Part shown: in pieces, positions 1 through 64,000 of the stretch
Numbering within the stretch: the first letter of the stretch is position 1
Layout of the letters: the number at the start of each line of letters is the position of its first letter
NCBI RefSeq assembly: GCF_028368935.1
Contig: NZ_JAQNDK010000005.1
Coordinates: 1,116,001-1,180,000, forward strand
DNA length: 64,000 nucleotides
Direction of reading: 5' to 3'
From: Sorangium aterium
GTDB taxonomy: Bacteria; Myxococcota_A; Polyangia; Polyangiales; Polyangiaceae
Translations under genes and position numbers: made by a program
Notes under the pieces: model-generated
Databases searched by the model: none
The model's input: only the letters and a program-made list of their open reading frames with translations
What the model was told of the DNA's origin: nothing

Positions 1-1806
1 ATGTTCCGGCCGATGGCGGAGACGGTGGTCCTCGCGCTCGCCGGCGCGACGATCCTGTCGATGACGTTCATCCCCGCGCTCGTGGCGCTCCTCCTGACCG
101 GCAAAGTGTCCGAGAAGGAGAACTTCCTCTTCCGGCACGCGAAGCGCGGCTACGAGCAGATCATCGGCTGGGCCCTCGCCCACCGCAGCGCGGTGGTGAT
201 TGGCGCGACCGCCCTGCTCGCGGTCTCGGGGCTCGTCGCGACGCGGCTCGGCAGCGAGTTCGCGCCCAAGCTGAGCGAGGGCGCCCTCGCGCTCCAGCCG
301 GCGAGGATCCCGTCCATCGGGATCACCACGAGCGTCGAGATGCAGATGCAGCTCGAGCGCGTGCTCAAGGAGCGGTTCCCCGACGAGATTGAGCACATCT
401 TCGCCCGGACCGGGACGGCCGAGGTCGCGACCGATCCGATGGGCCCGAACGTCTCCGACACCTACCTGATGCTGAAGCCGCGGAGCGGGTGGAAGAAAGC
501 GAAGACGCAGGAGGAGCTCGCGGAGGCGATCGAGGAGGTGATCAAGGACCTGCCCGGGCAGAACTACGAGTTCAGTCAGCCCATCGAGCTCCGGTTCAAC
601 GAGCTCATCTCGGGCGTGCGGAGCGACGTCGCCGTCAAGGTCTTCGGCGATGATCTCGACGTCATGCTCAAGCAGGCGCAGAAGATCGGCGGCATCCTCG
701 GAAAGACGCCGGGCGCCGCCGACGTCAAGGTCGAGCAGGTCACCGGCCTGCCGGTGCTCACGATCGACGTCGACCGGGACGCCGCCGCCCGCTACGGGCT
801 CAACATCGCCGACGTGCACGCGGTGATCGAGGCAGCGGTCGGGGGCATCAGCGCAGGCGAGGTGTTCGAGGGAGACAAGCGCTTCGACCTCGTCATCCGC
901 CTCCCCGACGCGATCCGCGGTGACATCCGCGCGCTCCAGAACCTGCCCGTTCCGCTCCCGGAGGCGGACCGCCCGGAAGCCGCCACGCGGACCGTCTCGG
1001 CGACGGACCGGCCGGAGCAGCACGCGGCGTTCGTTCCGCTCGGCTCGGTGGCGAAGATCGCCGTCGAGGAGGGGCCCAACCAGGTGAGCCGGGAGAACGG
1101 CAAACGCCGGGTCGTGGTGCAGGCGAACGTGCGCGGGCGGGATCTCGGGAGCTTCGTGGCCGACGCGCAGCAGCGGATCGACGCGGAGGTGAAGCTCCCG
1201 GCCGGCTACTGGACCGCGTGGGGCGGGCAGTTCGAGAACCTCATCGCTGCACGCCAGCGGCTCGCCCTGGTCGTGCCGGTCGCGCTCGGGCTCATCTTCG
1301 GGTTGCTCTTCCTGTCCTTCGGGACGCTGAAGAACGCCTTGTTGATCTTCACCGGTGTCCCGCTCGCGCTGACCGGAGGCATCTTCGCGCTCTGGATCCG
1401 CGGGCTGCCCGTCTCGATCTCCGCGGCGATCGGGTTCATCGCCCTCTCGGGCGTCGCCGTGCTCAACGGGCTGGTGATGGTGACCTTCATCGAGAATATG
1501 CGCCAGCAGGGCGAGTCGCTCGACGATGCTGTCTTCCATGGCTCGATCGCGCGGCTCCGCCCCGTGCTCATGACGGCGCTCGTCGCGGCCCTCGGCTTCG
1601 TCCCGATGGCGCTCGCGACCGGCACCGGCTCCGAGGTGCAGCGGCCGCTCGCGACGGTCGTGATCGGGGGCATCCTCTCGTCGACGGCCCTCACGCTTCT
1701 GATCCTGCCGACCCTCTACCGCTTGTTTCATGCGAGGGAGGCGACTGCCGCTCCGGCGCCTCCCCTGGCCGAACGCATCATCGAGAGAGGAGATCCTCCT
1801 GCTTGA
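1..1806 (+). CDS. CzcA/CusA-type heavy-metal RND efflux pump, 3' part (5' end outside window)
   Basis: This is the C-terminal ~600 residues of a proton-driven inner-membrane pump of the HME-RND family, which exports metal ions through a tripartite complex. The reading frame is open from base 1. The first residues (MFRPMAETVVLALAGA) correspond to a membrane helix near the middle of CzcA/CusA, roughly residue 460 of ~1040, so the ATG at base 1 is internal. Visible parts are the second periplasmic porter domain and the last helices, including LSGVAVLNGLVMVTFIEN and AALGFVPMALATGTGSEVQ, both typical of CzcA proteins. The stop overlaps the start region of a His-rich lipoprotein. The metal cannot be read from this part; copper/silver or zinc/cobalt are possible. 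Confidence 0.93.
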   Translation: MFRPMAETVVLALAGATILSMTFIPALVALLLTGKVSEKENFLFRHAKRGYEQIIGWALAHRSAVVIGATALLAVSGLVATRLGSEFAPKLSEGALALQPARIPSIGITTSVEMQMQLERVLKERFPDEIEHIFARTGTAEVATDPMGPNVSDTYLMLKPRSGWKKAKTQEELAEAIEEVIKDLPGQNYEFSQPIELRFNELISGVRSDVAVKVFGDDLDVMLKQAQKIGGILGKTPGAADVKVEQVTGLPVLTIDVDRDAAARYGLNIADVHAVIEAAVGGISAGEVFEGDKRFDLVIRLPDAIRGDIRALQNLPVPLPEADRPEAATRTVSATDRPEQHAAFVPLGSVAKIAVEEGPNQVSRENGKRRVVVQANVRGRDLGSFVADAQQRIDAEVKLPAGYWTAWGGQFENLIAARQRLALVVPVALGLIFGLLFLSFGTLKNALLIFTGVPLALTGGIFALWIRGLPVSISAAIGFIALSGVAVLNGLVMVTFIENMRQQGESLDDAVFHGSIARLRPVLMTALVAALGFVPMALATGTGSEVQRPLATVVIGGILSSTALTLLILPTLYRLFHAREATAAPAPPLAERIIERGDPPA

Positions 1807-2038
1807 GCAACATCGGTATCCCCTCGTGCTGGCGGTCATCGTCGCCATGGCATCCGCCGCGAGCGCCGTCGGCTGCGGCGGCGACAACTGCCATGAGGGC
1901 CATGAATGCGAGGAGGGCGAGGGAGGCCGGCAGGAGGGCACCGGGGGGGCCGGTGGTGAGTCGAAGGATGCCAAAGGGCACGATCACAAGGAAGGCGACG
2001 GCCACGACCACAAGGAGGGCGACGGCCACGACCACTGA
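1730..2038 (+). CDS. Small His-rich lipoprotein, start uncertain
   Basis: A short exported protein with a hydrophobic segment ending in a lipobox-like ASAVGC, followed by an acidic stretch and a tail with HDHKEGDG repeats (24-bp DNA unit) ending in HDH. It is probably a periplasmic metal-binding lipoprotein acting with the pump just upstream. The ATG at 1730 gives an implausibly long Arg-rich leader. Shorter starts in the same frame are CTG at 1799, with a well placed GAGAGAGGAG, or GTG at 1826. I recognise no named family; the function comes from the His repeats and position. Confidence 0.6.
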   Translation: MRGRRLPLRRLPWPNASSREEILLLEQHRYPLVLAVIVAMASAASAVGCGGDNCHEGHECEEGEGGRQEGTGGAGGESKDAKGHDHKEGDGHDHKEGDGHDH

Positions 2039-2232
2039 CTCGTTGCTCATGGCCCGTCCAGAACAAGCGCCGATACTCATCCGCCCCGACCGGCACCAGG
2101 CCGGCTCAACCGCGATCGAGGGCGACTCGCCTACGCCTGGAACGGCGCTCTCCTGACGCCGCACCCTCAGCGCTCGTCCCGCGCTTCCCATCCCAGCTGC
2201 GATGCACAATGGATCGGCGCTGGGGGGCATCC

Positions 2233-3060
2233 ATGTCGCTCACACTCGGCATTTTTCTCCTCGTGCTCGCGATCGCGCTGGGCGGGTTCCTGGCGGTGCT
2301 TCGCGGCTGGGACAGCGGCCTCATGCCAGCGATACGCACATTCGCGGTCGTCGCCGCGGCGTCGATCGCGTTTCTCCACCTTCTGCCCGAGGCGCTCGGC
2401 GAGCTGGGCTGGCGTGCGCTGCTGCCGGCTGCGGCCGGATTGCTGGCGCCGACGGTGATGGAGCGCCTCGTGGCCGGGGAGGACTCTGTCCATCATGCAC
2501 CGAGGATGGCGCTCGCGCTGGGATACGCGGCGGTGCTCGTGCACCAGTTTGGCGACGGCGCGGCCGTCGCGTCGCTCGCTCGGGCCGGGCTGCTGTCCAC
2601 GCCGGTCGTGCTGGCTCTCGCAGCGCACACGGTGCCGCTCGCCATGGTGGTCTCCCTGCTGACGCGCGAGGCCAGAGCGGGGGCCGATGGCTTCCACGTC
2701 ACGTGCGCTGCGCTCACAGGCGTAGCGCTCGCCACCATCCTGGGTTCCCTGACGCCGCGGCTCATCGGTCAGGATCGCTTCGAGAGCGCCGAACCCTGGG
2801 TGCTCGCCACGATCGCAGGGCTCCTCGTCCACGCGGTGTCGCATGAGGCGCTCGCGAGCCGCGCGGTGACGCCCGCGAGCCGCGCCGGCGAGGCCGCAGG
2901 AGGGCTGCTCGGCCTGGCGCTCGGGGTGCTAGGCATCGACGACGAGGCGTGGGTGCGAAGTTTGCCGTCCGGCTTCAGTGGCGCTGGGCTGGTCCTCGTG
3001 GCGGCGCTCGTGCTGCTGCGCAGCTACGGCCCCCGGCGCGCCGTGCAGCCTCGCCTCTGA
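2233..3060 (+). CDS. ZIP-family-like metal transporter
   Basis: A 275-residue polytopic membrane protein. The pattern fits ZIP transporters, which move divalent metals such as zinc into the cytoplasm. It has FLHLLPEALGEL in an early helix, HQFGDGAA where ZIP helix IV has its His/Asp metal site, AHTVPLAM where helix V has its His-x-x-Pro, and HEALAS near the end. The start is taken at ATG 2233 behind CTGGGGGG; ATG 2209 in the same frame would add a charged leader. It follows the efflux gene and His-rich lipoprotein on the same strand. Whether it imports or helps balance the exported metal is not visible. The family call is fairly secure, the substrate is not. Confidence 0.75.
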   Translation: MSLTLGIFLLVLAIALGGFLAVLRGWDSGLMPAIRTFAVVAAASIAFLHLLPEALGELGWRALLPAAAGLLAPTVMERLVAGEDSVHHAPRMALALGYAAVLVHQFGDGAAVASLARAGLLSTPVVLALAAHTVPLAMVVSLLTREARAGADGFHVTCAALTGVALATILGSLTPRLIGQDRFESAEPWVLATIAGLLVHAVSHEALASRAVTPASRAGEAAGGLLGLALGVLGIDDEAWVRSLPSGFSGAGLVLVAALVLLRSYGPRRAVQPRL

Positions 3061-3182
3061 CCTCGACCCTTGCGGCCGGGTGGACCATTCACGACATGAC
3101 CGCGGCGCTGGAGGGATTGGGGCCAGAAACGGCCATGTCTCAGGAGCGTTGAGCCGGCGATGCCCGCGTGGAAATCACGCTG

Positions 3183-3557
3183 TCACCATCGCCACGGATT
3201 CCCGCCTTGACACCCGTACGGCGGGCGGCTGCCATAGTAACCACCGAAGGGCGGACGGCCACCGCCACCGTAGTAACCGCCGCCCCAGCCCCAAGGGTCG
3301 TTGTAGCCGCTTCCCCAGGGCCGGCGACCGGGGTAGCCAGGCCTACAGCCTCCGCCTGGACGCCCCCAGCTGCGCGCCCCGCTCGTCGCGGTCAACCCGC
3401 TTCCGTCGCTCTCTCCACCATGCTGCTCCGACGTCGGTCCCGACGCTTCGAGACCGGCCTGGTCGGCGTCACCATCGTCCGCATCCCCGGCTTCGACGGC
3501 GCACCCCGTCGCCAGGGCGGCCATCATCGTTGCAGCTCCCATGATCCACTTGCTCAT
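3183..3557 (-). CDS. Small Gly/Tyr/Pro-rich lipoprotein, unknown function
   Basis: A 124-residue protein starting MSKWIMGAATMMAALATGC, a lipoprotein signal peptide with Cys at residue 19. An acidic stretch (DADDGDADQ) follows, then a tail rich in Gly, Tyr, Trp and Pro (GWGGGYYGGGG and similar). ATG 3557 is preceded by AGAGGAGAAG. It is convergent with the ZIP gene and downstream, on the same strand, of the P1B ATPase operon, but 280 bp separate them. No family recognised. The low-complexity tail suggests a surface or periplasmic structural role. Confidence 0.7.
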   Translation of the reverse strand: MSKWIMGAATMMAALATGCAVEAGDADDGDADQAGLEASGPTSEQHGGESDGSGLTATSGARSWGRPGGGCRPGYPGRRPWGSGYNDPWGWGGGYYGGGGRPPFGGYYGSRPPYGCQGGNPWRW

Positions 3558-3837
3558 CGACTTCTCCTCTGTCGCCCTGGAGTGGTCTTGGTCCCCAGCG
3601 CGATCCAGCCCTGCATCGAGAGCGAAGCGTGTGCCGTAGGCCTGTGTGCATGTGTTGCCGCAAAAGGCCCACACAGGAAGACCAAAACCGTGCGGATCGG
3701 GAGATGCGCGGCGAGACAGAGGACATCGAGCCGGCAGGACCACCGGGCAGTGGCCGATCCGCCCCGGTGCCAGTCGCCGCGGTGCGGGCCTGAGCAGCAC
3801 GCCCCCAGGACGCGAGCTGCAGCCACGCGACCGGCGC

Positions 3838-6222
3838 TCAGGACCCCGTGGTGGCCGGCGCGCCGCGAGGCCCGCACGGGACGCCGCGCTCGGTGTCCTG
3901 CCGACCAGGCGCGGGCCTCGCGCTCCTCCGCGACGCGCGCCTCGGTCGCGCGGTGGCCGCGCTCGCGCCGGCGGGGAGCGTCGGCTCGTAGCCGACGAGG
4001 CGCGCCGAGTTGAAGACGACGAGGAGCGTGCTCAGGTTGTGGAGCACCGCCGCGATGAACGGGTTGAGCGCTCCCATCGCCCCGACCACCAGGCCCCCTG
4101 CGTTGACGCCCAGCGCGATGCCGTAGTTCTGGCGGATGACGTTGAGCGCCTGGCGGCTGAGCCGCAGCGTCGTGACGACGCCGGCGATGTTGTCGGCCGC
4201 CAGCGCGATGTCCGCCGCTTCGATCGCGACATCGGAGCCGGCCGTGCCCATGGCGATCCCGACGTCGGCCAGCGCGAGCGCCGGCGCGTCATTGATGCCA
4301 TCGCCCACCATCGCGACGTGGAACCCCGCCGCCTTCAGGTCGCGGATCCACTCGTACTTCTGCTCGGGCAGCAGCTGGGCACGCCACTCCGTGAGCCCCA
4401 CCGCGCCGGCGACCGCGCGGGCTGACTCCTCGATATCACCAGTCAACATGGCGATCCGCTGCACGCCCTCCCGGCGGAGCTGCGCCAGCGACGACGCCAC
4501 GTCCGGACGGAGCTTGTCGCGCACGCCGATCAGCCCGACGAGGCGACCCTGGTGGGCCACGTACATCTCGGTCTCGCCCTCGGCCGCGTGCTCCGCGTAA
4601 AGGGCCTCGGCCTCGGCAGACACCGCGATGTCGAACTGCTGCATGAGCCGGCGGTTGCCCACCAGCACGATGTTGTTCTGCCAGTCCGCGCGCATCCCCC
4701 GCCCGACGAGGATCTCGCATGCGTCGTGGGGCTGGACCGTGATCTCACGCTCCGCCGCGTGGCCCACCACCGCCAGCGCCAGCGGGTGCTGGGAGTGCAG
4801 CTCGCCGGTCGCCGCGAGCGAGAGGACCTGCTCGGCGGCGTAGTCGTCCACGAGCGAGATCACCCGCTGCACGGAGGGAACTCCCTGCGTCAGGGTCCCC
4901 GTTTTATCGAAGACGATCACATCCAGCTTCGCCGCGGCCTCGAGGTGGGTGCCGCCCTTGATGAGCACACCGCGACGCGCGCCGTTCCCGATGGCCGCGC
5001 TCACCGCGGTGGGCGTCGCGAGGCCCGCCGCGCACGGGCATGCGATCAGCAGCATGGTCAGCGCCCTGGTCGCGTCGCCCGTCAAGGCGAGGACCGCGAT
5101 CGACAAGGCGAACGAGGCAGGAACGAACCGCCTGGAGAACCGCTCCCCCACGGTGTGGATAGGGGCTTGCAGCTCGCGCGCCTGCTCCACGCGCTGGATG
5201 AGGCGCCCGACGGCCGTATCGCTGCCGACCCGCTCCACACGCGCGCGCAGGCCGCCGGAGAGGAGCACGGTGCCAGCGTAGACGGTATCTCCGCGCACCT
5301 TCATCACGGGCACGCTCTCGCCGGTGATGGGAGCCTCGTTGATCGTGCCCTGGCCCTCCACGATGACGCCGTCGACGGGGATGCGCTTGCCCGCGTAGAC
5401 CGCGATCAGGTCTCCTGGCTGGAGCTCTGCTACGGGGCGGCGCACCTCCTGCTCGCCGAGGACTTGCCAGATCTCCTCGTCCGGCATCTCGAGAAGATCG
5501 CGGATCGCTCGCTCCGTGCGCCTCAACGTCAGCGCCTGCAAGTACTCGCCCAGGTTGAGGAGCCACAGCACGGTCAGCGCGGTGACGTTCTCGCGCAACA
5601 GGAGGCTGGCGATCGTCGCCGACCCGACGAGCGTATCCGTGTTCATCCCGGTCTGGCCGGAGATCGAGCGCCACCACCCCTTCAGGAAGGGATACCCCGA
5701 GATCAGCGTGGCGGCGATGTTGATGCCGCCGACGATCGGGCTCGACGCCAGCGCGCCGGCGCCGAACGCGAGCCTCTTGATGCCGAGGCCGAGGAGGACC
5801 GAGCCGCCGAGGACGAGGTTACGCACCTGCGCGTCGAGATCCCCGTGCTCGTGGTCCTCGTGCTGGTGATGTCCGCCTCCCTGGCGCGCCTCGCGTGTGG
5901 CCGCCCGCTGCTCCCGCCACTGCCGGTAGGCGTCGTCCTCCAGCGGGGGAGACGAGAGGGCGGCGCGGAGCTTCGCCTGGATAGCAGTCGGGGTGAGCCC
6001 GGGATCGCAGCGCAGAAGCAGGCGCCCCGTCACGGGATTGGCCTGGACCTCCTCGATGCCCGCCTCGTTCTGAAGCGCGGACTCGACGGCGGCGGCGTAG
6101 CGGGGATTGTTCTTCAGGCCCCGCGCCTCCCACCGCATCCGCCCCCCGACCACGGAGCGCAGACGCAAGCGAGCGTCCCGCTTCGTGTTGGGAGCGTCTG
6201 ATCTCGCTCCCGCAAGGCTCAC
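3838..6222 (-). CDS. P1B-type metal ATPase, CtpC-like
   Basis: A 794-residue ATP-driven metal exporter. Residues 25-90 look like a ferredoxin-fold HMA domain that lacks the CxxC metal site. They are followed by a His-rich linker (HHQHEDHEHGD, 118-128). The catalytic core is intact: TGES 300-303, CPCA 395-398 in the metal-binding helix, DKTGTLT 439-445 (phosphorylated Asp), HP 479-480 and GDGIND 640-645. The final helices carry HNLST and NSARL, a combination I associate with CtpC-like ATPases (Mn or Zn reported) rather than CopA. The start is GTG 6222, overlapping the previous stop as GTGA, so translation is coupled to the DUF5132-like gene. The C-terminal ~45 residues are Arg/Pro-rich and probably not structural. 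Metal specificity is uncertain. Confidence 0.9.
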   Translation of the reverse strand: MSLAGARSDAPNTKRDARLRLRSVVGGRMRWEARGLKNNPRYAAAVESALQNEAGIEEVQANPVTGRLLLRCDPGLTPTAIQAKLRAALSSPPLEDDAYRQWREQRAATREARQGGGHHQHEDHEHGDLDAQVRNLVLGGSVLLGLGIKRLAFGAGALASSPIVGGINIAATLISGYPFLKGWWRSISGQTGMNTDTLVGSATIASLLLRENVTALTVLWLLNLGEYLQALTLRRTERAIRDLLEMPDEEIWQVLGEQEVRRPVAELQPGDLIAVYAGKRIPVDGVIVEGQGTINEAPITGESVPVMKVRGDTVYAGTVLLSGGLRARVERVGSDTAVGRLIQRVEQARELQAPIHTVGERFSRRFVPASFALSIAVLALTGDATRALTMLLIACPCAAGLATPTAVSAAIGNGARRGVLIKGGTHLEAAAKLDVIVFDKTGTLTQGVPSVQRVISLVDDYAAEQVLSLAATGELHSQHPLALAVVGHAAEREITVQPHDACEILVGRGMRADWQNNIVLVGNRRLMQQFDIAVSAEAEALYAEHAAEGETEMYVAHQGRLVGLIGVRDKLRPDVASSLAQLRREGVQRIAMLTGDIEESARAVAGAVGLTEWRAQLLPEQKYEWIRDLKAAGFHVAMVGDGINDAPALALADVGIAMGTAGSDVAIEAADIALAADNIAGVVTTLRLSRQALNVIRQNYGIALGVNAGGLVVGAMGALNPFIAAVLHNLSTLLVVFNSARLVGYEPTLPAGASAATARPRRASRRSARPAPGRQDTERGVPCGPRGAPATTGS

Positions 6223-6512
6223 GCGCCGGCCCGCGGGTGTGCGTGGGCATGGTCATGAGCATGCCCGTCGTCGCCCGAGGCCGGCTCGGACAGATCGCCA
6301 AGCTGAGCCTTTGCCTCGGCGACGATGTCCTGCAGCTCCTCGCGGAGCCCTTCCACGATGCCCACGAGCTCCCGTTGCGCGACAATGCCGCCCTTGACGG
6401 CGAGGAGCGCCAGGGGGCGCACAGCGCGCCCCACGAGAGGGGCGAAGAGGGCACCGGCGGCGAGGGCCGAGAGGGCGACGATCAGCTTCGATTGAGCCAA
6501 TTGCAGCGACAT
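6219..6512 (-). CDS. DUF5132-like small membrane protein with His-rich tail
   Basis: A 97-residue protein with one or two hydrophobic segments near the N terminus (residues 8-45, with FAPLVGRAVRPL between). An amphipathic helix (VEGLREELQDIVAEAKAQ) follows, then a His-rich tail (HAHDHAHAH). The layout fits DUF5132 proteins, which I recall as neighbours of CtpC-like ATPases. It is translationally coupled to the ATPase (GTGA overlap at 6219-6222), which suggests an accessory or metal-delivery subunit. Its own ATG (6510-6512) overlaps the stop of an upstream open frame as TGATG. Family call moderate, function inferred. Confidence 0.7.
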   Translation of the reverse strand: MSLQLAQSKLIVALSALAAGALFAPLVGRAVRPLALLAVKGGIVAQRELVGIVEGLREELQDIVAEAKAQLGDLSEPASGDDGHAHDHAHAHPRAGA

Positions 6513-6757
6513 CAGGGGTGCCTTTCACTCGGCTGGTAGCGGTTCACCAGAACACCGCCGTTCGGCTTGAGCTGAGCAATAGCCGTCGCCGCTCGCTCTG
6601 CAAGCCGTTCACCGAAGATATATTCCCCATCTTCGTCGTCCTTGAGACCATCCTGATTGAGCCGCGTTTCCAGCGCTTCGACGCGTCGATGGTCGATGGA
6701 AGGAGAGCGACGCGTTGGGCTCGGCCCGTTGCGGGGGCCGAGCAGCAGTCCTGGCAG
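6511..6757 (-). other. Gap in the ATPase operon with an unstarted open frame
   Basis: Between the stop of the four-helix membrane protein and the DUF5132-like ATG, the minus strand has an open frame of about 80 codons with no ATG, GTG or TTG. It ends in TGA overlapping the next ATG as TGATG. The latter half reads like protein (for example KDDEDGEYIFGERLAERA) and uses more A/T-ending codons than its neighbours. It may be a coding sequence with a rare start, a decayed gene, or chance. Confidence 0.3.
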
Positions 6758-7279
6758 CTACAGCACGAGCGCCGCGCGCTGCTCACGCCGCCCGTAGCGC
6801 GTCACGCCCCGCGGCTTGTACACCGAGAGCGCCGTGGCCACGAGCAACGTCACCAGGGCGGCAGCAGCATCGGCCACGAGCTGGATGCGCACCTGGCGAA
6901 GATCTCCACCGGACAGCGCCGTCTCGGCCGCGACGCTCGCCACGTAGTGGATCGGCCTCGTGTGCAGCAGCAAGACGCCCGTGGCGACGACGGTCAGCAG
7001 GAGCTTGAACACGACCCAGTAGTGCCGGAGCAAGCCCCACGGCGTGCCCAGCGACTGGACGACCCCGGTGAGCAGCGAGGCGAGGCTCAACGGGACGATG
7101 ACGAGCCACGTGATCAGATCCATCGCGAGGTAGGCGGCGCGCACCGTCGGCGCCTCCTGGCAGGTCAAACCGGCAATCGCGAGCGCGAGGAAGGCCGCGA
7201 CGGAGCCGAGCCAGCCGACCGAGGACGTGACATGCGCGGTGAGCGCGAGCTTCCGGAGCGGGGGTGTCATCGTCATCAT
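6758..7279 (-). CDS. Four-helix integral membrane protein (DUF2269-like)
   Basis: A 173-residue protein with about four membrane segments. Typical stretches are LTAHVTSSVGWLG, LVIVPLSLASLLTGVVQ, YWVVFKLLLTVVATGVLLLHT and DAAAALVTLLVATALSVY. The His in the first helix, the Trp-Gly that follows and the His of LLLHT could bind metal or heme, but this is not shown. It resembles hypothetical proteins related to DUF2269. The ATG cluster at 7279/7276/7270 overlaps the stop of the upstream small protein as ATGA, so both are in one operon leading to the P1B ATPase. Confidence 0.72.
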   Translation of the reverse strand: MMTMTPPLRKLALTAHVTSSVGWLGSVAAFLALAIAGLTCQEAPTVRAAYLAMDLITWLVIVPLSLASLLTGVVQSLGTPWGLLRHYWVVFKLLLTVVATGVLLLHTRPIHYVASVAAETALSGGDLRQVRIQLVADAAAALVTLLVATALSVYKPRGVTRYGRREQRAALVL

Positions 7280-7494
7280 CCGTGGCCGCCTTCCAGAGGC
7301 GCGGGGCCGCGGTGACCGGCCGGCGTGTGGCTACCTGGACCACCAAGGCTCATGCCGGTGAGGTGCAGGACGATAAACAGCACGACTACGACGACAACGA
7401 TGGCCCCGAACGCCTTCACCCAGCGCGGCGTGGGAGGGGTAGACCCGCCGTCCAGCCTCAGGCCGGCGTCGGGATAACGGGACGGGTCAGCCAT
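7276..7494 (-). CDS. Small single-span membrane protein, first gene of the ATPase operon
   Basis: A 72-residue protein: a polar N terminus (MADPSRYPDAGLRLDGG), one strongly hydrophobic helix (AIVVVVVLFIVLHLTGM) and a short Gly/His/Pro-rich tail. ATG 7494 is chosen over 7500 because GAGGAG then has proper spacing. The stop overlaps the next gene by four bases. No family recognised. It is probably a structural partner of the membrane proteins encoded downstream. Confidence 0.65.
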   Translation of the reverse strand: MADPSRYPDAGLRLDGGSTPPTPRWVKAFGAIVVVVVVLFIVLHLTGMSLGGPGSHTPAGHRGPAPLEGGHG

Positions 7495-7545
7495 GTGCAT
7501 CTCCTCGGTTGAGCGTGGATGTCAGGGTCGACCTCAACTTTATCA

Positions 7546-7600
7546 ATACACTTTGTATATGTCAAATCACTGTGTATGCGACCATGCCGTCGTGTATACT
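7546..7600. promoter_or_regulatory. AT-rich divergent promoter with TetR operator candidate
   Basis: This is the only clearly AT-rich stretch between the membrane-protein operon (minus) and the TetR gene (plus). It holds a perfect inverted repeat ATACA-CTT-TGTAT at 7546-7558. TGTGTAT (about 7571) and CGTGTATAC (about 7591) follow, sharing the core GTAT. The repeats are placed to let the adjacent TetR protein control both directions. Confidence 0.5.
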
Positions 7601-7606
7601 CCGAGG

Positions 7607-8176
7607 GTGCCAAAGCTGTGGAACGAGACGATCGGGGCGCACCGCCGCGCGGTGCACGATGCGATCCTGGACACCACCGCGGCGCTGGTCGCCGAGCACG
7701 GACTGGCGTCGGTGACGATGTCGCAGATCGCCGAGGCGACCGGCATCGGGCGCGCGACGCTGTACAAGTACTTCGCCGACGTCGAGGCGATCCTGGTCGC
7801 CTGGCACGAACGGCACATCGCCGGCCACCTCAAGCACCTCGCCGCCGTCCGGGACCAGGCGGGTGACGCGGGCGCGCGGCTCGAGGCCGTGCTCGAGGCC
7901 TTCGCGCTCATCGCCCACGAGCACCCCACCACCGAGCTCTCGGCGCTCTTGCATCGCGGTGAACACGTCGCGCGCGCGCAGCAGCACCTCCGCGACTTCA
8001 TCCGCGACCTGGTCGCGGAGGGCGCGAAGGCCGGTGCCTTCCGGGATGATGTCGCGCCGGACGAGCTCGCGCAGTACTGCCTCCACGCCCTGACCGCAGC
8101 CGGCAGTCTGCCGTCCAAGGCTGCCGTCCGCCGGCTTGTCGCGGTCACGCTGGCGGGGTTGCGCCCCACGCGCTGA
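7607..8176 (+). CDS. TetR/AcrR-family transcriptional regulator
   Basis: A 189-residue regulator. The N-terminal DNA-binding domain has the characteristic helix-turn-helix MSQIAEATGIGRATLYKYF, and the rest is a helical ligand domain with several His residues. GTG 7607 (VPKLWNETIGAHRRAV) is preferred; the longer frame from 7493 would translate the promoter region. It faces the membrane-protein/P1B ATPase operon across the ATACA-CTT-TGTAT repeat, so it is probably that operon's repressor and its own. The inducer is unknown; a metal is possible but not shown. Confidence 0.88.
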   Translation: MPKLWNETIGAHRRAVHDAILDTTAALVAEHGLASVTMSQIAEATGIGRATLYKYFADVEAILVAWHERHIAGHLKHLAAVRDQAGDAGARLEAVLEAFALIAHEHPTTELSALLHRGEHVARAQQHLRDFIRDLVAEGAKAGAFRDDVAPDELAQYCLHALTAAGSLPSKAAVRRLVAVTLAGLRPTR

Positions 8177-8273
8177 GTCGTCCCGAGGCTGACGGCGATC
8201 CGCGATAGCCCTCGGCCCGTAGCGTCTCGGCGGCACGCGCGGAAGCGAGTCCGCCTCCAATGAGAACGATCAT
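8145..8273 (-). pseudogene. 5' remnant of a FAD-dependent NAD(P)H oxidoreductase
   Basis: Reading minus from ATG 8273 gives a Rossmann-type start, IVLIGGGLASARAAETLRAE followed by GYRG. This matches the first ~25 residues of ferredoxin-reductase-like flavoproteins (FAD-binding GxGxxS/A). After codon 25 the similarity ends and a stop comes at 8145, inside the 3' end of the TetR gene. The original ATG still has GGAAG upstream. It is a truncated relic lying 3' of the CopZ-like gene. Confidence 0.6.
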
Positions 8274-8354
8274 GGTGACTTCCTCGGAGGGTGGGCGCGC
8301 CGGAGCTCGTGACCTGACCTTCATCAGGCCACGAGCCCCGGGCGCTGCGGGCGT

Positions 8355-8576
8355 TCAGGCAGCGCGGGGGCGCACGTCGTAACCGGCCCCGCGCACGGCC
8401 TCGACAAGGGCGTCCACGGGCGCGCTCGTCGGATCGTGCTGCACCACGACGGTGCCCTCGCGCAGGCGCACGTCGACCTTGGCCACGCCGCCGCCGAGCT
8501 CGCGAAGCGCGCTGTCGATGTGGCGGACACAGGACGGGCAGCTCATCCCGTCCACCTGAAGCATGGTCTCTTTCAT
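8355..8576 (-). CDS. copZ: CopZ-like copper chaperone (single HMA domain)
   Basis: A 73-residue soluble protein that is one ferredoxin-like HMA domain. The metal site GMSCPSC lies at residues 10-16, and the C terminus GAGYDVRP is usual for the fold. Such proteins carry Cu(I) in the cytosol to CopA ATPases. ATG 8576 is preceded by AAAGGAAG. It is divergent from the CopA gene at 8802, which supports pairing. The Pro in CPSC is a minor departure from the common CxxC filling. Confidence 0.92.
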   Translation of the reverse strand: MKETMLQVDGMSCPSCVRHIDSALRELGGGVAKVDVRLREGTVVVQHDPTSAPVDALVEAVRGAGYDVRPRAA

Positions 8577-8801
8577 GACGTCTTCCTTTCGGCGCCCCAC
8601 GGGCCGCTCACCCCCGAAGACGCAGCCATCGGGATTCATTACACGGCGCAGGAGCCGTCGCGTTCGTCGGGGGAGCTGGGCGAAGCCCCCCCAGTGCCCC
8701 GGACATGCCGGCCGTGCAGCCACTTGCGCGGTGAGCTCCAGCGCTCTTGCCGTAATCCGCGGAGTGACCCTGCGTCTGCGCTGGTCGACAAAGAGGTGAT
8801 C
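8577..8801. promoter_or_regulatory. Divergent intergenic region between copZ-like and copA
   Basis: 225 bp that must hold the promoters of both genes. I see no clear CueR-type or sigma-54 element. One isolated half-site AGTGACC lies near 8763, without its partner. Confidence 0.4.
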
Positions 8802-11120
8802 ATGTCGACCGCATCCGTCTCCATTCCCGCCCCCCAGGACACCGGCGAGGGCGCCATCTGCCGCATCGATCTGCCTGTCGAGGGCATGACGTGCGCCGCC
8901 TGCGTCCGGCGCATCGAGCGGGCCTTGCTCGCGGTCCCCGGCGTCAGCGATGCGAAGGTCAACCTTGTGACCCGCACGGCCACGGTCACGTTCGACCCGT
9001 CCGCCGCGTCCACCAAGACCCTCGTCGCCGCCATCGAGAGCGCGGGCTACAGCCTCCCGGAGAGCAGCGCCGCGCCGGGCCGCCCCACCGTTGCTCCTGC
9101 CGATCGAGCAGCCGCCGCCGAGGAGAGCCTCGACGGCGAGCGGCGCGTCCTCTCGCGGGACTTCGTGATCTCGCTTGTCCTGTCCGTCCCGCTGCTCGTC
9201 CTCGGGATGTCGCACGGCCGCATCCCGGGAGCGGACGGCACGATCGGTCGGTTCGTCCAGCTCGCCCTCGCGACCGCCGTGGTCGTAGGTCCCGGCCGCA
9301 GGTTCTTCCGGCTCGCCTGGGTCGCGCTCCGGCACCGGGCGGCCGACATGAACACACTCGTTGCCCTCGGGACCGGCGCCGCGTGGGTCTACTCCGCGAT
9401 CGCCGTCGTCGCCCCGCAGCTCTTCCCCCACGCCGAGCACGGGATGCGGCCGCATGTCTACTTCGAGGCCGTCGGGGCCATCATCAGCTTTGTCCTGCTC
9501 GGTAAGCTCCTCGAAACACGCGCCTGCAAGCGCCTCACCGACGCGGTGCGTGGGCTCGTCGCGCTCCAGCCCAGGACGGCGCGGCGCCTCCGCGGCGATG
9601 TGGAGGAGGAGATCCCGGCCGCGGATCTCTGGCCCGGCGACATCGTCCGCGTTCGGCCGGGACAGCGGATGCCGAGCGACGGCGAGGTCGTGTCCGGCAC
9701 CTCAGCCATCGATGAGTCGATGCTCACGGGCGAGAGCCTCCCCATCGACAAGAGCACCGGAGCGCCTGTGTTCGGCGGCACGCTGAACCAGAGCGGGCAG
9801 CTCACGGTGCGGATCACGAAGACCGGTGCCGACACCGCGCTCGCCCACATCGTCGAGGCGGTCGAGCAGGCGCAGGGCTCGAAGGCGCCGATCGCGCGCC
9901 TCGCCGATACCGTAAGCGCCATCTTCGTCCCAGTGGTCCTCGGTATCGCCACGCTCGCGTTCGTCGTCTGGGTCGCGATGGATCCGAGCGCGGCGGGGTT
10001 CGCTGCCGCGGTAGAGCGGTTCGTCGCCGTCCTCGTGATCGCCTGCCCCTGCGCCCTGGGCCTTGCAACGCCCGCCGCCGTGGCTGTGGGCACCGGCCGC
10101 GGCGCCGAGCTCGGCGTGCTCGTGAAGGGCGGCACGGCGCTCGAGGCCGCGAGCCGCGTCGACACCGTCCTCGTCGACAAGACGGGCACGCTCACGGCGG
10201 GGCGGCCGCAGCTCGCGGCCGTGAAGGCGCTGGCCGAGGTCTCGGAGGACGAGCTCCTGCGCCTCGTCGGGTCAGCAGAGCTCGGCAGCGAGCATCCCGT
10301 CGCGAAGGCGCTGGTCGAGGGTGCGCGCGCACGCAACCTCGCGCTCTCGGCGCCCGAGGACTTCCGCGCCGATGCCGGGCGCGGCGTGGTCGCCCGCCTC
10401 GACGGGCGGGAAGTGCGCATCGGCACGGCCCGGTACCTCGCCGAGCTCGGGATCGACGCCACGCCGCTCGAGGAGCTCGCCCAGGGCCTCGCCCGGCACG
10501 GAAACACCCCGTCGTTCGTCGCCGTCGAGGGCCGCCTCGCCGGTCTGGTCGCGGTCGCCGACCTGCCGACCCCAGAAGCCAAGCAGGCCGTCGCCGCGCT
10601 GCACGAGCTCGGCGTGCGCGTCGCCATGGTGACAGGGGACCGCGAGGCGACAGCGCGCGCGGTGGCGCAACAGCTGGGGATTCACGAGGTCTTCGCCGAG
10701 GTCCGCCCCGAGGACAAGGCGCGCATCGTGCGCGAGGAGCGGGAGCGCGGGCGCATCGTCGCCATGGTCGGCGACGGCATCAACGACGCGCCAGCCCTCG
10801 CCGGCGCCCACGTGGGGATCGCGGTCGCGAGCGGCACTGACATCGCGGTCGCTGCGGCCGACGTGGCGCTGCTCCGTGGCGGCATCGCCGCCCTGCCCAC
10901 GGCGCTCGGGCTCTCGCGCGCGACGCTGCGGACCATCCGCCAGAACCTCTTCTGGGCGTTCATCTACAACGTGGTCGGCATCCCGATCGCCGCCGGCGCG
11001 CTCTACCCGCTGACCGGCTCGCTCCTGTCGCCGGTCCTGGCGAGCGCGGCCATGAGCCTGTCGAGCGTCTCGGTGCTCCTCAGCTCCCTCCGGCTGCGCC
11101 GGTTCCGGCACGCGAGCTGA
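8802..11120 (+). CDS. copA: CopA-type Cu(I)-exporting P1B ATPase
   Basis: A 772-residue copper pump of the inner membrane. It has one N-terminal HMA domain with GMTCAAC (28-34), then eight expected helices. TGES lies at 309-312, the CPC transport site at 415-417, DKTGTLT at 459-465, and SEHP and GDGIND follow. The last helix has MSLSSVSV, the M-SS signature of Cu(I) ATPases. ATG 8802 has AAAGAGGTGATC in front; a longer in-frame extension to 8436 overlaps the copZ-like gene and is rejected. It faces the copZ-like gene and is followed by a cupredoxin (71 bp). It should detoxify cytosolic copper, or silver. Confidence 0.96.
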   Translation: MSTASVSIPAPQDTGEGAICRIDLPVEGMTCAACVRRIERALLAVPGVSDAKVNLVTRTATVTFDPSAASTKTLVAAIESAGYSLPESSAAPGRPTVAPADRAAAAEESLDGERRVLSRDFVISLVLSVPLLVLGMSHGRIPGADGTIGRFVQLALATAVVVGPGRRFFRLAWVALRHRAADMNTLVALGTGAAWVYSAIAVVAPQLFPHAEHGMRPHVYFEAVGAIISFVLLGKLLETRACKRLTDAVRGLVALQPRTARRLRGDVEEEIPAADLWPGDIVRVRPGQRMPSDGEVVSGTSAIDESMLTGESLPIDKSTGAPVFGGTLNQSGQLTVRITKTGADTALAHIVEAVEQAQGSKAPIARLADTVSAIFVPVVLGIATLAFVVWVAMDPSAAGFAAAVERFVAVLVIACPCALGLATPAAVAVGTGRGAELGVLVKGGTALEAASRVDTVLVDKTGTLTAGRPQLAAVKALAEVSEDELLRLVGSAELGSEHPVAKALVEGARARNLALSAPEDFRADAGRGVVARLDGREVRIGTARYLAELGIDATPLEELAQGLARHGNTPSFVAVEGRLAGLVAVADLPTPEAKQAVAALHELGVRVAMVTGDREATARAVAQQLGIHEVFAEVRPEDKARIVREERERGRIVAMVGDGINDAPALAGAHVGIAVASGTDIAVAAADVALLRGGIAALPTALGLSRATLRTIRQNLFWAFIYNVVGIPIAAGALYPLTGSLLSPVLASAAMSLSSVSVLLSSLRLRRFRHAS

Positions 11121-11191
11121 AATCCGCGCCCGATCGTAATGCGGCGGAGGCCTGCGCGTCTTCCACCCAGAACCTCAAAGGAGATTCTCTC

Positions 11192-11562
11192 ATGAAGATC
11201 ACGCACGCAATCTTCTCGATAGCGCTCGGCATCACCTCGGTCGCCTCCGTGCTCGGCGGCTCGCAGCCCGCGAGCGCCGAGCCACAGAAGGCCCCGCGGG
11301 TGGTCGAGATCATGGTCCACGGCGCCTTCGTGCCCGACAAGATCGCCGCTGTCGAGGGAGAGCGGCTGGAGCTCAGGCTCGTCGTCACGACAGCGGCGGC
11401 TGCACCAAGGAGGTCATCTTCCCGAGCCTCGGCATCCGCAAGGAGCTGCCGACCGGACAGCCAGTGACCATCGACCTCCCGGAGCTGAAGGCAGGTGAGC
11501 TGAAATTCGAGTGCGGCATGGGGATGATCAAGGGCACCATCGCTGTCGCCCCGAGGAAGTGA
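11192..11562 (+). pseudogene. Cupredoxin-domain protein, frameshifted
   Basis: It starts MKITHAIFSIALGITSVASV, a clear signal peptide, with AAAGGAG before the ATG. Up to about 11383 the first frame reads as a plastocyanin-like domain (VEIMVHGAFVPDKI). The next frame then continues it: GCTKEVIFPSLGIRKELPTG to FECGMGMIKGTIAVAPRK, ending at TGA 11560-11562. The Cys of GCTKEV and the CGMGM segment are the copper ligands expected in this family. Loss of one base in GTCGTCAC (11381-11388) explains the shift. The repaired product would be about 123 residues, periplasmic. It is either a true mutation or a sequencing error. Confidence 0.8.
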
Positions 11563-11681
11563 GCAGCGGACGGAAGCGGTCCCTGGCTGACGGTGAGCGA
11601 GCCCTCCAGCTGGCGCAAGCGCGTGCTCGCGCCAGCGCATCGGCTGCGGAGAGCGACAGCCTGGTCGGTCGGATAGATGAA

Positions 11682-11700
11682 AGTGACCGCACAGGTCACA
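11682..11700. promoter_or_regulatory. Operator AGTGACC-N5-GGTCACA upstream of csp
   Basis: A near-perfect inverted repeat, AGTGACC GCACA GGTCACA, in the 413-bp gap between the cupredoxin relic and csp. It is the same element as at 24676 and 12825, about 90 bp upstream of a sigma-54 promoter match. Probable binding site for the NtrC-type regulator. Confidence 0.6.
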
Positions 11701-11789
11701 TCAATCCCATCGCCCCGCTCGAATCCCATCCACCCAAATCTGTTCCAAGCATCGCCCTGTGAGCAGCCCAGACGCATGGGCCAGCAGAA

Positions 11790-11805
11790 TGGCACGACGC
11801 ATGCG
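11790..11805 (+). promoter_or_regulatory. Sigma-54 promoter match for csp
   Basis: TGGCACGACGCATGCG has a perfect -24 box (TGGCAC), the required GG-N10-GC spacing and a fair -12 box (ATGCG against TTGCA). Transcription would start near 11816, about 160 bases before the csp ATG. The rest of 11563-11975 shows no gene. Confidence 0.6.
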
Positions 11806-11975
11806 CGGCGTCGGCGCTGGTTCAGCCTCCATCCGAGCCGCGAATGCGGAGCGCTCTGACATGACGAACCTGGTGAATTCGACAAATCTCTCGCCTGCCA
11901 GTCGGGCTCATCCTGTGCGCGCGCGAGATGAGCTCGCGAGGCATCGAGAAGCATCATTGAAATTAGGGGGGACAC

Positions 11976-12371
11976 ATGGCTCACAAGGCATTCACTCTGA
12001 GCACGGCTTTCGTGAACACGGCCAGCCACGCCCAGAGCTGCGAGTCGATCTGCGTCCAGACGATCCAGTACTGCCTCCATATGGGAGGCTCGCACGCGGA
12101 GCCATCCCACATGCAGCTCATGCAGGATTGCGCCAAGATCTGCGAGACGACGGCGACGTTCCTGATGCGCGGCTCGCCGCAACACAACCAGGTCACGGCC
12201 GCGTGCGCGAGCATCTGCGAGCTCTGCGCTCAGAGCTGTGACCAGTTCACGGGTGACGCGCAGATGAAGGCCTGCGCCGACGAGTGCCGCCGCTGCGCCG
12301 CCGCGTGCAGGCAGGTCGCGCAGATGCGGCCGGGCGGGGCAGCCGGCGCGGGACACCAGAGCGTGCCCTGA
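11976..12371 (+). CDS. Four-helix-bundle copper storage protein (Csp/DUF326)
   Basis: A 131-residue protein with 13 Cys at 22, 26, 33, 52, 56, 77, 81, 84, 88, 100, 104, 107 and 111, mostly in CxxxC or CxxC steps on helices. This is the Csp pattern, in which Cys lining a four-helix bundle hold many Cu(I) ions. There is no Sec or Tat signal, so it is probably cytosolic like Csp3. GGGGGG precedes the ATG. It lies between copper pump genes and behind a sigma-54 promoter with a TGTGACC-type operator, so it should be induced with the efflux system. Confidence 0.93.
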   Translation: MAHKAFTLSTAFVNTASHAQSCESICVQTIQYCLHMGGSHAEPSHMQLMQDCAKICETTATFLMRGSPQHNQVTAACASICELCAQSCDQFTGDAQMKACADECRRCAAACRQVAQMRPGGAAGAGHQSVP

Positions 12372-12477
12372 GACCGGCCAGGGCGCCGCGCGGGGCGGCG
12401 CTGAACGGAACGTCAGCCCTGCGCGGCTTCCTCCGCCGCGGCCAGCGCTGGAGCCGCAGCAGGCGGCGCCACGGGCA

Positions 12478-12804
12478 AACCTCGACCTCGAGGAGGCGCT
12501 ACACATGATCCCCGTCACGGTGGTGATCGCCGCGCTGGGGCGGAGATCGCGGCCGCCGGGCCTCTTTGCGGGGCTCCTGGCCGTGCTGTACGCGCCCGTG
12601 CGGACTCTGCTCGATTTCCTCCGTATCGTCGATGTGCGCTACGCCGGCCTGACGCCCGGCCAGTACGGTGCGATCGCGCTGTTCACGGCAGGGCTCGTCC
12701 TGCTGATCCGCAGCGCTCGTGTTCAGCCGGCACCCGAGGGGGCGCGCGAGGACCTCGGCCAGCCTCGGCATTCGCCGGGGTGCGCGCTGCGGCCGTCCCG
12801 GTGA
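12478..12804 (+). pseudogene. lgt: 3' remnant of prolipoprotein diacylglyceryl transferase
   Basis: From about 12478 the frame reads NLDLEEALHMIPVTVVIAAL. FAGLLAVLYAPVRTLLDFLR and VRYAGLTPGQYGAIALF follow, which is the C-terminal part of Lgt (helix, conserved Arg and the Y-x-GLTPxQ signature). The first two thirds of Lgt, including the catalytic HGGL region, are absent. The stretch before 12478 does not look like Lgt. ATG 12505 could start a 99-residue product, but it would be inactive. Lgt homologues occur in some copper islands, which makes a former full gene here plausible. Confidence 0.7.
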
Positions 12805-12921
12805 CCCCCCCACGGTCACCGCACTGTGGCCCCAAAGGTCACAGCTCAGGAGCACCGATCGGCGCTTCGAACGACGAAAACTGATGCCGCATGACGATCG
12901 TCTGTGACCGTGGGAGGCACA
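12801..12921. promoter_or_regulatory. Cluster of three TGTGACC-type operators
   Basis: Site 1 (12801-12819) is GTGACC and GGTCAC separated by 7 bp. Site 2 (12825-12843) is TGTGGCC-CCAAA-GGTCACA. Site 3 (12903-12921) is TGTGACC-GTGGG-AGGCACA. Sites 2 and 3 keep the 5-bp spacer of the palindrome seen at 24676. All lie upstream of a sigma-54 promoter match at 13003. Confidence 0.55.
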
Positions 12922-13002
12922 ACGAGGCGGCCGCTTCGCTCCTCGACCGGGGCGATCGAACCTGGCACGGGGACTTTCGTCCTCCCGGCGGCCTTGAAGC
13001 CC

Positions 13003-13018
13003 TGGCATGGAGTTTGCG
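13003..13018 (+). promoter_or_regulatory. Sigma-54 promoter match for the astacin-like protease
   Basis: TGGCATGGAGTTTGCG matches TGGCAC-N5-TTGCA with correct GG-N10-GC spacing. The start point would be near 13029, about 35 bases before the ATG at 13064. The nearest operator ends 82 bp upstream. Confidence 0.62.
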
Positions 13019-13063
13019 CAGTCATGGGGTATTGGCCCGGATCGGCCCGAGCAAGGAGCTCAC

Positions 13064-13906
13064 ATGTTCATCCCTCCATCTATTCACGGTTCTCTCCTCC
13101 TTTTGTCAACCTCCTCCGTCCTCGCGGCGGGCTGCGTCGCCGACCCGCCGTCCGATGCGGGCGAGCCCGTCGGTGACACTTACCAGAGCTTCGATGAATG
13201 GAAGGCCAGCCTCCCGCGCGATCCGAACGACGGCGCTTATCTCGTCGACGGCGACATCGGCGTTCACGACGACGTGACCCTGAAGGAGCTCGCCGCCGAG
13301 CACCAGCAGGCGGGGGCGCTCATCGTCAACACGCGCGACGACGGGAGCGATGACCGCTGGAGCGACGAGCAGAAGATGAACCTGACGTATTGCGTCTCTC
13401 CGCGCTTCGGCGACGATTACGACGCGGTGGTCGCCGCGACGCAGTCGGCCGGGTCCGCCTGGGCGAGCGCCGCCGCCGTGCGCTTCGTCTACGAGCCCGA
13501 CCTGGACGAGGCCTGCGGGTACGACGAGCATTCCGCGCTGTTCGAGGTCGTCCCTGCCAGCGGCACCACGTACAACGGGCGAGCTTTCCTTCCGAGCATG
13601 GTCGCGCGGGGGTATCGCCAGGTCTTCATCGATCTGGAGAACATCGCTCGCTCCGCCTCGAAGACCCTGACCGGGGTCCTCCGGCACGAGCTCGGGCACG
13701 TCCTCGGCTTCCGGCACGAGCACGCACGGCCGGAGGGCAACGGCGCCTGCACAGAGCGTCCCGGTTGGCGGGCGCTCACGCCTTATGATCCGGGGTCGGT
13801 GATGCACTACAACGCGGAGAGCCGCTGCGAGGGCACCAACGGGGGCGACTACGTGCTGACCTCGCTCGACGAGGCAGGAGCGGCGGAGCTGTATGGCGAG
13901 CCTTGA
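13064..13906 (+). CDS. Secreted astacin-like zinc metalloprotease lipoprotein
   Basis: A 280-residue lipoprotein (LAAGC, Cys24) with the extended zinc motif HELGHVLGFRHEH at 208-220 and a Met-turn SVMHY at 245-249, as in astacins and related metzincins. Glu209 is the catalytic base and His208, His212 and His218 are the zinc ligands. ATG 13064 follows AAGGAGCTCAC; the upstream ATG at 13007 lies within the promoter. Its position behind TGTGACC operators and a sigma-54 promoter links it to the metal-response genes. It may process or degrade metal-damaged envelope proteins. That role is inferred; the fold call is firm. Confidence 0.9.
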   Translation: MFIPPSIHGSLLLLSTSSVLAAGCVADPPSDAGEPVGDTYQSFDEWKASLPRDPNDGAYLVDGDIGVHDDVTLKELAAEHQQAGALIVNTRDDGSDDRWSDEQKMNLTYCVSPRFGDDYDAVVAATQSAGSAWASAAAVRFVYEPDLDEACGYDEHSALFEVVPASGTTYNGRAFLPSMVARGYRQVFIDLENIARSASKTLTGVLRHELGHVLGFRHEHARPEGNGACTERPGWRALTPYDPGSVMHYNAESRCEGTNGGDYVLTSLDEAGAAELYGEP

Positions 13907-14172
13907 TGCGCTCCTCCGCGACGGGCGACCGCCGGCGGCCGGTCTCCACGAATGAGTCGGCGAAGTGGCGCTCAGGCCGCGACGTCGACCGCGTGGCCTG
14001 CAGTCCGCCGTCCTTGCGAGGGGGAAAATGCTGCACACGTTCGGCGACGCCGAGCGCGTAGCGGCAGAGGACAACCGAAACGTGATGGTGCCAACCCACG
14101 AGTTGACATAGAACAGCCTACGCGACCCACCCCCCTCCCGCGATGCCTGGACGGTGCTGGCGCGGTTGCGCC

Positions 14173-14814
14173 TCACTCCTTCCGCGTCCGTCCGCTCGCC
14201 GCGGCCCGCTCGTCCGCGAGGACCCGCTGCAGCAGCGCCGTGCTCTCCTCCGCCATCCGCTCCGGTGAGCACGGCATTCCCTTGTGGATCCAGCTCGTCA
14301 TCAACCGCACCAGCGCCGCCGCCGCCGCCTCGGAGCGGAGCATGAACAGGGCCCCCTCCTCCGGCGCCAGCCGCGGAGCGTACAGGCGGCAGATGCTGCC
14401 CTGAAGGATGTCCTCCAGGGAGCGCGTCAGCACCCGCTCGCTCTTCTCCGCGGACAGGAGCTTGCGCACCAGCTCGTGCATCTCGGCGAGGTGGCGGTAA
14501 AACGGCAGGAAGTCGAGCGGACGTCCCGCGTCCCGCGGGAACAGCGCCCGCAGGTGCTCGTGTCCGAACAGCAGCAGCTGCTCCTTGTTCTCGTAGTGCG
14601 AGTAGAACGTGGACCGCCCGACGTTGGCTCGATCGATGATGTCCTGGATGGACACCTCGTCATAGCCCTTCTCCAGGATCAGCGAGACCAGGGCGTCCGA
14701 GAGCAGCTTCCGGGTCTTCTGCACGCGCCGATCCGCGATCTTGCCGGCGGCCCGCCCCCTGTCGTCGCCCCCGTCCCTGTCCTCGTTTCCGGACTTTTTC
14801 GCGTTCTTGTTCAT
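14173..14814 (-). CDS. TetR/AcrR-family transcriptional regulator
   Basis: A 213-residue regulator with a basic, low-complexity leader (MNKNAKKSGNEDRDGG). A standard TetR DNA-binding domain follows, with helix-turn-helix IQDIIDRANVGRSTFYSHY. The C-terminal helical domain should bind a ligand. It is divergent from the sterol-desaturase-like gene, with only 30-85 bp between the starts, so one operator probably controls both. The 265 bp downstream (13907-14172) hold no gene I can support. Confidence 0.88.
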   Translation of the reverse strand: MNKNAKKSGNEDRDGGDDRGRAAGKIADRRVQKTRKLLSDALVSLILEKGYDEVSIQDIIDRANVGRSTFYSHYENKEQLLLFGHEHLRALFPRDAGRPLDFLPFYRHLAEMHELVRKLLSAEKSERVLTRSLEDILQGSICRLYAPRLAPEEGALFMLRSEAAAAALVRLMTSWIHKGMPCSPERMAEESTALLQRVLADERAAASGRTRKE

Positions 14815-14844
14815 TAACGTTCAATCCGCAGTCCGTGTCGCTAG

Positions 14845-15747
14845 GTGGAAGAGGCGCCCGACCTCAGCATCCATCGCATGCGAGGAACGCTGATCTGGAT
14901 GACGAGCCGCCTGCTGTACCCGCTGCTGCTGGCGGTGACCTTGTACATCATCTACGCCGCCGTGACGCAGGGCTGGGACCTGAGGCGCGCCCTGTGGGGT
15001 TACCTCTTCGGCCTGATCGTCTTGCTCATCACCGTCGAGCGCCTGCTGCCGCTGTCGCCGGACTGGGGCATGACCCGCCAGAGCTTCTGGCGCGACCTCA
15101 AGTACCTGCTGGCGTCGGGCGTCACCATCGCGATGGTGCGGACCGGCTTCGGTACCCTGGCCCTGTGGCTCAGCGAGCGGCATCAGGGCCCGCTCGCCAG
15201 CGCCTCCGTGCTCCTCAGCGTGGGGGTCTTCCTTGTGGTCTTCGAGCTGCTGCAGTACTGGTTCCATCGCCTCAGCCACGAAGGCACCGGAGCCCTGGGG
15301 CGCTTCTTGTGGAAGGTCCACCTGGCGCATCACCTTCCGGATCGCGTCTACGTGGTGATGCACGGCGTGTTTCACCCCCTCAACGCGCTCATCTCGGCGG
15401 TGCTGATCCAGTCGACCCTGCTGATCTTGGGGCTGTCTCCGCAGGCCGTCTTCGCGGCGGTGTTGCTCATCGATCTCCAGACGATGGGTTCGCACTTCAA
15501 CGTCGACATCCGCGCCGGATTCCTGAATTACGTGTTCATCGGCACCGAGCTGCACCGCTATCATCACAGCGCCGACATCGACGAGGCCCGGAACTTCGGG
15601 ACCGTACTTCCGCTGTGGGATCTGGTCTTCGGGACGTTCGTGTACCGGCCGGACGCGGCCCCGCGCCGCCTGGGCGTCGACCGCTCTGCGGGCTATCCAC
15701 CGTCGCAGCAGTTCTGGCAGGTGCTGGCCCTGCCGTTCCGACGCTGA
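14845..15747 (+). CDS. Sterol desaturase / fatty acid hydroxylase family membrane protein
   Basis: A 300-residue membrane protein with the three His boxes of the di-iron hydroxylase superfamily: HRLSH, HLAHH and HRYHH, plus HFNVD. At least four hydrophobic helices surround them. The family inserts oxygen into lipids such as sterols, carotenoids or sphingolipids. GTG 14845 gives the longest product, but ATG 14899 (MTSRLLYPLLL) has GAGGAA in front and leaves room for a promoter between this gene and the TetR gene, so it may be the true start. The substrate is unknown. It is probably not part of metal resistance. Confidence 0.86.
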   Translation: MEEAPDLSIHRMRGTLIWMTSRLLYPLLLAVTLYIIYAAVTQGWDLRRALWGYLFGLIVLLITVERLLPLSPDWGMTRQSFWRDLKYLLASGVTIAMVRTGFGTLALWLSERHQGPLASASVLLSVGVFLVVFELLQYWFHRLSHEGTGALGRFLWKVHLAHHLPDRVYVVMHGVFHPLNALISAVLIQSTLLILGLSPQAVFAAVLLIDLQTMGSHFNVDIRAGFLNYVFIGTELHRYHHSADIDEARNFGTVLPLWDLVFGTFVYRPDAAPRRLGVDRSAGYPPSQQFWQVLALPFRR

Positions 15748-15902
15748 CCTCTTCGCGCCAGCGAGCCCCCCCGAGCGAGCCAGGGTGGCGCGCCCTGGTC
15801 CCTCGGCGTCATGCGGCAGCCGCCTCCCCGCGTGGCAGGCCACCCACGACGACGGCGCCGCATCCAGTGGAGCGCCGCTTCACGCGACGCTCACAGGCGT
15901 CA

Positions 15903-16673
15903 CTACGGACGCCAGTCGAACGGGAAGTGCTTGCTGGAACCGCCCTTGTAGGCGTGGGAGAAGTCGAAGCCGGTGGCGAGATCGTCCTCGACCACGCCCC
16001 AGGTGGCCACCTGGCCGGGGCCGACTTCGGCGCCGGGGGCGTTGATCAGCTGCACCCGGCGGTTCGGGTCCGCGGTCGGTCCGGTGAGCGCTCGCGCCCC
16101 CACCTTGACCCGCCCCGGGATCTCGGCCCTCCAGTGCGCCAGGTCGGCGGGGGCTTCGAACCTGATGGGTGCGTACTCGATGCTGCGCACCTCGCTGATC
16201 AGGGAGCCGAACTTCCCGGGCCAGCCCCCTTCCTTGCCAATGAAGATGCGTTCCAACGCACGCCGCTGGTCGGAGTCGGCCTTGGCGTCGATGTAGAACA
16301 TCAGCTTCATCATGGCGTTCGGGTCGCCGACCCACATGTTCCCCGCGAACTCGCCGATGCTGACGACCCCGAGCCCCGAGAGGTCGACGCCTGCGTAGTG
16401 GCCCTCGTGGATCTGCCAGACGAGCGTGAAGAGGCAATCCCCGTGCGTGGGGGTCTGCGCGAACGTGCATGGGCAGGGCAACGAGCAGCTGCAGATGTCA
16501 AACCACTCGCCTCTGAGGTGCCAGTCCGCAGGCGACTCCGCCTTGACCGGCGAGGCGTCGGGTTGCGCCCCGGCTTGCCCCTCGACCGCGGCGATGAGCG
16601 CCTGAGCTCGTCCGCCGGCGCTCTGCGCGTTCATCTCCGTTCCATGATTGCAATTGCATGCACCGCTGCACAT
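15903..16673 (-). CDS. DUF1326 protein, Cys-rich
   Basis: A 256-residue protein. The N terminus MCSGACNCNHG is Cys-rich, then a DUF1326 domain begins at WFDICSCSLPCPCTFAQTP, where four Cys form a likely metal or thiol site. The domain continues with GDCLFTLVWQIHEGHY and ends in FDFSHAYKGGSS. ATG 16673 has AAGGAG eight bases upstream; ATG 16679 is closer to the ribosome site and less likely. The family has no established biochemical role. The Cys clusters and the position next to copper genes suggest metal handling, which is an inference. Confidence 0.82.
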   Translation of the reverse strand: MCSGACNCNHGTEMNAQSAGGRAQALIAAVEGQAGAQPDASPVKAESPADWHLRGEWFDICSCSLPCPCTFAQTPTHGDCLFTLVWQIHEGHYAGVDLSGLGVVSIGEFAGNMWVGDPNAMMKLMFYIDAKADSDQRRALERIFIGKEGGWPGKFGSLISEVRSIEYAPIRFEAPADLAHWRAEIPGRVKVGARALTGPTADPNRRVQLINAPGAEVGPGQVATWGVVEDDLATGFDFSHAYKGGSSKHFPFDWRP

Positions 16674-17078
16674 GGTCATCACTCCTTCGTCGATTCGGTT
16701 GTGTAGGTGTACCCATGGAGGTTGCGAGCTCACGGCGAGCATCCCCTGGGGCAACCAAGTTCGTGGCTCTTTATTGCAGGCGTACCCTCCCACCGTGCAG
16801 TCGCCGCCTCTCTCGGGGGGGCGAATCGCGGCGGGCATTTCGTAGATGGAGACGTTGCCGGTCAGCGGCATTACAGGGCGCCGAGAGGCCCGGCGCCGCG
16901 CAGATTCAGCAGCTCTCTGGCTTCCCGGGGGTGAAGCCGAGTTCCTGGGCGCGCTTGATGAACGCAGCGATCCGGACGGGCGGGTGGATCGAGGGGCCCG
17001 GCGCCAGATGACAGGTCGAGAGGGCTCGGCCGGCGCCGGGTTCTGTGAGGTGTCGGAGCGCTGACGCCGGCGGTTCGG
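16674..17078 (-). pseudogene. Intergenic stretch with a decayed MerR-family fragment
   Basis: Most of these 405 bp hold no gene. Reading minus from about 16998 to 16871 gives VRIAAFIKRAQELGFTP in one frame and PREARELLNLR in the next. Together these are the MerR-family stretch before the metal-binding loop. Both ends and the helix-turn-helix are missing and a frameshift splits it. It lies just downstream of the second CopA gene, where a CueR-like regulator would be plausible. Confidence 0.55.
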
Positions 17079-19322
<2,244 letters not shown>

Positions 19323-19410
19323 GGTTTGGACTCCCTGCCCGCCGACGCTCGAGGCTCGGACTTCTTACATCCCGGCTTACACCGGACGCTCCCGGGTACC
19401 CTCGTCGGCC

Positions 19411-20829
19411 TCAGGGGCTGACGACGAGCTCGCCCATCATCCCGCGCTCGGCGTGCTCGAGGATGTGGCAGTGGTACATCCAGTCACCGGGCTCGTCGAA
19501 GCGGGCCACGACCGTGGTCGTCGACAGCTGAGGCAGGATCAGCGTGTCCTTGTTGGCGAGCGCGTCGTCGGCCACGGGGACGCCGTCCCTGGCCAGGACC
19601 TGGAAGAAGAAGCCGTGCAGATGGAACGGGTGGTCCATCTCTGCGTCGTTCTTCAGATCGAAGACGTGCGTCGAGCCGCGCTCCACCTCGATCGGCGGCA
19701 CATCAGGGTAGGTGTTGCCATCGACGAGGAACTTGAGCACTCCCTGGATATACCTCTCGTCGAACGTGATCGTCGTGTCCGCCGCCCCCCCGGGCAGCCG
19801 CTCGATGGCGGGGCCCGAGTCCGGCAGCGTGCGACCGGAGAGCGCAGGTCCCTCGCCGATGCGCACCGTGGCGAGCGGCATCGGCGCCGCCTCCCCGGTG
19901 TCGTGCCCGCGCGCATAGGCCTCGTTGGTCAGGACGATCTCCGCCCCCGGCTCCCCCTGACCGATCAGGAGCACGTCGTAGCGCTCGCCCGGCGCGACCA
20001 GCAGCCGCTCGGCGTCGTAGGGCTTCGGGATCAGCCCGCCGTCGGTGCCGATCACGCGGAACGCGTGACCGGGAAGCGCGAGGTTGAAGAAGCGGCCGTT
20101 CGCGACGTTGACGATCCGGAGCCGCGTCAGCGCGCCCGGCTCGAGCTCGAGCGTGGGCATCGTCCTGCCGTTGACGAGCAGCACGTTGCCCTCGCGGCCG
20201 AGCATGATCATGTCGTCGTCGACTTCGTCGTCGAAGCTCCCGTCCTCCTTGAGGAGCGCGTCGCCCAGCACGACGATCTTCTCGTCGTCGGCCTGCGGCT
20301 CGTCCTGGCCGCGCACCCGGATCACGCCGAACAGGCCCTTCCGGATCTGCTCCTCCTCCATCACGTGTGGGTGGAACCAGAAGAAACCCGCGTCCTTCAG
20401 CTTGAATTGATAGGTGAAGGCGTCCCCGGCCGCGATCGGTCGCTGCACCGCCGGCGCGCCGTCCATGTCGTTTGGCAGCCGGATGCCGTGCCAGTGGATC
20501 GTCGTCTCCTCCGACAGGCTGTTCTTGAAGTGGACGATCAGCGTGTCGCCCACGTTCGCCTCGATCAGCGGTCCGGGGACCGTGCCGTTGTAGGCCAGGA
20601 CCGCGGTCGTCTTACCCTCGAGGAAGCTCTTCTCTGCCTCTCCTGCCTCGAGATCGACTTCCACGATCGTCGGATCGGGGTTCGTGTCCGTCACGGGCGC
20701 AGGTTCGACCCAGGCATCAGCGGGAGGGATGTCCCCCTGAGAGCCCGGGCCCTTTTCGTCAGATCCACCACAGCTGGCCGCCACGATCAGCAGCGCGGAG
20801 CTCAGCCAAACAAGAAGGGGGAACCTCAT
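19411..20829 (-). CDS. Multicopper oxidase lipoprotein
   Basis: A 472-residue exported protein with lipobox AASC (Cys20). All copper ligand clusters are present: HWHG, HPH, HPFHLHG and HCHILEH, with a downstream Met for the type 1 site. Enzymes of this type oxidise Cu(I) to Cu(II), or other metals, with O2 in the periplasm. ATG 20829 follows GAGGAG. It lies 7 bp after the partner lipoprotein gene (20837-21304) and 88 bp before the second CopA gene, so all three are probably co-transcribed. Confidence 0.94.
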   Translation of the reverse strand: MRFPLLVWLSSALLIVAASCGGSDEKGPGSQGDIPPADAWVEPAPVTDTNPDPTIVEVDLEAGEAEKSFLEGKTTAVLAYNGTVPGPLIEANVGDTLIVHFKNSLSEETTIHWHGIRLPNDMDGAPAVQRPIAAGDAFTYQFKLKDAGFFWFHPHVMEEEQIRKGLFGVIRVRGQDEPQADDEKIVVLGDALLKEDGSFDDEVDDDMIMLGREGNVLLVNGRTMPTLELEPGALTRLRIVNVANGRFFNLALPGHAFRVIGTDGGLIPKPYDAERLLVAPGERYDVLLIGQGEPGAEIVLTNEAYARGHDTGEAAPMPLATVRIGEGPALSGRTLPDSGPAIERLPGGAADTTITFDERYIQGVLKFLVDGNTYPDVPPIEVERGSTHVFDLKNDAEMDHPFHLHGFFFQVLARDGVPVADDALANKDTLILPQLSTTTVVARFDEPGDWMYHCHILEHAERGMMGELVVSP

Positions 20830-20836
20830 CGGGTGG

Positions 20837-21304
20837 CTACTCCTCGGTGGGGTTCCCGGACATCTCGTTCGAGTAGTCGGAGTAGACTTCGCCGACCTTG
20901 CAGCGGAGCCGGTAGGTGTACTCGAGATCCTCGAAGGCACCTGCGTCCATGCGGCTCGTCTTCGTACCGGCGACCGTGAAGGCAACCTCGTACTCATGCA
21001 TGGGGTCCTTGCGCTCGCCCTCGATCTCGTCGCAGGGAGCGGGCGTCGACCACTCGACGTGGAGCACGCCGTCCATCGGCATCACCATCTCGAGGACCGG
21101 CGCCTCCGGGGCCGCGGTCTCTCCCCCACCGCCGCCGGTGGCGCTCGTGCTGCCGCCCGCACCATCCATCCCGCCCATTCCACCCATCCCACCCGCCCCC
21201 GCGGTCGTGGTACTGGAAGCATCCTCCGTGCTCGAGTCACCACAGGCGGCGAGAGCAGCAGCAATACCGAGCGCAGCGAGATAAGCGAACGTAGAGCGCG
21301 CCAT
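20837..21304 (-). CDS. Lipoprotein with Met/Gly linker and fibronectin-III-like domain
   Basis: A 155-residue lipoprotein (ALAAC, Cys21). Its linker has GMGGMGGMDG, which could bind Cu(I) through Met. A C-terminal ~85-residue beta domain follows (VLEMVMPMDGVLHVEW to YTYRLRCKVGEVYSDYSNEM), similar to fibronectin type III. The ATG has CAAGGAGA in front. As first gene of the operon with the multicopper oxidase it may be an accessory or anchor for that enzyme. No named family recognised. Confidence 0.75.
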   Translation of the reverse strand: MARSTFAYLAALGIAAALAACGDSSTEDASSTTTAGAGGMGGMGGMDGAGGSTSATGGGGGETAAPEAPVLEMVMPMDGVLHVEWSTPAPCDEIEGERKDPMHEYEVAFTVAGTKTSRMDAGAFEDLEYTYRLRCKVGEVYSDYSNEMSGNPTEE

Positions 21305-21639
21305 GGTTGAGTCTCCTTGCTGTGACCGTGATTTCGATCGGAACCGCTGAAGGTATCCGATCCGGTCACATGTACAAGAGCTCCAGAGTAATCGTCCTGG
21401 TCACACCGTCGGAACGACCATGCCTCGTCCCACTGCCGGAGCGCCATACAGCCGACGTCCGGTCGCTTGATCCCAAGGCTTCTTTATGTCGCCAGCCGCT
21501 GAACTCGTAGGCGGCGTCTGGCCTGTGCGTGCTGGCATGCAGCGCTCCGCGTGACCCGCCTATGCCCTGTGGTGCCGTGGTCAGTGCTTCGGGCGCTCGT
21601 CCTGGCGGGGTGAGCCAGCGCTGCTGGACGCTGCTGAGC
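21305..21639. promoter_or_regulatory. Promoter region with three TGTGACC half-sites
   Basis: 335 bp without a gene upstream of the lipoprotein/multicopper oxidase pair. Forward-strand half-sites are TGTGACC at 21321-21327 and GGTCACA at 21364-21370 and 21399-21405. Their second arms match only about 4 of 7 bases (GGTATCC and AGTAATC). I find no sigma-54 promoter with correct spacing, so this unit may be controlled differently from the other three. Confidence 0.45.
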
Positions 21640-23058
21640 TCAGTTCTTCGTACCGTCCGCCGTGCCCCGGCGCTCCTCCCGGAAGTCATCCGCGGAGAGC
21701 CCACAGCGCCGCAGCAGCCGATAGAAGCTCTCCCGCTCCACGCCCGCGTGCGCGGCGGCCTGTGTGACGTCACCCTGGAACCGGCGCATGACGGCCTCGA
21801 GGTAGCGCCGGTTGGTCTCCTCGCGGGAGGCGTCGACCGCTTCACGGTACGAGAGCTGCGCGAGATCGACGTCGCTCGCGCTCGTCAGCTTGAGCGGGCT
21901 CGCCCCCTGTACCTCGGGCGGGAGCGACTCCAGGCGGATCTCGCCCGACGTCTCGATCACCACCGCGCGCTCCACCGCGCTCTTGAGCTCGCGCGCGTTG
22001 CCCGGCCAGCGGTAGGTCTGGAGCGCGCTCATCGCCGCCGCGGAGAAGCGCGTCGCATTGGAGCGCGACTGCGGGGCGCGCTCCGCGAGGAAGCGCTGTG
22101 CGAGGAGCGGGATGTCGTCCGCGCGCTCCCGTAGCGGGGGCAGCTCGATGACGCAGACGTTCAGGCGGAACCAGAGATCCTCGCGGAAGGCGCCCGTCTT
22201 CACCATCGCCCGGAGGTCCCGGTGCGTCGCGGCGATCAGCCGGACGTCGATCTTGCGTTCGCGCGCCTCTCCGATGCGCCGGACCGCGCGCTCCTCGAGC
22301 ACGCGCGTCAATTTCGCTTGCACGGTCGGCCTGAGCTCACCGAGCTCATCAAGAAACAGCGTGCTCCCGTGCGCCTCCTCGAAGAGCCCCGCCCGATCCG
22401 TGGCGGCGCCCGTGAACGAGCCGCGCGCGTGGCCGAACAGCTCGCTCTCGATGAGCGATCGGGGGATGGCCGCGCAGTTGACGGCAATGGGGCGGTGCGA
22501 CGCGCGGGACGAGTGCTCATGGATGGCGCGCGCCACGAGCTCCTTCCCGGTGCCCGTCTCGCCCAGGATGAGCACGGTCGCGTCCGTCGGCGCCACGCGC
22601 TCGATGAGCTGGTAGAGCGCCCGCATGGCGGGTGAACGCCCCGTCATGCCCGCAAAGCCCTGTGCGTCCTGCGCGTCCTGCGCGCCCTTCAGCACCACGG
22701 CTTGCGCCATGGCCCGCTCGACCAACGCGCGCAGCTCGTCCGGGTCGAACGGCTTCGTCACGTAGTCGTAGGCGCCCTCGCGCATGGCCTGAACCGCGGT
22801 CGGGACCGACGCATACGCGGTCATCAGGATGAAGGGCACTCCGGGCCAGCGCGCGCGCACCGCCCGGAGCACCTCGAGGCCGTCCCCGTCGTTCATGCGC
22901 AGATCGCAGACGACGGTTGTGACCGGCTCGGTTTCAAGGATCTGGAGCGCCGTTCGCACGCCCCGCGCCGTCAGGACCTTGGCGCTCTTGCCGAGCACCT
23001 TCGAGAGGAGCGCCAGCATGTTCGCCTTGTCGTCGACGACGAGCACTGTCGGCTTCAT
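21640..23058 (-). CDS. NtrC-family sigma-54-dependent response regulator
   Basis: A 472-residue activator. Its receiver domain (1-120) has phospho-acceptor Asp52 in VVCDLRM and Lys102 in TKPF. The AAA+ domain has Walker A GETGTGKE (166-173), the sigma-54 contact loop GSFTGA (213-218, Ser for the usual Ala) and Walker B LFLDELGEL. A Fis-type helix-turn-helix lies at the C terminus (DVTQAAAHAGVERESFYRLL). Its ATG overlaps the kinase stop (ATGA at 23055-23058). Similar pairs (ZraSR-like) respond to metals. It is the best candidate to bind the TGTGACC-N5-GGTCACA sites and drive the sigma-54 promoters at 11790, 13003 and 24768. Confidence 0.93.
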   Translation of the reverse strand: MKPTVLVVDDKANMLALLSKVLGKSAKVLTARGVRTALQILETEPVTTVVCDLRMNDGDGLEVLRAVRARWPGVPFILMTAYASVPTAVQAMREGAYDYVTKPFDPDELRALVERAMAQAVVLKGAQDAQDAQGFAGMTGRSPAMRALYQLIERVAPTDATVLILGETGTGKELVARAIHEHSSRASHRPIAVNCAAIPRSLIESELFGHARGSFTGAATDRAGLFEEAHGSTLFLDELGELRPTVQAKLTRVLEERAVRRIGEARERKIDVRLIAATHRDLRAMVKTGAFREDLWFRLNVCVIELPPLRERADDIPLLAQRFLAERAPQSRSNATRFSAAAMSALQTYRWPGNARELKSAVERAVVIETSGEIRLESLPPEVQGASPLKLTSASDVDLAQLSYREAVDASREETNRRYLEAVMRRFQGDVTQAAAHAGVERESFYRLLRRCGLSADDFREERRGTADGTKN

Positions 23059-24563
23059 GCGCGCTCTTGGCTCTCCCTTGCTTCTTCAATGAGGACGCCC
23101 GGCAAGTCGATCACGAACCGGGATCCGCCGCCTGATCTGGGCTCCGCCCGGATGCTCCCACCGTGTGCGGTCACCAGACCATAGCAGACCGCGAGGCCGA
23201 GGCCGGTGCCGTCGCGGCGGGTCGTGAAGAACGGCTCGAAGAGCCGCTCGCGCGCCTCCTCGCGAATACCGGCTCCCCGGTCCAGGACCTCGATCCGGTA
23301 GCCATCGTCCTGCTGCCTTCCGCGCACGACGATCTCGTCACCTTCCGAGGTTCCGGAGGTCGCCTCGCGCGCGTTGGTCACGAGGTTGACGATCACCTGC
23401 CGGATGCGGAGCGGATCCACGTTGATGAAGGACGGCTCGGCGTCCACGAGCGGGACCTGGTCGCGCCGCCCCGGCCCGCCGTCGCAGTGCGAGGCCGCGT
23501 CCCTGAGGAGCTCCTCGGCCTGCACGGGGCGCGGCGAGAGGATCGGAGAGCGCGCGTACATGAGCAGCTCCTCCGCGATCCGCTGGCAGGCCGCCGCTTC
23601 CTCGTCGAGGATCGAGAGCTCCTCGCGGAGCTCGGGCTTCTCCGCCTCCTTCGCCATCGTCTTCACGTAACCGCGGATCACGGCGATGGGGTTGTTGATC
23701 TCGTGCGCGACGCCCGCGGCGACGCGGCCGATCGCCGCGAGCCGCTCCGAGGCGACCAGCTCGGCTTCGGTGCGCGACAGCGCGTCCAGCATCCGGTTGA
23801 ACGCGTCGGCGACCGCCGCGAGCTCCGCGGCCGCCACAGGCGCGACGCGGGCGCTGCGATCTCCAGCGGTGACGCGCACGGCGACGCGCTCGAGCGAGGA
23901 GAGCGGGGTGGAGAAAGAGCGCCAGAGCTTGCGCCCGGCGATCAAGGCGAGCGCCGCGGCGAGCGCGCAGACGGCCGTCGCGAGGATCAAAGCGAACCGG
24001 ATGAACTGCTCGGCCCGGCGCTCCGCGGCCATGGCGCGCTCGTCGAAGTGAAGCGCCAGGCTGTCCGCATGCTCCGTCATCCGATCGACGAGCGCGTTCG
24101 CGCGGTCGTGCGCGTGGTGAACCTCGTGCCAGTCCTGCCGATCGATGGCGGGGAGGATGGCCGTGGAGAAGAGCTGGCTGAGCTCGCGGCTCGTCTTCCC
24201 GATATCGTCGAGCTTCGTGGCCGTCTCGGCGTCGAGGCCGGGGCGTAGCTCGGCGAGCGTCGCGCCGAGCTCGCTCACCCAGGCGTCGTGGTGCGCGACG
24301 TGGGACCGGTCGCGCAGGATGATCGTGTGGGCCTCGTGGATGTACTGCTCGCGCGCGGTGACGCTGAGGAGCGCAGCCCGGCGGGAGGCCACCTCGAGGT
24401 CGTGGGCCTCCAGGATCGCGCGACGGGACGCGAGGCCCGTGAGCACGGTGGCGACGCCGCTCACGGCGACCAAGGCGACGAGGAGGCTGATGACCAGGAG
24501 CAGCCGGCGGCGGAGTCGGTAAGGGCGCTGTGGAGTGGGAGGCGGAGCCATGGACGGGCGCAT
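23055..24563 (-). CDS. Membrane sensor histidine kinase with His-rich periplasmic domain
   Basis: A 502-residue kinase. Transmembrane helices at about 19-43 and 188-210 flank a ~145-residue helical periplasmic domain with at least eleven His (76, 79, 88, 91, 92, 146, 149, 150, 152, 165, 172), including HEVHHAHD. HAMP follows (210-262), then HisKA with His287 in AHEINNP, and a HATPase domain with the N box and TGLGL. The His-rich sensor suggests direct metal binding. ATG 24563 or 24551 may start it. It is coupled to the response regulator and divergent from the efflux operon. Confidence 0.92.
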   Translation of the reverse strand: MRPSMAPPPTPQRPYRLRRRLLLVISLLVALVAVSGVATVLTGLASRRAILEAHDLEVASRRAALLSVTAREQYIHEAHTIILRDRSHVAHHDAWVSELGATLAELRPGLDAETATKLDDIGKTSRELSQLFSTAILPAIDRQDWHEVHHAHDRANALVDRMTEHADSLALHFDERAMAAERRAEQFIRFALILATAVCALAAALALIAGRKLWRSFSTPLSSLERVAVRVTAGDRSARVAPVAAAELAAVADAFNRMLDALSRTEAELVASERLAAIGRVAAGVAHEINNPIAVIRGYVKTMAKEAEKPELREELSILDEEAAACQRIAEELLMYARSPILSPRPVQAEELLRDAASHCDGGPGRRDQVPLVDAEPSFINVDPLRIRQVIVNLVTNAREATSGTSEGDEIVVRGRQQDDGYRIEVLDRGAGIREEARERLFEPFFTTRRDGTGLGLAVCYGLVTAHGGSIRAEPRSGGGSRFVIDLPGVLIEEARESQERA

Positions 24564-24566
24564 CCT

Positions 24567-24582
24567 CGCAAGCTGCGTACCG
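24567..24582 (-). promoter_or_regulatory. Weak sigma-54-like sequence before the kinase gene
   Basis: The minus strand reads CGGTACGCAGCTTGCG, with GG-N10-GC spacing and an intact TTGC. The start point would fall at about 24556, just ahead of ATG 24551 and after ATG 24563. The geometry is awkward, so this is tentative. Confidence 0.25.
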
Positions 24583-24675
24583 GGGCCGCAATCGAGCGCT
24601 GACAGAGCGCTGACAGAGCGCTGAGCCGCCGATCAGGCCCGGCCAACACGGTCCCCGCCCCGACGGGGGACGGTT

Positions 24676-24717
24676 TGTGACCGATGCGGTCACAAGATCG
24701 TGACCGTCGAGGTCACC
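24676..24717. promoter_or_regulatory. Two adjacent TGTGACC-N5-GGTCACA operators
   Basis: Site A (24676-24694) is TGTGACC-GATGC-GGTCACA, a perfect palindrome. Site B (24699-24717) is CGTGACC-GTCGA-GGTCACC, perfect over 7-5-7 except for the central bases. Centres are 23 bp apart, about two helical turns. They lie between the kinase gene and the efflux operon, 51-92 bp upstream of a sigma-54 promoter. Confidence 0.72.
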
Positions 24718-24767
24718 GCGAGGACCAGACGCCGCGCAGAAGCCCGGGATCCCGGCGCGCGACCGCC

Positions 24768-24783
24768 TGGCGCGCTCATTGCT
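24768..24783 (+). promoter_or_regulatory. Sigma-54 promoter match for the efflux operon
   Basis: TGGCGCGCTCATTGCT differs from TGGCAC-N5-TTGCT at one base and has exact GG-N10-GC spacing. Transcription would start near 24794, about 37 bases before the lipoprotein ATG at 24831. Confidence 0.68.
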
Positions 24784-24830
24784 CACACCCCTGCTCGCCA
24801 GGGAAAGAACCTCGGCTCCAGGAAAGCACG

Positions 24831-25751
24831 ATGCGCCAAATCCTTCTCTCTCTGCTCGTCTCGATCCCGCTTGTGGCCTGCTCCACGAAGGAGACACCTG
24901 GCCACGACCACGAAAGGGCCGCCTCGACACAAGCTCCCGCCGCGGCGCCGCCCCCCACGAAGGCGCCCGAGGACCGCGCCGCGAGCACGCGCCCCCACGC
25001 GGATCACAACGCTCGTCACGGAGGTCTGGTCACCATGGAGGGCGACAACCACGTCGAGGTCGTGGTCGGGGCCGACGGCGCCATTGACCTCTACGTCAGC
25101 GACGCCGTCCGGACGCCGATCCCGCCGCAGGACGTGTCCGGCACCATCACGATCGAGCCCAAGGGCAAGGGCGAGAAGCAGACCCTGACGCTCGCGCCGG
25201 ACGAGACGAAGGGCTCGCTCTCGGCCAAGGGCCCGGCGCCGGACAACGGGGATTACACCTGGGACCTGAAGGTCCGCGGCGCGCCGGTGAAGATGACGCT
25301 CACGGTGCCAGCCAGCGGGACGGCGGCCTTCGCCGACGCGCCCGCCGACCATCCGGCCGGCGACCACGCCCACGGCTCGCCGCATGGCGGCGTCGTCCAG
25401 TCGCTGGCAGGGGGTCATGTCGAGGTGAAGCTCGAGAAGACCGGCGACATCACGGTCTGGATGCTGGACGCGGCCGAGAAGCCTCGCTCCGCGAAGGGCG
25501 TCACGGCGAGCCTCCGCCCCGTTGTCGCGGGAGCGAAGGAGACCCAGCTCGCCTACGACGAGAAGGCCGATGTGCTGCGGGGCAAGATCGACCCGATCAA
25601 GCAGGACCACGTGGACGGGGTGCTCAGCGTCACGCCGGCCGGAGGGACCGCGACCTCGCTCCGGTTCGCGTTCCACCTAGAGGGTCCCACGGGGGCGGGG
25701 CACGACGTCCATATGGGGCACGACGGCCATATCGGGCACGAGGGGCACTGA
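24831..25751 (+). CDS. His-rich periplasmic lipoprotein with two related domains
   Basis: A 306-residue lipoprotein (LVAC, Cys17), first gene of the efflux operon. Two similar ~85-residue beta domains each begin with a His cluster and HGGxV (HADHNARHGGLV and HAHGSPHGGVV). HVEV and a Pro or Lys-rich segment follow. The tail repeats GHDxHxGH. The His residues point to metal capture in the periplasm ahead of the RND complex, like an exaggerated CusF or CzcE role. ATG 24831 follows CAGGAAAG; longer frames run into the operators. No exact family recognised. Confidence 0.8.
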   Translation: MRQILLSLLVSIPLVACSTKETPGHDHERAASTQAPAAAPPPTKAPEDRAASTRPHADHNARHGGLVTMEGDNHVEVVVGADGAIDLYVSDAVRTPIPPQDVSGTITIEPKGKGEKQTLTLAPDETKGSLSAKGPAPDNGDYTWDLKVRGAPVKMTLTVPASGTAAFADAPADHPAGDHAHGSPHGGVVQSLAGGHVEVKLEKTGDITVWMLDAAEKPRSAKGVTASLRPVVAGAKETQLAYDEKADVLRGKIDPIKQDHVDGVLSVTPAGGTATSLRFAFHLEGPTGAGHDVHMGHDGHIGHEGH

Positions 25752-25752
25752 G

Positions 25753-27057
25753 ATGACGATCCGGCGGCCGCACCGGACCCGATGCGCGATGTTCGCGGCC
25801 CTCGCTGCAACGCTGACGCTCGTGCCCGCGTCGGGCGCCCGCGGCGAGACGCTGACGTGGGCCCAGGTGAAGGCGCGCGCCGCCGCGCTGTCCCCCGCGA
25901 CCGTGGAGGCGAAGCAGGGCGCGCGCGCCGCACGCGCGGAGGCCGCCGGCGCGGGGCGCTGGCCTCGCACGAACCCCGTGCTCACGGGGGGCGTCGATCT
26001 CGGCGCACCGTTCGGACACCCGGAGGCGCGGACCTTCTCGGTCGGCATCGAGCAAGAGCTCGACGTCTTCGGGGTCGCGGCTACAGCAGCGCGCGCCGGC
26101 CAGCAGAAGATCGCCGTCGCGGCGCTGGAAGGGGCGGCGCTGAAGCTCGACGGGCTCGCCGAGGCAGCCGAGGCGTTCATCGAGCTCGAGCGAGCGCAGC
26201 GCGTGCTCGCCGTCTGGACCGAGCTCGACCGGGTTTTCGAGCGCATTGCCGCTGGCACCGCGGCGGCGTCCCGCGCCGGCGAGCGGTCGGATCTCGAGGC
26301 GATCCTGGCCAGCGCCGAGAGCGCCGGTGCGACGACCGAGCTCGCCGGCGCACGGACCGAGCTCGCGCGCGCGCAGGCGCGGCTCGGGGTGCTCATCGCC
26401 GCTGCGGAGCCCTCGTCCCTCCGCGTCGCGGAGGCGCCGGTCCGGCCGCCTGATGCCCGTGGCCGCGACGCGCTCGTGGCCGCCGCGCTCCGCCGCCGGC
26501 CCGAGGTTGGGCTCTGGCGGGCTCGGATGGGAGAGGCCGAGGCACGGCGCGCGTTCGCCGCACGTGCCGCGCTCCCGGAGCCCACGCTGGGCCTCGGGGT
26601 CGAGATGGGTCGGGAAGGGCGCGATGCCGCCCCGGCCAGCCCGGACGGGGCGACCGGCGTCCGGCACGAGCGCACGCAGCTTCAGATCAAGCTGTCCGTG
26701 CCGCTGCCGCTCTTCGACCGGAACCAGGCCGAGCGAGCCCGCGCGCTCGCCGAAGCGAGCTCCGCCAGCGAGCAGGGCGCGGTCGCTGCCAGGCAGATCA
26801 GCGCAGCGGTCACACGCGCGAAGTCTGCGGTCGACGCGAGCTGGGCGGCCCTCGCGCGGTGGCAGGCCATCGCTCGCCGGCTCGACGAGGCGCAGGCGAT
26901 GGTCGAGAAGGGCTACGCAGCAGGGCAGGTCGATCTGTTCGACACCCTCGCCCGCGCCGAGCGCGTCGCCCGCGCGCGCGTCCAGATCCTCGAGGCGCGC
27001 GCCGCCTACCTGAAAGCCCGCGCGGAGCTGTCCCGCGCGCTCGGAGAAGAACCATGA
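25753..27057 (+). CDS. Outer-membrane efflux factor, CusC/CzcC-like
   Basis: A 434-residue TolC-type protein with a signal peptide (about 1-31, ending ASGARGE) and two OEP repeats rich in long Ala/Glu/Arg helices. Typical stretches are FSVGIEQELDVFG and LSVPLPLFDRNQAE. Such trimers form the outer-membrane channel for RND pumps. It starts two bases after the preceding stop and overlaps the next gene by ATGA, showing one operon with the fusion protein and pump. Confidence 0.9.
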   Translation: MTIRRPHRTRCAMFAALAATLTLVPASGARGETLTWAQVKARAAALSPATVEAKQGARAARAEAAGAGRWPRTNPVLTGGVDLGAPFGHPEARTFSVGIEQELDVFGVAATAARAGQQKIAVAALEGAALKLDGLAEAAEAFIELERAQRVLAVWTELDRVFERIAAGTAAASRAGERSDLEAILASAESAGATTELAGARTELARAQARLGVLIAAAEPSSLRVAEAPVRPPDARGRDALVAAALRRRPEVGLWRARMGEAEARRAFAARAALPEPTLGLGVEMGREGRDAAPASPDGATGVRHERTQLQIKLSVPLPLFDRNQAERARALAEASSASEQGAVAARQISAAVTRAKSAVDASWAALARWQAIARRLDEAQAMVEKGYAAGQVDLFDTLARAERVARARVQILEARAAYLKARAELSRALGEEP

Positions 27058-27698
27058 TGTACAAGAAGCACCTCGCCTGTGCCGTGGCGCTCGCGATGGT
27101 TGCGTCGGTCCCGCGTGCCTCCGCGCACGGCGGCGAGGATCATGCGGCGCCCGCCGCGCCTACCGCCGCGAGCACCGGGACAGAGCACGTCGTGTCGGGG
27201 GAAACGGCGGTGTTCTCGGTCGTCATCAAATACCCGGCCAAGAAGGCAGAAGGACCGTCGCCCGCGCGCCTCTACGTCGCTCGGGCCGACTCCAGCGCGC
27301 CGGTCGAAGGCGCGCGTGTCCGCCTCGAGCTGAAGGGAGGGCTGGCGTTCGCCGCGGACGCGGGGAAGACGGCAGCCGTCGGCGTTTATGAGGTCGTGCT
27401 CCCCGCGGCCCCGGAAGGAGCAACGGCCAACGGAGTCGTATCGGTCGAGGCCGGGGACGCTTTCGATCTCGTGCTCGTCGGGGATCTGCGCTTCGGCGCC
27501 ATCGAGCCCGCCGCCGCGCCGACCGGGATGACGCCGGGACGAGAGGTGCCCCTCGGCGGTCTGGCGGCGGCCGCGGGAGCGCTGGCCGTGCTCAGCGGCG
27601 GGATCGGGTATGCGCTCGGGCGCCGCTCGAGGCGGAAGCCGCCTGCCGCTACCCGTCGCCCCGAGGATCCCTCCGCGCTCCCGCAGGGGGCCTCGTGA
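27054..27698 (+). CDS. HGGED periplasmic protein with C-terminal membrane anchor
   Basis: A 214-residue protein with a signal peptide ending ASA, a mature N terminus HGGEDH, a beta-sandwich-like middle (VVIKYPAKKAEGPSPARLYV) and a C-terminal hydrophobic helix (GGLAAAAGALAVLSGGIGYAL) with a basic tail. The middle may be a CopC- or fusion-protein-like domain facing the periplasm. The start overlaps the preceding stop and its end overlaps the next gene (GTGA). The following fusion protein carries the same HGGEDH motif. No named family; probably an accessory of the pump. Confidence 0.75.
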   Translation: MMYKKHLACAVALAMVASVPRASAHGGEDHAAPAAPTAASTGTEHVVSGETAVFSVVIKYPAKKAEGPSPARLYVARADSSAPVEGARVRLELKGGLAFAADAGKTAAVGVYEVVLPAAPEGATANGVVSVEAGDAFDLVLVGDLRFGAIEPAAAPTGMTPGREVPLGGLAAAAGALAVLSGGIGYALGRRSRRKPPAATRRPEDPSALPQGAS

Positions 27699-28882
27699 AC
27701 CGCGCCCGACCGCTCACCGTCGGCACCATCACCGCCGCGCTCGCCGTCGCCTCGGCCCTCGCGGTCACGGGCCTCGGGGAGCGCGCCGACGCGCACGGCG
27801 GCGAGGACCACGGCGTGCCCGCAAAGCCGTCAGCCAGCGCCGCGGCAGACCCGAACGTGGCCCGGGTGCCGATCGAGACCCAGTTCCTGCTCGGGCTGCG
27901 CACCGAGCGCGCGAAGCGCGGCGCGCTGGCCACGAGCCTCGGGCAGATCGGCACGGTGGTCGCGCGCCCCGCGGGCGAGCTGGCCGTCGTGGCCCCGACC
28001 TCCGGCCGGCTCTTCCCGCCCGAGGGCGGGTTCCTGCGGCTCGGCGACGAGGTGAAGAAGGGCCAGCTGCTCGGGACGTTCCGGCCGAGCCTGGGCGGCG
28101 CGGAGAGCGCGCAGCTCGGGCTGTCGCGCAGCGACGCCGCGTCCCGGGTCGCCGCAGCCGAGGCGCGACTCGGCCTGGCCGAACGCGAGCTCGCGCGGCG
28201 CCGCGAGCTCAAGGGGATCGTCGCCGAGAAGGACATCCAGGCCGCCGAGGCTGACGTGGAAGTCGCCAGGGCCGAGGTCGCCCGCGCCCGGGCGGACGTC
28301 GGGGTGCTCTCCGGCGGGGCGGGCGCGCAGAGGCTCAGCGCGACCATCGACGGCACGGTGGTCTCCGGCCGCGTGAGCCCGGGCGCGCAGATCGCGGAGG
28401 GCACCGAGCTCTGGCGCGTCGTCGATCTCGCGACGCTCTGGGTCGACGTGCGCATCCCGGAGGCGGACGCAGCGCGCCTCGCGGGCGATCGCGCGGAGGT
28501 GACGCTCGTCACGGATCCCGCAGCGCGCTTCGAGGCCAGACGCCTCGCCGTCGCGTCGCTGGTCGACCCGGCGACACGCACCGTCCAGGCGCTCTTCGAG
28601 TTCGACAACAAGGACCGGCGCGCGCGCGTCGGCGCGCTCGTCAACATCAGCATGGCGGGGAGCGCGCCCGTCGAGAGCGTCGTGGTCCCGGGATCGGCGC
28701 TGCTCGATCGCAGCGGAACGCCCACGGTCGTCGTGAAGACCGGCCCCGAGGCGTTCGAGCTGCGCGCGGTCGCCATCGGGCCGAAGTCCGCCGGCGCGAT
28801 CGGGATCACCGCGGGCGTGACGGCGGGAGAGCGCGTGGTCGTCGATGGCGCCATGGCCGTCCTCCTCGCCGCCGGGGGCTAG
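27695..28882 (+). CDS. RND periplasmic adaptor (membrane-fusion protein), CusB/CzcB-like
   Basis: A 395-residue HlyD-family adaptor. The signal segment ends [11 protein letters not shown], a metal-binding-like N terminus. Beta-barrel and lipoyl halves ([11 protein letters not shown] and [14 protein letters not shown]) flank a coiled-coil hairpin (about 150-205, [20 protein letters not shown]). It links the inner-membrane pump to the outer-membrane channel. GTG 27695 overlaps the preceding stop. The pump gene follows after 8 bp. Confidence 0.92.
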
Positions 28883-28890
28883 CAGAAACG

Positions 28891-31800
28891 ATGTTCGACT
28901 ACCTCATCCGCTTCTCCCTCAGGAACCGCCTCTTCGTCATCGCCGCGGCGGCGCTGGTGCTCGTCTACGGGACGTACTCGCTCCTGAAGCTCCCGATCGA
29001 CGTTTTTCCTGATCTGAATCGGCCGACGGTCACCCTCATGACCGAGGCTCCCGGGCTGGCGCCCGAGGAGGTGGAGACGCTGGTCACGGTGCCCCTCGAG
29101 CGGGTGATGAACGGCGCGCCCGGGGTCGAGCGCGTGCGCTCTACCTCGGGCGTCGGCCTGAGCGTCGTGTACGTCGAGTTCGACTGGTCCACGGACATCT
29201 ACCGCGACCGACAGCTCGTCGCCGAGCGCCTTGCCACGGTGACGGAGCAGCTCCCGAAGGGCGTCACGCCGCAGATGGGGCCCGTCGCCTCGATCATGGG
29301 GGAGATCCTGCTGATCGGGGTGCAGGGCGATGGGGCCTCGCCCATGACCCTCCGGACCCAGGCCGACTGGGTGATCCGGCCGCGGCTGCTCACGATCCCG
29401 GGGGTCGCGCAGGTGATCCCCATCGGCGGCGAGGTCCGCCAGATCCAGGTCACCGTCGACCCGGCCAAGCTCGCGGCCGCGGCGGTGTCGCTCGACGAGA
29501 TCTCGCGCGCCCTGACCGGCGCGAACGCCAACACCACCGGCGGTTACGTCGACCGGCGGGGGCTGGAGTTCCTCGTGCGGACGCTGGGCCGCGCCCGGAC
29601 CGAAGCGGACATCGCCGCGACCGTCATCGCCCTGCGGAACGGGACGCCGGTGACCCTGGCGCAGGTCGCCACGGTGAAAGCGGCCGCGCGCATCAAGCGC
29701 GGCGACGGGTCGATCGACGGCAAGCCCGCCGTGATCCTCTCGGTGCAGAAGCAGCCGGGAGCCGACACCGTCGCGCTCACCGGCAGCATCGACAAGGCCG
29801 TCGCCGAGCTGCAGAGGTCGATGCCCGCGGGCGTCACCATCAACCCGCACCTCTTCCGGCAGGCAACCTTCATCCAGGGCGCGGTCCACAACGTGGTCGA
29901 GGCGCTGCGCGACGGCGCGATCCTGGTCACGATCGTCCTCTTCCTGTTCCTGCTCAACTTCCGGACGACCGCGATCACGCTGACCGCCATCCCGCTCTCG
30001 TTCATCGTGAGCGCGCTCGTGTTCCGGGCCTTCGGCCTGTCGGTCAACACGATGACGCTGGGCGGTCTCGCGGTGGCGATCGGCGAGCTCGTCGACGACG
30101 CCATCGTGGACGTGGAGAACGTGTTCCGGCGCCTGCGCGAGAACAGGGCGCTCGCCTCGCCGCGGCCGGCGATGGACGTCATCCGCGACGCGTCGAGCGA
30201 GGTCCGGAGCTCCATCGTCTTCGCGACGATCCTGGTGGTCCTGGTCTTCGTTCCCCTGTTCGCCATGAGCGGCATCGAGGGGCGGCTCTTCGCTCCGCTC
30301 GGGATCGCCTACATCGTGTCGATCCTTGCATCGCTGGTTGTATCCCTGACGGTCACTCCCGCGCTCTGCTCCTATCTCTTGCCGTCCATGAAGCGCATGA
30401 GCCACGAGGACGGCTGGCTGGTGCGCAAGCTCAAGGCCGCGGACCGGCGCGTGCTCGCGGCGTCGCTGCGGCACCCCGGGGCCGTGACGGCGGCGGCAGG
30501 CGCGCTGGTCCTCGCCGCCGCGGCGACGGTGCCGTTCCTGGGCGGCGAGTTCCTCCCGCCGTTCAACGAGGGGACGCTCACAGTGAACGTCGTCGCCAGG
30601 CCGGGCACGTCGCTCGCCGAGTCGAGTCGCCTCGGCTCGCTCGCCGAGCAGCTGATCCACGAGGTCCCCGAGGTCATGTCGACCGGGCGGCGGACCGGCC
30701 GAGCCGAGCTGGACGAGCACGCGGAGGGAGTCCACTACAGCGAAATCGATGTCGACCTCAGGGCGTCCGAGCGTGAGCGGGAGGCGATCCTCGGCGACAT
30801 CCGCGACCAGCTCGACAAGATCCCCGGCGTTGCGATCAACGTGGGCCAGCCGATCTCGCACCGGCTCGACCACCTGCTCTCGGGCGTCCGTGCACAGGTG
30901 GCCGTGAAGATCTTCGGCGAGGATCTCGGCGAGCTGCGGCGCCTCGGGAAGGCGGCGCGCGACGCGATGCAGGGCGTCGCCGGGGTGAAGGACCTGCAGA
31001 TCGAGCAGCAGGTGCTCATCCCGCAGATCGCCATCAAGGTGAACCGAGAGCGCGCGGCGCAGCTCGGGGTCAACGCGGGTCAGCTCTCGGAGATGCTCGA
31101 GCTCGCCCTCGCGGGCGGTACCGTCACACAGCTTCTGGAGGGGCAGCGGACCATCGATGTGGTGCTCCGGTACCCGCCGGAGCTCCGCGAGGACATCGAC
31201 GCCTTGCGGCGCACGCTCGTCGATACGCCCAGCGGCGCGAAGGTGCCGCTGGCCGACCTCGCCGACGTGACGGAGAGCATGGGGCCGAACCAGATCAGCC
31301 GCGACGACACGCAGCGTCGCATCGTGGTCTCGGCCAACGTGGCGGGGCGCGATCTGGAGCAAGTCGTGAGCAATATCCAGCGCGCCGTGGACGCGATCCC
31401 GAAGCCGCCGGGCTACTACGCGACGTACGGCGGGCAGTTCGAGAGCCAGCGCTCGGCGTCGCGACTGATCGGATGGCTCTCGATCGCGAGCCTCGCCGGC
31501 ATGCTCGTGGTCCTCTACTCCCAGTTCCGCTCGTGGACCGTGGCCCTCCAGATCCTCCTGAACATCCCGCTCGCTCTGGTCGGCTCGGTGCTCGCCGTCG
31601 TGCTCACCGGCGGGGTCCTTTCGGTCGCGACCCTCGTCGGGTTCATCACGCTGTGCGGCATCGCCTCGCGCAACGGCATCATGATGATCTCGCACTACAT
31701 CCACCTCATGAAGGAAGAGGGCGAGTCGTTCGGTGAGGCGATGATCGTCCGCGGCTCCCTGGAACGCCTCGTTCCGGTGCTGATGACCGCGCTCACCGCC

Positions 31801-32079
31801 GCCCTGGCGCTCGTGCCCATCGCGCTCTCCAAGGGCCAGCCGGGCAAGGAGATCCTGCAGCCCGTCGCGGTGGTGATCCTCGGTGGCCTGCTCTCGTCGA
31901 CGCTGCTCGACATCGTCGTCACGCCGGCGGTGTTCCTGAAGTTCGGCCGCAGCTCCGCTGAGCGTCTGGCGCGCGCCCGGGACAGCGCGGGCGGCGCCCA
32001 GGCCGACCTCGCCGGTGCGGCGCCCGATGAATGCGGGAGTGTCGCCCGGGAGCATGGGGCCTGCGCCGGAGCGCCTTGA
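28891..32079 (+). CDS. Heavy-metal RND efflux pump, CusA/CzcA family
   Basis: A full-length 1062-residue proton/metal antiporter with twelve expected helices and two periplasmic porter loops. It begins [17 protein letters not shown], usual for HME-RND pumps. Helix IV carries the charged set [13 protein letters not shown] (two Asp and Glu), needed for proton coupling. [19 protein letters not shown] and [18 protein letters not shown] mark the C-terminal half. The last ~35 residues after [13 protein letters not shown] are low-complexity. Together with the adaptor and outer-membrane factor genes it makes a complete tripartite system. Copper/silver or zinc/cobalt/nickel remain possible. Confidence 0.95.
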
Positions 32080-32253
32080 TATCAGGCCGGCGGATCGAGC
32101 CGGCGGTGTAATGCCGCCGGGCTCCCCGCGTCTGCGAGGTGCAGCCCGGAAGCAGAGCGCTCACGGCCGTCCGCCTGGAACCAGGCGCGCGCTGACGACC
32201 TGTGTACCTGGGTGACCGAGCTCCCGGCGATGAGCTCTTCAGGAGGAACGACC

Positions 32254-32415
32254 ATGTCGTGGTGGAACGCTCTGACAAACACATCAAGTATCGAGAGCGG
32301 TGGCGCTGATTCCAAGCCCGCCGGTGCCGCTGATGCGATGCCCACCGGCGGCGATCACAGCCACCATCATGGCCATACGCCGCCCAGCACCTCGGAGCCG
32401 AGCCATGCGCATTGA
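32254..32415 (+). CDS. 53-residue His-rich peptide
   Basis: A short gene with one of the strongest ribosome sites in the window (AGGAGGAACGACC before the ATG). The peptide begins MSWWNALTNTS and ends in two His clusters (GDHSHHHGH and SHAH). There is no signal peptide or membrane segment, so it may be a cytosolic metal-binding peptide. It overlaps the next gene by 11 bp. The good ribosome site, position inside the efflux run and His clusters support it being real. No family recognised. Confidence 0.65.
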   Translation: MSWWNALTNTSSIESGGADSKPAGAADAMPTGGDHSHHHGHTPPSTSEPSHAH

Positions 32416-33823
32416 TCCCTGGCGCGCACGCCTGCTCGCGGCGGGGCTCTCGCTCTCCGCAGCAGCCGGCTGCGCCGCCCCGTCGGCGGCCTCCGATCTC
32501 GGCCGCATCCGCGAGCTGTCTCATCTGGACCTTCCGTCGAGCACCGCTGCGGAGGAGGTCGAGCCGGCGGCCACCAGCGACGCGCGGCCGCTGCTCTCGC
32601 GGCCGCTCACCGCGGACGCCGCCGTGCGCGTCGCGCTGCTCAACAACCGAGAGCTCCGCGCCGCGCTTCGCGAGATCGGTGTGGCCCGGGGCCACCTGGT
32701 GCAAGCAGGTGTCTTGCCGAACCCCGAGCTCGAGGTCCAGGTGACGCCGCGGCAGGGGACGCTCGAGCACACGCGCGTCGAGCTCGGGGTCGAGTTCGAT
32801 CTGACCTCGGCCATCCTGGCACCGCTCGGCGAGCGGGCGGCGCGGGCGGATCACGAGGCCGCGCGCTACCGCGCTGCGGGCGCGGTGGTCGAGCTCGGCT
32901 ACTCCGTGCGGGCGGCGTTCTATGCCGCGCAGGCGACCCAGCAGCGCCTCGCCATCGCGAACAGGGCCCTCGATGCGTTCACGGCTGCCCGCGACGCCGC
33001 CCGGGCGCTCTTCGAGGCGGGCAACGTGCCCGAGCTCGACGTCGCGACGCAGGAGGCGGGGTATGAGGCTGCCCGCGTCGCCGTCGCCGGGATCGAGCTG
33101 GGGCTCCTCGACCGGCGCGAGCAGCTCCAGCGGCTGCTCGGGCTCTCCGGGGCGGAGACCTCCTGGCGTATCGCGGACGAGATCCCGCGGCCGCCCGAGA
33201 AGCTCGCCATGCCGCCGCGGCCTGAGGCGCGCGCTCTCTCCGCGAGCCTCGAGCTCGCTGAGCTGCGCAGCCGGCTCGAGGCCGCGGCCGGCCGCGCCGG
33301 CCTTGCGCGCACGGCGGGCTGGTTGCCGGACCTGTCCGTCGGCGTGCGCGGCGAGCGGGAGGACGAGGTATGGCAGGTCGGCGCCGGGCTCCGGCTCACG
33401 CTGCCGCTCTTCGATCGGAAGCAGGGCGCCACGATGGCGCATGCGGCGGAGTTCGACAGCCTGCTCGAGCGGTACCATGGGCGCGCGATCGACGTGCGTT
33501 CGGCCGTCCGTGCAGCGCAGAACCGGCTGGCGTCGGCGCATGCGCGCGTTCTTCATCACCAGCGTGTCCTCGTCCCGGCCCGGACGCGCGTCCTGGAGCA
33601 GACGCTGCTCCAGTACAACGCGATGCAGGTCGGCGTCTTCGAGCTGCTCCAGGCCCGCCGGGAGCAGCTCGACGCGGAGCTCGCGCAGGTGGACGCATTG
33701 CGCGACTACTGGACCTCACGCGCCGCCTTCGACGCCATCCTGGCCGGGCGTCGCGTGGAGGTGATGGGCACGATCGCTCCTGCTCCGATGTCCGGAGCCG
33801 CAGAGAGCGGAGGAGGACACTGA
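32405..33823 (+). CDS. Second outer-membrane efflux factor, lipoprotein type
   Basis: A 472-residue TolC-family protein with a lipobox (SAAAGC, Cys23), as in CusC and OprM. Two OEP repeats follow, with LGVEFDLTSAILAPLGE and LRLTLPLFDRKQGATM. ATG 32405 is chosen because it gives the signal peptide directly; the frame is open further upstream but that would overlap the His-rich peptide. It is the second outer-membrane factor of this operon. It may serve the same pump or an RND pump elsewhere, such as the one at 1-1806. Confidence 0.9.
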   Translation: MRIDPWRARLLAAGLSLSAAAGCAAPSAASDLGRIRELSHLDLPSSTAAEEVEPAATSDARPLLSRPLTADAAVRVALLNNRELRAALREIGVARGHLVQAGVLPNPELEVQVTPRQGTLEHTRVELGVEFDLTSAILAPLGERAARADHEAARYRAAGAVVELGYSVRAAFYAAQATQQRLAIANRALDAFTAARDAARALFEAGNVPELDVATQEAGYEAARVAVAGIELGLLDRREQLQRLLGLSGAETSWRIADEIPRPPEKLAMPPRPEARALSASLELAELRSRLEAAAGRAGLARTAGWLPDLSVGVRGEREDEVWQVGAGLRLTLPLFDRKQGATMAHAAEFDSLLERYHGRAIDVRSAVRAAQNRLASAHARVLHHQRVLVPARTRVLEQTLLQYNAMQVGVFELLQARREQLDAELAQVDALRDYWTSRAAFDAILAGRRVEVMGTIAPAPMSGAAESGGGH

Positions 33824-33824
33824 G

Positions 33825-35135
33825 ATGGACCGACGTTCTTTCATCCATGCGGGCGGCCTCGCCGCCGGCGCTGCCCTCCTCACGCGAGGGCTGGCCCATG
33901 CGCAGGAGCGCCCCGAGCACGCCGCGGGGCAGCCCGCCGGCGCCCGGATCGCGGGGGCGGGGAATCAGCCTGCGGTCGTGACGCCCAACGGCAGCACGCT
34001 CCCGTGGCGGGTCGTGGATGGGGTGAAGGTGGGGCACCTCATCGCCGAGCCGATCCAGCACGAGTTCGCGCCCGGGCTGAAGACCGAGGCCTGGGGTTAC
34101 AACGGGAGCACGCCCGGGCCGACGATCGAGGCCGTCGAGGGGGACCGGCTCCGGATCTACGTCACGAACCGACTGCCGGAGCCGACGTCGGTGCACTGGC
34201 ATGGGCTCGTGCTCCCGAACGGAATGGATGGAGTGTCGGGGCTCAACCAGCGTCCGATCCCGCCCGGGGAAACGTACGTCTACGAGTTCGTGGTCCGGTA
34301 CCCGGGGACGTATATGTACCATTCCCATTTCGACGAAATGACCCAGATCGCGCTCGGCGGCGTGGGGATGTTCATCGTGCATCCGAAGAAGCCTCGAGGT
34401 CCGCGCGTGGACAGGGATTTCGTGCTCATGACGCACGAGTGGAAGATCAACGCGGGGGCGCGCCGGCCGGATCCGAACGCGATGAGCGACTTCAACGTGC
34501 TCACGTTCAACGGCAAGGCGTTCCCGGCGACGGCGCCGCTCGTGGTCGGCCGCGGCGAGCGCGCGCGCATCCGCCTCGGGAACCTGGGGCCGATGGACCA
34601 CCACCCGATCCACCTGCACGGGCTCTCGTTCCAGGTCACGGCGACCGACGGCGGGTATGTCCCCGCGTCCGCGCAGTACCCGGAGACCACGGTCCTGGTG
34701 CCGGTCGGCAGCACGCGGGTCATCGAGTTCGTCCCTGAGGAGCCGGGCGACTGGGCTGTGCATTGCCACATGACCCACCATGTGATGATGCAAATGGGTC
34801 ACGGGCTGCCGAACATGGTCGGCGCCGATACGCGCACGCTCGACCGACGTATGAGCCGCGTGATGCCCGGCTACATGACCATGGGGACGACGGGCATGGG
34901 CGGCATGGGCGAGATGCCCATGCCGATACCGCCGAACAGCCTGCCGATGAAGGGCGGCGACGGGCCCTTCTCGTACATCGACATGGGCGGGATGTTCACG
35001 GTCCTGAAGGTCCGCGAGGAGCCGGGCAAGGCCGACCCGAACGGCTGGTACACGCACCCGGCCGGCACGGTCGCAGGACCGGCCGCCGCAGAGAAGATGC
35101 GCGCGGACGGTATCGACCCGAGCGCGCGGAAGTAG
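33825..35135 (+). CDS. Tat-exported multicopper oxidase with Met-rich C-terminal region
   Basis: A 436-residue enzyme with a Tat signal (MDRRSFIHAGGLAAGAALL). Copper sites are HWHG, HSH, HHPIHLHG and HCHMTHH. A Met-rich segment follows (MSRVMPGYMTMGTTGMGGMG, then EMPMPIP), as in copper oxidases of the CopA/PcoA and CueO types, where Met loops bind Cu(I). It probably oxidises periplasmic Cu(I). GGAGGA lies just upstream and the ATG comes one base after the previous stop, so it is the last gene of the efflux run. It is distinct from the lipoprotein oxidase at 19411. Confidence 0.94.
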   Translation: MDRRSFIHAGGLAAGAALLTRGLAHAQERPEHAAGQPAGARIAGAGNQPAVVTPNGSTLPWRVVDGVKVGHLIAEPIQHEFAPGLKTEAWGYNGSTPGPTIEAVEGDRLRIYVTNRLPEPTSVHWHGLVLPNGMDGVSGLNQRPIPPGETYVYEFVVRYPGTYMYHSHFDEMTQIALGGVGMFIVHPKKPRGPRVDRDFVLMTHEWKINAGARRPDPNAMSDFNVLTFNGKAFPATAPLVVGRGERARIRLGNLGPMDHHPIHLHGLSFQVTATDGGYVPASAQYPETTVLVPVGSTRVIEFVPEEPGDWAVHCHMTHHVMMQMGHGLPNMVGADTRTLDRRMSRVMPGYMTMGTTGMGGMGEMPMPIPPNSLPMKGGDGPFSYIDMGGMFTVLKVREEPGKADPNGWYTHPAGTVAGPAAAEKMRADGIDPSARK

Positions 35136-35195
35136 CGCGACGGACTCGCCTCCCTGTTCAATTCCCCGGAAAATTCGAGGGATGCTTCCGGCCCG

Positions 35196-36068
35196 TCATC
35201 GGAAGTTCTGCACCGCCCACACGCTGCCGTCAGGGAAGGTGTGGAACCCGCAAGCCACCTTCGTGTAGCGGGTGCTGCTCATGTTGATGTAGTGACCGTG
35301 CTTCTCGAAATCCTCGCCCGGCCCCTCGTCCCACATGAGCTGCAAACACGGGACGATCATCGAGTCCGGCGGGCCTCCCCATCCGGGGCACTCGTTCTGG
35401 GCGTTCTCGTCGCACGTGCCGAACGCGCCGTGAAACTCGCCGGTGTTCCCATCGGACTCGGCCTCTTCATCGGAGCACGACTCCGCCTCGACCCAGCGCG
35501 CGAGGGGCGGCAAGCCGAGCGTGGCGCGGTGCTCGTTGATCGTATCGACGCACAGCTGCGCCGCGCCCGTGGCGCCGCCCGAGCCGCCGGCGCCGCTCCC
35601 GGAGCCCTCGCCGCTCGAGCCTCCGGTGCCGGCCGTGGCCGACCCCCCGGCGCCCTGCGCAGAGGAGCCGCCGGCACCCTCGGCGGACGAGCCTCCGGCG
35701 CCTGCCGTGGCCGAGCCCCCGGTGCCTTGCGCAGACGAACTTCCGGCGCCGCCGGCGCCTGCCGTGGCCGAGCCCCCGGTGCCTTGCGCAGACGAACTTC
35801 CGGCGCCGCCGGCGCCTGCCGTGGCCGAGCCGCCGGCGCCTGCCGTGGCCGAGCCACCGGCGCCCGCCGTGGTCGAGCCGCCGCTGCTGGTGCTCGGCCC
35901 GCTGCCGGAGTCTCCGTTGTGGATCCCGACGCCGGCGCCGCTCGACGGCCCGCCGCCTTCGCCATCGATCGACGCGTCGCCCACCTCACCGACGCAGCCC
36001 GACAGCACAGAACCGATGAACGCCGCGGCGAGCGCGACGACGCATGAAGGCGTCCAAGTGGTAAGCAT
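35196..36068 (-). CDS. CAP/SCP-domain lipoprotein with Gly/Ala/Ser repeat linker
   Basis: A 290-residue lipoprotein (SGC, Cys25). About 110 residues of Gly/Ala/Ser/Thr repeats (GSATAGAGG and GSSSAQGTGG) separate the anchor from a C-terminal CAP-like domain. That domain has INEHRATLGLPPLARW, GEFHGAF, ENAQNECPGW, GHYINMSS and VACGFH, matching the CAP signature with its His and Glu. The family includes secreted proteins of varied function. ATG 36068 is used. It is convergent with the copper oxidase gene and probably not part of the metal system. Confidence 0.85.
   Translation of the reverse strand: MLTTWTPSCVVALAAAFIGSVLSGCVGEVGDASIDGEGGGPSSGAGVGIHNGDSGSGPSTSSGGSTTAGAGGSATAGAGGSATAGAGGAGSSSAQGTGGSATAGAGGAGSSSAQGTGGSATAGAGGSSAEGAGGSSAQGAGGSATAGTGGSSGEGSGSGAGGSGGATGAAQLCVDTINEHRATLGLPPLARWVEAESCSDEEAESDGNTGEFHGAFGTCDENAQNECPGWGGPPDSMIVPCLQLMWDEGPGEDFEKHGHYINMSSTRYTKVACGFHTFPDGSVWAVQNFR
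35701..35814. repeat. Perfect 57-bp tandem repeat, two copies, plus 24-bp partial units
   Basis: Copies lie at 35701-35757 and 35758-35814 and are identical. Shorter units with the same first 24 bp continue to about 35862 with one or two changes. They encode the 19-residue GTGGSATAGAGGAGSSSAQ unit of the lipoprotein linker on the minus strand. Confidence 0.9.
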
Positions 36069-36143
36069 CCGTCGAGTCTATGGGGCATTCGACGCATGCT
36101 CAACATCGACCGATCCTGCTTCACTTTTGCATGCTTGAGCTGT

Positions 36144-36617
36144 TCAGGCTCGATTGGCGGGCTTCCCGCGCGCCTGTGCGGAGAGAAGCGCGCGTGTCGC
36201 ATGGAGTTGTGTTCGTTTGCTTCGAATTCCACTCGTGCGAGACAGGACACCGCACGCCAGCGAGCGGCGACCGCCTCTCAGATGTCGCCCCCGCGGGCCG
36301 GCGGCGCGCGGAAGCTTGAACGCCCGCCGGGCCCTGGCCTCGTCTTCCGCCGATCGAGGCGCGCCGCGCCTCCGCTGGAGATAGACGATCGTCGCGCCGG
36401 CGAGCGCGTTCGCGACCATGAGCGAGTTCGTCGCCACGAAGACCCAGCTCTCGAGCATCCAGCTGTAGACGACGAACCCGATCGACGCGGCCAGCTGGCC
36501 GACGAAGAGCCACCTGGAGACGCCCTGGCTCGTCTTGCTCTTCCACTGCTTGTAGACCTGATTGCCGACTGTCAGCACGAGGATGCCAGAGCTGACCCAG
36601 CCGATCGCGTCTTCCAT
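36144..36617 (-). CDS. SemiSWEET/PQ-loop-like small membrane protein
   Basis: A 157-residue frame of which the first ~85 residues form three helices. VLTVGNQVYKQWKSKTSQGV fits a PQ-loop-like turn, then WLFVGQLAASIGFVVYSW and VFVATNSLMVANALAGATIVYL follow. This is the size and layout of SemiSWEET-type half transporters, which dimerise to move sugars or other small solutes. The basic ~70-residue tail is low in structure and may be a run-on from a lost stop. ATG 36617 follows GGTGAG. Substrate unknown. Confidence 0.72.
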   Translation of the reverse strand: MEDAIGWVSSGILVLTVGNQVYKQWKSKTSQGVSRWLFVGQLAASIGFVVYSWMLESWVFVATNSLMVANALAGATIVYLQRRRGAPRSAEDEARARRAFKLPRAAGPRGRHLRGGRRSLACGVLSRTSGIRSKRTQLHATRALLSAQARGKPANRA

Positions 36618-36665
36618 GTCTCACCGCCGGACCGTCGCTCGACCTCTCCCCTCGAGCGGGCCTCG

Positions 36666-37190
36666 TCAGGCCCGGGCCACGCCGTTCGCGTGGCCCTCGT
36701 GGATCGTGTGGCTCGCCTGGTCCGCGGACGTCTTCTTGTAGCCCGCCGGCAGCAGCGTCTCGTAGCCCTCGGCCAGCCGCTGCTCGAACTCCGCCTTCAT
36801 CGACTTGCCGAGCTCGGTGAGGCGCTTCTCGTCCACAACCTTCTCGACCGCGGGGAAGAGCTCCCCTTCCTCCTCCTCGACGTGGTGCTGGATGAGCTCC
36901 TTCAGCGTCGTCACCCGCGCCTTGAACGAGAGATCCTCCGGGGAGGTCGAGAGCAGCCGCTTCAGCGCGAGCTCGGCGATGGCGTGCTCCTCGAAGCTCT
37001 CGAGGATCACGTCCTCCTTGATCTGCTGTACGGCGGGATAGAACGTCTCCTGCTCGATCGCCATGTGCGCGGCGAGCTCGTTGGCGAGCTCGGCGAGGAC
37101 GAGCGCCGGATCCGATCTGCCGCTCTCCAGCTGCTTGAAGAGAGACTCCACCTTGCGATGCTGCTTCTCGAGCAATGACGTCGCTTTCAT
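36666..37190 (-). CDS. Hemerythrin HHE-domain protein
   Basis: A 174-residue cytosolic four-helix protein. His and Glu are spaced as in HHE cation-binding domains: LLEKQHRKVESLF, AAHMAIEQETFYPAV, FEEHAIAELAL and IQHHVEEEEGELFPAV. Such proteins bind a di-iron centre and sense or store oxygen, NO or iron. ATG 37190 follows GGAAG; a longer frame to 37343 is Arg-rich and unlikely. The tail carries HTIHEGH. Role in this strain unknown. Confidence 0.88.
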   Translation of the reverse strand: MKATSLLEKQHRKVESLFKQLESGRSDPALVLAELANELAAHMAIEQETFYPAVQQIKEDVILESFEEHAIAELALKRLLSTSPEDLSFKARVTTLKELIQHHVEEEEGELFPAVEKVVDEKRLTELGKSMKAEFEQRLAEGYETLLPAGYKKTSADQASHTIHEGHANGVARA

Positions 37191-37371
37191 CTTCCTGCCT
37201 CCATGGTGCGCCGCGCCTCCGCGCGGCCGGGGTCGTCCGGGTTTCATCGCCGGCCGGGGCGATCTCGCGCGCGAGGCGCTCCGGCCAGCCTTGTTCATGG
37301 TTCGACGCGCGATGAGGGGCGAGCGCGCGGGCTCGCCCCTCATCGCCCGAACAGCCCGAGATCGCCTCGGG

Positions 37372-37602
37372 CTACTTGTCCGTCTTCTCCTCGATCTTGT
37401 CCCCCGCCTTCTCGGCGGCGTCGCCCGTCGACTCCGCCGCGTCCTTCGCCTCGTCCTTGACGTCGCGCGCAGCGTCGTCCACGGCCTCGCCCGCCTTCTC
37501 GGCCGGTCCCTCCGGCTGAGGCTTGCTGCCTCCGCAGCCGATCACACCGACGCAACCGATGACCATGCTGCCCAGGAGCAGCGACCGAATCCCTGTTTTC
37601 AC
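37372..37602 (-). CDS. Small Lys/Glu/Ala-rich lipoprotein
   Basis: A 76-residue lipoprotein (GVIGC, Cys23) followed by repeated 11-residue-like amphipathic units (EKAGEAVDDAARDVKDEAKD and AAEKAGDKIEEKTDK). This resembles apolipoprotein- or LEA-like helical stress proteins. GTG 37602 is preceded by GGAGGAGAGGG; an ATG at 37629 would sit before the ribosome site. Function unknown; envelope stress protection is a guess. Confidence 0.7.
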   Translation of the reverse strand: MKTGIRSLLLGSMVIGCVGVIGCGGSKPQPEGPAEKAGEAVDDAARDVKDEAKDAAESTGDAAEKAGDKIEEKTDK

Positions 37603-38010
37603 GGTACCCTCTCCTCCGCGCTCGACCACGCCCAGCGGCTCTGCCCCCTCGGCGCGCCCGGCGGTTTCTCGACGACTCTCTGCGCTGGCTTCGAGCTGTC
37701 TCGTCCAGCTCCCAGCTTCATCCTGCCTTCAGTCAACGATGTCCGTTGGCCATGTTGGTCAGCAATGCCCGGGCCAAACCGCGCCGAGCGCCCGCGCGTG
37801 CTCCTCGTCACCACATCCTCGGATCCCGGGGATCGCTCCCCCTGAGACACATCGCCTCGACCGTGGCGTCCTGCGACGCGCGTTGGCCGCCCGCCAGGGA
37901 TCCCCGGGCGGGAGGGGGCCCGCGGCGCAGGGGAGGCCCCGCCTCGCGACGCTGGCGCCTCCGCTTGGCCTCCGCGGCGATCGGAGCAAGAATCCGCCCG
38001 GAACCGCGAC
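37603..38010. other. 408-bp intergenic region, divergent promoters
   Basis: This separates the small lipoprotein (minus) from the TPR-like gene (plus). I see no additional gene, no long repeat and no convincing promoter box. The left part near 37700-37800 is slightly less GC-rich. Confidence 0.5.
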
Positions 38011-39294
38011 ATGATCCACGACTTCGCCAGCGCGCTCAGCGCCATCTTCACGGGCGAGCGAGCCCGACTGCTGCACGTGATCGTGCCGGCACACGTCCAC
38101 GGGCACACGCTCGCGCTGCTGCGGGCGCTCGGCGAGGCGGGCCCAGCGCCCCGTCCCGTGTGGGTCCTGGCAGATCCGGTTTACGGACCCAGCCGCGGCT
38201 GGGCGGCCCGAGAGCGCTCGCTGTCGCGTGAGCTCGGCGCCCCGGCGGCGCTCGCGACGCCCGAGCAGGGCCCGCTGCGCGAGCCGCTCGACACCTTCGC
38301 CAGCGCCCTCGCGGCGCACGTCGCCGCCAGCGCCCCGGACGGGACCGCGGTCGTCGTGCTGGCGCCACAGCACATCGACGACCCGCGCGCCTATGCCCGC
38401 GACCTCTTCTGGCTCGCGCATTGCCCCGACCTCGCGCTCGTGCGCTGGGTCCTCGTCGACCCTGTCCACTCGAGCGTCGGCGATCTGCTCGCGCGCCTCG
38501 GCGAGGGCGCGTCCCGCGTCGTGTGGCCGGAGGCCGACGGCCCGGCCATCGCCGATCTCGAGCGCGTGCTCACCGATCTCTCGGCGCGCGGGCGGCGCCT
38601 CCCCGCCGATCTGGAGCTGCGCATCGCCGCCGAGTCGCCCCTCCGCGCCCCGGAGCTCCTCCCCGCGCGGCGCCTCCTGCACGAGGCGGACACGTGTTTT
38701 CACGCGGGGCGGCACGCCGAGGCTGCGCGGCTCCAGCAACAGGCCGAGGAGATGCTGGCGAGCCGGGGGCTGGGCGAGGAGGCCGTCCACATCGCCATGC
38801 AGCGCGCGCGCTCGATGATCGCGGCGGGCGTGGTCGAGGAGGGGCATCGGGTGTTCGTCGCCGCGCTGAAGGAGGCGGAGCGGCGCGGCCTGCTCGCGAT
38901 CATCCCCGAGGCCTACGCCTCGCTCGGCAGCCTGCACAGCAAGCAGCGCCGCTTCCTTGACGCGTCGGAGGCGTACGCGCGCGCCGGAGAGCTCGCGAAC
39001 CGCCGCGGGAGCCACGAGTTCGCGGCGGACATGCACCGCTGCTCTGGCCACGCGGCGCTCAACGCCGACATGCCGGACGCCGCGGCGATGGCGTGGCGGC
39101 GGGCGTTCGAGCTGCTGGGCTCCGTGGCCCCGGCCGTCGGCGCGCTGGAGAAGCCCCAGCAGATCGTCGTGCTCGGGCTCTCCCTGGCCGACGTCTTCGA
39201 GGAGCATGGCAACCTCCCGGCCGCGCGCGGGCTGCGGGGGCACGCCGAGGCCATCGAGACCCGCCACCCTCGGCGCTCCGCGACCTGGAGCTGA
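38011..39294 (+). CDS. TPR-like helical protein, unknown function
   Basis: A 427-residue soluble protein. The N-terminal half is an alpha/beta region (LLHVIVPAHVHGHTLALLRA, GTAVVVLAPQHIDDPRA) that could be a degenerate nucleotide-binding or NACHT-associated fold. The C-terminal half (about 225-400) reads as tetratricopeptide-like helix pairs (FHAGRHAEAARLQQQAEEML, RRFLDASEAYARAGELANRR, AAMAWRRAFELLG). TPRs mediate protein contacts. It stands alone, convergent with a methyltransferase gene. The unusual HVHGH near residue 28-32 has no clear meaning. Confidence 0.65.
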   Translation: MIHDFASALSAIFTGERARLLHVIVPAHVHGHTLALLRALGEAGPAPRPVWVLADPVYGPSRGWAARERSLSRELGAPAALATPEQGPLREPLDTFASALAAHVAASAPDGTAVVVLAPQHIDDPRAYARDLFWLAHCPDLALVRWVLVDPVHSSVGDLLARLGEGASRVVWPEADGPAIADLERVLTDLSARGRRLPADLELRIAAESPLRAPELLPARRLLHEADTCFHAGRHAEAARLQQQAEEMLASRGLGEEAVHIAMQRARSMIAAGVVEEGHRVFVAALKEAERRGLLAIIPEAYASLGSLHSKQRRFLDASEAYARAGELANRRGSHEFAADMHRCSGHAALNADMPDAAAMAWRRAFELLGSVAPAVGALEKPQQIVVLGLSLADVFEEHGNLPAARGLRGHAEAIETRHPRRSATWS

Positions 39295-39326
39295 GGCGCG
39301 GGGGCTGAGTCGCGCCGCCGGCCGGG

Positions 39327-40220
39327 TCAGGTCGGCGGGCGAACGGGCGGCGGGGCAGCGCCCGGGCCGGGCCGCTCGGCGACGAGGAGCCGTGTGTTCG
39401 CGGCCGGGTTGGACGGCGCGAACGGGACGCCGAGCTGCCGGGCCCAGTCCGCCGCGCCCGTGTCGCGCACCACGCGGAACCCGGCCCGCTCGACCTCCGC
39501 GAGCATCACCTCGCGCCGGCGCAGGCCGATGAGCGGCTCGCTCCAGAGCCACGTGAGCAGGTGGAAGACGCGCTGCCCGCGGCGCGACGCGGGGGGTTCC
39601 ATGTAGTTCACGAGGAGGACGCTGCCCGGCGCCGAGGCGTCGGCGAGCGCCCGCAGCGTCGACCGGAGCGCGTCGTCCGACAGGTACATCACGACCCCTT
39701 CCCAGATCCACGCGGTGGGCTCGTCGGGTCGATGGCCGGCCGCCGAGAGGCACGCGGCGAGCGCGTCGCGCTCGAAGTTGACGGGCACGTAGGTCAGCTG
39801 CTCCACGAGCGGCGACAGCCCCGCCGCCTTGCGCCGCTTGAAGGCCTGCGTCGCCGGGTGATCGATCTCGAAGAAGCGGGTCGCCGAGAGCGCCTTCATC
39901 CGGAAGGCGCGCGTGTCGAGCCCCGCCCCCAGGCACGCGACCTGGCGGCACCCGAGCTCCACCGCGCGCTCGAGCTCGATGTCGATGGCCATCACGCGCA
40001 GCGGGACCGCGGAGAGCCGGGCGAGGGCGCGCGCGCGCTTCGCGGGGTCCAGGCTCCGGAGCCGGCGCGCGAGCAGCGCCAGCGCGGCGCTCCACCCGCG
40101 CGACAGCAGCCGGTGGGCGACCGGATCCTCGAAGCCCGGGACATCGGTCAGGCCCTGGTCTGCGAGCGCCCGGAGGAGGGCGACGGTGGATGCCGTCTGG
40201 CTGGGGCGACGCTCACGCAT
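39327..40220 (-). CDS. SAM-dependent methyltransferase, LCMT/TIGR00027-like
   Basis: A 297-residue enzyme with motif I VACLGAGLDTRAFR (about 93-106), the acidic FFEIDHPATQ segment and WIWEGVVMYLSDDALR. These are the marks of the leucine carboxyl methyltransferase-like family, common in actinobacteria and myxobacteria and often acting on small molecules. Substrate unknown. The Pro-rich last ten residues are disordered. Confidence 0.87.
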   Translation of the reverse strand: MRERRPSQTASTVALLRALADQGLTDVPGFEDPVAHRLLSRGWSAALALLARRLRSLDPAKRARALARLSAVPLRVMAIDIELERAVELGCRQVACLGAGLDTRAFRMKALSATRFFEIDHPATQAFKRRKAAGLSPLVEQLTYVPVNFERDALAACLSAAGHRPDEPTAWIWEGVVMYLSDDALRSTLRALADASAPGSVLLVNYMEPPASRRGQRVFHLLTWLWSEPLIGLRRREVMLAEVERAGFRVVRDTGAADWARQLGVPFAPSNPAANTRLLVAERPGPGAAPPPVRPPT

Positions 40221-40429
40221 GCCTGGTGCATAGCCTCCGACGGCGGGCTTTCAACGCGAGAGGGCCTGGACAGCGGCCCGGCGACGCGCAGTGACGCGCG
40301 ATGACGCGAGGAAATTTCGTCGATTCCGGTTCATCGACCCCGACTCGGCAGCTTCGAGCAGCGCCGTCGCCGTCCAGGCCGGACACGGGGTGGAACGGCT
40401 CGGCGGCCGCCGGGACTCCCGTGCTCGGA

Positions 40430-40939
40430 TCAGCCGCCCGTGGTGTCGATGAACCGCATGTCGCGCCCGCTGCGCTCGGGCTCCTCGGGCGGCTCCCACA
40501 TGTCGCTCGCCAGCTCGAACATGTCCGGTGGAACCACCATGGAGAACGTCTCGCCCTTCTCGTGGTTGCGCTGCTCGACCCGCTCGCGACGCAGCTCCCG
40601 GGGGGCGTCGAGCACATAGACGGTGAGCTCGTACCCCGCAGCGTCCACCCGCTTGTACAGCCGCTCGCGGTCGCGCCGGCGGATCAGGCCGATCTCCAGC
40701 ACGACGTTCGTGCCCACGTCGATCGAGCTCCTCGTCAGGCTCCAGATCTGCTCGATGCAGCGCGCGGTGCGCTCGTGATACCATTCGATGATCCCCGTGT
40801 CGGGCCGGTCGGGGCGGAACAGCCGCGCCATCCATTCATCCAGGTTCAACCGGAGGGCGGCGTGGTCGCGGTAGAGCCGCTGTGCGAACGTCGATTTCCC
40901 TGCGCCCACGGGGCCGATGATCAGGTGGATTCGCGCCAT
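40430..40939 (-). CDS. P-loop kinase-like ATPase
   Basis: A 169-residue protein with Walker A GPVGAGKST (9-17), LNLDEWMARL after it, and an ARELRRERVEQRN segment typical of the lid of small-molecule kinases. It belongs to the AAA_33 (Zeta-toxin/chloramphenicol phosphotransferase-like) group. Substrate unknown. It lies 85 bp from the VTT-protein gene on the same strand. Confidence 0.82.
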   Translation of the reverse strand: MARIHLIIGPVGAGKSTFAQRLYRDHAALRLNLDEWMARLFRPDRPDTGIIEWYHERTARCIEQIWSLTRSSIDVGTNVVLEIGLIRRRDRERLYKRVDAAGYELTVYVLDAPRELRRERVEQRNHEKGETFSMVVPPDMFELASDMWEPPEEPERSGRDMRFIDTTGG

Positions 40940-41024
40940 TGGCGGACGCTATCCTGCGGTGCCATCGGTGAGCAAGCGGCGCGCATGTTTGCGCGAGACA
41001 GCGCCTGTCGCGATGCCAAGATCC

Positions 41025-41735
41025 TCATGAGGGGACGACGTCCCGCCTGGAGCAGCGCCTGGCGAGCCACAGGAGGACCATGACGGCCACCGCGGCGGCG
41101 CCCATTCCGGCCCACGCCGACGGGGGCGCGTCGCGCAGGGCGTCGAAGACCCGTTGACCGAAATAGGCAGTCGCCAGGAGCGGCAGGGTGTACCCGGCCA
41201 GCGAGCCCCAGAAATGCGTCCAGAAGCGCACCCCGGAGAGGCCGAAGAAGACGTGGAGCATGGGCGGCATCCAGAGGAGAAGGCGGAGCAAGAACACCGT
41301 CAGGAACGCCCGCCGCTTCAGGGCCTCGTCGTAGGCGCGGAAGCGCGCCGGCACCCGCGCAGAGACCCAGTCGCGGGCGACGAAGCGCGCGAACGAGAAG
41401 CCCACGACGCTCGCCGCCATGGTGCCCGCCATCGAGAGCGCGAACGCCACCGGCCACGGCCAGATGAGCGGCGCCGCCAGGATGAACACCGTGCCCGGCA
41501 CGCCGAACGGCTGGAGCGCGGCGTACGCCAGGACGAACGCGACATACCCCCACGGCCCGAGCGAGAGCAGCGCCTGCTTGATGCGCGCGGGCTCTCCGAA
41601 GAGCTCGAACAGCCCCATGCGCTGGGCGACGACGAGGAGCGTGGCGGCCGCGGCGACCACGCCGATCTTCACCCCCCGGCCGGCGCGGGAGGGGGAGAGC
41701 GCGGGAGGATCGGCCGGGGAGGCGGGCTGGCGCAC
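41025..41735 (-). CDS. VTT-domain membrane protein (TVP38/TMEM64-like)
   Basis: A 236-residue membrane protein with five to six helices. The VTT core is visible: PFGVPGTVFILAAPLIWPW, then SMAGTMAASVVGFSFARFVA and RLLLWMPPMLHVFFGLSGV. Members are DedA-like and may scramble or transport lipids. It faces a TetR gene across a perfect inverted repeat, so it is probably repressed by that protein. Confidence 0.85.
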   Translation of the reverse strand: MRQPASPADPPALSPSRAGRGVKIGVVAAAATLLVVAQRMGLFELFGEPARIKQALLSLGPWGYVAFVLAYAALQPFGVPGTVFILAAPLIWPWPVAFALSMAGTMAASVVGFSFARFVARDWVSARVPARFRAYDEALKRRAFLTVFLLRLLLWMPPMLHVFFGLSGVRFWTHFWGSLAGYTLPLLATAYFGQRVFDALRDAPPSAWAGMGAAAVAVMVLLWLARRCSRRDVVPS

Positions 41736-41778
41736 CCGACGTTATTGGCAGTCCACCTGCGCACCGTCAAGGTTCCTG

Positions 41779-41804
41779 TTGACAATCTGGTCTTCAATTG
41801 TCAA
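41779..41804. promoter_or_regulatory. Perfect inverted repeat, likely TetR operator
   Basis: TTGACAAT (41779-41786) and ATTGTCAA (41797-41804) are exact complements with a 10-bp spacer, and TTGACA is also a -35 consensus. The right arm touches the TetR ATG at 41804. Placed between divergent VTT and TetR genes, it fits autoregulation. Confidence 0.7.
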
Positions 41805-42547
41805 TGCTGACCATCGTGAACGAGGGCGAGCCGCGCTCCACCGACAGACCCGCCGAGGATCTGCGCCGCCGCAGGCTGATGGACGCGGCGTTCACGGTGT
41901 TCCTGCGCTTCGGCTTCCGGAAGACGTCGATGGACGAGGTCGCGCGCGCGGCGGGCGTCTCGCGGCAGGGCCTCTACCTCCACTTCGCCACGAAGGAGGA
42001 GCTCTTCCGCGCGTCCGTGGGGTACTTCCTCGACACCGCGCTCGCCGCCGCCGCCGCCGCGCTCGCCGACGCGGAGCGCCCCCTGGAGGACCGGCTCGTG
42101 GCCGCGTTCGACGCATGGATCGGCCGGTTCGTTGGCGCGCTCGGGGCCGACGCGGCGGATCTCTCGACCGCCGCGAACGAGCTCGTCGGCCCCCTCGTCG
42201 CCGAGCACGAGGGGCGGTTCGTCGAGGCCGTGGCCGAGGCATTGCGCGCCTCCGGGCTCGCGGCCGCCTACGAGCCCGCGGGGGTCACCGGGCGCCAGCT
42301 GGCGGACACCCTGGTTTCCTCGGCGCGCGGCCTGAAGTACGGCGCCGCGACGCGCGAGGCCTTCCTCGAGGGCATGACCATCGCCGCGCGCGTCGTGTGC
42401 TTGCCAGAGCGGCGAGCCCGGGAAGCGCGGGTAGGGCAATCACTGCAGGCGGCGCAATCACGGCAAGGAGAGCCCTCCGCGCCGAGCCCTCGCCGCGAGG
42501 GCAAGGAGCGCGCAATGGCGCGTAAGGCGCGCGGCACGACACGATAG
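41804..42547 (+). CDS. TetR/AcrR-family transcriptional regulator
   Basis: A 247-residue regulator with helix-turn-helix MDEVARAAGVSRQGLYLHF and an Ala-rich ligand domain. The last ~45 residues are Arg/Ser-rich and look disordered. ATG 41804 touches the inverted repeat TTGACAAT/ATTGTCAA; GTG 41816 is an alternative start that would clear it. It should control itself and the divergent VTT membrane protein. Confidence 0.87.
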   Translation: MLTIVNEGEPRSTDRPAEDLRRRRLMDAAFTVFLRFGFRKTSMDEVARAAGVSRQGLYLHFATKEELFRASVGYFLDTALAAAAAALADAERPLEDRLVAAFDAWIGRFVGALGADAADLSTAANELVGPLVAEHEGRFVEAVAEALRASGLAAAYEPAGVTGRQLADTLVSSARGLKYGAATREAFLEGMTIAARVVCLPERRAREARVGQSLQAAQSRQGEPSAPSPRREGKERAMARKARGTTR

Positions 42548-42681
42548 CCGGAGGGCCGGCCGAGCGCGGCGCGGGCGAGCGCGCGCCGGGGAACGCTTCG
42601 CTCGGCGCGCTCTCCCGGGCGTGCGCGCGCCCGGACGGCGCGGCAGCCCCGCGCCTCAGCACGGCGCGGCGGCCCCGCGCC

Positions 42682-42954
42682 TCAGCCCCGGCTGAAGCGC
42701 AGCCGCGAGCGCTCGCGCGCCTTGACCGCCTCGACCTCGCGGTCCCGCGGCGCGGCGGTCGTGGACAGCGACGCCATCAGCACGCGCGCGGCGGCCGCGA
42801 CGTCGTCCACGGCTTGCGCGAAGGCCGCTTCGTTGGCCTGCGACGGCCGGTTGAAGCCGCTCAGCTTCCGCACGAACTGCAGCGACGCCGCCCGGATCTC
42901 CTCCTCCGTCGCCGGCGGCTCGAAGTTGAACAGCGTCCTGATGTTCCGGCACAT
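42682..42954 (-). CDS. DUF2277 protein
   Basis: A 90-residue protein starting MCRNIRTLFNFEPPATEEEI and continuing AASLQFVRKLSGF, the strongly conserved N terminus of DUF2277. Members are short, helical and of unknown function. The Cys at position 2 and the Arg that follows are conserved in the family as I recall it. It stands alone. Confidence 0.9.
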   Translation of the reverse strand: MCRNIRTLFNFEPPATEEEIRAASLQFVRKLSGFNRPSQANEAAFAQAVDDVAAAARVLMASLSTTAAPRDREVEAVKARERSRLRFSRG

Positions 42955-43083
42955 GGCGATCTCCCGAGGCTCGATGTGTACGGGGGACCATCCTAGTCTC
43001 GAGCCGCGCCGTCGGTCCAGGCGCTCTGCGCGGCGGTGTCCACGTCGCGGCCGGCGGCGCCGCCTGCTTCTCGGGAGCTCGAT

Positions 43084-43144
43084 CGTGACATGTCACGGCC
43101 AGAGCGTGACATCCGCCGTGACATGTCACGGCCAGAGCGTGACA
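43084..43144. promoter_or_regulatory. Tandem 28-bp repeat centred on GTGACATGTCAC
   Basis: CGTGACATGTCACGGCCAGA and the following GCGTGACA occur identically at 43084-43111 and 43117-43144 (33-bp period). Each holds a perfect 12-bp palindrome GTGACATGTCAC and a third GTGAC half. About 140-200 bp downstream is a sigma-54 promoter match, so this is a likely upstream activating sequence. The remaining part of 42955-43506 shows no gene. Confidence 0.6.
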
Positions 43145-43280
43145 AGCGCCGCTCCCACCCACGAGGCGCCGCCGGGGCCCCGGCCGGGCGTGTGGCGTGG
43201 AACGCGCCGCATCGGCCGATATTCCTCGTTTCCGCGGTGCGCGACGCCGTGGGCCGCGCGGAGACCCGGAGCGCACCGGC

Positions 43281-43296
43281 CGGCACGGTCATTGCG
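43281..43296 (+). promoter_or_regulatory. Sigma-54 promoter match for the trypsin-like protease
   Basis: CGGCACGGTCATTGCG differs from TGGCAC-N5-TTGCA only at the first and last base, with GG-N10-GC spacing. The start point would be near 43307, 200 bases before ATG 43507. Confidence 0.55.
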
Positions 43297-43506
43297 GAGT
43301 CCGGTTCAGGCAGCGGATTTACCGGTGCTCACAGCGGGAGCTCAGACGGACGCTGGCCGGTGTCGTGGAGGCCACGCTCGGCGAGGTGCCGCCTGAGCCC
43401 ACCATGGCAGCCAGACCGCTTTCGAGGGGATCTACCGGCGAAGCCGCGATCTCTCCAGGGTACGGCGCCCGAGCGCCCGGCTGCCGGGAAGGAAACAGCG
43501 CAGTCC

Positions 43507-46398
43507 ATGAGAACGAGCTTGAAAAGGATGTCGGTCGCCGGCGCGCTCGCGGCGCTCGGCGTGTGCTTCAGCGGTCCAGCGTACGCCGTAGGAAACGGCA
43601 TCGTGGACACCGGCAACCAGTATCCTTACGTCGTGAGTCTGACCAACATGGGGGCGCCACGCCCCTTCTGCAGCGGGACGCTGATCACGCCGCAGTGGGT
43701 GGTGTCAGCGCAGCACTGCTTCATCGACGGGAACGGGAACCCCATCAACCGGAACTTCATCGTCGAATTGGCCGCGGACCCCCAGAGCGCGCAGCTCAGC
43801 TTCGCGCACACCACGGCGGTGTCGGGCCCGGTCTTCGTCCCGTCTACCGTGCCGATCGACTGGATCGACGACGACCTGCGGTCTCGTGACATCGCCGTCT
43901 TTCGCCTGGACACGCGCGTCCCGCGCACGCTGGCCAGGCCTCTCCACCTCCCGGATGAGGATGCGTGCGGCTCGAGCTTCGACGGTACCATCGTGGGGTT
44001 CGGGAGCGGGGCGGACGATCTGGTCGTCTGCTCCGATGTCCCTCCCTTGCGCAGGTACAGCCATAGTCCGCTGGAGTACGACCGCTCGCACGAGGACTAC
44101 GGCGACATCTTCTATGACGAAACGATCTGGACGCTGATCAACTGGCCGTTCATCTGCGACGAGTACGACGGGAGCTACGACGGAGACTCCGGCGGAGCTC
44201 TCCTCGACGAGGAAGGTAGGCTGTGCGGCGCGGTCAGCGGCAAGACGACGGCCTCGGTGTTGCCGGGCACGTACATCATGGAGAACGTCTTCGCTGCGCT
44301 CGACAGCGGTGAGGCGCGGGGCTTCATGCTCGGCGCCACGACCCCTGCCGGCAACCGGATCATCGACGCGAAGGGCAACTTCGACGGCGAGTGCCCGAGG
44401 TTCGTCGACCAGTGCGACAACTTCGGCCAGTGCGACGAGACGGACACGGACGTCGACGGGATCATCGACGTGTGCGACAACTGCCCGACGATCGCCAACC
44501 CGGAGCAGGCCATCGGCGCCGGCGACGACCCTGATGGCGACGGCCTCGGCGCCGCGTGCGACCTGTGCCCAGGCACCGTGTCCGTCGAGGGGCCAGGGCC
44601 GCTCTCCAACTGCAATTTCGAGGCGGAGATGGCCGTCGGTTATCGGACCGAGTCCGAGCCGCCGATCATTCGCGCGGACTCGCCGACCCTCGCCGCCGAT
44701 CTGCAGCTCTACAAGGACACGTTCCGCCCCAACGCGTGCGACCCGGTGCCTTGCCCAAGGGCGACCCTGACCGACGGCGGCTCGCTGCCCGCGGCCGAGA
44801 TCCCCCCCTTGCCGCTCACCTCGCCCACGTGCACCGCCGTGGGGGGCTGCCGCTGGGAGATGCGCAACCGGATTACCCTGAAGCCGACGATAGGAATCGG
44901 CGGCGACGTCCTGGGGACGCCCGGAGCGCTCAGGGCGAGGTGGTGCGAGTGCCCGTTCTACGACACGAGCACCCTGGAGGGGCGGCTCGAGTGCGACACG
45001 GACGCGACGACCGGCTGCGGCCGACTGTCGAAGGACTTCACCTCGCTGCCCAACTGGCACCCGCTCTCTACCCGCGCGGACGGGCCGAGCTCCGCCGACG
45101 GCGGGTGGGCGAACGGCAAGACGCTCGACAAGCTGCACTCCGTGCAGTTCACCGGGGCGCCGGATATCTTGTACAGGACTGTCTACTGGGACTTCCTCGA
45201 TCTCGGCACCAGCTTCGTGCACACGAGCCCGACGAGCCGCTGGGTCCAGGGGGTACTGTTCGTTCACGCGACCGGCTACCTCCCGCAGGTGGCCGGATAC
45301 GACACGGCCCAGGCCATCGAGTACGGCAACTATTACCTGTCGGGCGACGCGTCCATCGACGCGGGGGACAGGCCGCCGGTCCAGCCAGGTGCCATCACCC
45401 TGGATACGAAGAGGTTCTGCCCCGAGTGTCCGCTGAGCTTCGCCGACACATTCCACATCAATGATCCGCATGATCCTACGCGCCGGGTCTACCAGGCCAC
45501 GCCGAATGGCTTGAAGCTCGTGCCCGGGATCACCACCGACACCGAGAAATTCTACCGCAATGTCGCCAACGGGACCTTCAAATACATCGCCGCCGCCGAG
45601 CCGCTCCGGCGGTTGATTCGGGACCGCCTTCCTGGCGAGACGATCCTGAGAGGCGTCGCACTCGACGCCGCGGGGGACAGCCAGCTCGCAGCGCATGTGT
45701 TCAGCGCCGGGCACGACGGGGCGCCGTTCGTCGTTCCTTTCGCCGGCGTTCAGGGCAGCACGTGGCCGTTGAACGGACCTGAGCTGCAGGGGAATGAGGG
45801 GCTCGTGCTCTCGGCGACCAATCGCCGGCTCTTCGTGATCGGCGGGACCACAGATGGTCAGGCAGGGTCGCAGCCCAACCCTTCGGCCTGGATGCTCGAC
45901 GTGGACTCGGCGCTCTGGTCGGAGATCGAGATTCCAGGGAACGCCCGGCCAGGCGCCGTGCTCGGCGCGACCTTTCGCCTGGAAGACCGCTTCGTTTACC
46001 TGATCGACAACGGCGGCAACTTCATCACGCTGCGGCGGTGGAAACCGAACCACGAGGTCGAGACGCTGGCGGAGCTCCCCGTCTGGTGGAACCATTTCGA
46101 GCGATACTGGCTGGTCCCGGGCGAGGCCGGCGACCTGGTCCTCGCCGCGACCGCGCCCGCGAGCTCGACGAGCACGGACCCGGAAGCGGCGTTCGCCAGG
46201 TTCACCATCAGCGCGACGGGGGCCCTCTCGTTCGCTGGGCACAAGGAGGCGGCGCACCACCTCATCGGCGCTCCGATGGTGGGGGAACACACCATCGCCC
46301 TGACCCGCGCGGCCTCGGTCGACGTCGCTTCGACGGCCCAGGTGTCGCTCGGCAGCTTCGCGACGCCCGCCAGCAACAAGATTCCCACGATCTTCTGA
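43507..46398 (+). CDS. Secreted trypsin-like serine protease with TSP3-type repeats and large C-terminal region
   Basis: A 963-residue exported protein. A signal peptide (about 1-27, ending AYA) precedes an S1 protease domain with VVSAQHC (His70), SRDIAVFRLD (Asp128) and DGDSGGALL (Ser228). This is a full catalytic triad. Next come Asp-rich calcium repeats (DTDVDGIIDVCDNCP and DDPDGDGLGAACDLCP, about 320-360). The last ~580 residues, with many Cys early on and beta-rich later, are unassigned and may bind a surface substrate. AAGGAAA precedes ATG 43507. The lipoprotein gene follows after 3 bp. It probably works in predation or nutrient digestion. Confidence 0.9.
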   Translation: MRTSLKRMSVAGALAALGVCFSGPAYAVGNGIVDTGNQYPYVVSLTNMGAPRPFCSGTLITPQWVVSAQHCFIDGNGNPINRNFIVELAADPQSAQLSFAHTTAVSGPVFVPSTVPIDWIDDDLRSRDIAVFRLDTRVPRTLARPLHLPDEDACGSSFDGTIVGFGSGADDLVVCSDVPPLRRYSHSPLEYDRSHEDYGDIFYDETIWTLINWPFICDEYDGSYDGDSGGALLDEEGRLCGAVSGKTTASVLPGTYIMENVFAALDSGEARGFMLGATTPAGNRIIDAKGNFDGECPRFVDQCDNFGQCDETDTDVDGIIDVCDNCPTIANPEQAIGAGDDPDGDGLGAACDLCPGTVSVEGPGPLSNCNFEAEMAVGYRTESEPPIIRADSPTLAADLQLYKDTFRPNACDPVPCPRATLTDGGSLPAAEIPPLPLTSPTCTAVGGCRWEMRNRITLKPTIGIGGDVLGTPGALRARWCECPFYDTSTLEGRLECDTDATTGCGRLSKDFTSLPNWHPLSTRADGPSSADGGWANGKTLDKLHSVQFTGAPDILYRTVYWDFLDLGTSFVHTSPTSRWVQGVLFVHATGYLPQVAGYDTAQAIEYGNYYLSGDASIDAGDRPPVQPGAITLDTKRFCPECPLSFADTFHINDPHDPTRRVYQATPNGLKLVPGITTDTEKFYRNVANGTFKYIAAAEPLRRLIRDRLPGETILRGVALDAAGDSQLAAHVFSAGHDGAPFVVPFAGVQGSTWPLNGPELQGNEGLVLSATNRRLFVIGGTTDGQAGSQPNPSAWMLDVDSALWSEIEIPGNARPGAVLGATFRLEDRFVYLIDNGGNFITLRRWKPNHEVETLAELPVWWNHFERYWLVPGEAGDLVLAATAPASSTSTDPEAAFARFTISATGALSFAGHKEAAHHLIGAPMVGEHTIALTRAASVDVASTAQVSLGSFATPASNKIPTIF

Positions 46399-46401
46399 GC
46401 C

Positions 46402-47763
46402 ATGCGACACAACCTCCTTGCCAGTCTCGCGGCGCACGCGGCGCCGCTCTTCTTCTCCCTGTCGGCCCTGGCGGCGAGCTGCTCTCCCGGCCCGCCAGAG
46501 CCTCCGTTCGCCGACGGCGCCGGCGGGCACCCGACGACCGATGGCGCGGCTCAGGGCGGCACGCGCGGGTCGGGGACGGCAAGCGAGGCGGCGACCGGCG
46601 CTGGCGTTCCGGGAGACGCCGGCCCGGACGCCACGTCCGACGCGCCCGAGCATCCAGCCGACAGCGCCTGGAAAGCGGTGAGCTGGCTCGATGGGTGCCA
46701 GATCGACGTCGCCGACGAGCCGGAGAAGGCGCTGCCCCCGTTGCGCTGGGAGCCGTGCTCGGGGGGCGCTCCGGGGTGCACGTCCCTCGCCATCGACTGG
46801 GATCACGACGACTATCCGCGAACCGCGTCGCCGAGCGTGGTGCGCTGGAACGACGGCTACCGCGTCGGGTTGTACATCAGGCGCCTGGGGGAGCGACGAA
46901 CGGGCGTTTACGAGACCGACGGGAGACCGCTCGCCGCCTGGCGGCACAAGACCTGCATTCCGACAGTGCCCGCGGTGGGCCATGAACGGGTATGGCTCGG
47001 CGCGCAGAGGGTGAGCGTCGAGGCGCCCGCCTCGGCCTACCTCGTCTCCGCCTACGGCGACCTCGCCACCGTGAGCCAACCCATCCCGGTCGATATGCCG
47101 AGCCATGGTCTCGAGGCGAGCGACGACACCCTCGTCCTATCGGGTCTCGATGGCGGCACGATCACCATCTACGACAGGAACAGCAATCAGGCCGGGGTGT
47201 TCGGCCTGACAAAAGGCGGCGATGCGCCGTCGCTCGGTCAGATGTTTCCGGTCGGCGATAGCGCGGTCGGCGTGGCGTTCTTCGAGGTCAACACCCCGGA
47301 GGCGTGGATCTGGAACCGACAGACCCGTGCCGCCGAGCCGCTGCTCCGGGCGCCCTCTTCCCGGGTCATCGCCGACATCAAGAGCGACGGGCAGACGCTC
47401 GTGTGGCTGGAAGCGGGGCCGGCTTCGGACGGCGAGCTCTACGGGCCGTCCACCCTCTGGACCAGCCCTTTCGCGGCGGCGAGCGAGGCCCTCGTCCCGA
47501 AGAGCCGCCGGCCAGGTCCCCGCATCGGACACCGGATCTCGGCCGCCGGGGAAGGCTTCTACGCGGTCTATGCGATCGGCGAAAACTTGATCCATGTCTA
47601 TCGCCTGTCCGACGCCCTTCACTGGTCGTTCACGACGCCACCCGAGCTCTCCACCATCCTGGACATCGCTTACGTGGACGCCCGCGAGGTCTGGGTCTGG
47701 GTCCGGGGCGGGGTCGTGCGCCAGGCGATCTCGGAGCTCGGCCCGGGCGATCCCGCCCCCTGA
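46402..47763 (+). CDS. Propeller-like lipoprotein, unknown function
   Basis: A 453-residue lipoprotein (LAASC, Cys27) with a Gly/Asp/Ala-rich linker. A C-terminal ~360-residue region of short beta repeats follows (WLDGCQIDVADEPEK, LVLSGLDGGTITIYDR, TPEAWIWNRQTRAAEP, FYAVYAIGENLIHVYRL), suggesting a beta-propeller. It starts three bases after the protease stop, so the two are co-transcribed; it may be an anchor or inhibitor for the protease. No family named. Confidence 0.75.
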   Translation: MRHNLLASLAAHAAPLFFSLSALAASCSPGPPEPPFADGAGGHPTTDGAAQGGTRGSGTASEAATGAGVPGDAGPDATSDAPEHPADSAWKAVSWLDGCQIDVADEPEKALPPLRWEPCSGGAPGCTSLAIDWDHDDYPRTASPSVVRWNDGYRVGLYIRRLGERRTGVYETDGRPLAAWRHKTCIPTVPAVGHERVWLGAQRVSVEAPASAYLVSAYGDLATVSQPIPVDMPSHGLEASDDTLVLSGLDGGTITIYDRNSNQAGVFGLTKGGDAPSLGQMFPVGDSAVGVAFFEVNTPEAWIWNRQTRAAEPLLRAPSSRVIADIKSDGQTLVWLEAGPASDGELYGPSTLWTSPFAAASEALVPKSRRPGPRIGHRISAAGEGFYAVYAIGENLIHVYRLSDALHWSFTTPPELSTILDIAYVDAREVWVWVRGGVVRQAISELGPGDPAP

Positions 47764-47976
47764 GTCCAGCGCCTCCGCTGGTGCACACCGCAGTCGTCGA
47801 CGCGGCCACTGTGTAGGCAATTCGCCCATACACACGATGAAACACACGACGCGACATGCGGCTGGACACTCGACGAATGCGACACGGCCGCATCACGACG
47901 TCACCCTTGTTGGCTGCACAACAGGGAGCACACCAACGGCATTAGGAAGTTCTTGATTCCTCAAGGATAACCGTGC

Positions 47977-48000
47977 ACTCCTACACTGAGGAGTCCTTTT
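47977..48000 (+). terminator. Hairpin with T run before the cytochrome gene
   Basis: ACTCCT-ACACTG-AGGAGT (47977-47994) is followed by CCTTTT. This is a short intrinsic-terminator-like structure, only 29 bases before ATG 48029. It could end transcription from the upstream operon or act as an attenuator in the leader. A second small hairpin, CTTGA-TTCC-TCAAG, lies near 47952. Confidence 0.45.
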
Positions 48001-48028
48001 GCCAAAGCCCCCTGGCAAGGAGGTCGGT

Positions 48029-50803
48029 ATGCGCCCACATCGTGCACTGCGCTCCCAGAATCGCCTGCTCTTCACCGCCGCCACGCTCGTTTGCCTCGCT
48101 GTCGGACCCCCCGCGGAGGCGGCTCCGTCGTACACCCTCTTCGAGAGCGGTCAGGTCCGACCGCTCGCGCTCTCACCAAGTCGTAACCTGCTCTTCGCGG
48201 CCAATACACCCGACGGCCGCCTGGAGATCTTCTACGTCTCGTCGGGTGGTCTGACGCACATCTCTTCCGTGAGCGTGGGCCTCGAGCCCGTCGCCGTCGC
48301 GGCGCGCAACGACGGCGAGGTGTGGGTCGTCAATCACCTCTCCGATAGCGTCAGCGTCGTCGACGTCTCGTTCCCCTTGCGGCCGCGGGTCGTGCGCACG
48401 CTCCTCGTCGGGGACGAGCCGCGGGACATCGTCTTCGGTGGTCCCGGGCGTTCGCGCGCGTTCATCACCGCCGCCCACCGGGGCCAGAACGCGCCGTTCG
48501 ATCCGCAGCTGACGACGCCCGGGGTCGGCCGCGCCGACGTCTGGGTGTTCAACGCGAACGCCGTCGCGACCCAACCGTCGCTCGGGGGCACGCCCCTCAC
48601 GATCCTCTCCTTCTTCACCGACACGCCGCGGGCGCTCGCGGTCAGCCCGGACGGGGCCTCGGTGTACGCCGCCGGCTTCCACACCGGCAACCGCACGACC
48701 GCCGTGCACCGCGCGATCGTGGAGGACGAAGGCGGCATGCTGCCGCCGTTCACCAACCACCTCGGGGAGCCGCAGCTGACGACGTCGCTCATCGTCCAGC
48801 ACAACGGCGCCCACTGGGTCGACGCCGGGGGCAACCCCTGGGACGACTCGGTCATGTTCTCGCTGCCGGACAAGGACGTCTTCGTCATCGACGCCACGGC
48901 CAATCCCCCTGTCCAGCGGCCCGGCAGCGCCGGCTTCTTCACCGGCGTCGGGACCGTCCTCTACAACATGGTCGTCAACCCGGCGAACGGGAAGGTCTAC
49001 GTCTCCAACACCGAGGCGTTCAACCTCGATCGCTTCGAGGGCCCGGGCACCTTCGCGGGCACGAGCGTCCGGGGACACCTGCACGAGAGCCGGATCTCCG
49101 TGCTCGGCAGCGGCGGCTCGGTCCTGCCGCGGCACCTGAACAAGCACATCGATTACTCGACGTGCTGCGCTCCGGTGCCCAACGCCGAGAACGCGAAGAG
49201 CCTGGCCACGCCGGTCGACATGGCGGTGACGAGCGACGGATCGAAGCTCTACGTCGCCGCGTTCGGGTCGAGCAAGGTCGGGGTCTTCCAGACGGCCCAG
49301 ATCGAGAATGACACCTTCACGCCGAGCCTCGCGAGCCAGATCCAGGTCACCGGCGGCGGGCCGAGCGGGCTCGCGCTCGATCAGCCGCGCGGCCGGCTGT
49401 ACGTGCTCACGCGCTTCGACAACTCCATCTCGATCGTCAACACGGCCACGCACGCCGAGACGGCCCACATCGCCCTCCACAACCCCGAGCCGGAGAGCGT
49501 GGTCCGCGGGCGCAGGTTCCTCCATGACGCGAGCTTCTCGTCGGCCCACGGCGACTCGTCGTGCGCGAGCTGCCACGTCTTCGGCGACCTCGATAGCCTG
49601 GCATGGGACCTCGGCAACCCCGACGGGGAGACCGTGACGAACCCTGGGCCGTTCACGAACATCAACCCGCCGTTCCCCGCCGATACCTCGCTGAAGCCCA
49701 TGAAAGGGCCCATGACGACCCAGAGCCTGCGCGGCATGGCCAACCACGGGCCGATGCACTGGCGCGGCGACCGCACGGGCGGCAACGACGCGTCCACCGC
49801 GCAGCCGGACAGCGGGGCCTTCGACGAGCGCGCGGGGTTCAAGAAATTCCAGGGCGGCTTCACCAACCTGCTCGGCCGGCACGCGCCGATCCCCGACGAG
49901 GACATGGAGGCGTTCACGGACTTCATCCTCCAGCTCTCGTATCCGCCGAACCCGATCCGGAACCTCGACAACTCGCTGAACGCCGATCAACAGGCCGGGC
50001 GCGATCACTTCTTCCGCGAAGGCGGCGCAGGGACCTTCTCGTGCAATTCCTGCCATACCCTGGACCCGGACGGGAACGCCGGCACCAGCGATTTCCCTGG
50101 CTTCTTCGGGACGGACGGCGCGAGCATCGGCCAGGAGAACGGCCAGAGCTTCAAGATCCCGCACCTGCGGAACATGTACCAGAAGATCGGCATGTTCGGC
50201 ATGGCCCCGGTCCTGAGCCTCTTCCACCCGGGAGACAACGACTTCAAGGGTGACCAGATCCGCGGCTTCGGGTTCATGCACGACGGCGTGATGGACACGC
50301 TGTTCCGCTTCCACCAGGCGATCGGCTTCGAGCAGAGCGAGTTCTCGCCGAACGGCTTCCCGCCCGGCGCGCCCGGGGAGCTCCTCCGCGAGCAGGCCGT
50401 GGAGTTCATGCTGGCGTTCGACACGAACCTCGCCCCCATCGTCGGGCAGCAGGTCACGCTCGGCTCGCACAACGCCACGGCGGCCTGGCCGCGCATCGAC
50501 CTGCTGCGCCAGCGCGCCGAGGCCGGAGAGTGCGACCTCGTGGCGAAGCTCCCGTTCCTCCTCGAGGAGACAGGCCTGCTCTATATCGGAGGTGGCCAGT
50601 TCACCACGGCGCGCGCCGCGGCCCCGCCCTTGAGCGATCTCGTCCTGCGCTCGCTCGCCGCGCTCACCGGGCACCCGGTGACGTACACCTGCGTGCCGCC
50701 GGGCTCGGGCACGCGCGTCGGCATCGACCGCGACGGCGACGGGTTCCTCGACGGCGATGAGTGCGACGCGGGCACGGATCCCGCGGATCCGACGAGCCAC
50801 TGA
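48029..50803 (+). CDS. YVTN beta-propeller protein with di-heme cytochrome c domain
   Basis: A 924-residue periplasmic protein. The signal peptide ends AEA. The first ~480 residues are YVTN-type propeller repeats (LALSPSRNLLFAAN, LVGDEPRDIVFGG, MAVTSDGSKLYVAAFGSSKV). The C-terminal part has two c-heme sites, CASCH (512-516) and CNSCH (672-676), as in MauG/di-heme peroxidase-like proteins. It ends in a calcium-type RDGDGFLDGDECDAGTDP. ATG 48029 follows AAGGAGG. It is probably a periplasmic electron-transfer or oxidase protein; substrate unknown. Confidence 0.9.
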   Translation: MRPHRALRSQNRLLFTAATLVCLAVGPPAEAAPSYTLFESGQVRPLALSPSRNLLFAANTPDGRLEIFYVSSGGLTHISSVSVGLEPVAVAARNDGEVWVVNHLSDSVSVVDVSFPLRPRVVRTLLVGDEPRDIVFGGPGRSRAFITAAHRGQNAPFDPQLTTPGVGRADVWVFNANAVATQPSLGGTPLTILSFFTDTPRALAVSPDGASVYAAGFHTGNRTTAVHRAIVEDEGGMLPPFTNHLGEPQLTTSLIVQHNGAHWVDAGGNPWDDSVMFSLPDKDVFVIDATANPPVQRPGSAGFFTGVGTVLYNMVVNPANGKVYVSNTEAFNLDRFEGPGTFAGTSVRGHLHESRISVLGSGGSVLPRHLNKHIDYSTCCAPVPNAENAKSLATPVDMAVTSDGSKLYVAAFGSSKVGVFQTAQIENDTFTPSLASQIQVTGGGPSGLALDQPRGRLYVLTRFDNSISIVNTATHAETAHIALHNPEPESVVRGRRFLHDASFSSAHGDSSCASCHVFGDLDSLAWDLGNPDGETVTNPGPFTNINPPFPADTSLKPMKGPMTTQSLRGMANHGPMHWRGDRTGGNDASTAQPDSGAFDERAGFKKFQGGFTNLLGRHAPIPDEDMEAFTDFILQLSYPPNPIRNLDNSLNADQQAGRDHFFREGGAGTFSCNSCHTLDPDGNAGTSDFPGFFGTDGASIGQENGQSFKIPHLRNMYQKIGMFGMAPVLSLFHPGDNDFKGDQIRGFGFMHDGVMDTLFRFHQAIGFEQSEFSPNGFPPGAPGELLREQAVEFMLAFDTNLAPIVGQQVTLGSHNATAAWPRIDLLRQRAEAGECDLVAKLPFLLEETGLLYIGGGQFTTARAAAPPLSDLVLRSLAALTGHPVTYTCVPPGSGTRVGIDRDGDGFLDGDECDAGTDPADPTSH

Positions 50804-50826
50804 GTCGGCTGCGTCGAGCCAGCGAC

Positions 50827-50855
50827 GGCCGCACCGCGTGGAGCGCGGTGCGGCC
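50827..50855. terminator. 12-bp-stem hairpin between convergent genes
   Basis: GGCCGCACCGCG-TGGAG-CGCGGTGCGGCC is a perfect stem 24 bp after the cytochrome stop and 44 bp before the end of the converging STAS gene. It has no T run, so it may act as a bidirectional terminator or barrier. Confidence 0.55.
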
Positions 50856-50873
50856 GGCGCGGCGCCTCAGCCC

Positions 50874-50933
50874 GCTCCAGGCGGTGCGGCGCGGCGCTTC
50901 AGCGGCGCTCCAGGCGGTGCGGCGCGGCGCCTC
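50874..50933. repeat. 33-bp-period direct repeat at the 3' end of the STAS gene
   Basis: GCTCCAGGCGGTGCGGCGCG and the next few bases occur at 50874 and 50907, with one change. The second copy codes for the last residues of the PAS-STAS protein (minus strand) and the first lies just beyond its stop, suggesting duplication of the gene end. Confidence 0.7.
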
Positions 50934-52371
50934 CGCCGCGCCGGGCGCCCATGCACCAGCGCAGCGCCTCCTTCAGGCTGCGCAGCGTCTTGACCTGCGA
51001 GAGATCGAAGCCGAGGCCGACCATCGTCTGCGCGACCGGCGGGCGGATGCCGGTGACCACGCCCTTGCAGCCGAGCAGCGTCAACCCATTGATGATCTTG
51101 ATGAGGTGCTGCGCCGTCGTCGTGTCGACCGAATCGAGCCCGGTGAGGTCGAGGATCGCGAAGGCGGATTGTTTCTCCACCACGCTCGCGAGCAGCGACT
51201 CCATCACCATCGCCGCGCGATCCGCGTCGACAGAGCCGATCAAGGGGACGATGAGCACGTCCTGCCAGACCTCGATGATGGGGCTCGACAGCCGCGCGAT
51301 CGACTCCTGCTGATCCTGCGTCAACCGCAGCTGCTCCCGGAGCTGCTGCTCGACGCGGAGCTGCTGCGTGATGTCCTCGCAGATGGCGCCGACGCCGGTG
51401 GTCTCCCCGAGGACGTCTTTCTGGGGAACGAACCTGGTCCGCCAGATCCTGTCTCGCCGGACCTGCTCGACCTGCGCGATCTCCCCGGAGAGGGCCTGCT
51501 CGAAGGCCGCGCGAACATCCTCGGTGTCGCCGCACAGCTCGCGCATGTGCTTGCCCAGCTCGCCTCGCTCCGTACAACCGATCTGCGCGAGCGCTCCGCC
51601 CTGCGCGATCACGCAGCTGCCGGTCCTGTCGAACGCCAGGATGGCGATGGGCATGCTGTCGATGCAAGCGCGGAGCAGCTCCCCCTTCACCGCGAGCCTG
51701 ACATCGTCGGCCAGGTTGATGCCGAACGTCTGGACGCCCACGATCTCGCCGTCATCGTTCCGGCGGGGCGCGTAGTGCACGATCCAGTGCACGCCCCCGG
51801 CCACGGTGTCCGTGCGGACCGGCTCCCCCTCGAGGACGCGCTTGCACAGGCCCATGATATCCGCGTCCGCGCCGTAGAGATCAAACATGTTCATTCCGAC
51901 GAGCTGACCTCGTTTGAGCCCCATGCTCTCGAGCCCGTTGCCGTCGGAGACGTGGAGCGTGCCCGCCCGATCGCACCACCAGACGATCGCATCCATCGTC
52001 TGGAACACGTCGACGAGGATGCGCGCCTGAGCCTCCCACGCCCCGCGATCGGGCTTCACGGCAGCCCAGAGCGCCGTGTCGTCGGCGCGCCACAGCGTCC
52101 AGTGCAGCTGGACGATCTCCCCGCGGGCGCCCACGACGCGCGCCGCGGCGGAGACGCTGCCCGCGGCGGCGCGCGCGCCCGTGATCCGGGCGGACAGCTC
52201 TCCCCGATCGTCCTCGTGGACGCGCTCGAGGAGCCGCCCGGACGGGCCAACGCAGCTCTCCCAGGCCGCGTTGCAGGCGACCACCTCGCCGGCGCTGGAG
52301 AGCAACGCCAGCGGTGTGGGTGTGCCGTCAAGCAGTGTCTTACATGAGAGCGAAGCGAGCCTGTCGTCCAT
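50899..52371 (-). CDS. PAS-PAS-STAS regulator (RsbR-like)
   Basis: A 490-residue cytosolic protein with two or three PAS-like domains (about 10-110, 125-225, 240-350). A coiled segment (LRVEQQLREQLRLTQDQQES) and a C-terminal STAS domain with FAILDLTGLDSVDTTTAQHL follow. STAS-Thr residues are where stressosome proteins of the RsbR/RsbS kind are phosphorylated. ATG 52371 follows AAGGAC; the longer frame to 52431 is Arg/Ser-rich. It is convergent with the cytochrome gene and divergent from a GAF kinase gene. It probably senses redox or light through a PAS ligand and controls a partner-switching kinase elsewhere. Confidence 0.88.
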   Translation of the reverse strand: MDDRLASLSCKTLLDGTPTPLALLSSAGEVVACNAAWESCVGPSGRLLERVHEDDRGELSARITGARAAAGSVSAAARVVGARGEIVQLHWTLWRADDTALWAAVKPDRGAWEAQARILVDVFQTMDAIVWWCDRAGTLHVSDGNGLESMGLKRGQLVGMNMFDLYGADADIMGLCKRVLEGEPVRTDTVAGGVHWIVHYAPRRNDDGEIVGVQTFGINLADDVRLAVKGELLRACIDSMPIAILAFDRTGSCVIAQGGALAQIGCTERGELGKHMRELCGDTEDVRAAFEQALSGEIAQVEQVRRDRIWRTRFVPQKDVLGETTGVGAICEDITQQLRVEQQLREQLRLTQDQQESIARLSSPIIEVWQDVLIVPLIGSVDADRAAMVMESLLASVVEKQSAFAILDLTGLDSVDTTTAQHLIKIINGLTLLGCKGVVTGIRPPVAQTMVGLGFDLSQVKTLRSLKEALRWCMGARRGGGAAPHRLERR

Positions 52372-52943
52372 TGAGTCCTTGCAAGAGGCCAGAAGCGACG
52401 AACCTCGGCGCGCCAGCCTCACGCCTCTCACGGTAGGTGAACAAACGCGCTGTGAGCGCCGTCAGGGCACCGGGTGCGAAGAGGTGGGATGCTGCTCTGA
52501 TCCTCGGCGCTGGGGTCATCGAGCCTGGCACCATGGCGAACCGTAACCTGGTGATATCATCTGGGGGCGTCGAGGCGCCAGCCTCATCGCTAGCCGCGCC
52601 GCGGCGGATCGAGGCGCGCGCGACCCGGCCCGACGGCGAGGGCCCGCTGCCCCACCACATCGCCCCTCGGCGCTCGGCATGAAGCGATGGCCGACACCGG
52701 TTGTGGCGGAAGGTGGGTTCTGCTGTTTGTACGAGGACGCGAGCGGGCGCGGCGCTCGGAGACGCGCGTGATCCATCGAGAGGTCGGCCTCGGGCTCGCC
52801 GCCTGGAGAGCGGCCGCCGCTGCACGGCCGCCGAGCGCGAGGCGGGCGCGCGGGCGCTGGCGGCGACCCGCGCCGGGGAACGTCGTTTGACGCGTCGCGC
52901 TCGCCTTGTCGTGCGCGCCAGCGCGCGTTAGACATCGTACGGA
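52372..52943. other. 572-bp divergent intergenic region
   Basis: The region between the PAS-STAS gene and the GAF kinase gene. I see no extra gene, no inverted repeat over 10 bp and no promoter I would defend. It is GC-rich throughout. Confidence 0.5.
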
Positions 52944-54242
52944 ATGGAACCCGAGGGCCACGAGAGTTTCGCTGACTCGGACCCGAGTTTCCGACAACTC
53001 CATCCTTGCGGGCGCCTCATCAGCGCCGTGCAAGACCTCTCGCTGGCCCGCGACCTCCAGACGATCATGCAGATTGTCGATCGGGCCGCCCGCGACCTCA
53101 CGGGCGCCGACGGCGCGTCCTTCGTGCTCCGCGACGGTGACCTCTGTTACTATGCGCAGGAGGACTCGATCGCCCCCCTCTGGCAGGGGAGACGGTTTCC
53201 GATGTCGGCGTGCGTCAGCGGCTGGGTGATGCTGAATCGGAGGCCGGCGGTCATCGGCGACATCACGCGCGATCCTCGCGTCCCGATCGACGCCTATCGG
53301 CCGACCTACGTGCGGAGCATGGCGATGGTGCCGATCCGCGCGCGCGCTCCTCTCGGGGCGCTCGGGGTCTACTGGAGCTCCATACGAGAGATCGCGCAGA
53401 GCGAGGTGACGCTGCTCCAGGCGCTCGCCGGCAGCGCCGCCGTGGCCCTGGAGAACGTCGCGCTCCACGACGGCCTGGAGAAGGGCAAGGCGCGGGCGCG
53501 CGAGGTCGAGGCGGCGAACCGCGATCTCGCGGAGAGGCAACAGGCCCTGGAGGAGCTCCAGCGGCAGAGCGAGGCGCTGAGCGAGTTCCTCGCGCACGAT
53601 CTCAGGAGTCCCGCCGCCGGTATCATCCTCGCCGCGCAGGCACGCCTGAAGAAGCAGGATCTTCCGGAGCCGGAGCGGCGCCGATGGAATGCCGTCCTCA
53701 CCTCGGCCGAGGTCATCCAGCGCACCGCGCTGAACCTGCTCGACGTGGCGAGCCGCCAGCACGGGATGTTCGTCCTGCGGCTCACCGAGCTCGACCCTGC
53801 GTCGCTGTTCGAAGGTGTGGCCGAGATCCTGGAGCCGCTCGCGGCGTCGCGCGGGCAGCGCATCGAGCTTTGCCCCGCCATGCCGAGGTGCCTTCTCCGC
53901 GCCGATGAGGAGCTCGTGCGGCGCGTTCTGCTGAACCTCGTCGACAACGCGCTTCGCCACAGCCCGCCGCACGGCGCGGTGCGCCTCGAGGCGCGGTGGC
54001 TCGGCCCGGGCTGGGTCGAGCTCAACGTGTGCGACGAGGGCCTGGGGATCCCGGCCCACCTGCGCGACCGCATCTTCGACAAGTACGCGCGGCTCGCCGA
54101 CGGGGGCGCGATCACTTCGGCCGGCCGCGGCCTCGGGCTGACGTTCTGCCGGCTGGTCGTCGAGGCGCACGGCGGCAGGATCGACGTGACGGACAACGGG
54201 GGGCGGGGGAGCCGGTTCTGCGTTCAGCTGCCGGCAGGCTGA
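52944..54242 (+). CDS. GAF-domain histidine kinase
   Basis: A 432-residue cytosolic kinase. The GAF domain (about 27-175) precedes a charged coiled coil (EKGKARAREVEAANRDLAER). The HisKA domain follows with His218 in LAHDLRSP, then a HATPase with LVDNALRHS and GRGLGLTF. The GAF domain should sense a small molecule. It has no membrane segments. There is no adjacent response regulator, so it is an orphan kinase. Confidence 0.9.
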   Translation: MEPEGHESFADSDPSFRQLHPCGRLISAVQDLSLARDLQTIMQIVDRAARDLTGADGASFVLRDGDLCYYAQEDSIAPLWQGRRFPMSACVSGWVMLNRRPAVIGDITRDPRVPIDAYRPTYVRSMAMVPIRARAPLGALGVYWSSIREIAQSEVTLLQALAGSAAVALENVALHDGLEKGKARAREVEAANRDLAERQQALEELQRQSEALSEFLAHDLRSPAAGIILAAQARLKKQDLPEPERRRWNAVLTSAEVIQRTALNLLDVASRQHGMFVLRLTELDPASLFEGVAEILEPLAASRGQRIELCPAMPRCLLRADEELVRRVLLNLVDNALRHSPPHGAVRLEARWLGPGWVELNVCDEGLGIPAHLRDRIFDKYARLADGGAITSAGRGLGLTFCRLVVEAHGGRIDVTDNGGRGSRFCVQLPAG

Positions 54243-54565
54243 CAGAAGAGCATCGAGGGCGCTGAGAGCCGGTGTCGGGGATCGCTCCACGACGAGGAAG
54301 CGATGATGTCCCCGATGTCGCGTCGTGTGATCTATCGATATCGCACCTCTTCCCGGGCGGCCGAGCGAGAGGCGCACGCGCGCGGCGTTGAGTGCGCGCG
54401 CCTCTCGCTCGGCCGCCCGACGATGCGCTCTCGCGTCTTGCGATTCCGGAGGCGATCAGGTAGCGCAGGATCCACGGTGAGCTCTCACGCGGACTCCGTG
54501 CACATCGCGACGCGCCCGCCGCGGGCGCTCTCCCTCGTGCTCGCGCCGCCGCCGCGAGGTGCCCC
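54243..54565. other. 323-bp intergenic region with a 21-bp-arm inverted repeat
   Basis: The region between the orphan kinase and the antiporter, both plus strand. The main feature is the inverted repeat at 54355-54418. No gene is supported. Confidence 0.7.
54355..54418. repeat. Perfect 21-bp inverted repeat with a 22-base loop
   Basis: GGGCGGCCGAGCGAGAGGCG plus C (54355-54375) is exactly complementary to 54398-54418. Three further bases at 77-79 pair with 394-396, after one mismatch. It is far longer than a usual terminator stem and has no T run. It may stop transcription, form a cruciform or be a remnant of a mobile element. Confidence 0.85.
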
Positions 54566-56116
54566 GTGAGGGAGCGGCTCGAGAGCCTGCTCCTCGTCCT
54601 GGCCGTCGGCTCGGGCGTCGCGATCGGCGCGAAGCGCGTCGCGATTCCCTACAACGTCGCGCTCGTGCTCGTGGGGCTGCTGCTCGTCGTCGTCGACGTG
54701 CTCCCGAAGGCGCCGATGGACCCGGAGGTCATCCTCATCGCGTTCCTCCCGGTGCTCGTGTTCGAGGGCGCCCTGTTCGCCGACGCGGACAGCCTGAGGG
54801 GCGCGAGCCGGCCGATCCTCGCGCTCGCCGTGCCGGGCGTGCTCATCTCGCTGCTCGGCACCGCCGCGGTGGCGACGCAGCTGCTCGCGCTCCCGTTCGC
54901 CGCGGCGCTCCTCCTCGGCGCGCTGCTCTCGATCACCGACACCGTGAGCGTGCTGCTCGCCTTCCGCAGCGTCCGCGTGCCGCACCGGCTGGCGGCCATC
55001 ATGGAAGGCGAGAGCCTCTTCAACGACGGCACCGCGCTCGTGCTCGTGGTGCTCGCGTCGCAGGTCCTCGTGAGCGGCACCTTCGACGGCGCCGAGTCCT
55101 TCCGCGCCCTCGCCCTGGCCATGGCCGGCGGCGCGGCCGTCGGGGGCGCGCTCGGCGCCGTCGGCGCGTCCCTCCTCCGCCGCACGCCGGATCACCTGAC
55201 CGCGATCCTCGCCTCCATCGTGCTCGTCTTCGCCACGGCCCTGCTCGCCGAGCGGCTCCACGCCTCGCCGGTCATCGCCGTCGTGGTCCTCGGGGTGATC
55301 GTCGGCAAGGCCGCGCGCCGCATCCTCGAGCCCTCGCGCGTGCTCGCGCTCCAGGGCTTCTGGGAGACGAGCGGCTTCTGCCTCAACGTGGTGCTCTTCG
55401 AGCTCGTCGGCATGCAGATCCAGGCGGATATGCTCGTGCGCGAGGCGGCGTCCATCGGCCTCGCGCTGATCGCCCTGCATGGGGGCAGGGCGGTGGCCGT
55501 CTACGGCTGCTTCGGCGTGCTCCGGGCGCTCACGGGCGAGGTCGTGCCCTTCCGCTGGCAGCACGTGATGCTGGTCGGCAACATCAAGGGCGCGCTGTCG
55601 ATGGCGGCGGTCCTCAGCCTCCCGAGCAGCCTGCCCTACCGCGACCGCCTGATCACGATCGTCTTCGGCGTGACCTTCGTCACGCTGGTCGCGCAGGCGC
55701 TGCCGTTCGCGCGGCTGCTCAAGGTCCTGGGGGTCGCGATCCCGACGGCGGACAGCGTGCTCGACGCCGCGAAGGCTACGCTCATCGCGGCGCGGCGCGG
55801 CCAGTCCGAGCTCGACGATCTGCTCGCGGCGGGCCTCGTGTCCCGCAAGGAGCACGCCGAGCGCCGCGCCTCGTTCCAGCGGCAGGTCATCCAGGCGGAG
55901 GTGGCGCTCCAGACGCCGCAGGGCGAGGTGGTCCGCGACCACCTCACCGATCTCGCCCTCCTCTCGGCGCAGAAGGCGGCGGTGCTCGACGCGGCGAGGC
56001 GCGGCCTCATCGCCGCCGACACCGCGCACGCCCACGTGAACCGGATCGACAGGGCCATGGTGGAGCTCCCCGGCGGACACGCCGCGCACCCTCACGAGCA
56101 CGAAGGAGAGAGCTGA
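54566..56116 (+). CDS. CPA1-family cation/proton antiporter
   Basis: A 516-residue membrane protein with about twelve helices. Key stretches are FLPVLVFEGALFADAD, SITDTVSVLLAF and GESLFNDGTALVLVV, which carries the Asn-Asp ion site. The C-terminal ~150 residues are cytosolic helices and end in His-rich HAAHPHEHE. It exchanges Na+ or K+ for H+. GTG 54566 follows GAGGTGCCCC. The TrkA-like gene starts one base after the stop. Confidence 0.92.
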   Translation: MRERLESLLLVLAVGSGVAIGAKRVAIPYNVALVLVGLLLVVVDVLPKAPMDPEVILIAFLPVLVFEGALFADADSLRGASRPILALAVPGVLISLLGTAAVATQLLALPFAAALLLGALLSITDTVSVLLAFRSVRVPHRLAAIMEGESLFNDGTALVLVVLASQVLVSGTFDGAESFRALALAMAGGAAVGGALGAVGASLLRRTPDHLTAILASIVLVFATALLAERLHASPVIAVVVLGVIVGKAARRILEPSRVLALQGFWETSGFCLNVVLFELVGMQIQADMLVREAASIGLALIALHGGRAVAVYGCFGVLRALTGEVVPFRWQHVMLVGNIKGALSMAAVLSLPSSLPYRDRLITIVFGVTFVTLVAQALPFARLLKVLGVAIPTADSVLDAAKATLIAARRGQSELDDLLAAGLVSRKEHAERRASFQRQVIQAEVALQTPQGEVVRDHLTDLALLSAQKAAVLDAARRGLIAADTAHAHVNRIDRAMVELPGGHAAHPHEHEGES

Positions 56117-56117
56117 C

Positions 56118-56822
56118 ATGCGCGTTCTCATCGCGGGCGCCGGGCGCGCAGGGCTCAGCGTCGCGGTCCACCTCGCGAAGATGGGCCACGACGTGACGAT
56201 CGTCGATCGCGACGAGTCGATCGCGAACAGCGCCTTCGAGCGGCACGGCCTCGTCTCGCTCGTGGGCGACGCGACCGACGCCGGGCTCCTCCAGGAGGCC
56301 GAGGTGGCGCGCGCCGACGTGGTGGTGGCGATGCTTCGCCGCGACGCCGACAACCTCGCCGTGGCGCTCCTCGCGCAGGCCGCGGGGGCCAAGCGCGTGA
56401 TGGTGCGCATGCGAGACCCCGCCTACCGGAGCGTGTACGTCCGCGCGGGCGTCGACCGGATCCTCTCCGAGATCGACGTCTTCATCGGCGCGATGGCCAC
56501 CGCGATCGAGCACTCTGGCGTCCGCCACGCGATGGTGCTCGGCACCGGCGAGTCGGTCGCGTTCGAGCTCGACATCCCGGTCGACTCGGTGGTCGCGGGC
56601 CGCACGGTGAGCACCATCGCGGGCAGCGCGAGCTTCCCTTCGTCGTGCGTCTTCGCCGGCGTCTACCGCCCGGATGGCCGCGTCGAGGCGCCGCGCGGCT
56701 CCTCCGTCGTCGCGGGGGGCGCCACGGTGCTCCTCGTGGCCGCGCGCGACGAGCTCGCCGAGGTCATCGCGTTCTTCCTCCAGCGCGAGCCCGCGGGCGG
56801 CGGGGTCCAGGAGCGCCGCTGA
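56118..56822 (+). CDS. trkA: TrkA-type NAD-binding RCK protein
   Basis: A 234-residue cytosolic protein. The TrkA-N Rossmann fold has GAGRAG (7-12) and the acidic VDRDESIA, then a TrkA-C-like ligand domain (VAFELDIPVDSVVAGRT). Such proteins gate K+ channels or antiporters in response to NAD(H), ATP or c-di-AMP. Coupling to the CPA1 gene suggests it controls that antiporter. Confidence 0.9.
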   Translation: MRVLIAGAGRAGLSVAVHLAKMGHDVTIVDRDESIANSAFERHGLVSLVGDATDAGLLQEAEVARADVVVAMLRRDADNLAVALLAQAAGAKRVMVRMRDPAYRSVYVRAGVDRILSEIDVFIGAMATAIEHSGVRHAMVLGTGESVAFELDIPVDSVVAGRTVSTIAGSASFPSSCVFAGVYRPDGRVEAPRGSSVVAGGATVLLVAARDELAEVIAFFLQREPAGGGVQERR

Positions 56823-56839
56823 CGCGGGGCAGGTGTTCT

Positions 56840-58165
56840 ATGACGAGGTGCGCGGGGACCACGGGCTCATGGGCACGGCTTGCGGCGGCGCTGGCCGCCC
56901 TCTCCGCCTGCGGCGGCGATGACGCCGGGGCCGCTGCAGGAGGCGGCGTCCAGGCCGCCGTCTCGTACTACCGGGACGTCAAACCCATCTTCGACGCGCG
57001 GTGCGCGGGGTGCCACAGCGACGGCGGCGTCGCGCCGTTCTCGCTCGAGCGCCACGAGACCGCGGCGTCCTGGGCCGCGTCGATCAAGCGGGCCGTCGTC
57101 GAGCGCACGATGCCCCCCTGGCCGGCCGACAACGCCTGCGCCGAGTACGTGGGCGACCGCTCCCTGTCCGAGCAGCAGATCCAGACCATCGCGGCGTGGG
57201 TCGACGGCGGCGCGGCCCTGGGCGACCCGGCGGACGAGGGCCCGCCGATCGAGCCGCCGGCGAGCGGCGCGCTCGCGCGGGTGGACCGGACGCTCGAGAT
57301 GCCGGTCGAGTACACCCCGCAGACGGGGCCCGACGAGTACCGCTGCTTCGTGATCGACTGGCCGGAGGAGGCCACGCGTTACGTCACCGGCTTCGGGATC
57401 AGGCCCGGCGAGCAGCGCGTCGTCCACCACGTGATCGCCTTCATCGCGGCGCCGGACCAGCTCGCCGAGCTCGACGCCCTCGACGCGTCCGACCCGGGCC
57501 CGGGATATCCCTGCTACGGCGGCCCTGGGCTCAAGCCGCGCTGGCTCGGCGGCTGGGTGCCCGGCGGCGGGAGCATGATCTTCCCGCCGGGGGCGGGCAC
57601 TCGGATCGAGCCTGGCTCCAGGCTGATCCTGCAGGTTCACTACAACACGCTGACGGCGGGCAAGCTGCCGGATCGCACCGCGATCGACGTGACGCTGGAG
57701 AGCTCCGTCGAGCGGGAGGGCACGATGCAGCCGTGGGCGAACCCGGCCTGGCTCAGCGGCGACTCCATGATGATCCCTGCCCTGGAGAGCGACGTCGTCC
57801 ATCGCTGGGGGGCCGATCCCTCCCGGGCGCTCGCGGACAACGCGCCGATCGAGATCCACTGGGTGGGCCTCCACATGCATACGCTCGGCACGCGCGCGCG
57901 CCTCGAGATCGAGCGCGCCGGCGGCGGCTCGGAGTGTGTGCTCGACATCCCGCGCTGGGACTTCCACTGGCAGGGAAACTACAAGCTCGCCGAGCCCAAG
58001 GTGCTCGAGCCGGGCGACAAGCTGTCGATCGAGTGCCACTGGGACAACACGCCCGAGAAGCAGCCGATCATCGACGGACAGCCGCGGGTCCCCAGGGATG
58101 TCGTCTGGGGAGAGGGCACGACCGACGAGATGTGCCTCGGCACGTTCTACATGACCGGGCGCTGA
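56840..58165 (+). CDS. Copper type II monooxygenase-like lipoprotein with N-terminal c-heme
   Basis: A 441-residue exported protein with lipobox ALSAC. A cytochrome c segment with CAGCH (55-59) and TMPPWP follows. It continues with a region like the ascorbate-dependent monooxygenase fold (PHM/DBM): RVVHHVIAF, LILQVHYN, WVGLHMHTLGTRA and IECHWDNTP are the His and His-x-His copper clusters. PHM-type enzymes hydroxylate C-H bonds with two copper ions. The fused heme domain probably supplies electrons in place of ascorbate. ATG 56840 is used. It follows the TrkA-like gene by 17 bp. Confidence 0.88.
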   Translation: MTRCAGTTGSWARLAAALAALSACGGDDAGAAAGGGVQAAVSYYRDVKPIFDARCAGCHSDGGVAPFSLERHETAASWAASIKRAVVERTMPPWPADNACAEYVGDRSLSEQQIQTIAAWVDGGAALGDPADEGPPIEPPASGALARVDRTLEMPVEYTPQTGPDEYRCFVIDWPEEATRYVTGFGIRPGEQRVVHHVIAFIAAPDQLAELDALDASDPGPGYPCYGGPGLKPRWLGGWVPGGGSMIFPPGAGTRIEPGSRLILQVHYNTLTAGKLPDRTAIDVTLESSVEREGTMQPWANPAWLSGDSMMIPALESDVVHRWGADPSRALADNAPIEIHWVGLHMHTLGTRARLEIERAGGGSECVLDIPRWDFHWQGNYKLAEPKVLEPGDKLSIECHWDNTPEKQPIIDGQPRVPRDVVWGEGTTDEMCLGTFYMTGR

Positions 58166-58247
58166 GCGCCGGCTTCTCTGAAGCGATCTTCGGTGTCTGC
58201 GGCGTGCCTGCGTATAGGATGCAAGACCCACCGTCGGATCCTCGTCC

Positions 58248-59237
58248 GTGAGCATCGCGAACCAGACCCCCTTCGCCGTCCAGCCCGTGCCGCTCCTCGA
58301 TCGCGAGGGCAACGATGTCCTGGTCGCCATCGTCAAGGGCACGTTCGTCCTCGATCGGAGCGGGGGCTCGAGGCTCGCCGACGATCCCGCGCCGGTCCGT
58401 GTCGCCGACGAGCCCTGGGAGCCCGAGAGTCCGCGGAGCAGCCTCCGCTTCCCGTCGGATCTCGGCGTCGCCAAGCTGGGCACGGACGTGGTGGTGACCG
58501 GCGACGCGGTCGCCCCCGAGAAGGTGAGGGTGCTCGACGTCGCGGTGCGGGTCAGGCAGCGGCTGACGCCCCTGCGCGTCCACGGGCAGCGCTTCTTCTT
58601 CAAGGGCGTCCTCGGCGTCGGGATCGGGCCTGCTGCGCCGTTCGAGCGCGTGCCGATCGTCTACGAGCGGGCGTATGGCGGCATGTCGGAGGATCTCTCG
58701 GTGGTCGATCTCCGGAACCCGGCCGGCGTCGGCGCGGCGAGGAGCGCGGCGGACCTCGTGGACACGAGGGCTCCGCAGATCGAGCACCCGGAGCGGCCCC
58801 ACGCGTCCGCGTCGGATCGCCATGCGCCGGTGGGCTTCGGCGCGATCATGATGCACTGGTCGCCGCGCCTCGAGCACGCTGGCACGTTCGACGAGCGGTG
58901 GAAGGCGACGCGGATGCCGCTCCCTCCTGAAGATCAGGACATCCGCTTCGGCAACGTCGCCCACCCTTCGCTCCAGTTCGAGGAGCACCTCGTGCCCGGG
59001 GATCCGGTGGGCATCGCCGGCATGTCGCTCGAGCCGGTCGTCTTCGCGCTGCCGGGGTTTCCGGTGGTGGCGAGCGCGCGTTACGACACGGGCGAGCGCG
59101 TGGTCGTGCGGCCGCCGATCGACACTGTGCTGATCCTGCCCGAGGCGCGGCGGGTGGAGCTCGTGGCGCGCGCCGTCTTCCCGATAGGCCGCGGCCGGCG
59201 GGTGCTGCGCGAGGTCGTGGTGCGCGGCGATGGGTGA
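58248..59237 (+). CDS. DUF2169 protein (type VI secretion accessory)
   Basis: A 329-residue protein with the DUF2169 layout: NQTPFAVQPVPLLDREGNDV, VAIVKGTFVLDR, RVHGQRFFFKG, RVPIVYERAYGG and DIRFGNVAHPSLQF. DUF2169 genes lie near VgrG and PAAR genes in type VI loci and act in effector loading. GTG 58248 is used. The next gene overlaps by 8 bp. Confidence 0.9.
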   Translation: MSIANQTPFAVQPVPLLDREGNDVLVAIVKGTFVLDRSGGSRLADDPAPVRVADEPWEPESPRSSLRFPSDLGVAKLGTDVVVTGDAVAPEKVRVLDVAVRVRQRLTPLRVHGQRFFFKGVLGVGIGPAAPFERVPIVYERAYGGMSEDLSVVDLRNPAGVGAARSAADLVDTRAPQIEHPERPHASASDRHAPVGFGAIMMHWSPRLEHAGTFDERWKATRMPLPPEDQDIRFGNVAHPSLQFEEHLVPGDPVGIAGMSLEPVVFALPGFPVVASARYDTGERVVVRPPIDTVLILPEARRVELVARAVFPIGRGRRVLREVVVRGDG

Positions 59238-60498
59238 CGCGGCGGGCGGCTCCGGAGGGCCTGTGGACCCCGAGATCGCGGGCGTGCCGCTCTCTGCCTA
59301 TGCGGCGGTGCTGGCGTACACGGCCGAGGGCGTCTCGCTCGAGGCGAGCCTGGAGCACGCCGCGATCGCCGCCGGAGCCTGGCCGTCGGCGGAGGAGGCC
59401 TGGTCCGCGCGCCTCGCCGAGAGCGCGATGGGGGACGGGGCGCTGATCGCGGCGTGCGACGAGCACCGCCTCGCGGCGCAGGCGCACGTGGAGCGCAAGG
59501 TGCCTCCGCTCGACACGGACCTGCGCGCCTGGCTCGATTTCTTCCGCGCGTTCACGGCGTCGGAGGACCCGCTCGGTTTCCTCGATGCGCGCGGGCTGGG
59601 CGAGGGCGACGTGTTCCGGCTGCTGGGCGCCTGGCAGGAGCGGATCGTGGCGGAGGGGGGCGTGCGCGCCGAGGCGACGGCGATCCTCGCCGCAGCGCCC
59701 GGGCCGGCGCCGGAGGTGCGGCCTGAGGCGCCGGCGCTGAGGGCGGCGACGCGGAGGCCGCGTGGCGGCGCGGCGGCGGCCGTGAAGAAGGCGCGGGCCG
59801 TGGTGGCGGTGCGGGGCGAGACGGCGGATTTGCCGCGGGATTTATCGAAGCTGATCTTGCCGTTCGTGAAGCAGCCGGGGGGCGCGGAGAGGGTGGAGCC
59901 GCCTGCGCCGGCACCGGCGGCGAGGCCCGCGCTTTTGCCGTCGCTGGCCGCGCCGGAGCTCCCGAAGCCGGTGCTCGCGCCGAAGGAGATCGCCGAGACG
60001 GCGCCGGTGTTCCCGGCGCCGAGCCGGCCGGCGCTGCCGTTTGGGTCGCGCGTGGGCGAGCGGGACGCGCCGCGCTCCGGGTTGCCGGCTACGGGGCTGC
60101 CACCGTTGCGTGAAGGGGCGTTGGAGGAGTCGATTGCCGGGACGCCCGGCGTCGGGACGGCGCCTGTGATGTTCGAGGCCGCGAAGCCGGCGCTCCCGTT
60201 CGCCCCGTCGCCCGGGGCGCCGTCGTCGGGCGCCGCGCCGTCGTCGGGCGGCAGCGCGCGCTCGCCGGCGGCCGATGGTCCCCGGCTCTCGCTGGAAGAC
60301 TACGCTGCGATGCTCGCGGAGATCGCGGCGAGCCCCGCGACGGCGACGGAGGCTATCGCGCGCTACGGGCTCACCCGCGAGGCGAAGGGCGCCGAGGACG
60401 CGGCGTGGCAGGCGAGGTTCGCGGCGGAGCCGGGGCTGCGGATGAAGTGGATGCGGGAGCTGGTCGCGGCGGGAGAGCGGGTTCGCGCGAAGCGGTGA
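59230..60498 (+). CDS. Unknown protein with two related helical modules
   Basis: A 422-residue protein. An N-terminal module (VPLSAYAAVLAYTAEGVSLE to AWSARLAESA) and a C-terminal one (LSLEDYAAMLAEIAASPATA to AAWQARFAAEPGL) are similar and share the YAAxLA...WxARxAE pattern. Between them lie ~150 Pro/Ala-rich residues. It overlaps the DUF2169 gene, so it is probably part of the same secretion accessory unit. No family recognised. Confidence 0.8.
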   Translation: MGDAAGGSGGPVDPEIAGVPLSAYAAVLAYTAEGVSLEASLEHAAIAAGAWPSAEEAWSARLAESAMGDGALIAACDEHRLAAQAHVERKVPPLDTDLRAWLDFFRAFTASEDPLGFLDARGLGEGDVFRLLGAWQERIVAEGGVRAEATAILAAAPGPAPEVRPEAPALRAATRRPRGGAAAAVKKARAVVAVRGETADLPRDLSKLILPFVKQPGGAERVEPPAPAPAARPALLPSLAAPELPKPVLAPKEIAETAPVFPAPSRPALPFGSRVGERDAPRSGLPATGLPPLREGALEESIAGTPGVGTAPVMFEAAKPALPFAPSPGAPSSGAAPSSGGSARSPAADGPRLSLEDYAAMLAEIAASPATATEAIARYGLTREAKGAEDAAWQARFAAEPGLRMKWMRELVAAGERVRAKR

Positions 60499-60529
60499 GG
60501 GAGCGCGAAGGGGAAGGAGTGAGGCAGGC

Positions 60530-61534
60530 ATGTTTACGGCCATCGCATCATCCCGGCAGCCCATCCGGCTGCACCAGCTCCAGGGAACGATCATCGCGTC
60601 CACGGGCCCCTACATCGCGAAGGCCCAGGGCGGGCAGCTCCTCGAGCAGCGGAAGACGGAGGCTGTGGCCGCACCGGATGATCAGGGGGTGTTCTCGCCC
60701 CCTCTCGACCTGAAAGATATTCGTACCATCGACGGACGGTGGCCAGACTGCGCCTGGATCTCGGCTCAAGTGGGGTGGGCGTTCTCGGGCAGAACGCCTT
60801 ATCCGAGGGAAGGGATGCTCCGCTGGGACGAGGGGCGTGGGCAATGGGTCGAGCAGCCGGGCATCGCGTGGGCCCGTGGTTGGGCGGACGGGGTGCTTGC
60901 CGTGGCCGTCGACGGCAAGCTCAGATGGGTAGATGGCTCGGACAGACCCATCCCACTTCTGTTCGTCGAGCGCCCCGTTCCGGATTTCTTGAGTTTGTCG
61001 TCCTATAAGGTAACGAAGGACGGCGACATTCTCTTCGAGATCCAGCGGTCCCCACACTTTGCGCCTGGATGGTGGTTGTTCCCGCGAGGGGGAAGCGAAG
61101 GGGAGAGGCTCGACTTCCAGTCGCTCCCCGAGTTGGCCGGGTCGAGCATCTTTGTGAACTTCGGTCCTTCTCCCTATGATTGGATCGCCCAAGGGAGATT
61201 GGCGTCCGAGGAGCCCTTTGGTGCTTACCACCTTGATGGAAGATGGCACATGCTTCCGCAAATGCCATTGAGTAGCAAATGGGTCCAGCGCGAGCTGGTG
61301 GTCTCGCCCCTGGGCGGATTTTATATGGTTTCGTTCGAGCGCTTCGGCTCATTGTCTATTTGTCGGCTGGTGGGAGGGCAGGTCTGGGAGCCCATTCCGA
61401 TTTTCTTCTATCCGAACCGGTGCTTTCCATCTGACTATCAGCTCCGCATCGACGAGGAGGGCGATCTGTGGCTCGCTATTGACTTCGGAGATCTGAAGCA
61501 GAATGATGTCGTTCTCTATCATGCGCGCGGCTGA
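60530..61534 (+). CDS. Propeller-like unknown protein near the RHS gene
   Basis: A 334-residue soluble protein with many Trp and repeated strands (WISAQVGWAFSGRTPYPREG, LRWDEGRGQWVEQPGIAWAR, YDWIAQGRLASEEPFGAYHL), which suggests a beta-propeller. It begins MFTAIASSRQPIRLHQLQGT. The second half of the gene is less GC-rich than its neighbours, a sign of possible transfer. It is 31 bp after the previous stop and convergent with the RHS gene. It could be an immunity protein or part of the secretion unit; neither is shown. Confidence 0.75.
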   Translation: MFTAIASSRQPIRLHQLQGTIIASTGPYIAKAQGGQLLEQRKTEAVAAPDDQGVFSPPLDLKDIRTIDGRWPDCAWISAQVGWAFSGRTPYPREGMLRWDEGRGQWVEQPGIAWARGWADGVLAVAVDGKLRWVDGSDRPIPLLFVERPVPDFLSLSSYKVTKDGDILFEIQRSPHFAPGWWLFPRGGSEGERLDFQSLPELAGSSIFVNFGPSPYDWIAQGRLASEEPFGAYHLDGRWHMLPQMPLSSKWVQRELVVSPLGGFYMVSFERFGSLSICRLVGGQVWEPIPIFFYPNRCFPSDYQLRIDEEGDLWLAIDFGDLKQNDVVLYHARG

Positions 61535-61587
61535 GTAACGCATGCCGCTGACTGGATGCCGATCGCGAGGTCGGTGCGTGAGACTCG

Positions 61588-61610
61588 GTGGAGCGTCGGT
61601 GCTGCTCCAC
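61588..61610. terminator. Short hairpin at the end of convergent genes
   Basis: GTGGAGC-GTCGGTGCT-GCTCCAC is a 7-bp perfect stem just beyond the stop of the RHS gene (minus) and about 55 bp after the propeller-like gene (plus). No T run. Confidence 0.35.
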
Positions 61611-61614
61611 GGGT

Positions 61615-64000
61615 TCACCGGAAGGGCAGCGGATCTTTCGGCGGAGACACGTTGAGAGGCTGCGTCTTGGTCAGCGCCGTGTGCTGGTCATAGACATTGT
61701 GGCTCTCCTGGTGCGGGTTGCCATTCCTGAACCAGTTCCACTGACCGGGGCGCGTCGGATCGGGCTTGGCATCGGCCAACTCTTGGGGCGTAGGTGCCCA
61801 GGTCACGCTGTTCCCAATGCCGATGGGAGGTGCAATGTGTTGGCCGATCCCCCAGACGAGATCGTTCGGGCCGCAGACGTTGCGGTTGGGGAAGGCGCCG
61901 GAGACCTGCTGGGCTACGCCGTTCGGCATGCGGCCCGTGTTGCATGAATTCAGGGTGATGAGCAGCGCTCCGTTGTAGTTTCCGGCAGCTTGAATCATCT
62001 GAATGAGCTGGTCTGGTGTATGTGTCGTGCTCATCCCGTTCACGTCTGACGACGCGACATGGTGGGGTTCCCCATGGATCACGATGCGATAATTCGCAGG
62101 ATTTGGCGCGATGCGTCCTATGGCATAACGGACGGCACTGTCGTGCAGCGGGTTGCCGATAACGAGACAGGAAAGGCCTAACGGGTCCGCGTGAGTGGTG
62201 GGGCTGCCGTCAAAGGCGAACAGGTTGCGGCCACCGAACAATTCCAGCGGATCCGGGCTCAAGAAGCGCGCCGTCTTCGGATCGAAGTAGCGGTAGCGGA
62301 CGTAGCAGAGCTCCGTTTCCTCGTCGTGATACTGTCCGAGCAGCCGGAAGGGGGACGCCACGGGCGGGCCTCCCGCAGGACGTACGGTCTCGACGGTGCG
62401 GCCGAAGGCCGAGTGACGTGCTGACCACGCAACCTCACCCTGCGGGCCAATGAGCTCGGTCGGGGTGCCAAGGTGGTCGGTGATCACCGCATAGATCTTC
62501 GTGCCGTCCTGCTGGAGGAGCGGGCTCATCGTCCCTGGCTCGTGTACGAAGATGCGCACACCGCGCTCCGAGTCGAGCTCGGCGGCTAGGCACAGGCCGT
62601 CCCACAGGTACTCGACCACGCGGGGCATCGGCGCCTCTACCGACTCGAGCGCGTTCGGGGCGGAGGGCGGGACGATCTCTTTCCTGATCCGTCGGCTGAA
62701 GGCATCGTAGGCGAAGAGGACGCGCGTGCCGTCGGGGCGACGGACCTCGCGGAGCTGGCCGCGACAGTCCCAGAGGTACTCGGTCTCCCCGTCGGACCGT
62801 GTCTCGCGCGTGCGTCGGTTCGCGTTATCGTAGGTATACGAGGCCTCCTCGGTGCGGAGCAAAAGGCCGCCCGGCGCCGTCTTCCAAGACGAGCCCGCGG
62901 GCTTCAACGATCCCCCCGCGTCGTAGGCAAAGGACTCGTGCCCTTTCGAGCTGCTCGCCTCGAGCAACATCCCGAGTCTGTCGTAGTGGTAGTGGGTGAC
63001 GCCCCAGCGCAGGTCGTTGCGCTCGACGAGCGCGCCGGAGGCATCGTGGGTGTAGAGACGATCCACGAGCGTGCGTCCGGCGGCACCGACCCAGTCGCGC
63101 GTCGGGCGCGCCATCGGGTCGACCTCGCGTCGCGCCTCCACGCCTGCGCTCGAGAAGACCTTGCGGATCATCGAGCCAGCGAGATTGCGGTGAATCTCCA
63201 CGCGGTAGCCGTCGTGATCGAGAGAGGAGACGTTGCCCTCTTCGTCGTAGGCATAACGGGTCACGTGCCCGGTCGGGAGGTGGCGTGCAATGCAACGATT
63301 CTGGGCATCGTACGCGTAGCGGATGGTCCGTCCGTTTTGTGTCTCGGCCACCACACGGCCGAGCGGATCGCGCTCGACCCGCACGCGCACCTCCCCGGCT
63401 GGATCCTCGACGGTGTGCTCGACAACGAGCTCCTCGGGCGTCTCGATCCTCACGGCTCCGTGCGGCGTCTCCTCGGCAACGATCGCCCCCGCCCCGTCGT
63501 GGCGGAGTGCGCGGAAGGTGCCGTCGGGGTTTTCCACACGTGCCAGGCCGCCGTTCTTGCCGTGGCGCGCGCGACAGACGCGGCCGTCATACGACCGGTA
63601 CTCGCGGAGGTTGCCTGCGCGGTCGTACCGGAGATCGAAGGTCTCCCCCTTCGGGTTCTTCACCTGCTGCAGGCGCTCGTTGAGATCGAACGACAAGGAC
63701 CAGATCGCCCCGTCGGGTTGAGTCACCTCGATCGGGGATTTCAGGCCGGCGTAGCGAAACGTCTCGACGCGCCCGAGAGCGTCCATGCGGCGAGTGAGGC
63801 GGCCGAGCGCATCGTGCTCGAAGCGCACCGAGGTTCCATCGGGCATGTGAAGCGCGACCGGCCGGCCGAGCGCGTCGAGGTCGCGGCGCGTCACCCTGCC
63901 AAGAGGATCGGTATAGACGACTGGCCTTCCGAGCGCGTCGTGGCGCCACCGGCGGACCGCTCCACGGGGCGTGTGCTCCTCGATTGCGTTGTGCTGCTCG
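61615..64000 (-). CDS. RHS/YD-repeat protein with C-terminal toxin-like domain, 5' end outside window
   Basis: At least 794 residues, open to the window edge (codons before GTG 63894 read WRHDALGRPVVYTDPLGR). Many YD/RHS repeats follow (YDRAGNLREYRS, YDAQNRCIARHLPTG, YDRLGMLLEASS). The core ends at PKTARFLSPDPLELFGGRNL and HADPLGL, where C-terminal toxins are released. The last ~183 residues are the variable domain. HGEPHH and, 50 residues later, LITLNSCNTG suggest a His/Cys pair as in clan CD cysteine proteases. It is probably a type VI or contact-dependent effector, given the DUF2169 gene nearby. Confidence 0.92.
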   Translation of the reverse strand, partial: EQHNAIEEHTPRGAVRRWRHDALGRPVVYTDPLGRVTRRDLDALGRPVALHMPDGTSVRFEHDALGRLTRRMDALGRVETFRYAGLKSPIEVTQPDGAIWSLSFDLNERLQQVKNPKGETFDLRYDRAGNLREYRSYDGRVCRARHGKNGGLARVENPDGTFRALRHDGAGAIVAEETPHGAVRIETPEELVVEHTVEDPAGEVRVRVERDPLGRVVAETQNGRTIRYAYDAQNRCIARHLPTGHVTRYAYDEEGNVSSLDHDGYRVEIHRNLAGSMIRKVFSSAGVEARREVDPMARPTRDWVGAAGRTLVDRLYTHDASGALVERNDLRWGVTHYHYDRLGMLLEASSSKGHESFAYDAGGSLKPAGSSWKTAPGGLLLRTEEASYTYDNANRRTRETRSDGETEYLWDCRGQLREVRRPDGTRVLFAYDAFSRRIRKEIVPPSAPNALESVEAPMPRVVEYLWDGLCLAAELDSERGVRIFVHEPGTMSPLLQQDGTKIYAVITDHLGTPTELIGPQGEVAWSARHSAFGRTVETVRPAGGPPVASPFRLLGQYHDEETELCYVRYRYFDPKTARFLSPDPLELFGGRNLFAFDGSPTTHADPLGLSCLVIGNPLHDSAVRYAIGRIAPNPANYRIVIHGEPHHVASSDVNGMSTTHTPDQLIQMIQAAGNYNGALLITLNSCNTGRMPNGVAQQVSGAFPNRNVCGPNDLVWGIGQHIAPPIGIGNSVTWAPTPQELADAKPDPTRPGQWNWFRNGNPHQESHNVYDQHTALTKTQPLNVSPPKDPLPFR

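Follow-up and report, generated by a model that had tools for sequence, protein, structure and literature searches.

A surface metalloprotease gene as a probable target of a sigma-54 two-component system in a Sorangium copper island

A lipoprotein zinc metalloprotease gene in a copper island of Sorangium aterium is quite likely a target of the sigma-54 two-component system encoded nearby, and would represent a member of a sigma-54-driven family of secreted proteases that has been recruited into a copper regulon. In the proposed mechanism, a kinase (23055-24563 of the window, the 64,000-nucleotide stretch of DNA analyzed here) would sense excess metal, most likely copper, and phosphorylate an NtrC-type regulator (21640-23058), which would bind GTGACC-N5-GGTCAC sites ahead of the protease gene, thereby activating RNA polymerase-sigma-54 at a promoter at 13003. 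The protease would be exported as a lipoprotein zymogen, with Asp64 keeping it inactive, and cleavage of the pro-segment would convert it into an active zinc endopeptidase at the cell surface. Sorangium thus conceived probably makes the protease on meeting excess copper. A first-pass annotation of this DNA had tied the protease to a metal-response circuit, and this predicted wiring is well supported by a rare operator shared with other units of the island, a sigma-54 promoter lying 3' of the operator copies, and the fact that both are conserved in the second strain So0008-312; copper as the signal and binding of the regulator to the operator are inferences. If correct, the reach of a copper regulon would extend beyond pumps, oxidases, and storage proteins to a secreted protease, and one could directly test whether extracellular proteolysis under copper serves stress repair or prey digestion.

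The presumed operator-binding protein is a sigma-54-dependent response regulator of NtrC type (receiver, AAA+, and Fis-type HTH domains; minus strand), encoded beside a membrane sensor histidine kinase (HAMP, HisKA, and HATPase domains; minus strand). Two perfect operators (24677..24716) lie between the kinase/regulator and efflux operons, and the efflux operon, which includes a CusA/CzcA-family heavy-metal RND pump (28891..32079, plus strand), is also preceded by a sigma-54 site with one mismatch, TGGCGCGCTCATTGCT (24768..24783, plus strand), 52 and 75 bp from the operators. Orthologues of the kinase and regulator in S. cellulosum So0157-2 (G004, NC_021658.1) and in genome G002 each adjoin two perfect operators, the same pair 23 bp apart, and the 52/75-bp spacing to the sigma-54 site is identical in these two genomes and our own, three in all. 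A further perfect operator (11683..11699, plus strand) stands upstream of a copper-storage-protein (Csp1)-like gene (11976..12371, plus strand; TIGR04401 match, below cut-off), where a weaker sigma-54-like site at 11790 has two mismatches and is not conserved in G004. Two degenerate operators with two mismatches each (21353..21404, minus strand) are found upstream of the multicopper-oxidase unit (oxidase at 19411..20997, minus strand), in which no clear sigma-54 site was detected. Further operators in So0157-2 stand before genes for a Cus-type pump and a DUF305 lipoprotein and before the Csp-like gene, and a one-mismatch operator (L078, 9579) is located immediately 5' of the frame preceding the oxidase. 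The genome encodes many other NtrC-type regulators, which counts against assignment of the sites to the local one.

The common operator, GTGACC-N5-GGTCAC, is rare. Perfect N5 copies were found three times in the window (11683, 24677, and 24700) versus none in 20 shuffled windows, and seven times in the whole genome (13.47 Mb), for which the reversed control gave none. The three copies in the window precede copper/efflux genes and the CorSR-like two-component system, and the four outside it fall inside long high-GC3 reading frames with no sigma-54 site nearby. Among 377 Myxococcota genomes, a sample that excluded the pair-bearing G002 and G004, paired perfect operators were detected only in our own genome and in G206, where the site falls inside open frames. 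Upstream of the protease, the three operators reported earlier are all present (plus strand), but imperfect: the first (12801..12819) has perfect half-sites around a 7-bp spacer (5-bp in So0008-312), and the second (12826..12842) and third (12904..12920) keep the N5 spacer with one and two mismatches, respectively. The off-register spacer and these mismatches count against membership of the regulon. It is formally true, as had been proposed, that no other unit has as many operators, since the Csp-like gene has one, the divergent efflux/kinase promoter two perfect copies, and the oxidase unit two degenerate copies plus a half-site. No operators were found upstream of the protease paralogues of the same genome, and before the other homologues no site with zero or one mismatch was detected outside So0008-312, only scattered two-mismatch sites.

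The claimed sigma-54 match before the protease ATG holds up: TGGCATGGAGTTTGCG (13003..13018, plus strand) is near-consensus with one mismatch, lies 45 bases before the start codon, and is kept in So0008-312 as TGGCACGGCGCTTGCG. Matches to the sigma-54 pattern with up to two mismatches number 12 in the window against 12.6 expected, so the consensus by itself is at chance level and support for the promoter comes from its position and conservation. The S. cellulosum So0008-312 draft (G005, NZ_JEMA01000351.1, L053/L082) encodes a protease orthologue, 87% identical, preceded by three N5 operators (1, 0, and 2 mismatches) and the sigma-54 site, all in register with the window. Between the two strains, 5/36 half-site bases have changed versus 10/17 spacer bases (Fisher p=0.002) and 30/227 flanking bases. 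Such a pattern would be expected of maintained binding sites, although conservation of the half-sites does not exceed that of the flanks overall and stands out only against the spacers that they enclose. In the promoter, 0/9 fixed letters have changed, the three differences being limited to degenerate positions. Against the wiring, no intact kinase or regulator was found in So0008-312, a fragmented draft, in which 91 codons are all that is left of the regulator gene, and in So0157-2 the regulator is present but the island lacks the protease. Together, these two strains suggest that the protease and the regulator are separable modules of a shuffled island. In a Minicystis orthologue (64%), neither operators, a sigma-54 site, nor copper genes were found.

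The regulatory pair resembles CorSR of the M. xanthus curA regulon in domain make-up, as this system likewise combines a HAMP-HisKA kinase with a receiver-sigma-54-activation-HTH_8 regulator; CorSR controls a multicopper oxidase, a CopA ATPase, and lipoproteins, in a cluster with putative sigma-54 promoters (PMC3707914). A DUF305 lipoprotein is common to that regulon and the So0157-2 island, whereas, in the parts of the published account drawn on here, the curA gene list names no such protease and no CorR operator is reported, unlike in Sorangium (PMC3707914). In the window, the CorSR-like features are the kinase and NtrC-type regulator beside copper genes and the sigma-54 promoters at 13003 and 24768. 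The NCBIfam models ZraS and ZraR, named for the E. coli ZraSR system, also match the kinase and regulator, but at 150 and 384 bits they stay far under their curated cut-offs of 479 and 760 bits, respectively, and are outscored by the AtoS/AtoC models. ZraSR is a sigma-54-dependent metal response whose target is the periplasmic chaperone ZraP, not a protease.

Homologues of the protease were compared at 80 loci from Myxococcota, Actinobacteria, and a few other groups, with neighborhoods taken within 10 kb. Close relatives of the copper genes of the window are absent at 79/80 of these loci and present only at So0008-312, with RND pumps (~30% identical) at three loci and a generic NtrC-type regulator at two; a recurrent copper neighborhood of the family was therefore rejected. 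A strict sigma-54 site was found upstream of 18/49 Myxococcota homologues versus ~0.02 expected, although the 18 include many closely related homologues (from Corallococcus and Myxococcus) and do not represent 18 independent events, and upstream of 0/26 actinobacterial homologues, which serve as a natural control. Actinobacteria generally lack sigma-54. It appears from these counts that sigma-54 control is a habit of this dispersed, multi-copy, secreted family in the phylum, and that the copper operators are a Sorangium addition. The putative sigma-54 promoter of the protease is not copper-specific, whereas two Sorangium strains were the only ones in which the predicted wiring to copper was detected. 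Since sigma-54 promoters recur before its Myxococcota members, a broad bacterial metzincin family would gain a regulatory handle if this reading is right. Near-consensus sigma-54 sites were observed ~55-125 bases 5' of many myxobacterial homologues with no copper context (L092, L096, L098, L102, L109, L122, L125, L127, and others).

The protease gene itself (13064..13906, plus strand; ATG at 13064, stop at 13906, 280 aa) has an AAGGAG ribosome site 5' of its ATG and encodes a metzincin with an N-terminal lipoprotein signal (lipobox LAAG-C24) and intact active-site motifs, with HELGHVLGFRHE as its zinc helix and SVMHY as its Met-turn. Its pro-segment contains G63-D64, which is nearly invariant among homologues and resembles the aspartate-switch motif FEGDI; myroilysin, in contrast, has a cysteine switch where the Sorangium protease has this G-D motif (PMC9629494). 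Latency through an Asp64 switch, surface location, and substrate are predictions for this enzyme. The active-site helix agrees with the earlier description of the enzyme as astacin-like, but in its predicted fold it is at least as matrixin-like. The Pfam Astacin model (PF01400) matches (E=1.1e-7, 32.1 bits versus a cut-off of 22.5) over residues 203-224 only, and the astacin zinc motif HExxHxxGxxHE followed by R, with the Met-turn SxMHY, is present as HELGHVLGFRHEHARPE and SVMHY, a core invariant in 32 homologues. The matrixin model PF00413 did not reach its Pfam cut-off (20.8 versus 24 bits), the M57 Pfam model scored just under its own, and LegP, the sole NCBIfam match, was discarded as far under its cut-off. 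In the structure model (mean pLDDT 75), residues 86-280 superpose on the matrixin karilysin with Z 16.2 (rmsd 2.6, 150 aligned), and on other matrixins too, versus Z 14.5 (rmsd 3.6, 166 aligned) for the astacin myroilysin, which suggests that the fold fits matrixins at least as well as astacins. Astacins and karilysin have the zinc helix HExxHxxGFxHE and the Met-turn SVMHY in common with the Sorangium protease, which differs from them in being a lipoprotein, and its sequence similarity to solved astacins is mainly limited to the zinc helix.

Two readings of what the protease is for can hold together with the regulatory claim, and their likelihoods are therefore not to be added to it. Tentatively, it could be that copper rises where predator meets prey and that the regulon induces a surface protease digesting released prey protein. 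Copper accumulates in the contact zone between M. xanthus and S. meliloti, inducing copA, cuoA, and cus2 (PMC7010606), M. xanthus has extracellular and vesicle metalloproteases, with an M10A/M12A peptidase in vesicles (PMC4158809), and peptidases are up-regulated by predation (PMC9548883). However, these facts all come from Myxococcus, nothing ties the Sorangium protease to predation, and only two Sorangium strains were seen to have the predicted wiring to copper. The extended claim that copper is a prey-contact signal in Sorangium itself, through which the two-component system induces a surface digestive protease and couples metal defense to feeding, is improbable as it stands. Slightly more doubtful than the digestion reading, and including the regulatory half of the favored explanation, is envelope quality control, in which copper-damaged envelope proteins would be degraded by the induced lipoprotein protease, like DegP in Cpx-type responses. 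The lipoprotein signal, the intact active site, and the predicted co-regulation with copper detoxification genes are consistent with it, but homologues were not found beside copper or envelope-stress genes, similar sigma-54 promoters occur at homologues lacking a copper context, and a multi-copy, dispersed family suits a secreted hydrolase rather than a housekeeping enzyme. For these reasons, the earlier suggestion that the enzyme clears metal-misfolded envelope proteins found no direct support. Digestion at copper-rich prey contact and envelope clearing are equally possible purposes.

Other readings question the wiring itself. The protease operators could be decaying or incidental after shuffling of the island, the gene being driven by sigma-54 with another regulator, or silent. 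The mismatched sites and the uneven spacer seen in the window, the loss of the regulator in So0008-312, the recent rearrangement shown by the neighboring truncated lgt, and the abundance of NtrC-type regulators all point that way, but the motif is rare and the three sites have stayed in register although their spacers diverged, and we regard this outcome as unlikely. Random operator and promoter matches in GC-rich DNA would account for the chance-level sigma-54 count, but hardly for perfect operators never seen in shuffled windows or a register conserved in a second strain, and this explanation can be set aside as very improbable.

Several observations concern the surroundings of the gene. The accessory lgt remnant directly upstream of the protease (12505..12804, plus strand) is the C-terminal third of a prolipoprotein diacylglyceryl transferase gene, of which only about the last 111 codons are left, 81% identical to So0008-312 lgt; there, a full-length lgt (303 aa; L053, 5521-6432) precedes the lipoprotein protease. 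The So0008-312 island at L053 (G005:C349) appears scrambled, with CopA, Csp, and regulator fragments beside the intact protease, which may be a draft-assembly artefact. A small secreted cupredoxin-like protein (11192-11569) apparently carries a frameshift that divides it in two: the frame as called ends at 11467, and similar coding seems, as judged by eye, to continue to ~11560 in another frame. A sigma-54-like site with one mismatch, TGGCCCGGGCATTGCT (37761-37776, minus strand), has no perfect operator nearby. Finally, a TetR regulator and fatty-acid hydroxylase pair (14173-15747) shows ~95-96% DNA conservation inside the copper islands of both So0008-312 and So0157-2.

Follow-up and report, generated by a model that had tools for sequence, protein, structure and literature searches.

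The closest described systems pair a sensor kinase with an activator of sigma-54 promoters. In ZraPSR of Salmonella and E. coli, as set out in passages of PMC4987338, the kinase and NtrC-type regulator genes are divergent from a metal-related target gene, the product of which, ZraP, is periplasmic, and ZraR acts on the divergent sigma-54 promoters of zraSR and zraP. The zraP/zraS spacer is also among the RpoN holoenzyme targets given in part of PMC8743547. The CorSR/curA operon system of Myxococcus xanthus, according to sections of PMC3707914, has a HAMP-containing kinase with a periplasmic sensor and a sigma-54-activating regulator; the corSR genes are within a nine-gene copper operon and adjoin multicopper oxidase and CopA genes, with putative sigma-54 promoters.

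The window, meaning the whole 64 kb stretch of Sorangium aterium DNA analysed (0.5 % of the 13.47 Mb genome), is a copper/heavy-metal gene cluster containing two P-type ATPases, two multicopper oxidases, a CusA/CzcA-type RND pump with its partners, and a Csp1-like protein, the last assigned from a weak match below the curated cut-off. Region 24564-24830 is intergenic, and its reading from the sequence alone as a divergent control region between a kinase gene and a lipoprotein/RND operon is borne out by the layout of the flanking genes, which run leftward for the kinase and its regulator and rightward for the lipoprotein, OEP, small protein, MFP, and RND genes:

21640..23058, minus strand: NtrC-type response regulator (receiver, sigma-54 AAA+, and HTH_8 domains)
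23055..24563, minus strand: sensor histidine kinase (HAMP, HisKA, HATPase; His-rich helical periplasmic domain; 24551 is a possible translation start)
24831..25751, plus strand: His-rich lipoprotein, gene 1 of the efflux operon, without a trusted family match
25753..27057, plus strand: outer-membrane efflux protein (OEP)
27057..27698, plus strand: small conserved protein of the efflux operon, kept in congeners G004 and G002
27695..28882, plus strand: CusB/HlyD-type membrane fusion protein (MFP)
28891..32079, plus strand: CusA/CzcA heavy-metal RND transporter (TIGR00914, above cut-off)

A longer frame at the small-protein locus (26859-27695) has no Pfam match. Near the kinase pair, multicopper oxidase/CopA genes are present at 17079-21304 and 33825-35135.

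As in ZraPSR, the kinase and regulator genes are divergent from a metal-related target, and a sigma-54 promoter towards that target is predicted here too (1 mismatch). The divergent architecture is of a known kind. Differences from ZraPSR are the target, here an operon for lipoprotein and RND efflux, the operator sequence GTGACC-N5-GGTCAC, and the weakness of the putative promoter towards the kinase. Among solved structures, the predicted kinase model is matched best by the ZraS cytoplasmic domain (33 % identity); the regulator does not reach the cut-off of the ZraR model. CorSR is the nearest system in gene content, its predicted likeness being one of domains and gene content: a HAMP-containing membrane kinase, a sigma-54-activating regulator, and linked multicopper oxidase/CopA genes, although here the pair is divergent from an RND operon. 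The main text of PMC3707914 names no operator for CorSR, none is reported for this kinase family or CorR in the titles or abstracts of the literature searched, and for Sorangium copper kinases that literature gave only PMC3707914. Assignment of an operator to this kinase family appears to be new within the literature searched.

The proteins carry features shared across the family. Five histidines of the kinase periplasmic domain (H76, H79, H88, H91, and H152) are invariant in 12 aligned kinases, and the domain is helical in the predicted model (mean pLDDT 81). In the regulator, the loop is GSFTGA, a form shared with one of ten aligned relatives and replaced by GAFTGA in the rest, and the ERESFYRL segment is conserved in the HTH, with E441, R442, R447, and L448 invariant in 11 aligned regulators. 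There is one RpoN in the genome.

Based on the evidence below, the region is read, with a probability of about three in four, as the divergent sigma-54 control region of a two-component system that resembles CorSR, probably responds to copper, and would drive the efflux operon and probably its own kinase genes. The proposed control elements are as follows:

24567..24582, minus strand: weak kinase-facing sigma-54 element CGGTACGCAGCTTGCG (3 mismatches, GG and GC intact), inside conserved block 24564-24585
24594..24624, no strand: GAGCGCTGACA tandem repeat (11+11+9 bases), species-specific
24677..24693, no strand: operator 1, GTGACCGATGCGGTCAC, a perfect GTGACC-N5-GGTCAC, found with unchanged spacing in two congeners
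24700..24716, no strand: operator 2, GTGACCGTCGAGGTCAC, a perfect GTGACC-N5-GGTCAC, kept in two congeners
24768..24783, plus strand: sigma-54 -24/-12 element of the efflux operon, TGGCGCGCTCATTGCT (1 mismatch)
24820..24825, plus strand: ribosome-binding site AGGAAA of the lipoprotein gene, recognized by sequence, in a fully conserved leader

In the proposed mechanism, periplasmic metal would activate the kinase, which would phosphorylate the NtrC-type regulator of the neighbouring gene. Dimers of this regulator would occupy the two adjacent operators and assemble an AAA+ ring. By looping, the ring would remodel sigma-54 RNA polymerase at the operon promoter, from which the centre of the operator pair is near -97, and probably also at the weaker kinase promoter, where the pair centre is near -140. 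We infer the direction of the effect to be positive: efflux would be induced, with modest positive autoregulation.

The two operators had been noted in the sequence-only reading as 23 bp apart. This is their start-to-start distance, leaving a gap of 6 bp, and in each both 6-base arms match fully (12/12 bases). Genome-wide there are seven perfect palindromes in the 13.47 Mb, three of which are inside the window (probability of at least three approximately 6e-6, from the genome density), and no perfect sites for the reversed control pattern. Operators 1 and 2 are the sole close pair among them. When up to two mismatches are permitted, the window has 12 palindromes; shuffled sequence gives 4.1 on average and 9 at most. 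One-mismatch palindromes number 100 in the genome (12 for the reversed pattern), therefore single imperfect sites carry little weight. The four perfect operators outside the window were considered as regulon members and rejected; all lie within listed ORFs 100 aa or longer and lack a sigma-54 match (up to two mismatches, 3-kb loci), and they are therefore treated as chance.

The region is present in three of the six genus genomes searched, its own included, the others being G004 and G002. When these three are aligned, 64 % of the columns from one start codon to the other are invariant. The operon-facing sigma-54 site has 15 of 16 columns invariant, the first 16 bases of the two operators have 13 and 14, and the spacing of the operators and operon promoter is identical in the two congeners. 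The lipoprotein leader with its ribosome-binding site (16/16) is among the most conserved 16-base windows. The tandem repeat, earlier described as nearly three copies and confirmed at that length, is unique in the genome; it was rejected as a conserved element, being absent from both congeners, and is probably incidental. One match to an IHF site, at 24590 with two mismatches, was not credited. Within the regulator coding sequence, a near-operator at 22919-22935 has two mismatches here and one in both G004 and G002, which may be simple coding conservation.

The sigma-54 match pointing to the operon is likewise as it had been described. With one mismatch and conservation in two congeners, it is one of only two sites this good in the 64 kb, and it predicts an operon start near 24794 and a 37-nt leader.

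Kinase homologues were gathered from 59 relatives, 235 phylum genomes, and named contigs, with kinase 5′ ends in the upstream counts extrapolated from BLAST alignments. Excluded from the counts were L040, in which the contig starts inside the kinase, and four near-full-length matches without loci (G252:C77, G253:C145, G151:C260, and G177:C153); the G053 kinase, which has an in-frame stop, was left out of the protein alignment and its upstream DNA was counted. Of 36 family kinases, 13 have an operator with no more than one mismatch in the 450 bp upstream, compared with 1 of 98 control kinases (Fisher test, p = 7e-8, with the control total taken as 97; no material change at 98). The controls divide into 22 Myxococcota kinases matching in the kinase domain alone, one of which has the operator, and 76 other named kinases (from 77 loci, one skipped as it was without upstream DNA), none of which has it. 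For the control kinases, three times more sequence was scanned than for the family. The other 23 of the 36 family kinases have no such GTGACC operator in the 450 bp scanned. With the degenerate form GTRACC-N5-GGTYAC, the counts are 18 of 36 family kinases and 1 of 22 Myxococcota controls.

When no word was presumed, GTGACC was the commonest exact 6-N5-6 inverted-repeat word, found at 16 of 36 family loci (next word, 8) and absent from the 77 control loci, which are mostly from other phyla and of mixed base composition. Operator pairs with a spacing of 20 or 23 bp, when sites with as many as two mismatches are included, are present in seven of the 36 family upstream regions, at 23 bp in G000, G004, and G002 and at 20 bp in G054, G044, G018, and G115. 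In G043, two contigs contain between them the two family kinases of this genome and 19 of its 27 perfect GTGACC sites. Both of these contigs have many metal genes (L047, L048, and L162-L166), apparently as two large metal-resistance islands. In the Corallococcus family, five of nine loci have no operator with up to one mismatch in as much as 19 kb; L213 of this family has the order multicopper oxidase, kinase, regulator, CopA.

Operators and sigma-54 matches also occur together. In a scan of 36 family records (441 kb; sigma-54 matches with up to two mismatches and GG and GC intact), 18 of 53 operators with no more than one mismatch had an outward-pointing sigma-54 match 20-160 bp away (0.78 expected), as did 11 of the 27 perfect operators (0.40 expected). 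Six of the 18 belong to the three orthologous copies of the present region. A CopA gene of G252 has, immediately before it (L161:13525-13662), a sigma-54 match and two operators with a spacing of 22 bp; in its predicted elements this is a second clean example of the present promoter design. Motif clustering, conservation, operator/sigma-54 co-occurrence, and kinase-family association give good support to sigma-54 control of the efflux operon by the local NtrC-type regulator from its predicted operators.

Elsewhere in the window, there are further operators:

11683..11699, no strand: third perfect operator of the window, upstream of the gene for the Cys-rich Csp1-like copper storage protein (11976-12371)
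21353-21369 and 21388-21404, no strand: two degenerate operators, before a small protein-multicopper oxidase-CopA run (21304 down to 17079, minus strand)

The operator at 11683-11699 is kept in G004 with one mismatch; a sigma-54 match at 11790, near the Csp1-like gene, was rejected as it is not conserved in G004. No sigma-54 match was found for the degenerate operators at 21353-21404. Imperfect operators at 12826 and 12904 and a sigma-54 match at 13003-13018 (two mismatches) precede a gene with the HELGHVLGFRHEH metalloprotease motif, for which tblastn found no match in the G004 stretch examined. The cupredoxin-like gene at 11192-11560 is apparently split by a frame change, as the frame from 11192 ends early and a typical C-terminal segment continues in another frame.

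Control of the kinase genes is less certain than that of the operon. A weaker sigma-54 match at 24567-24582, directed towards the kinase, had been reported from the sequence, with coupled induction and feedback as its consequence. The element is present, but it is a poor match to the consensus, and sites at least as good number 31 in the window (0.12 expected per 250 bp). It also leaves little room for a leader, with a predicted kinase start near 24556 that is 5 nt before the ATG at 24551 and downstream of the ATG at 24563, which is excluded. In addition, 35 of 44 family kinases have no kinase-facing match within two mismatches. These points would suit a one-way design, in which the operators serve the efflux operon alone through the promoter at 24768 and the kinase and regulator are expressed from another, constitutive promoter. 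Such a design is nonetheless rated the less likely. The kinase-facing element is invariant at 15 of 16 bases in the three-genome alignment, compared with the 64 % for the whole region; consensus scans found no sigma-70 promoters or terminators in the region, including no sigma-70-type site facing the kinase; and family members have better matches at the same place. Nine of the 44 family kinases, the window's own being outside this group, have a match directed at the kinase that departs from the consensus at no more than two positions (0.22 expected), in all cases 8-74 bp upstream of the extrapolated 5′ end. Matches facing away from the kinase are found for eight of the 44, including the present region and its two copies, and matches in both directions for four (G037, G179, G252, and G282). 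In G252, an operator between the kinase and OEP/MFP/RND genes has a sigma-54 match 61 bp away on each side, and G179 has the same two-way design with CopA. In G018, the kinase leader is likewise short. Of the earlier proposal, control of the operon therefore stands, while positive autoregulation of the kinase through a two-way enhancer is rated plausible and is modestly favoured because the element is conserved and better family promoters occur at the same place, despite the poor consensus match.

The other explanations concern what the palindromes are. They may bind a different regulator, either a repressor or another metal-response activator, with the sigma-54 sites answering another enhancer-binding protein. 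The binder here is a predicted one, a sigma-54 match is lacking at some operators in metal clusters, and sites are also present near non-kinase genes. However, the palindrome accompanies this kinase family and does not accompany other kinases, no inverted repeat is more common at the family loci, and its occurrence at enhancer distance from sigma-54 matches is far above expectation, which together make a different binder improbable. It is far less probable still that the palindromes and sigma-54 matches are mere coincidence in GC-rich DNA; the 100 one-mismatch operators in the genome and the frequency of sites as weak as the kinase-facing match would fit with this, but the genome-wide clustering, conservation at fixed spacing, and recurrence in distant relatives do not. 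The preferred reading is that of a two-component system controlling its divergent efflux operon, and probably itself, through sigma-54.

Sigma-54 activators are abundant in myxobacteria, and here a specific operator is tied, by comparison alone, to one family of metal-sensor pairs. It is reasonably likely that GTRACC-N5-GGTYAC is a lineage-wide operator code of CorR-type sigma-54 activators in the Myxococcota, marking whole copper/metal regulons, and that a recurrent two-way enhancer couples the sensor to the efflux output. Since the operator is tied to one sensor-pair family, the predicted regulons, including that of M. xanthus CorSR, are readable from sequence and testable. The operator is found next to related sensors in many distant relatives, where it could serve to map the copper response.
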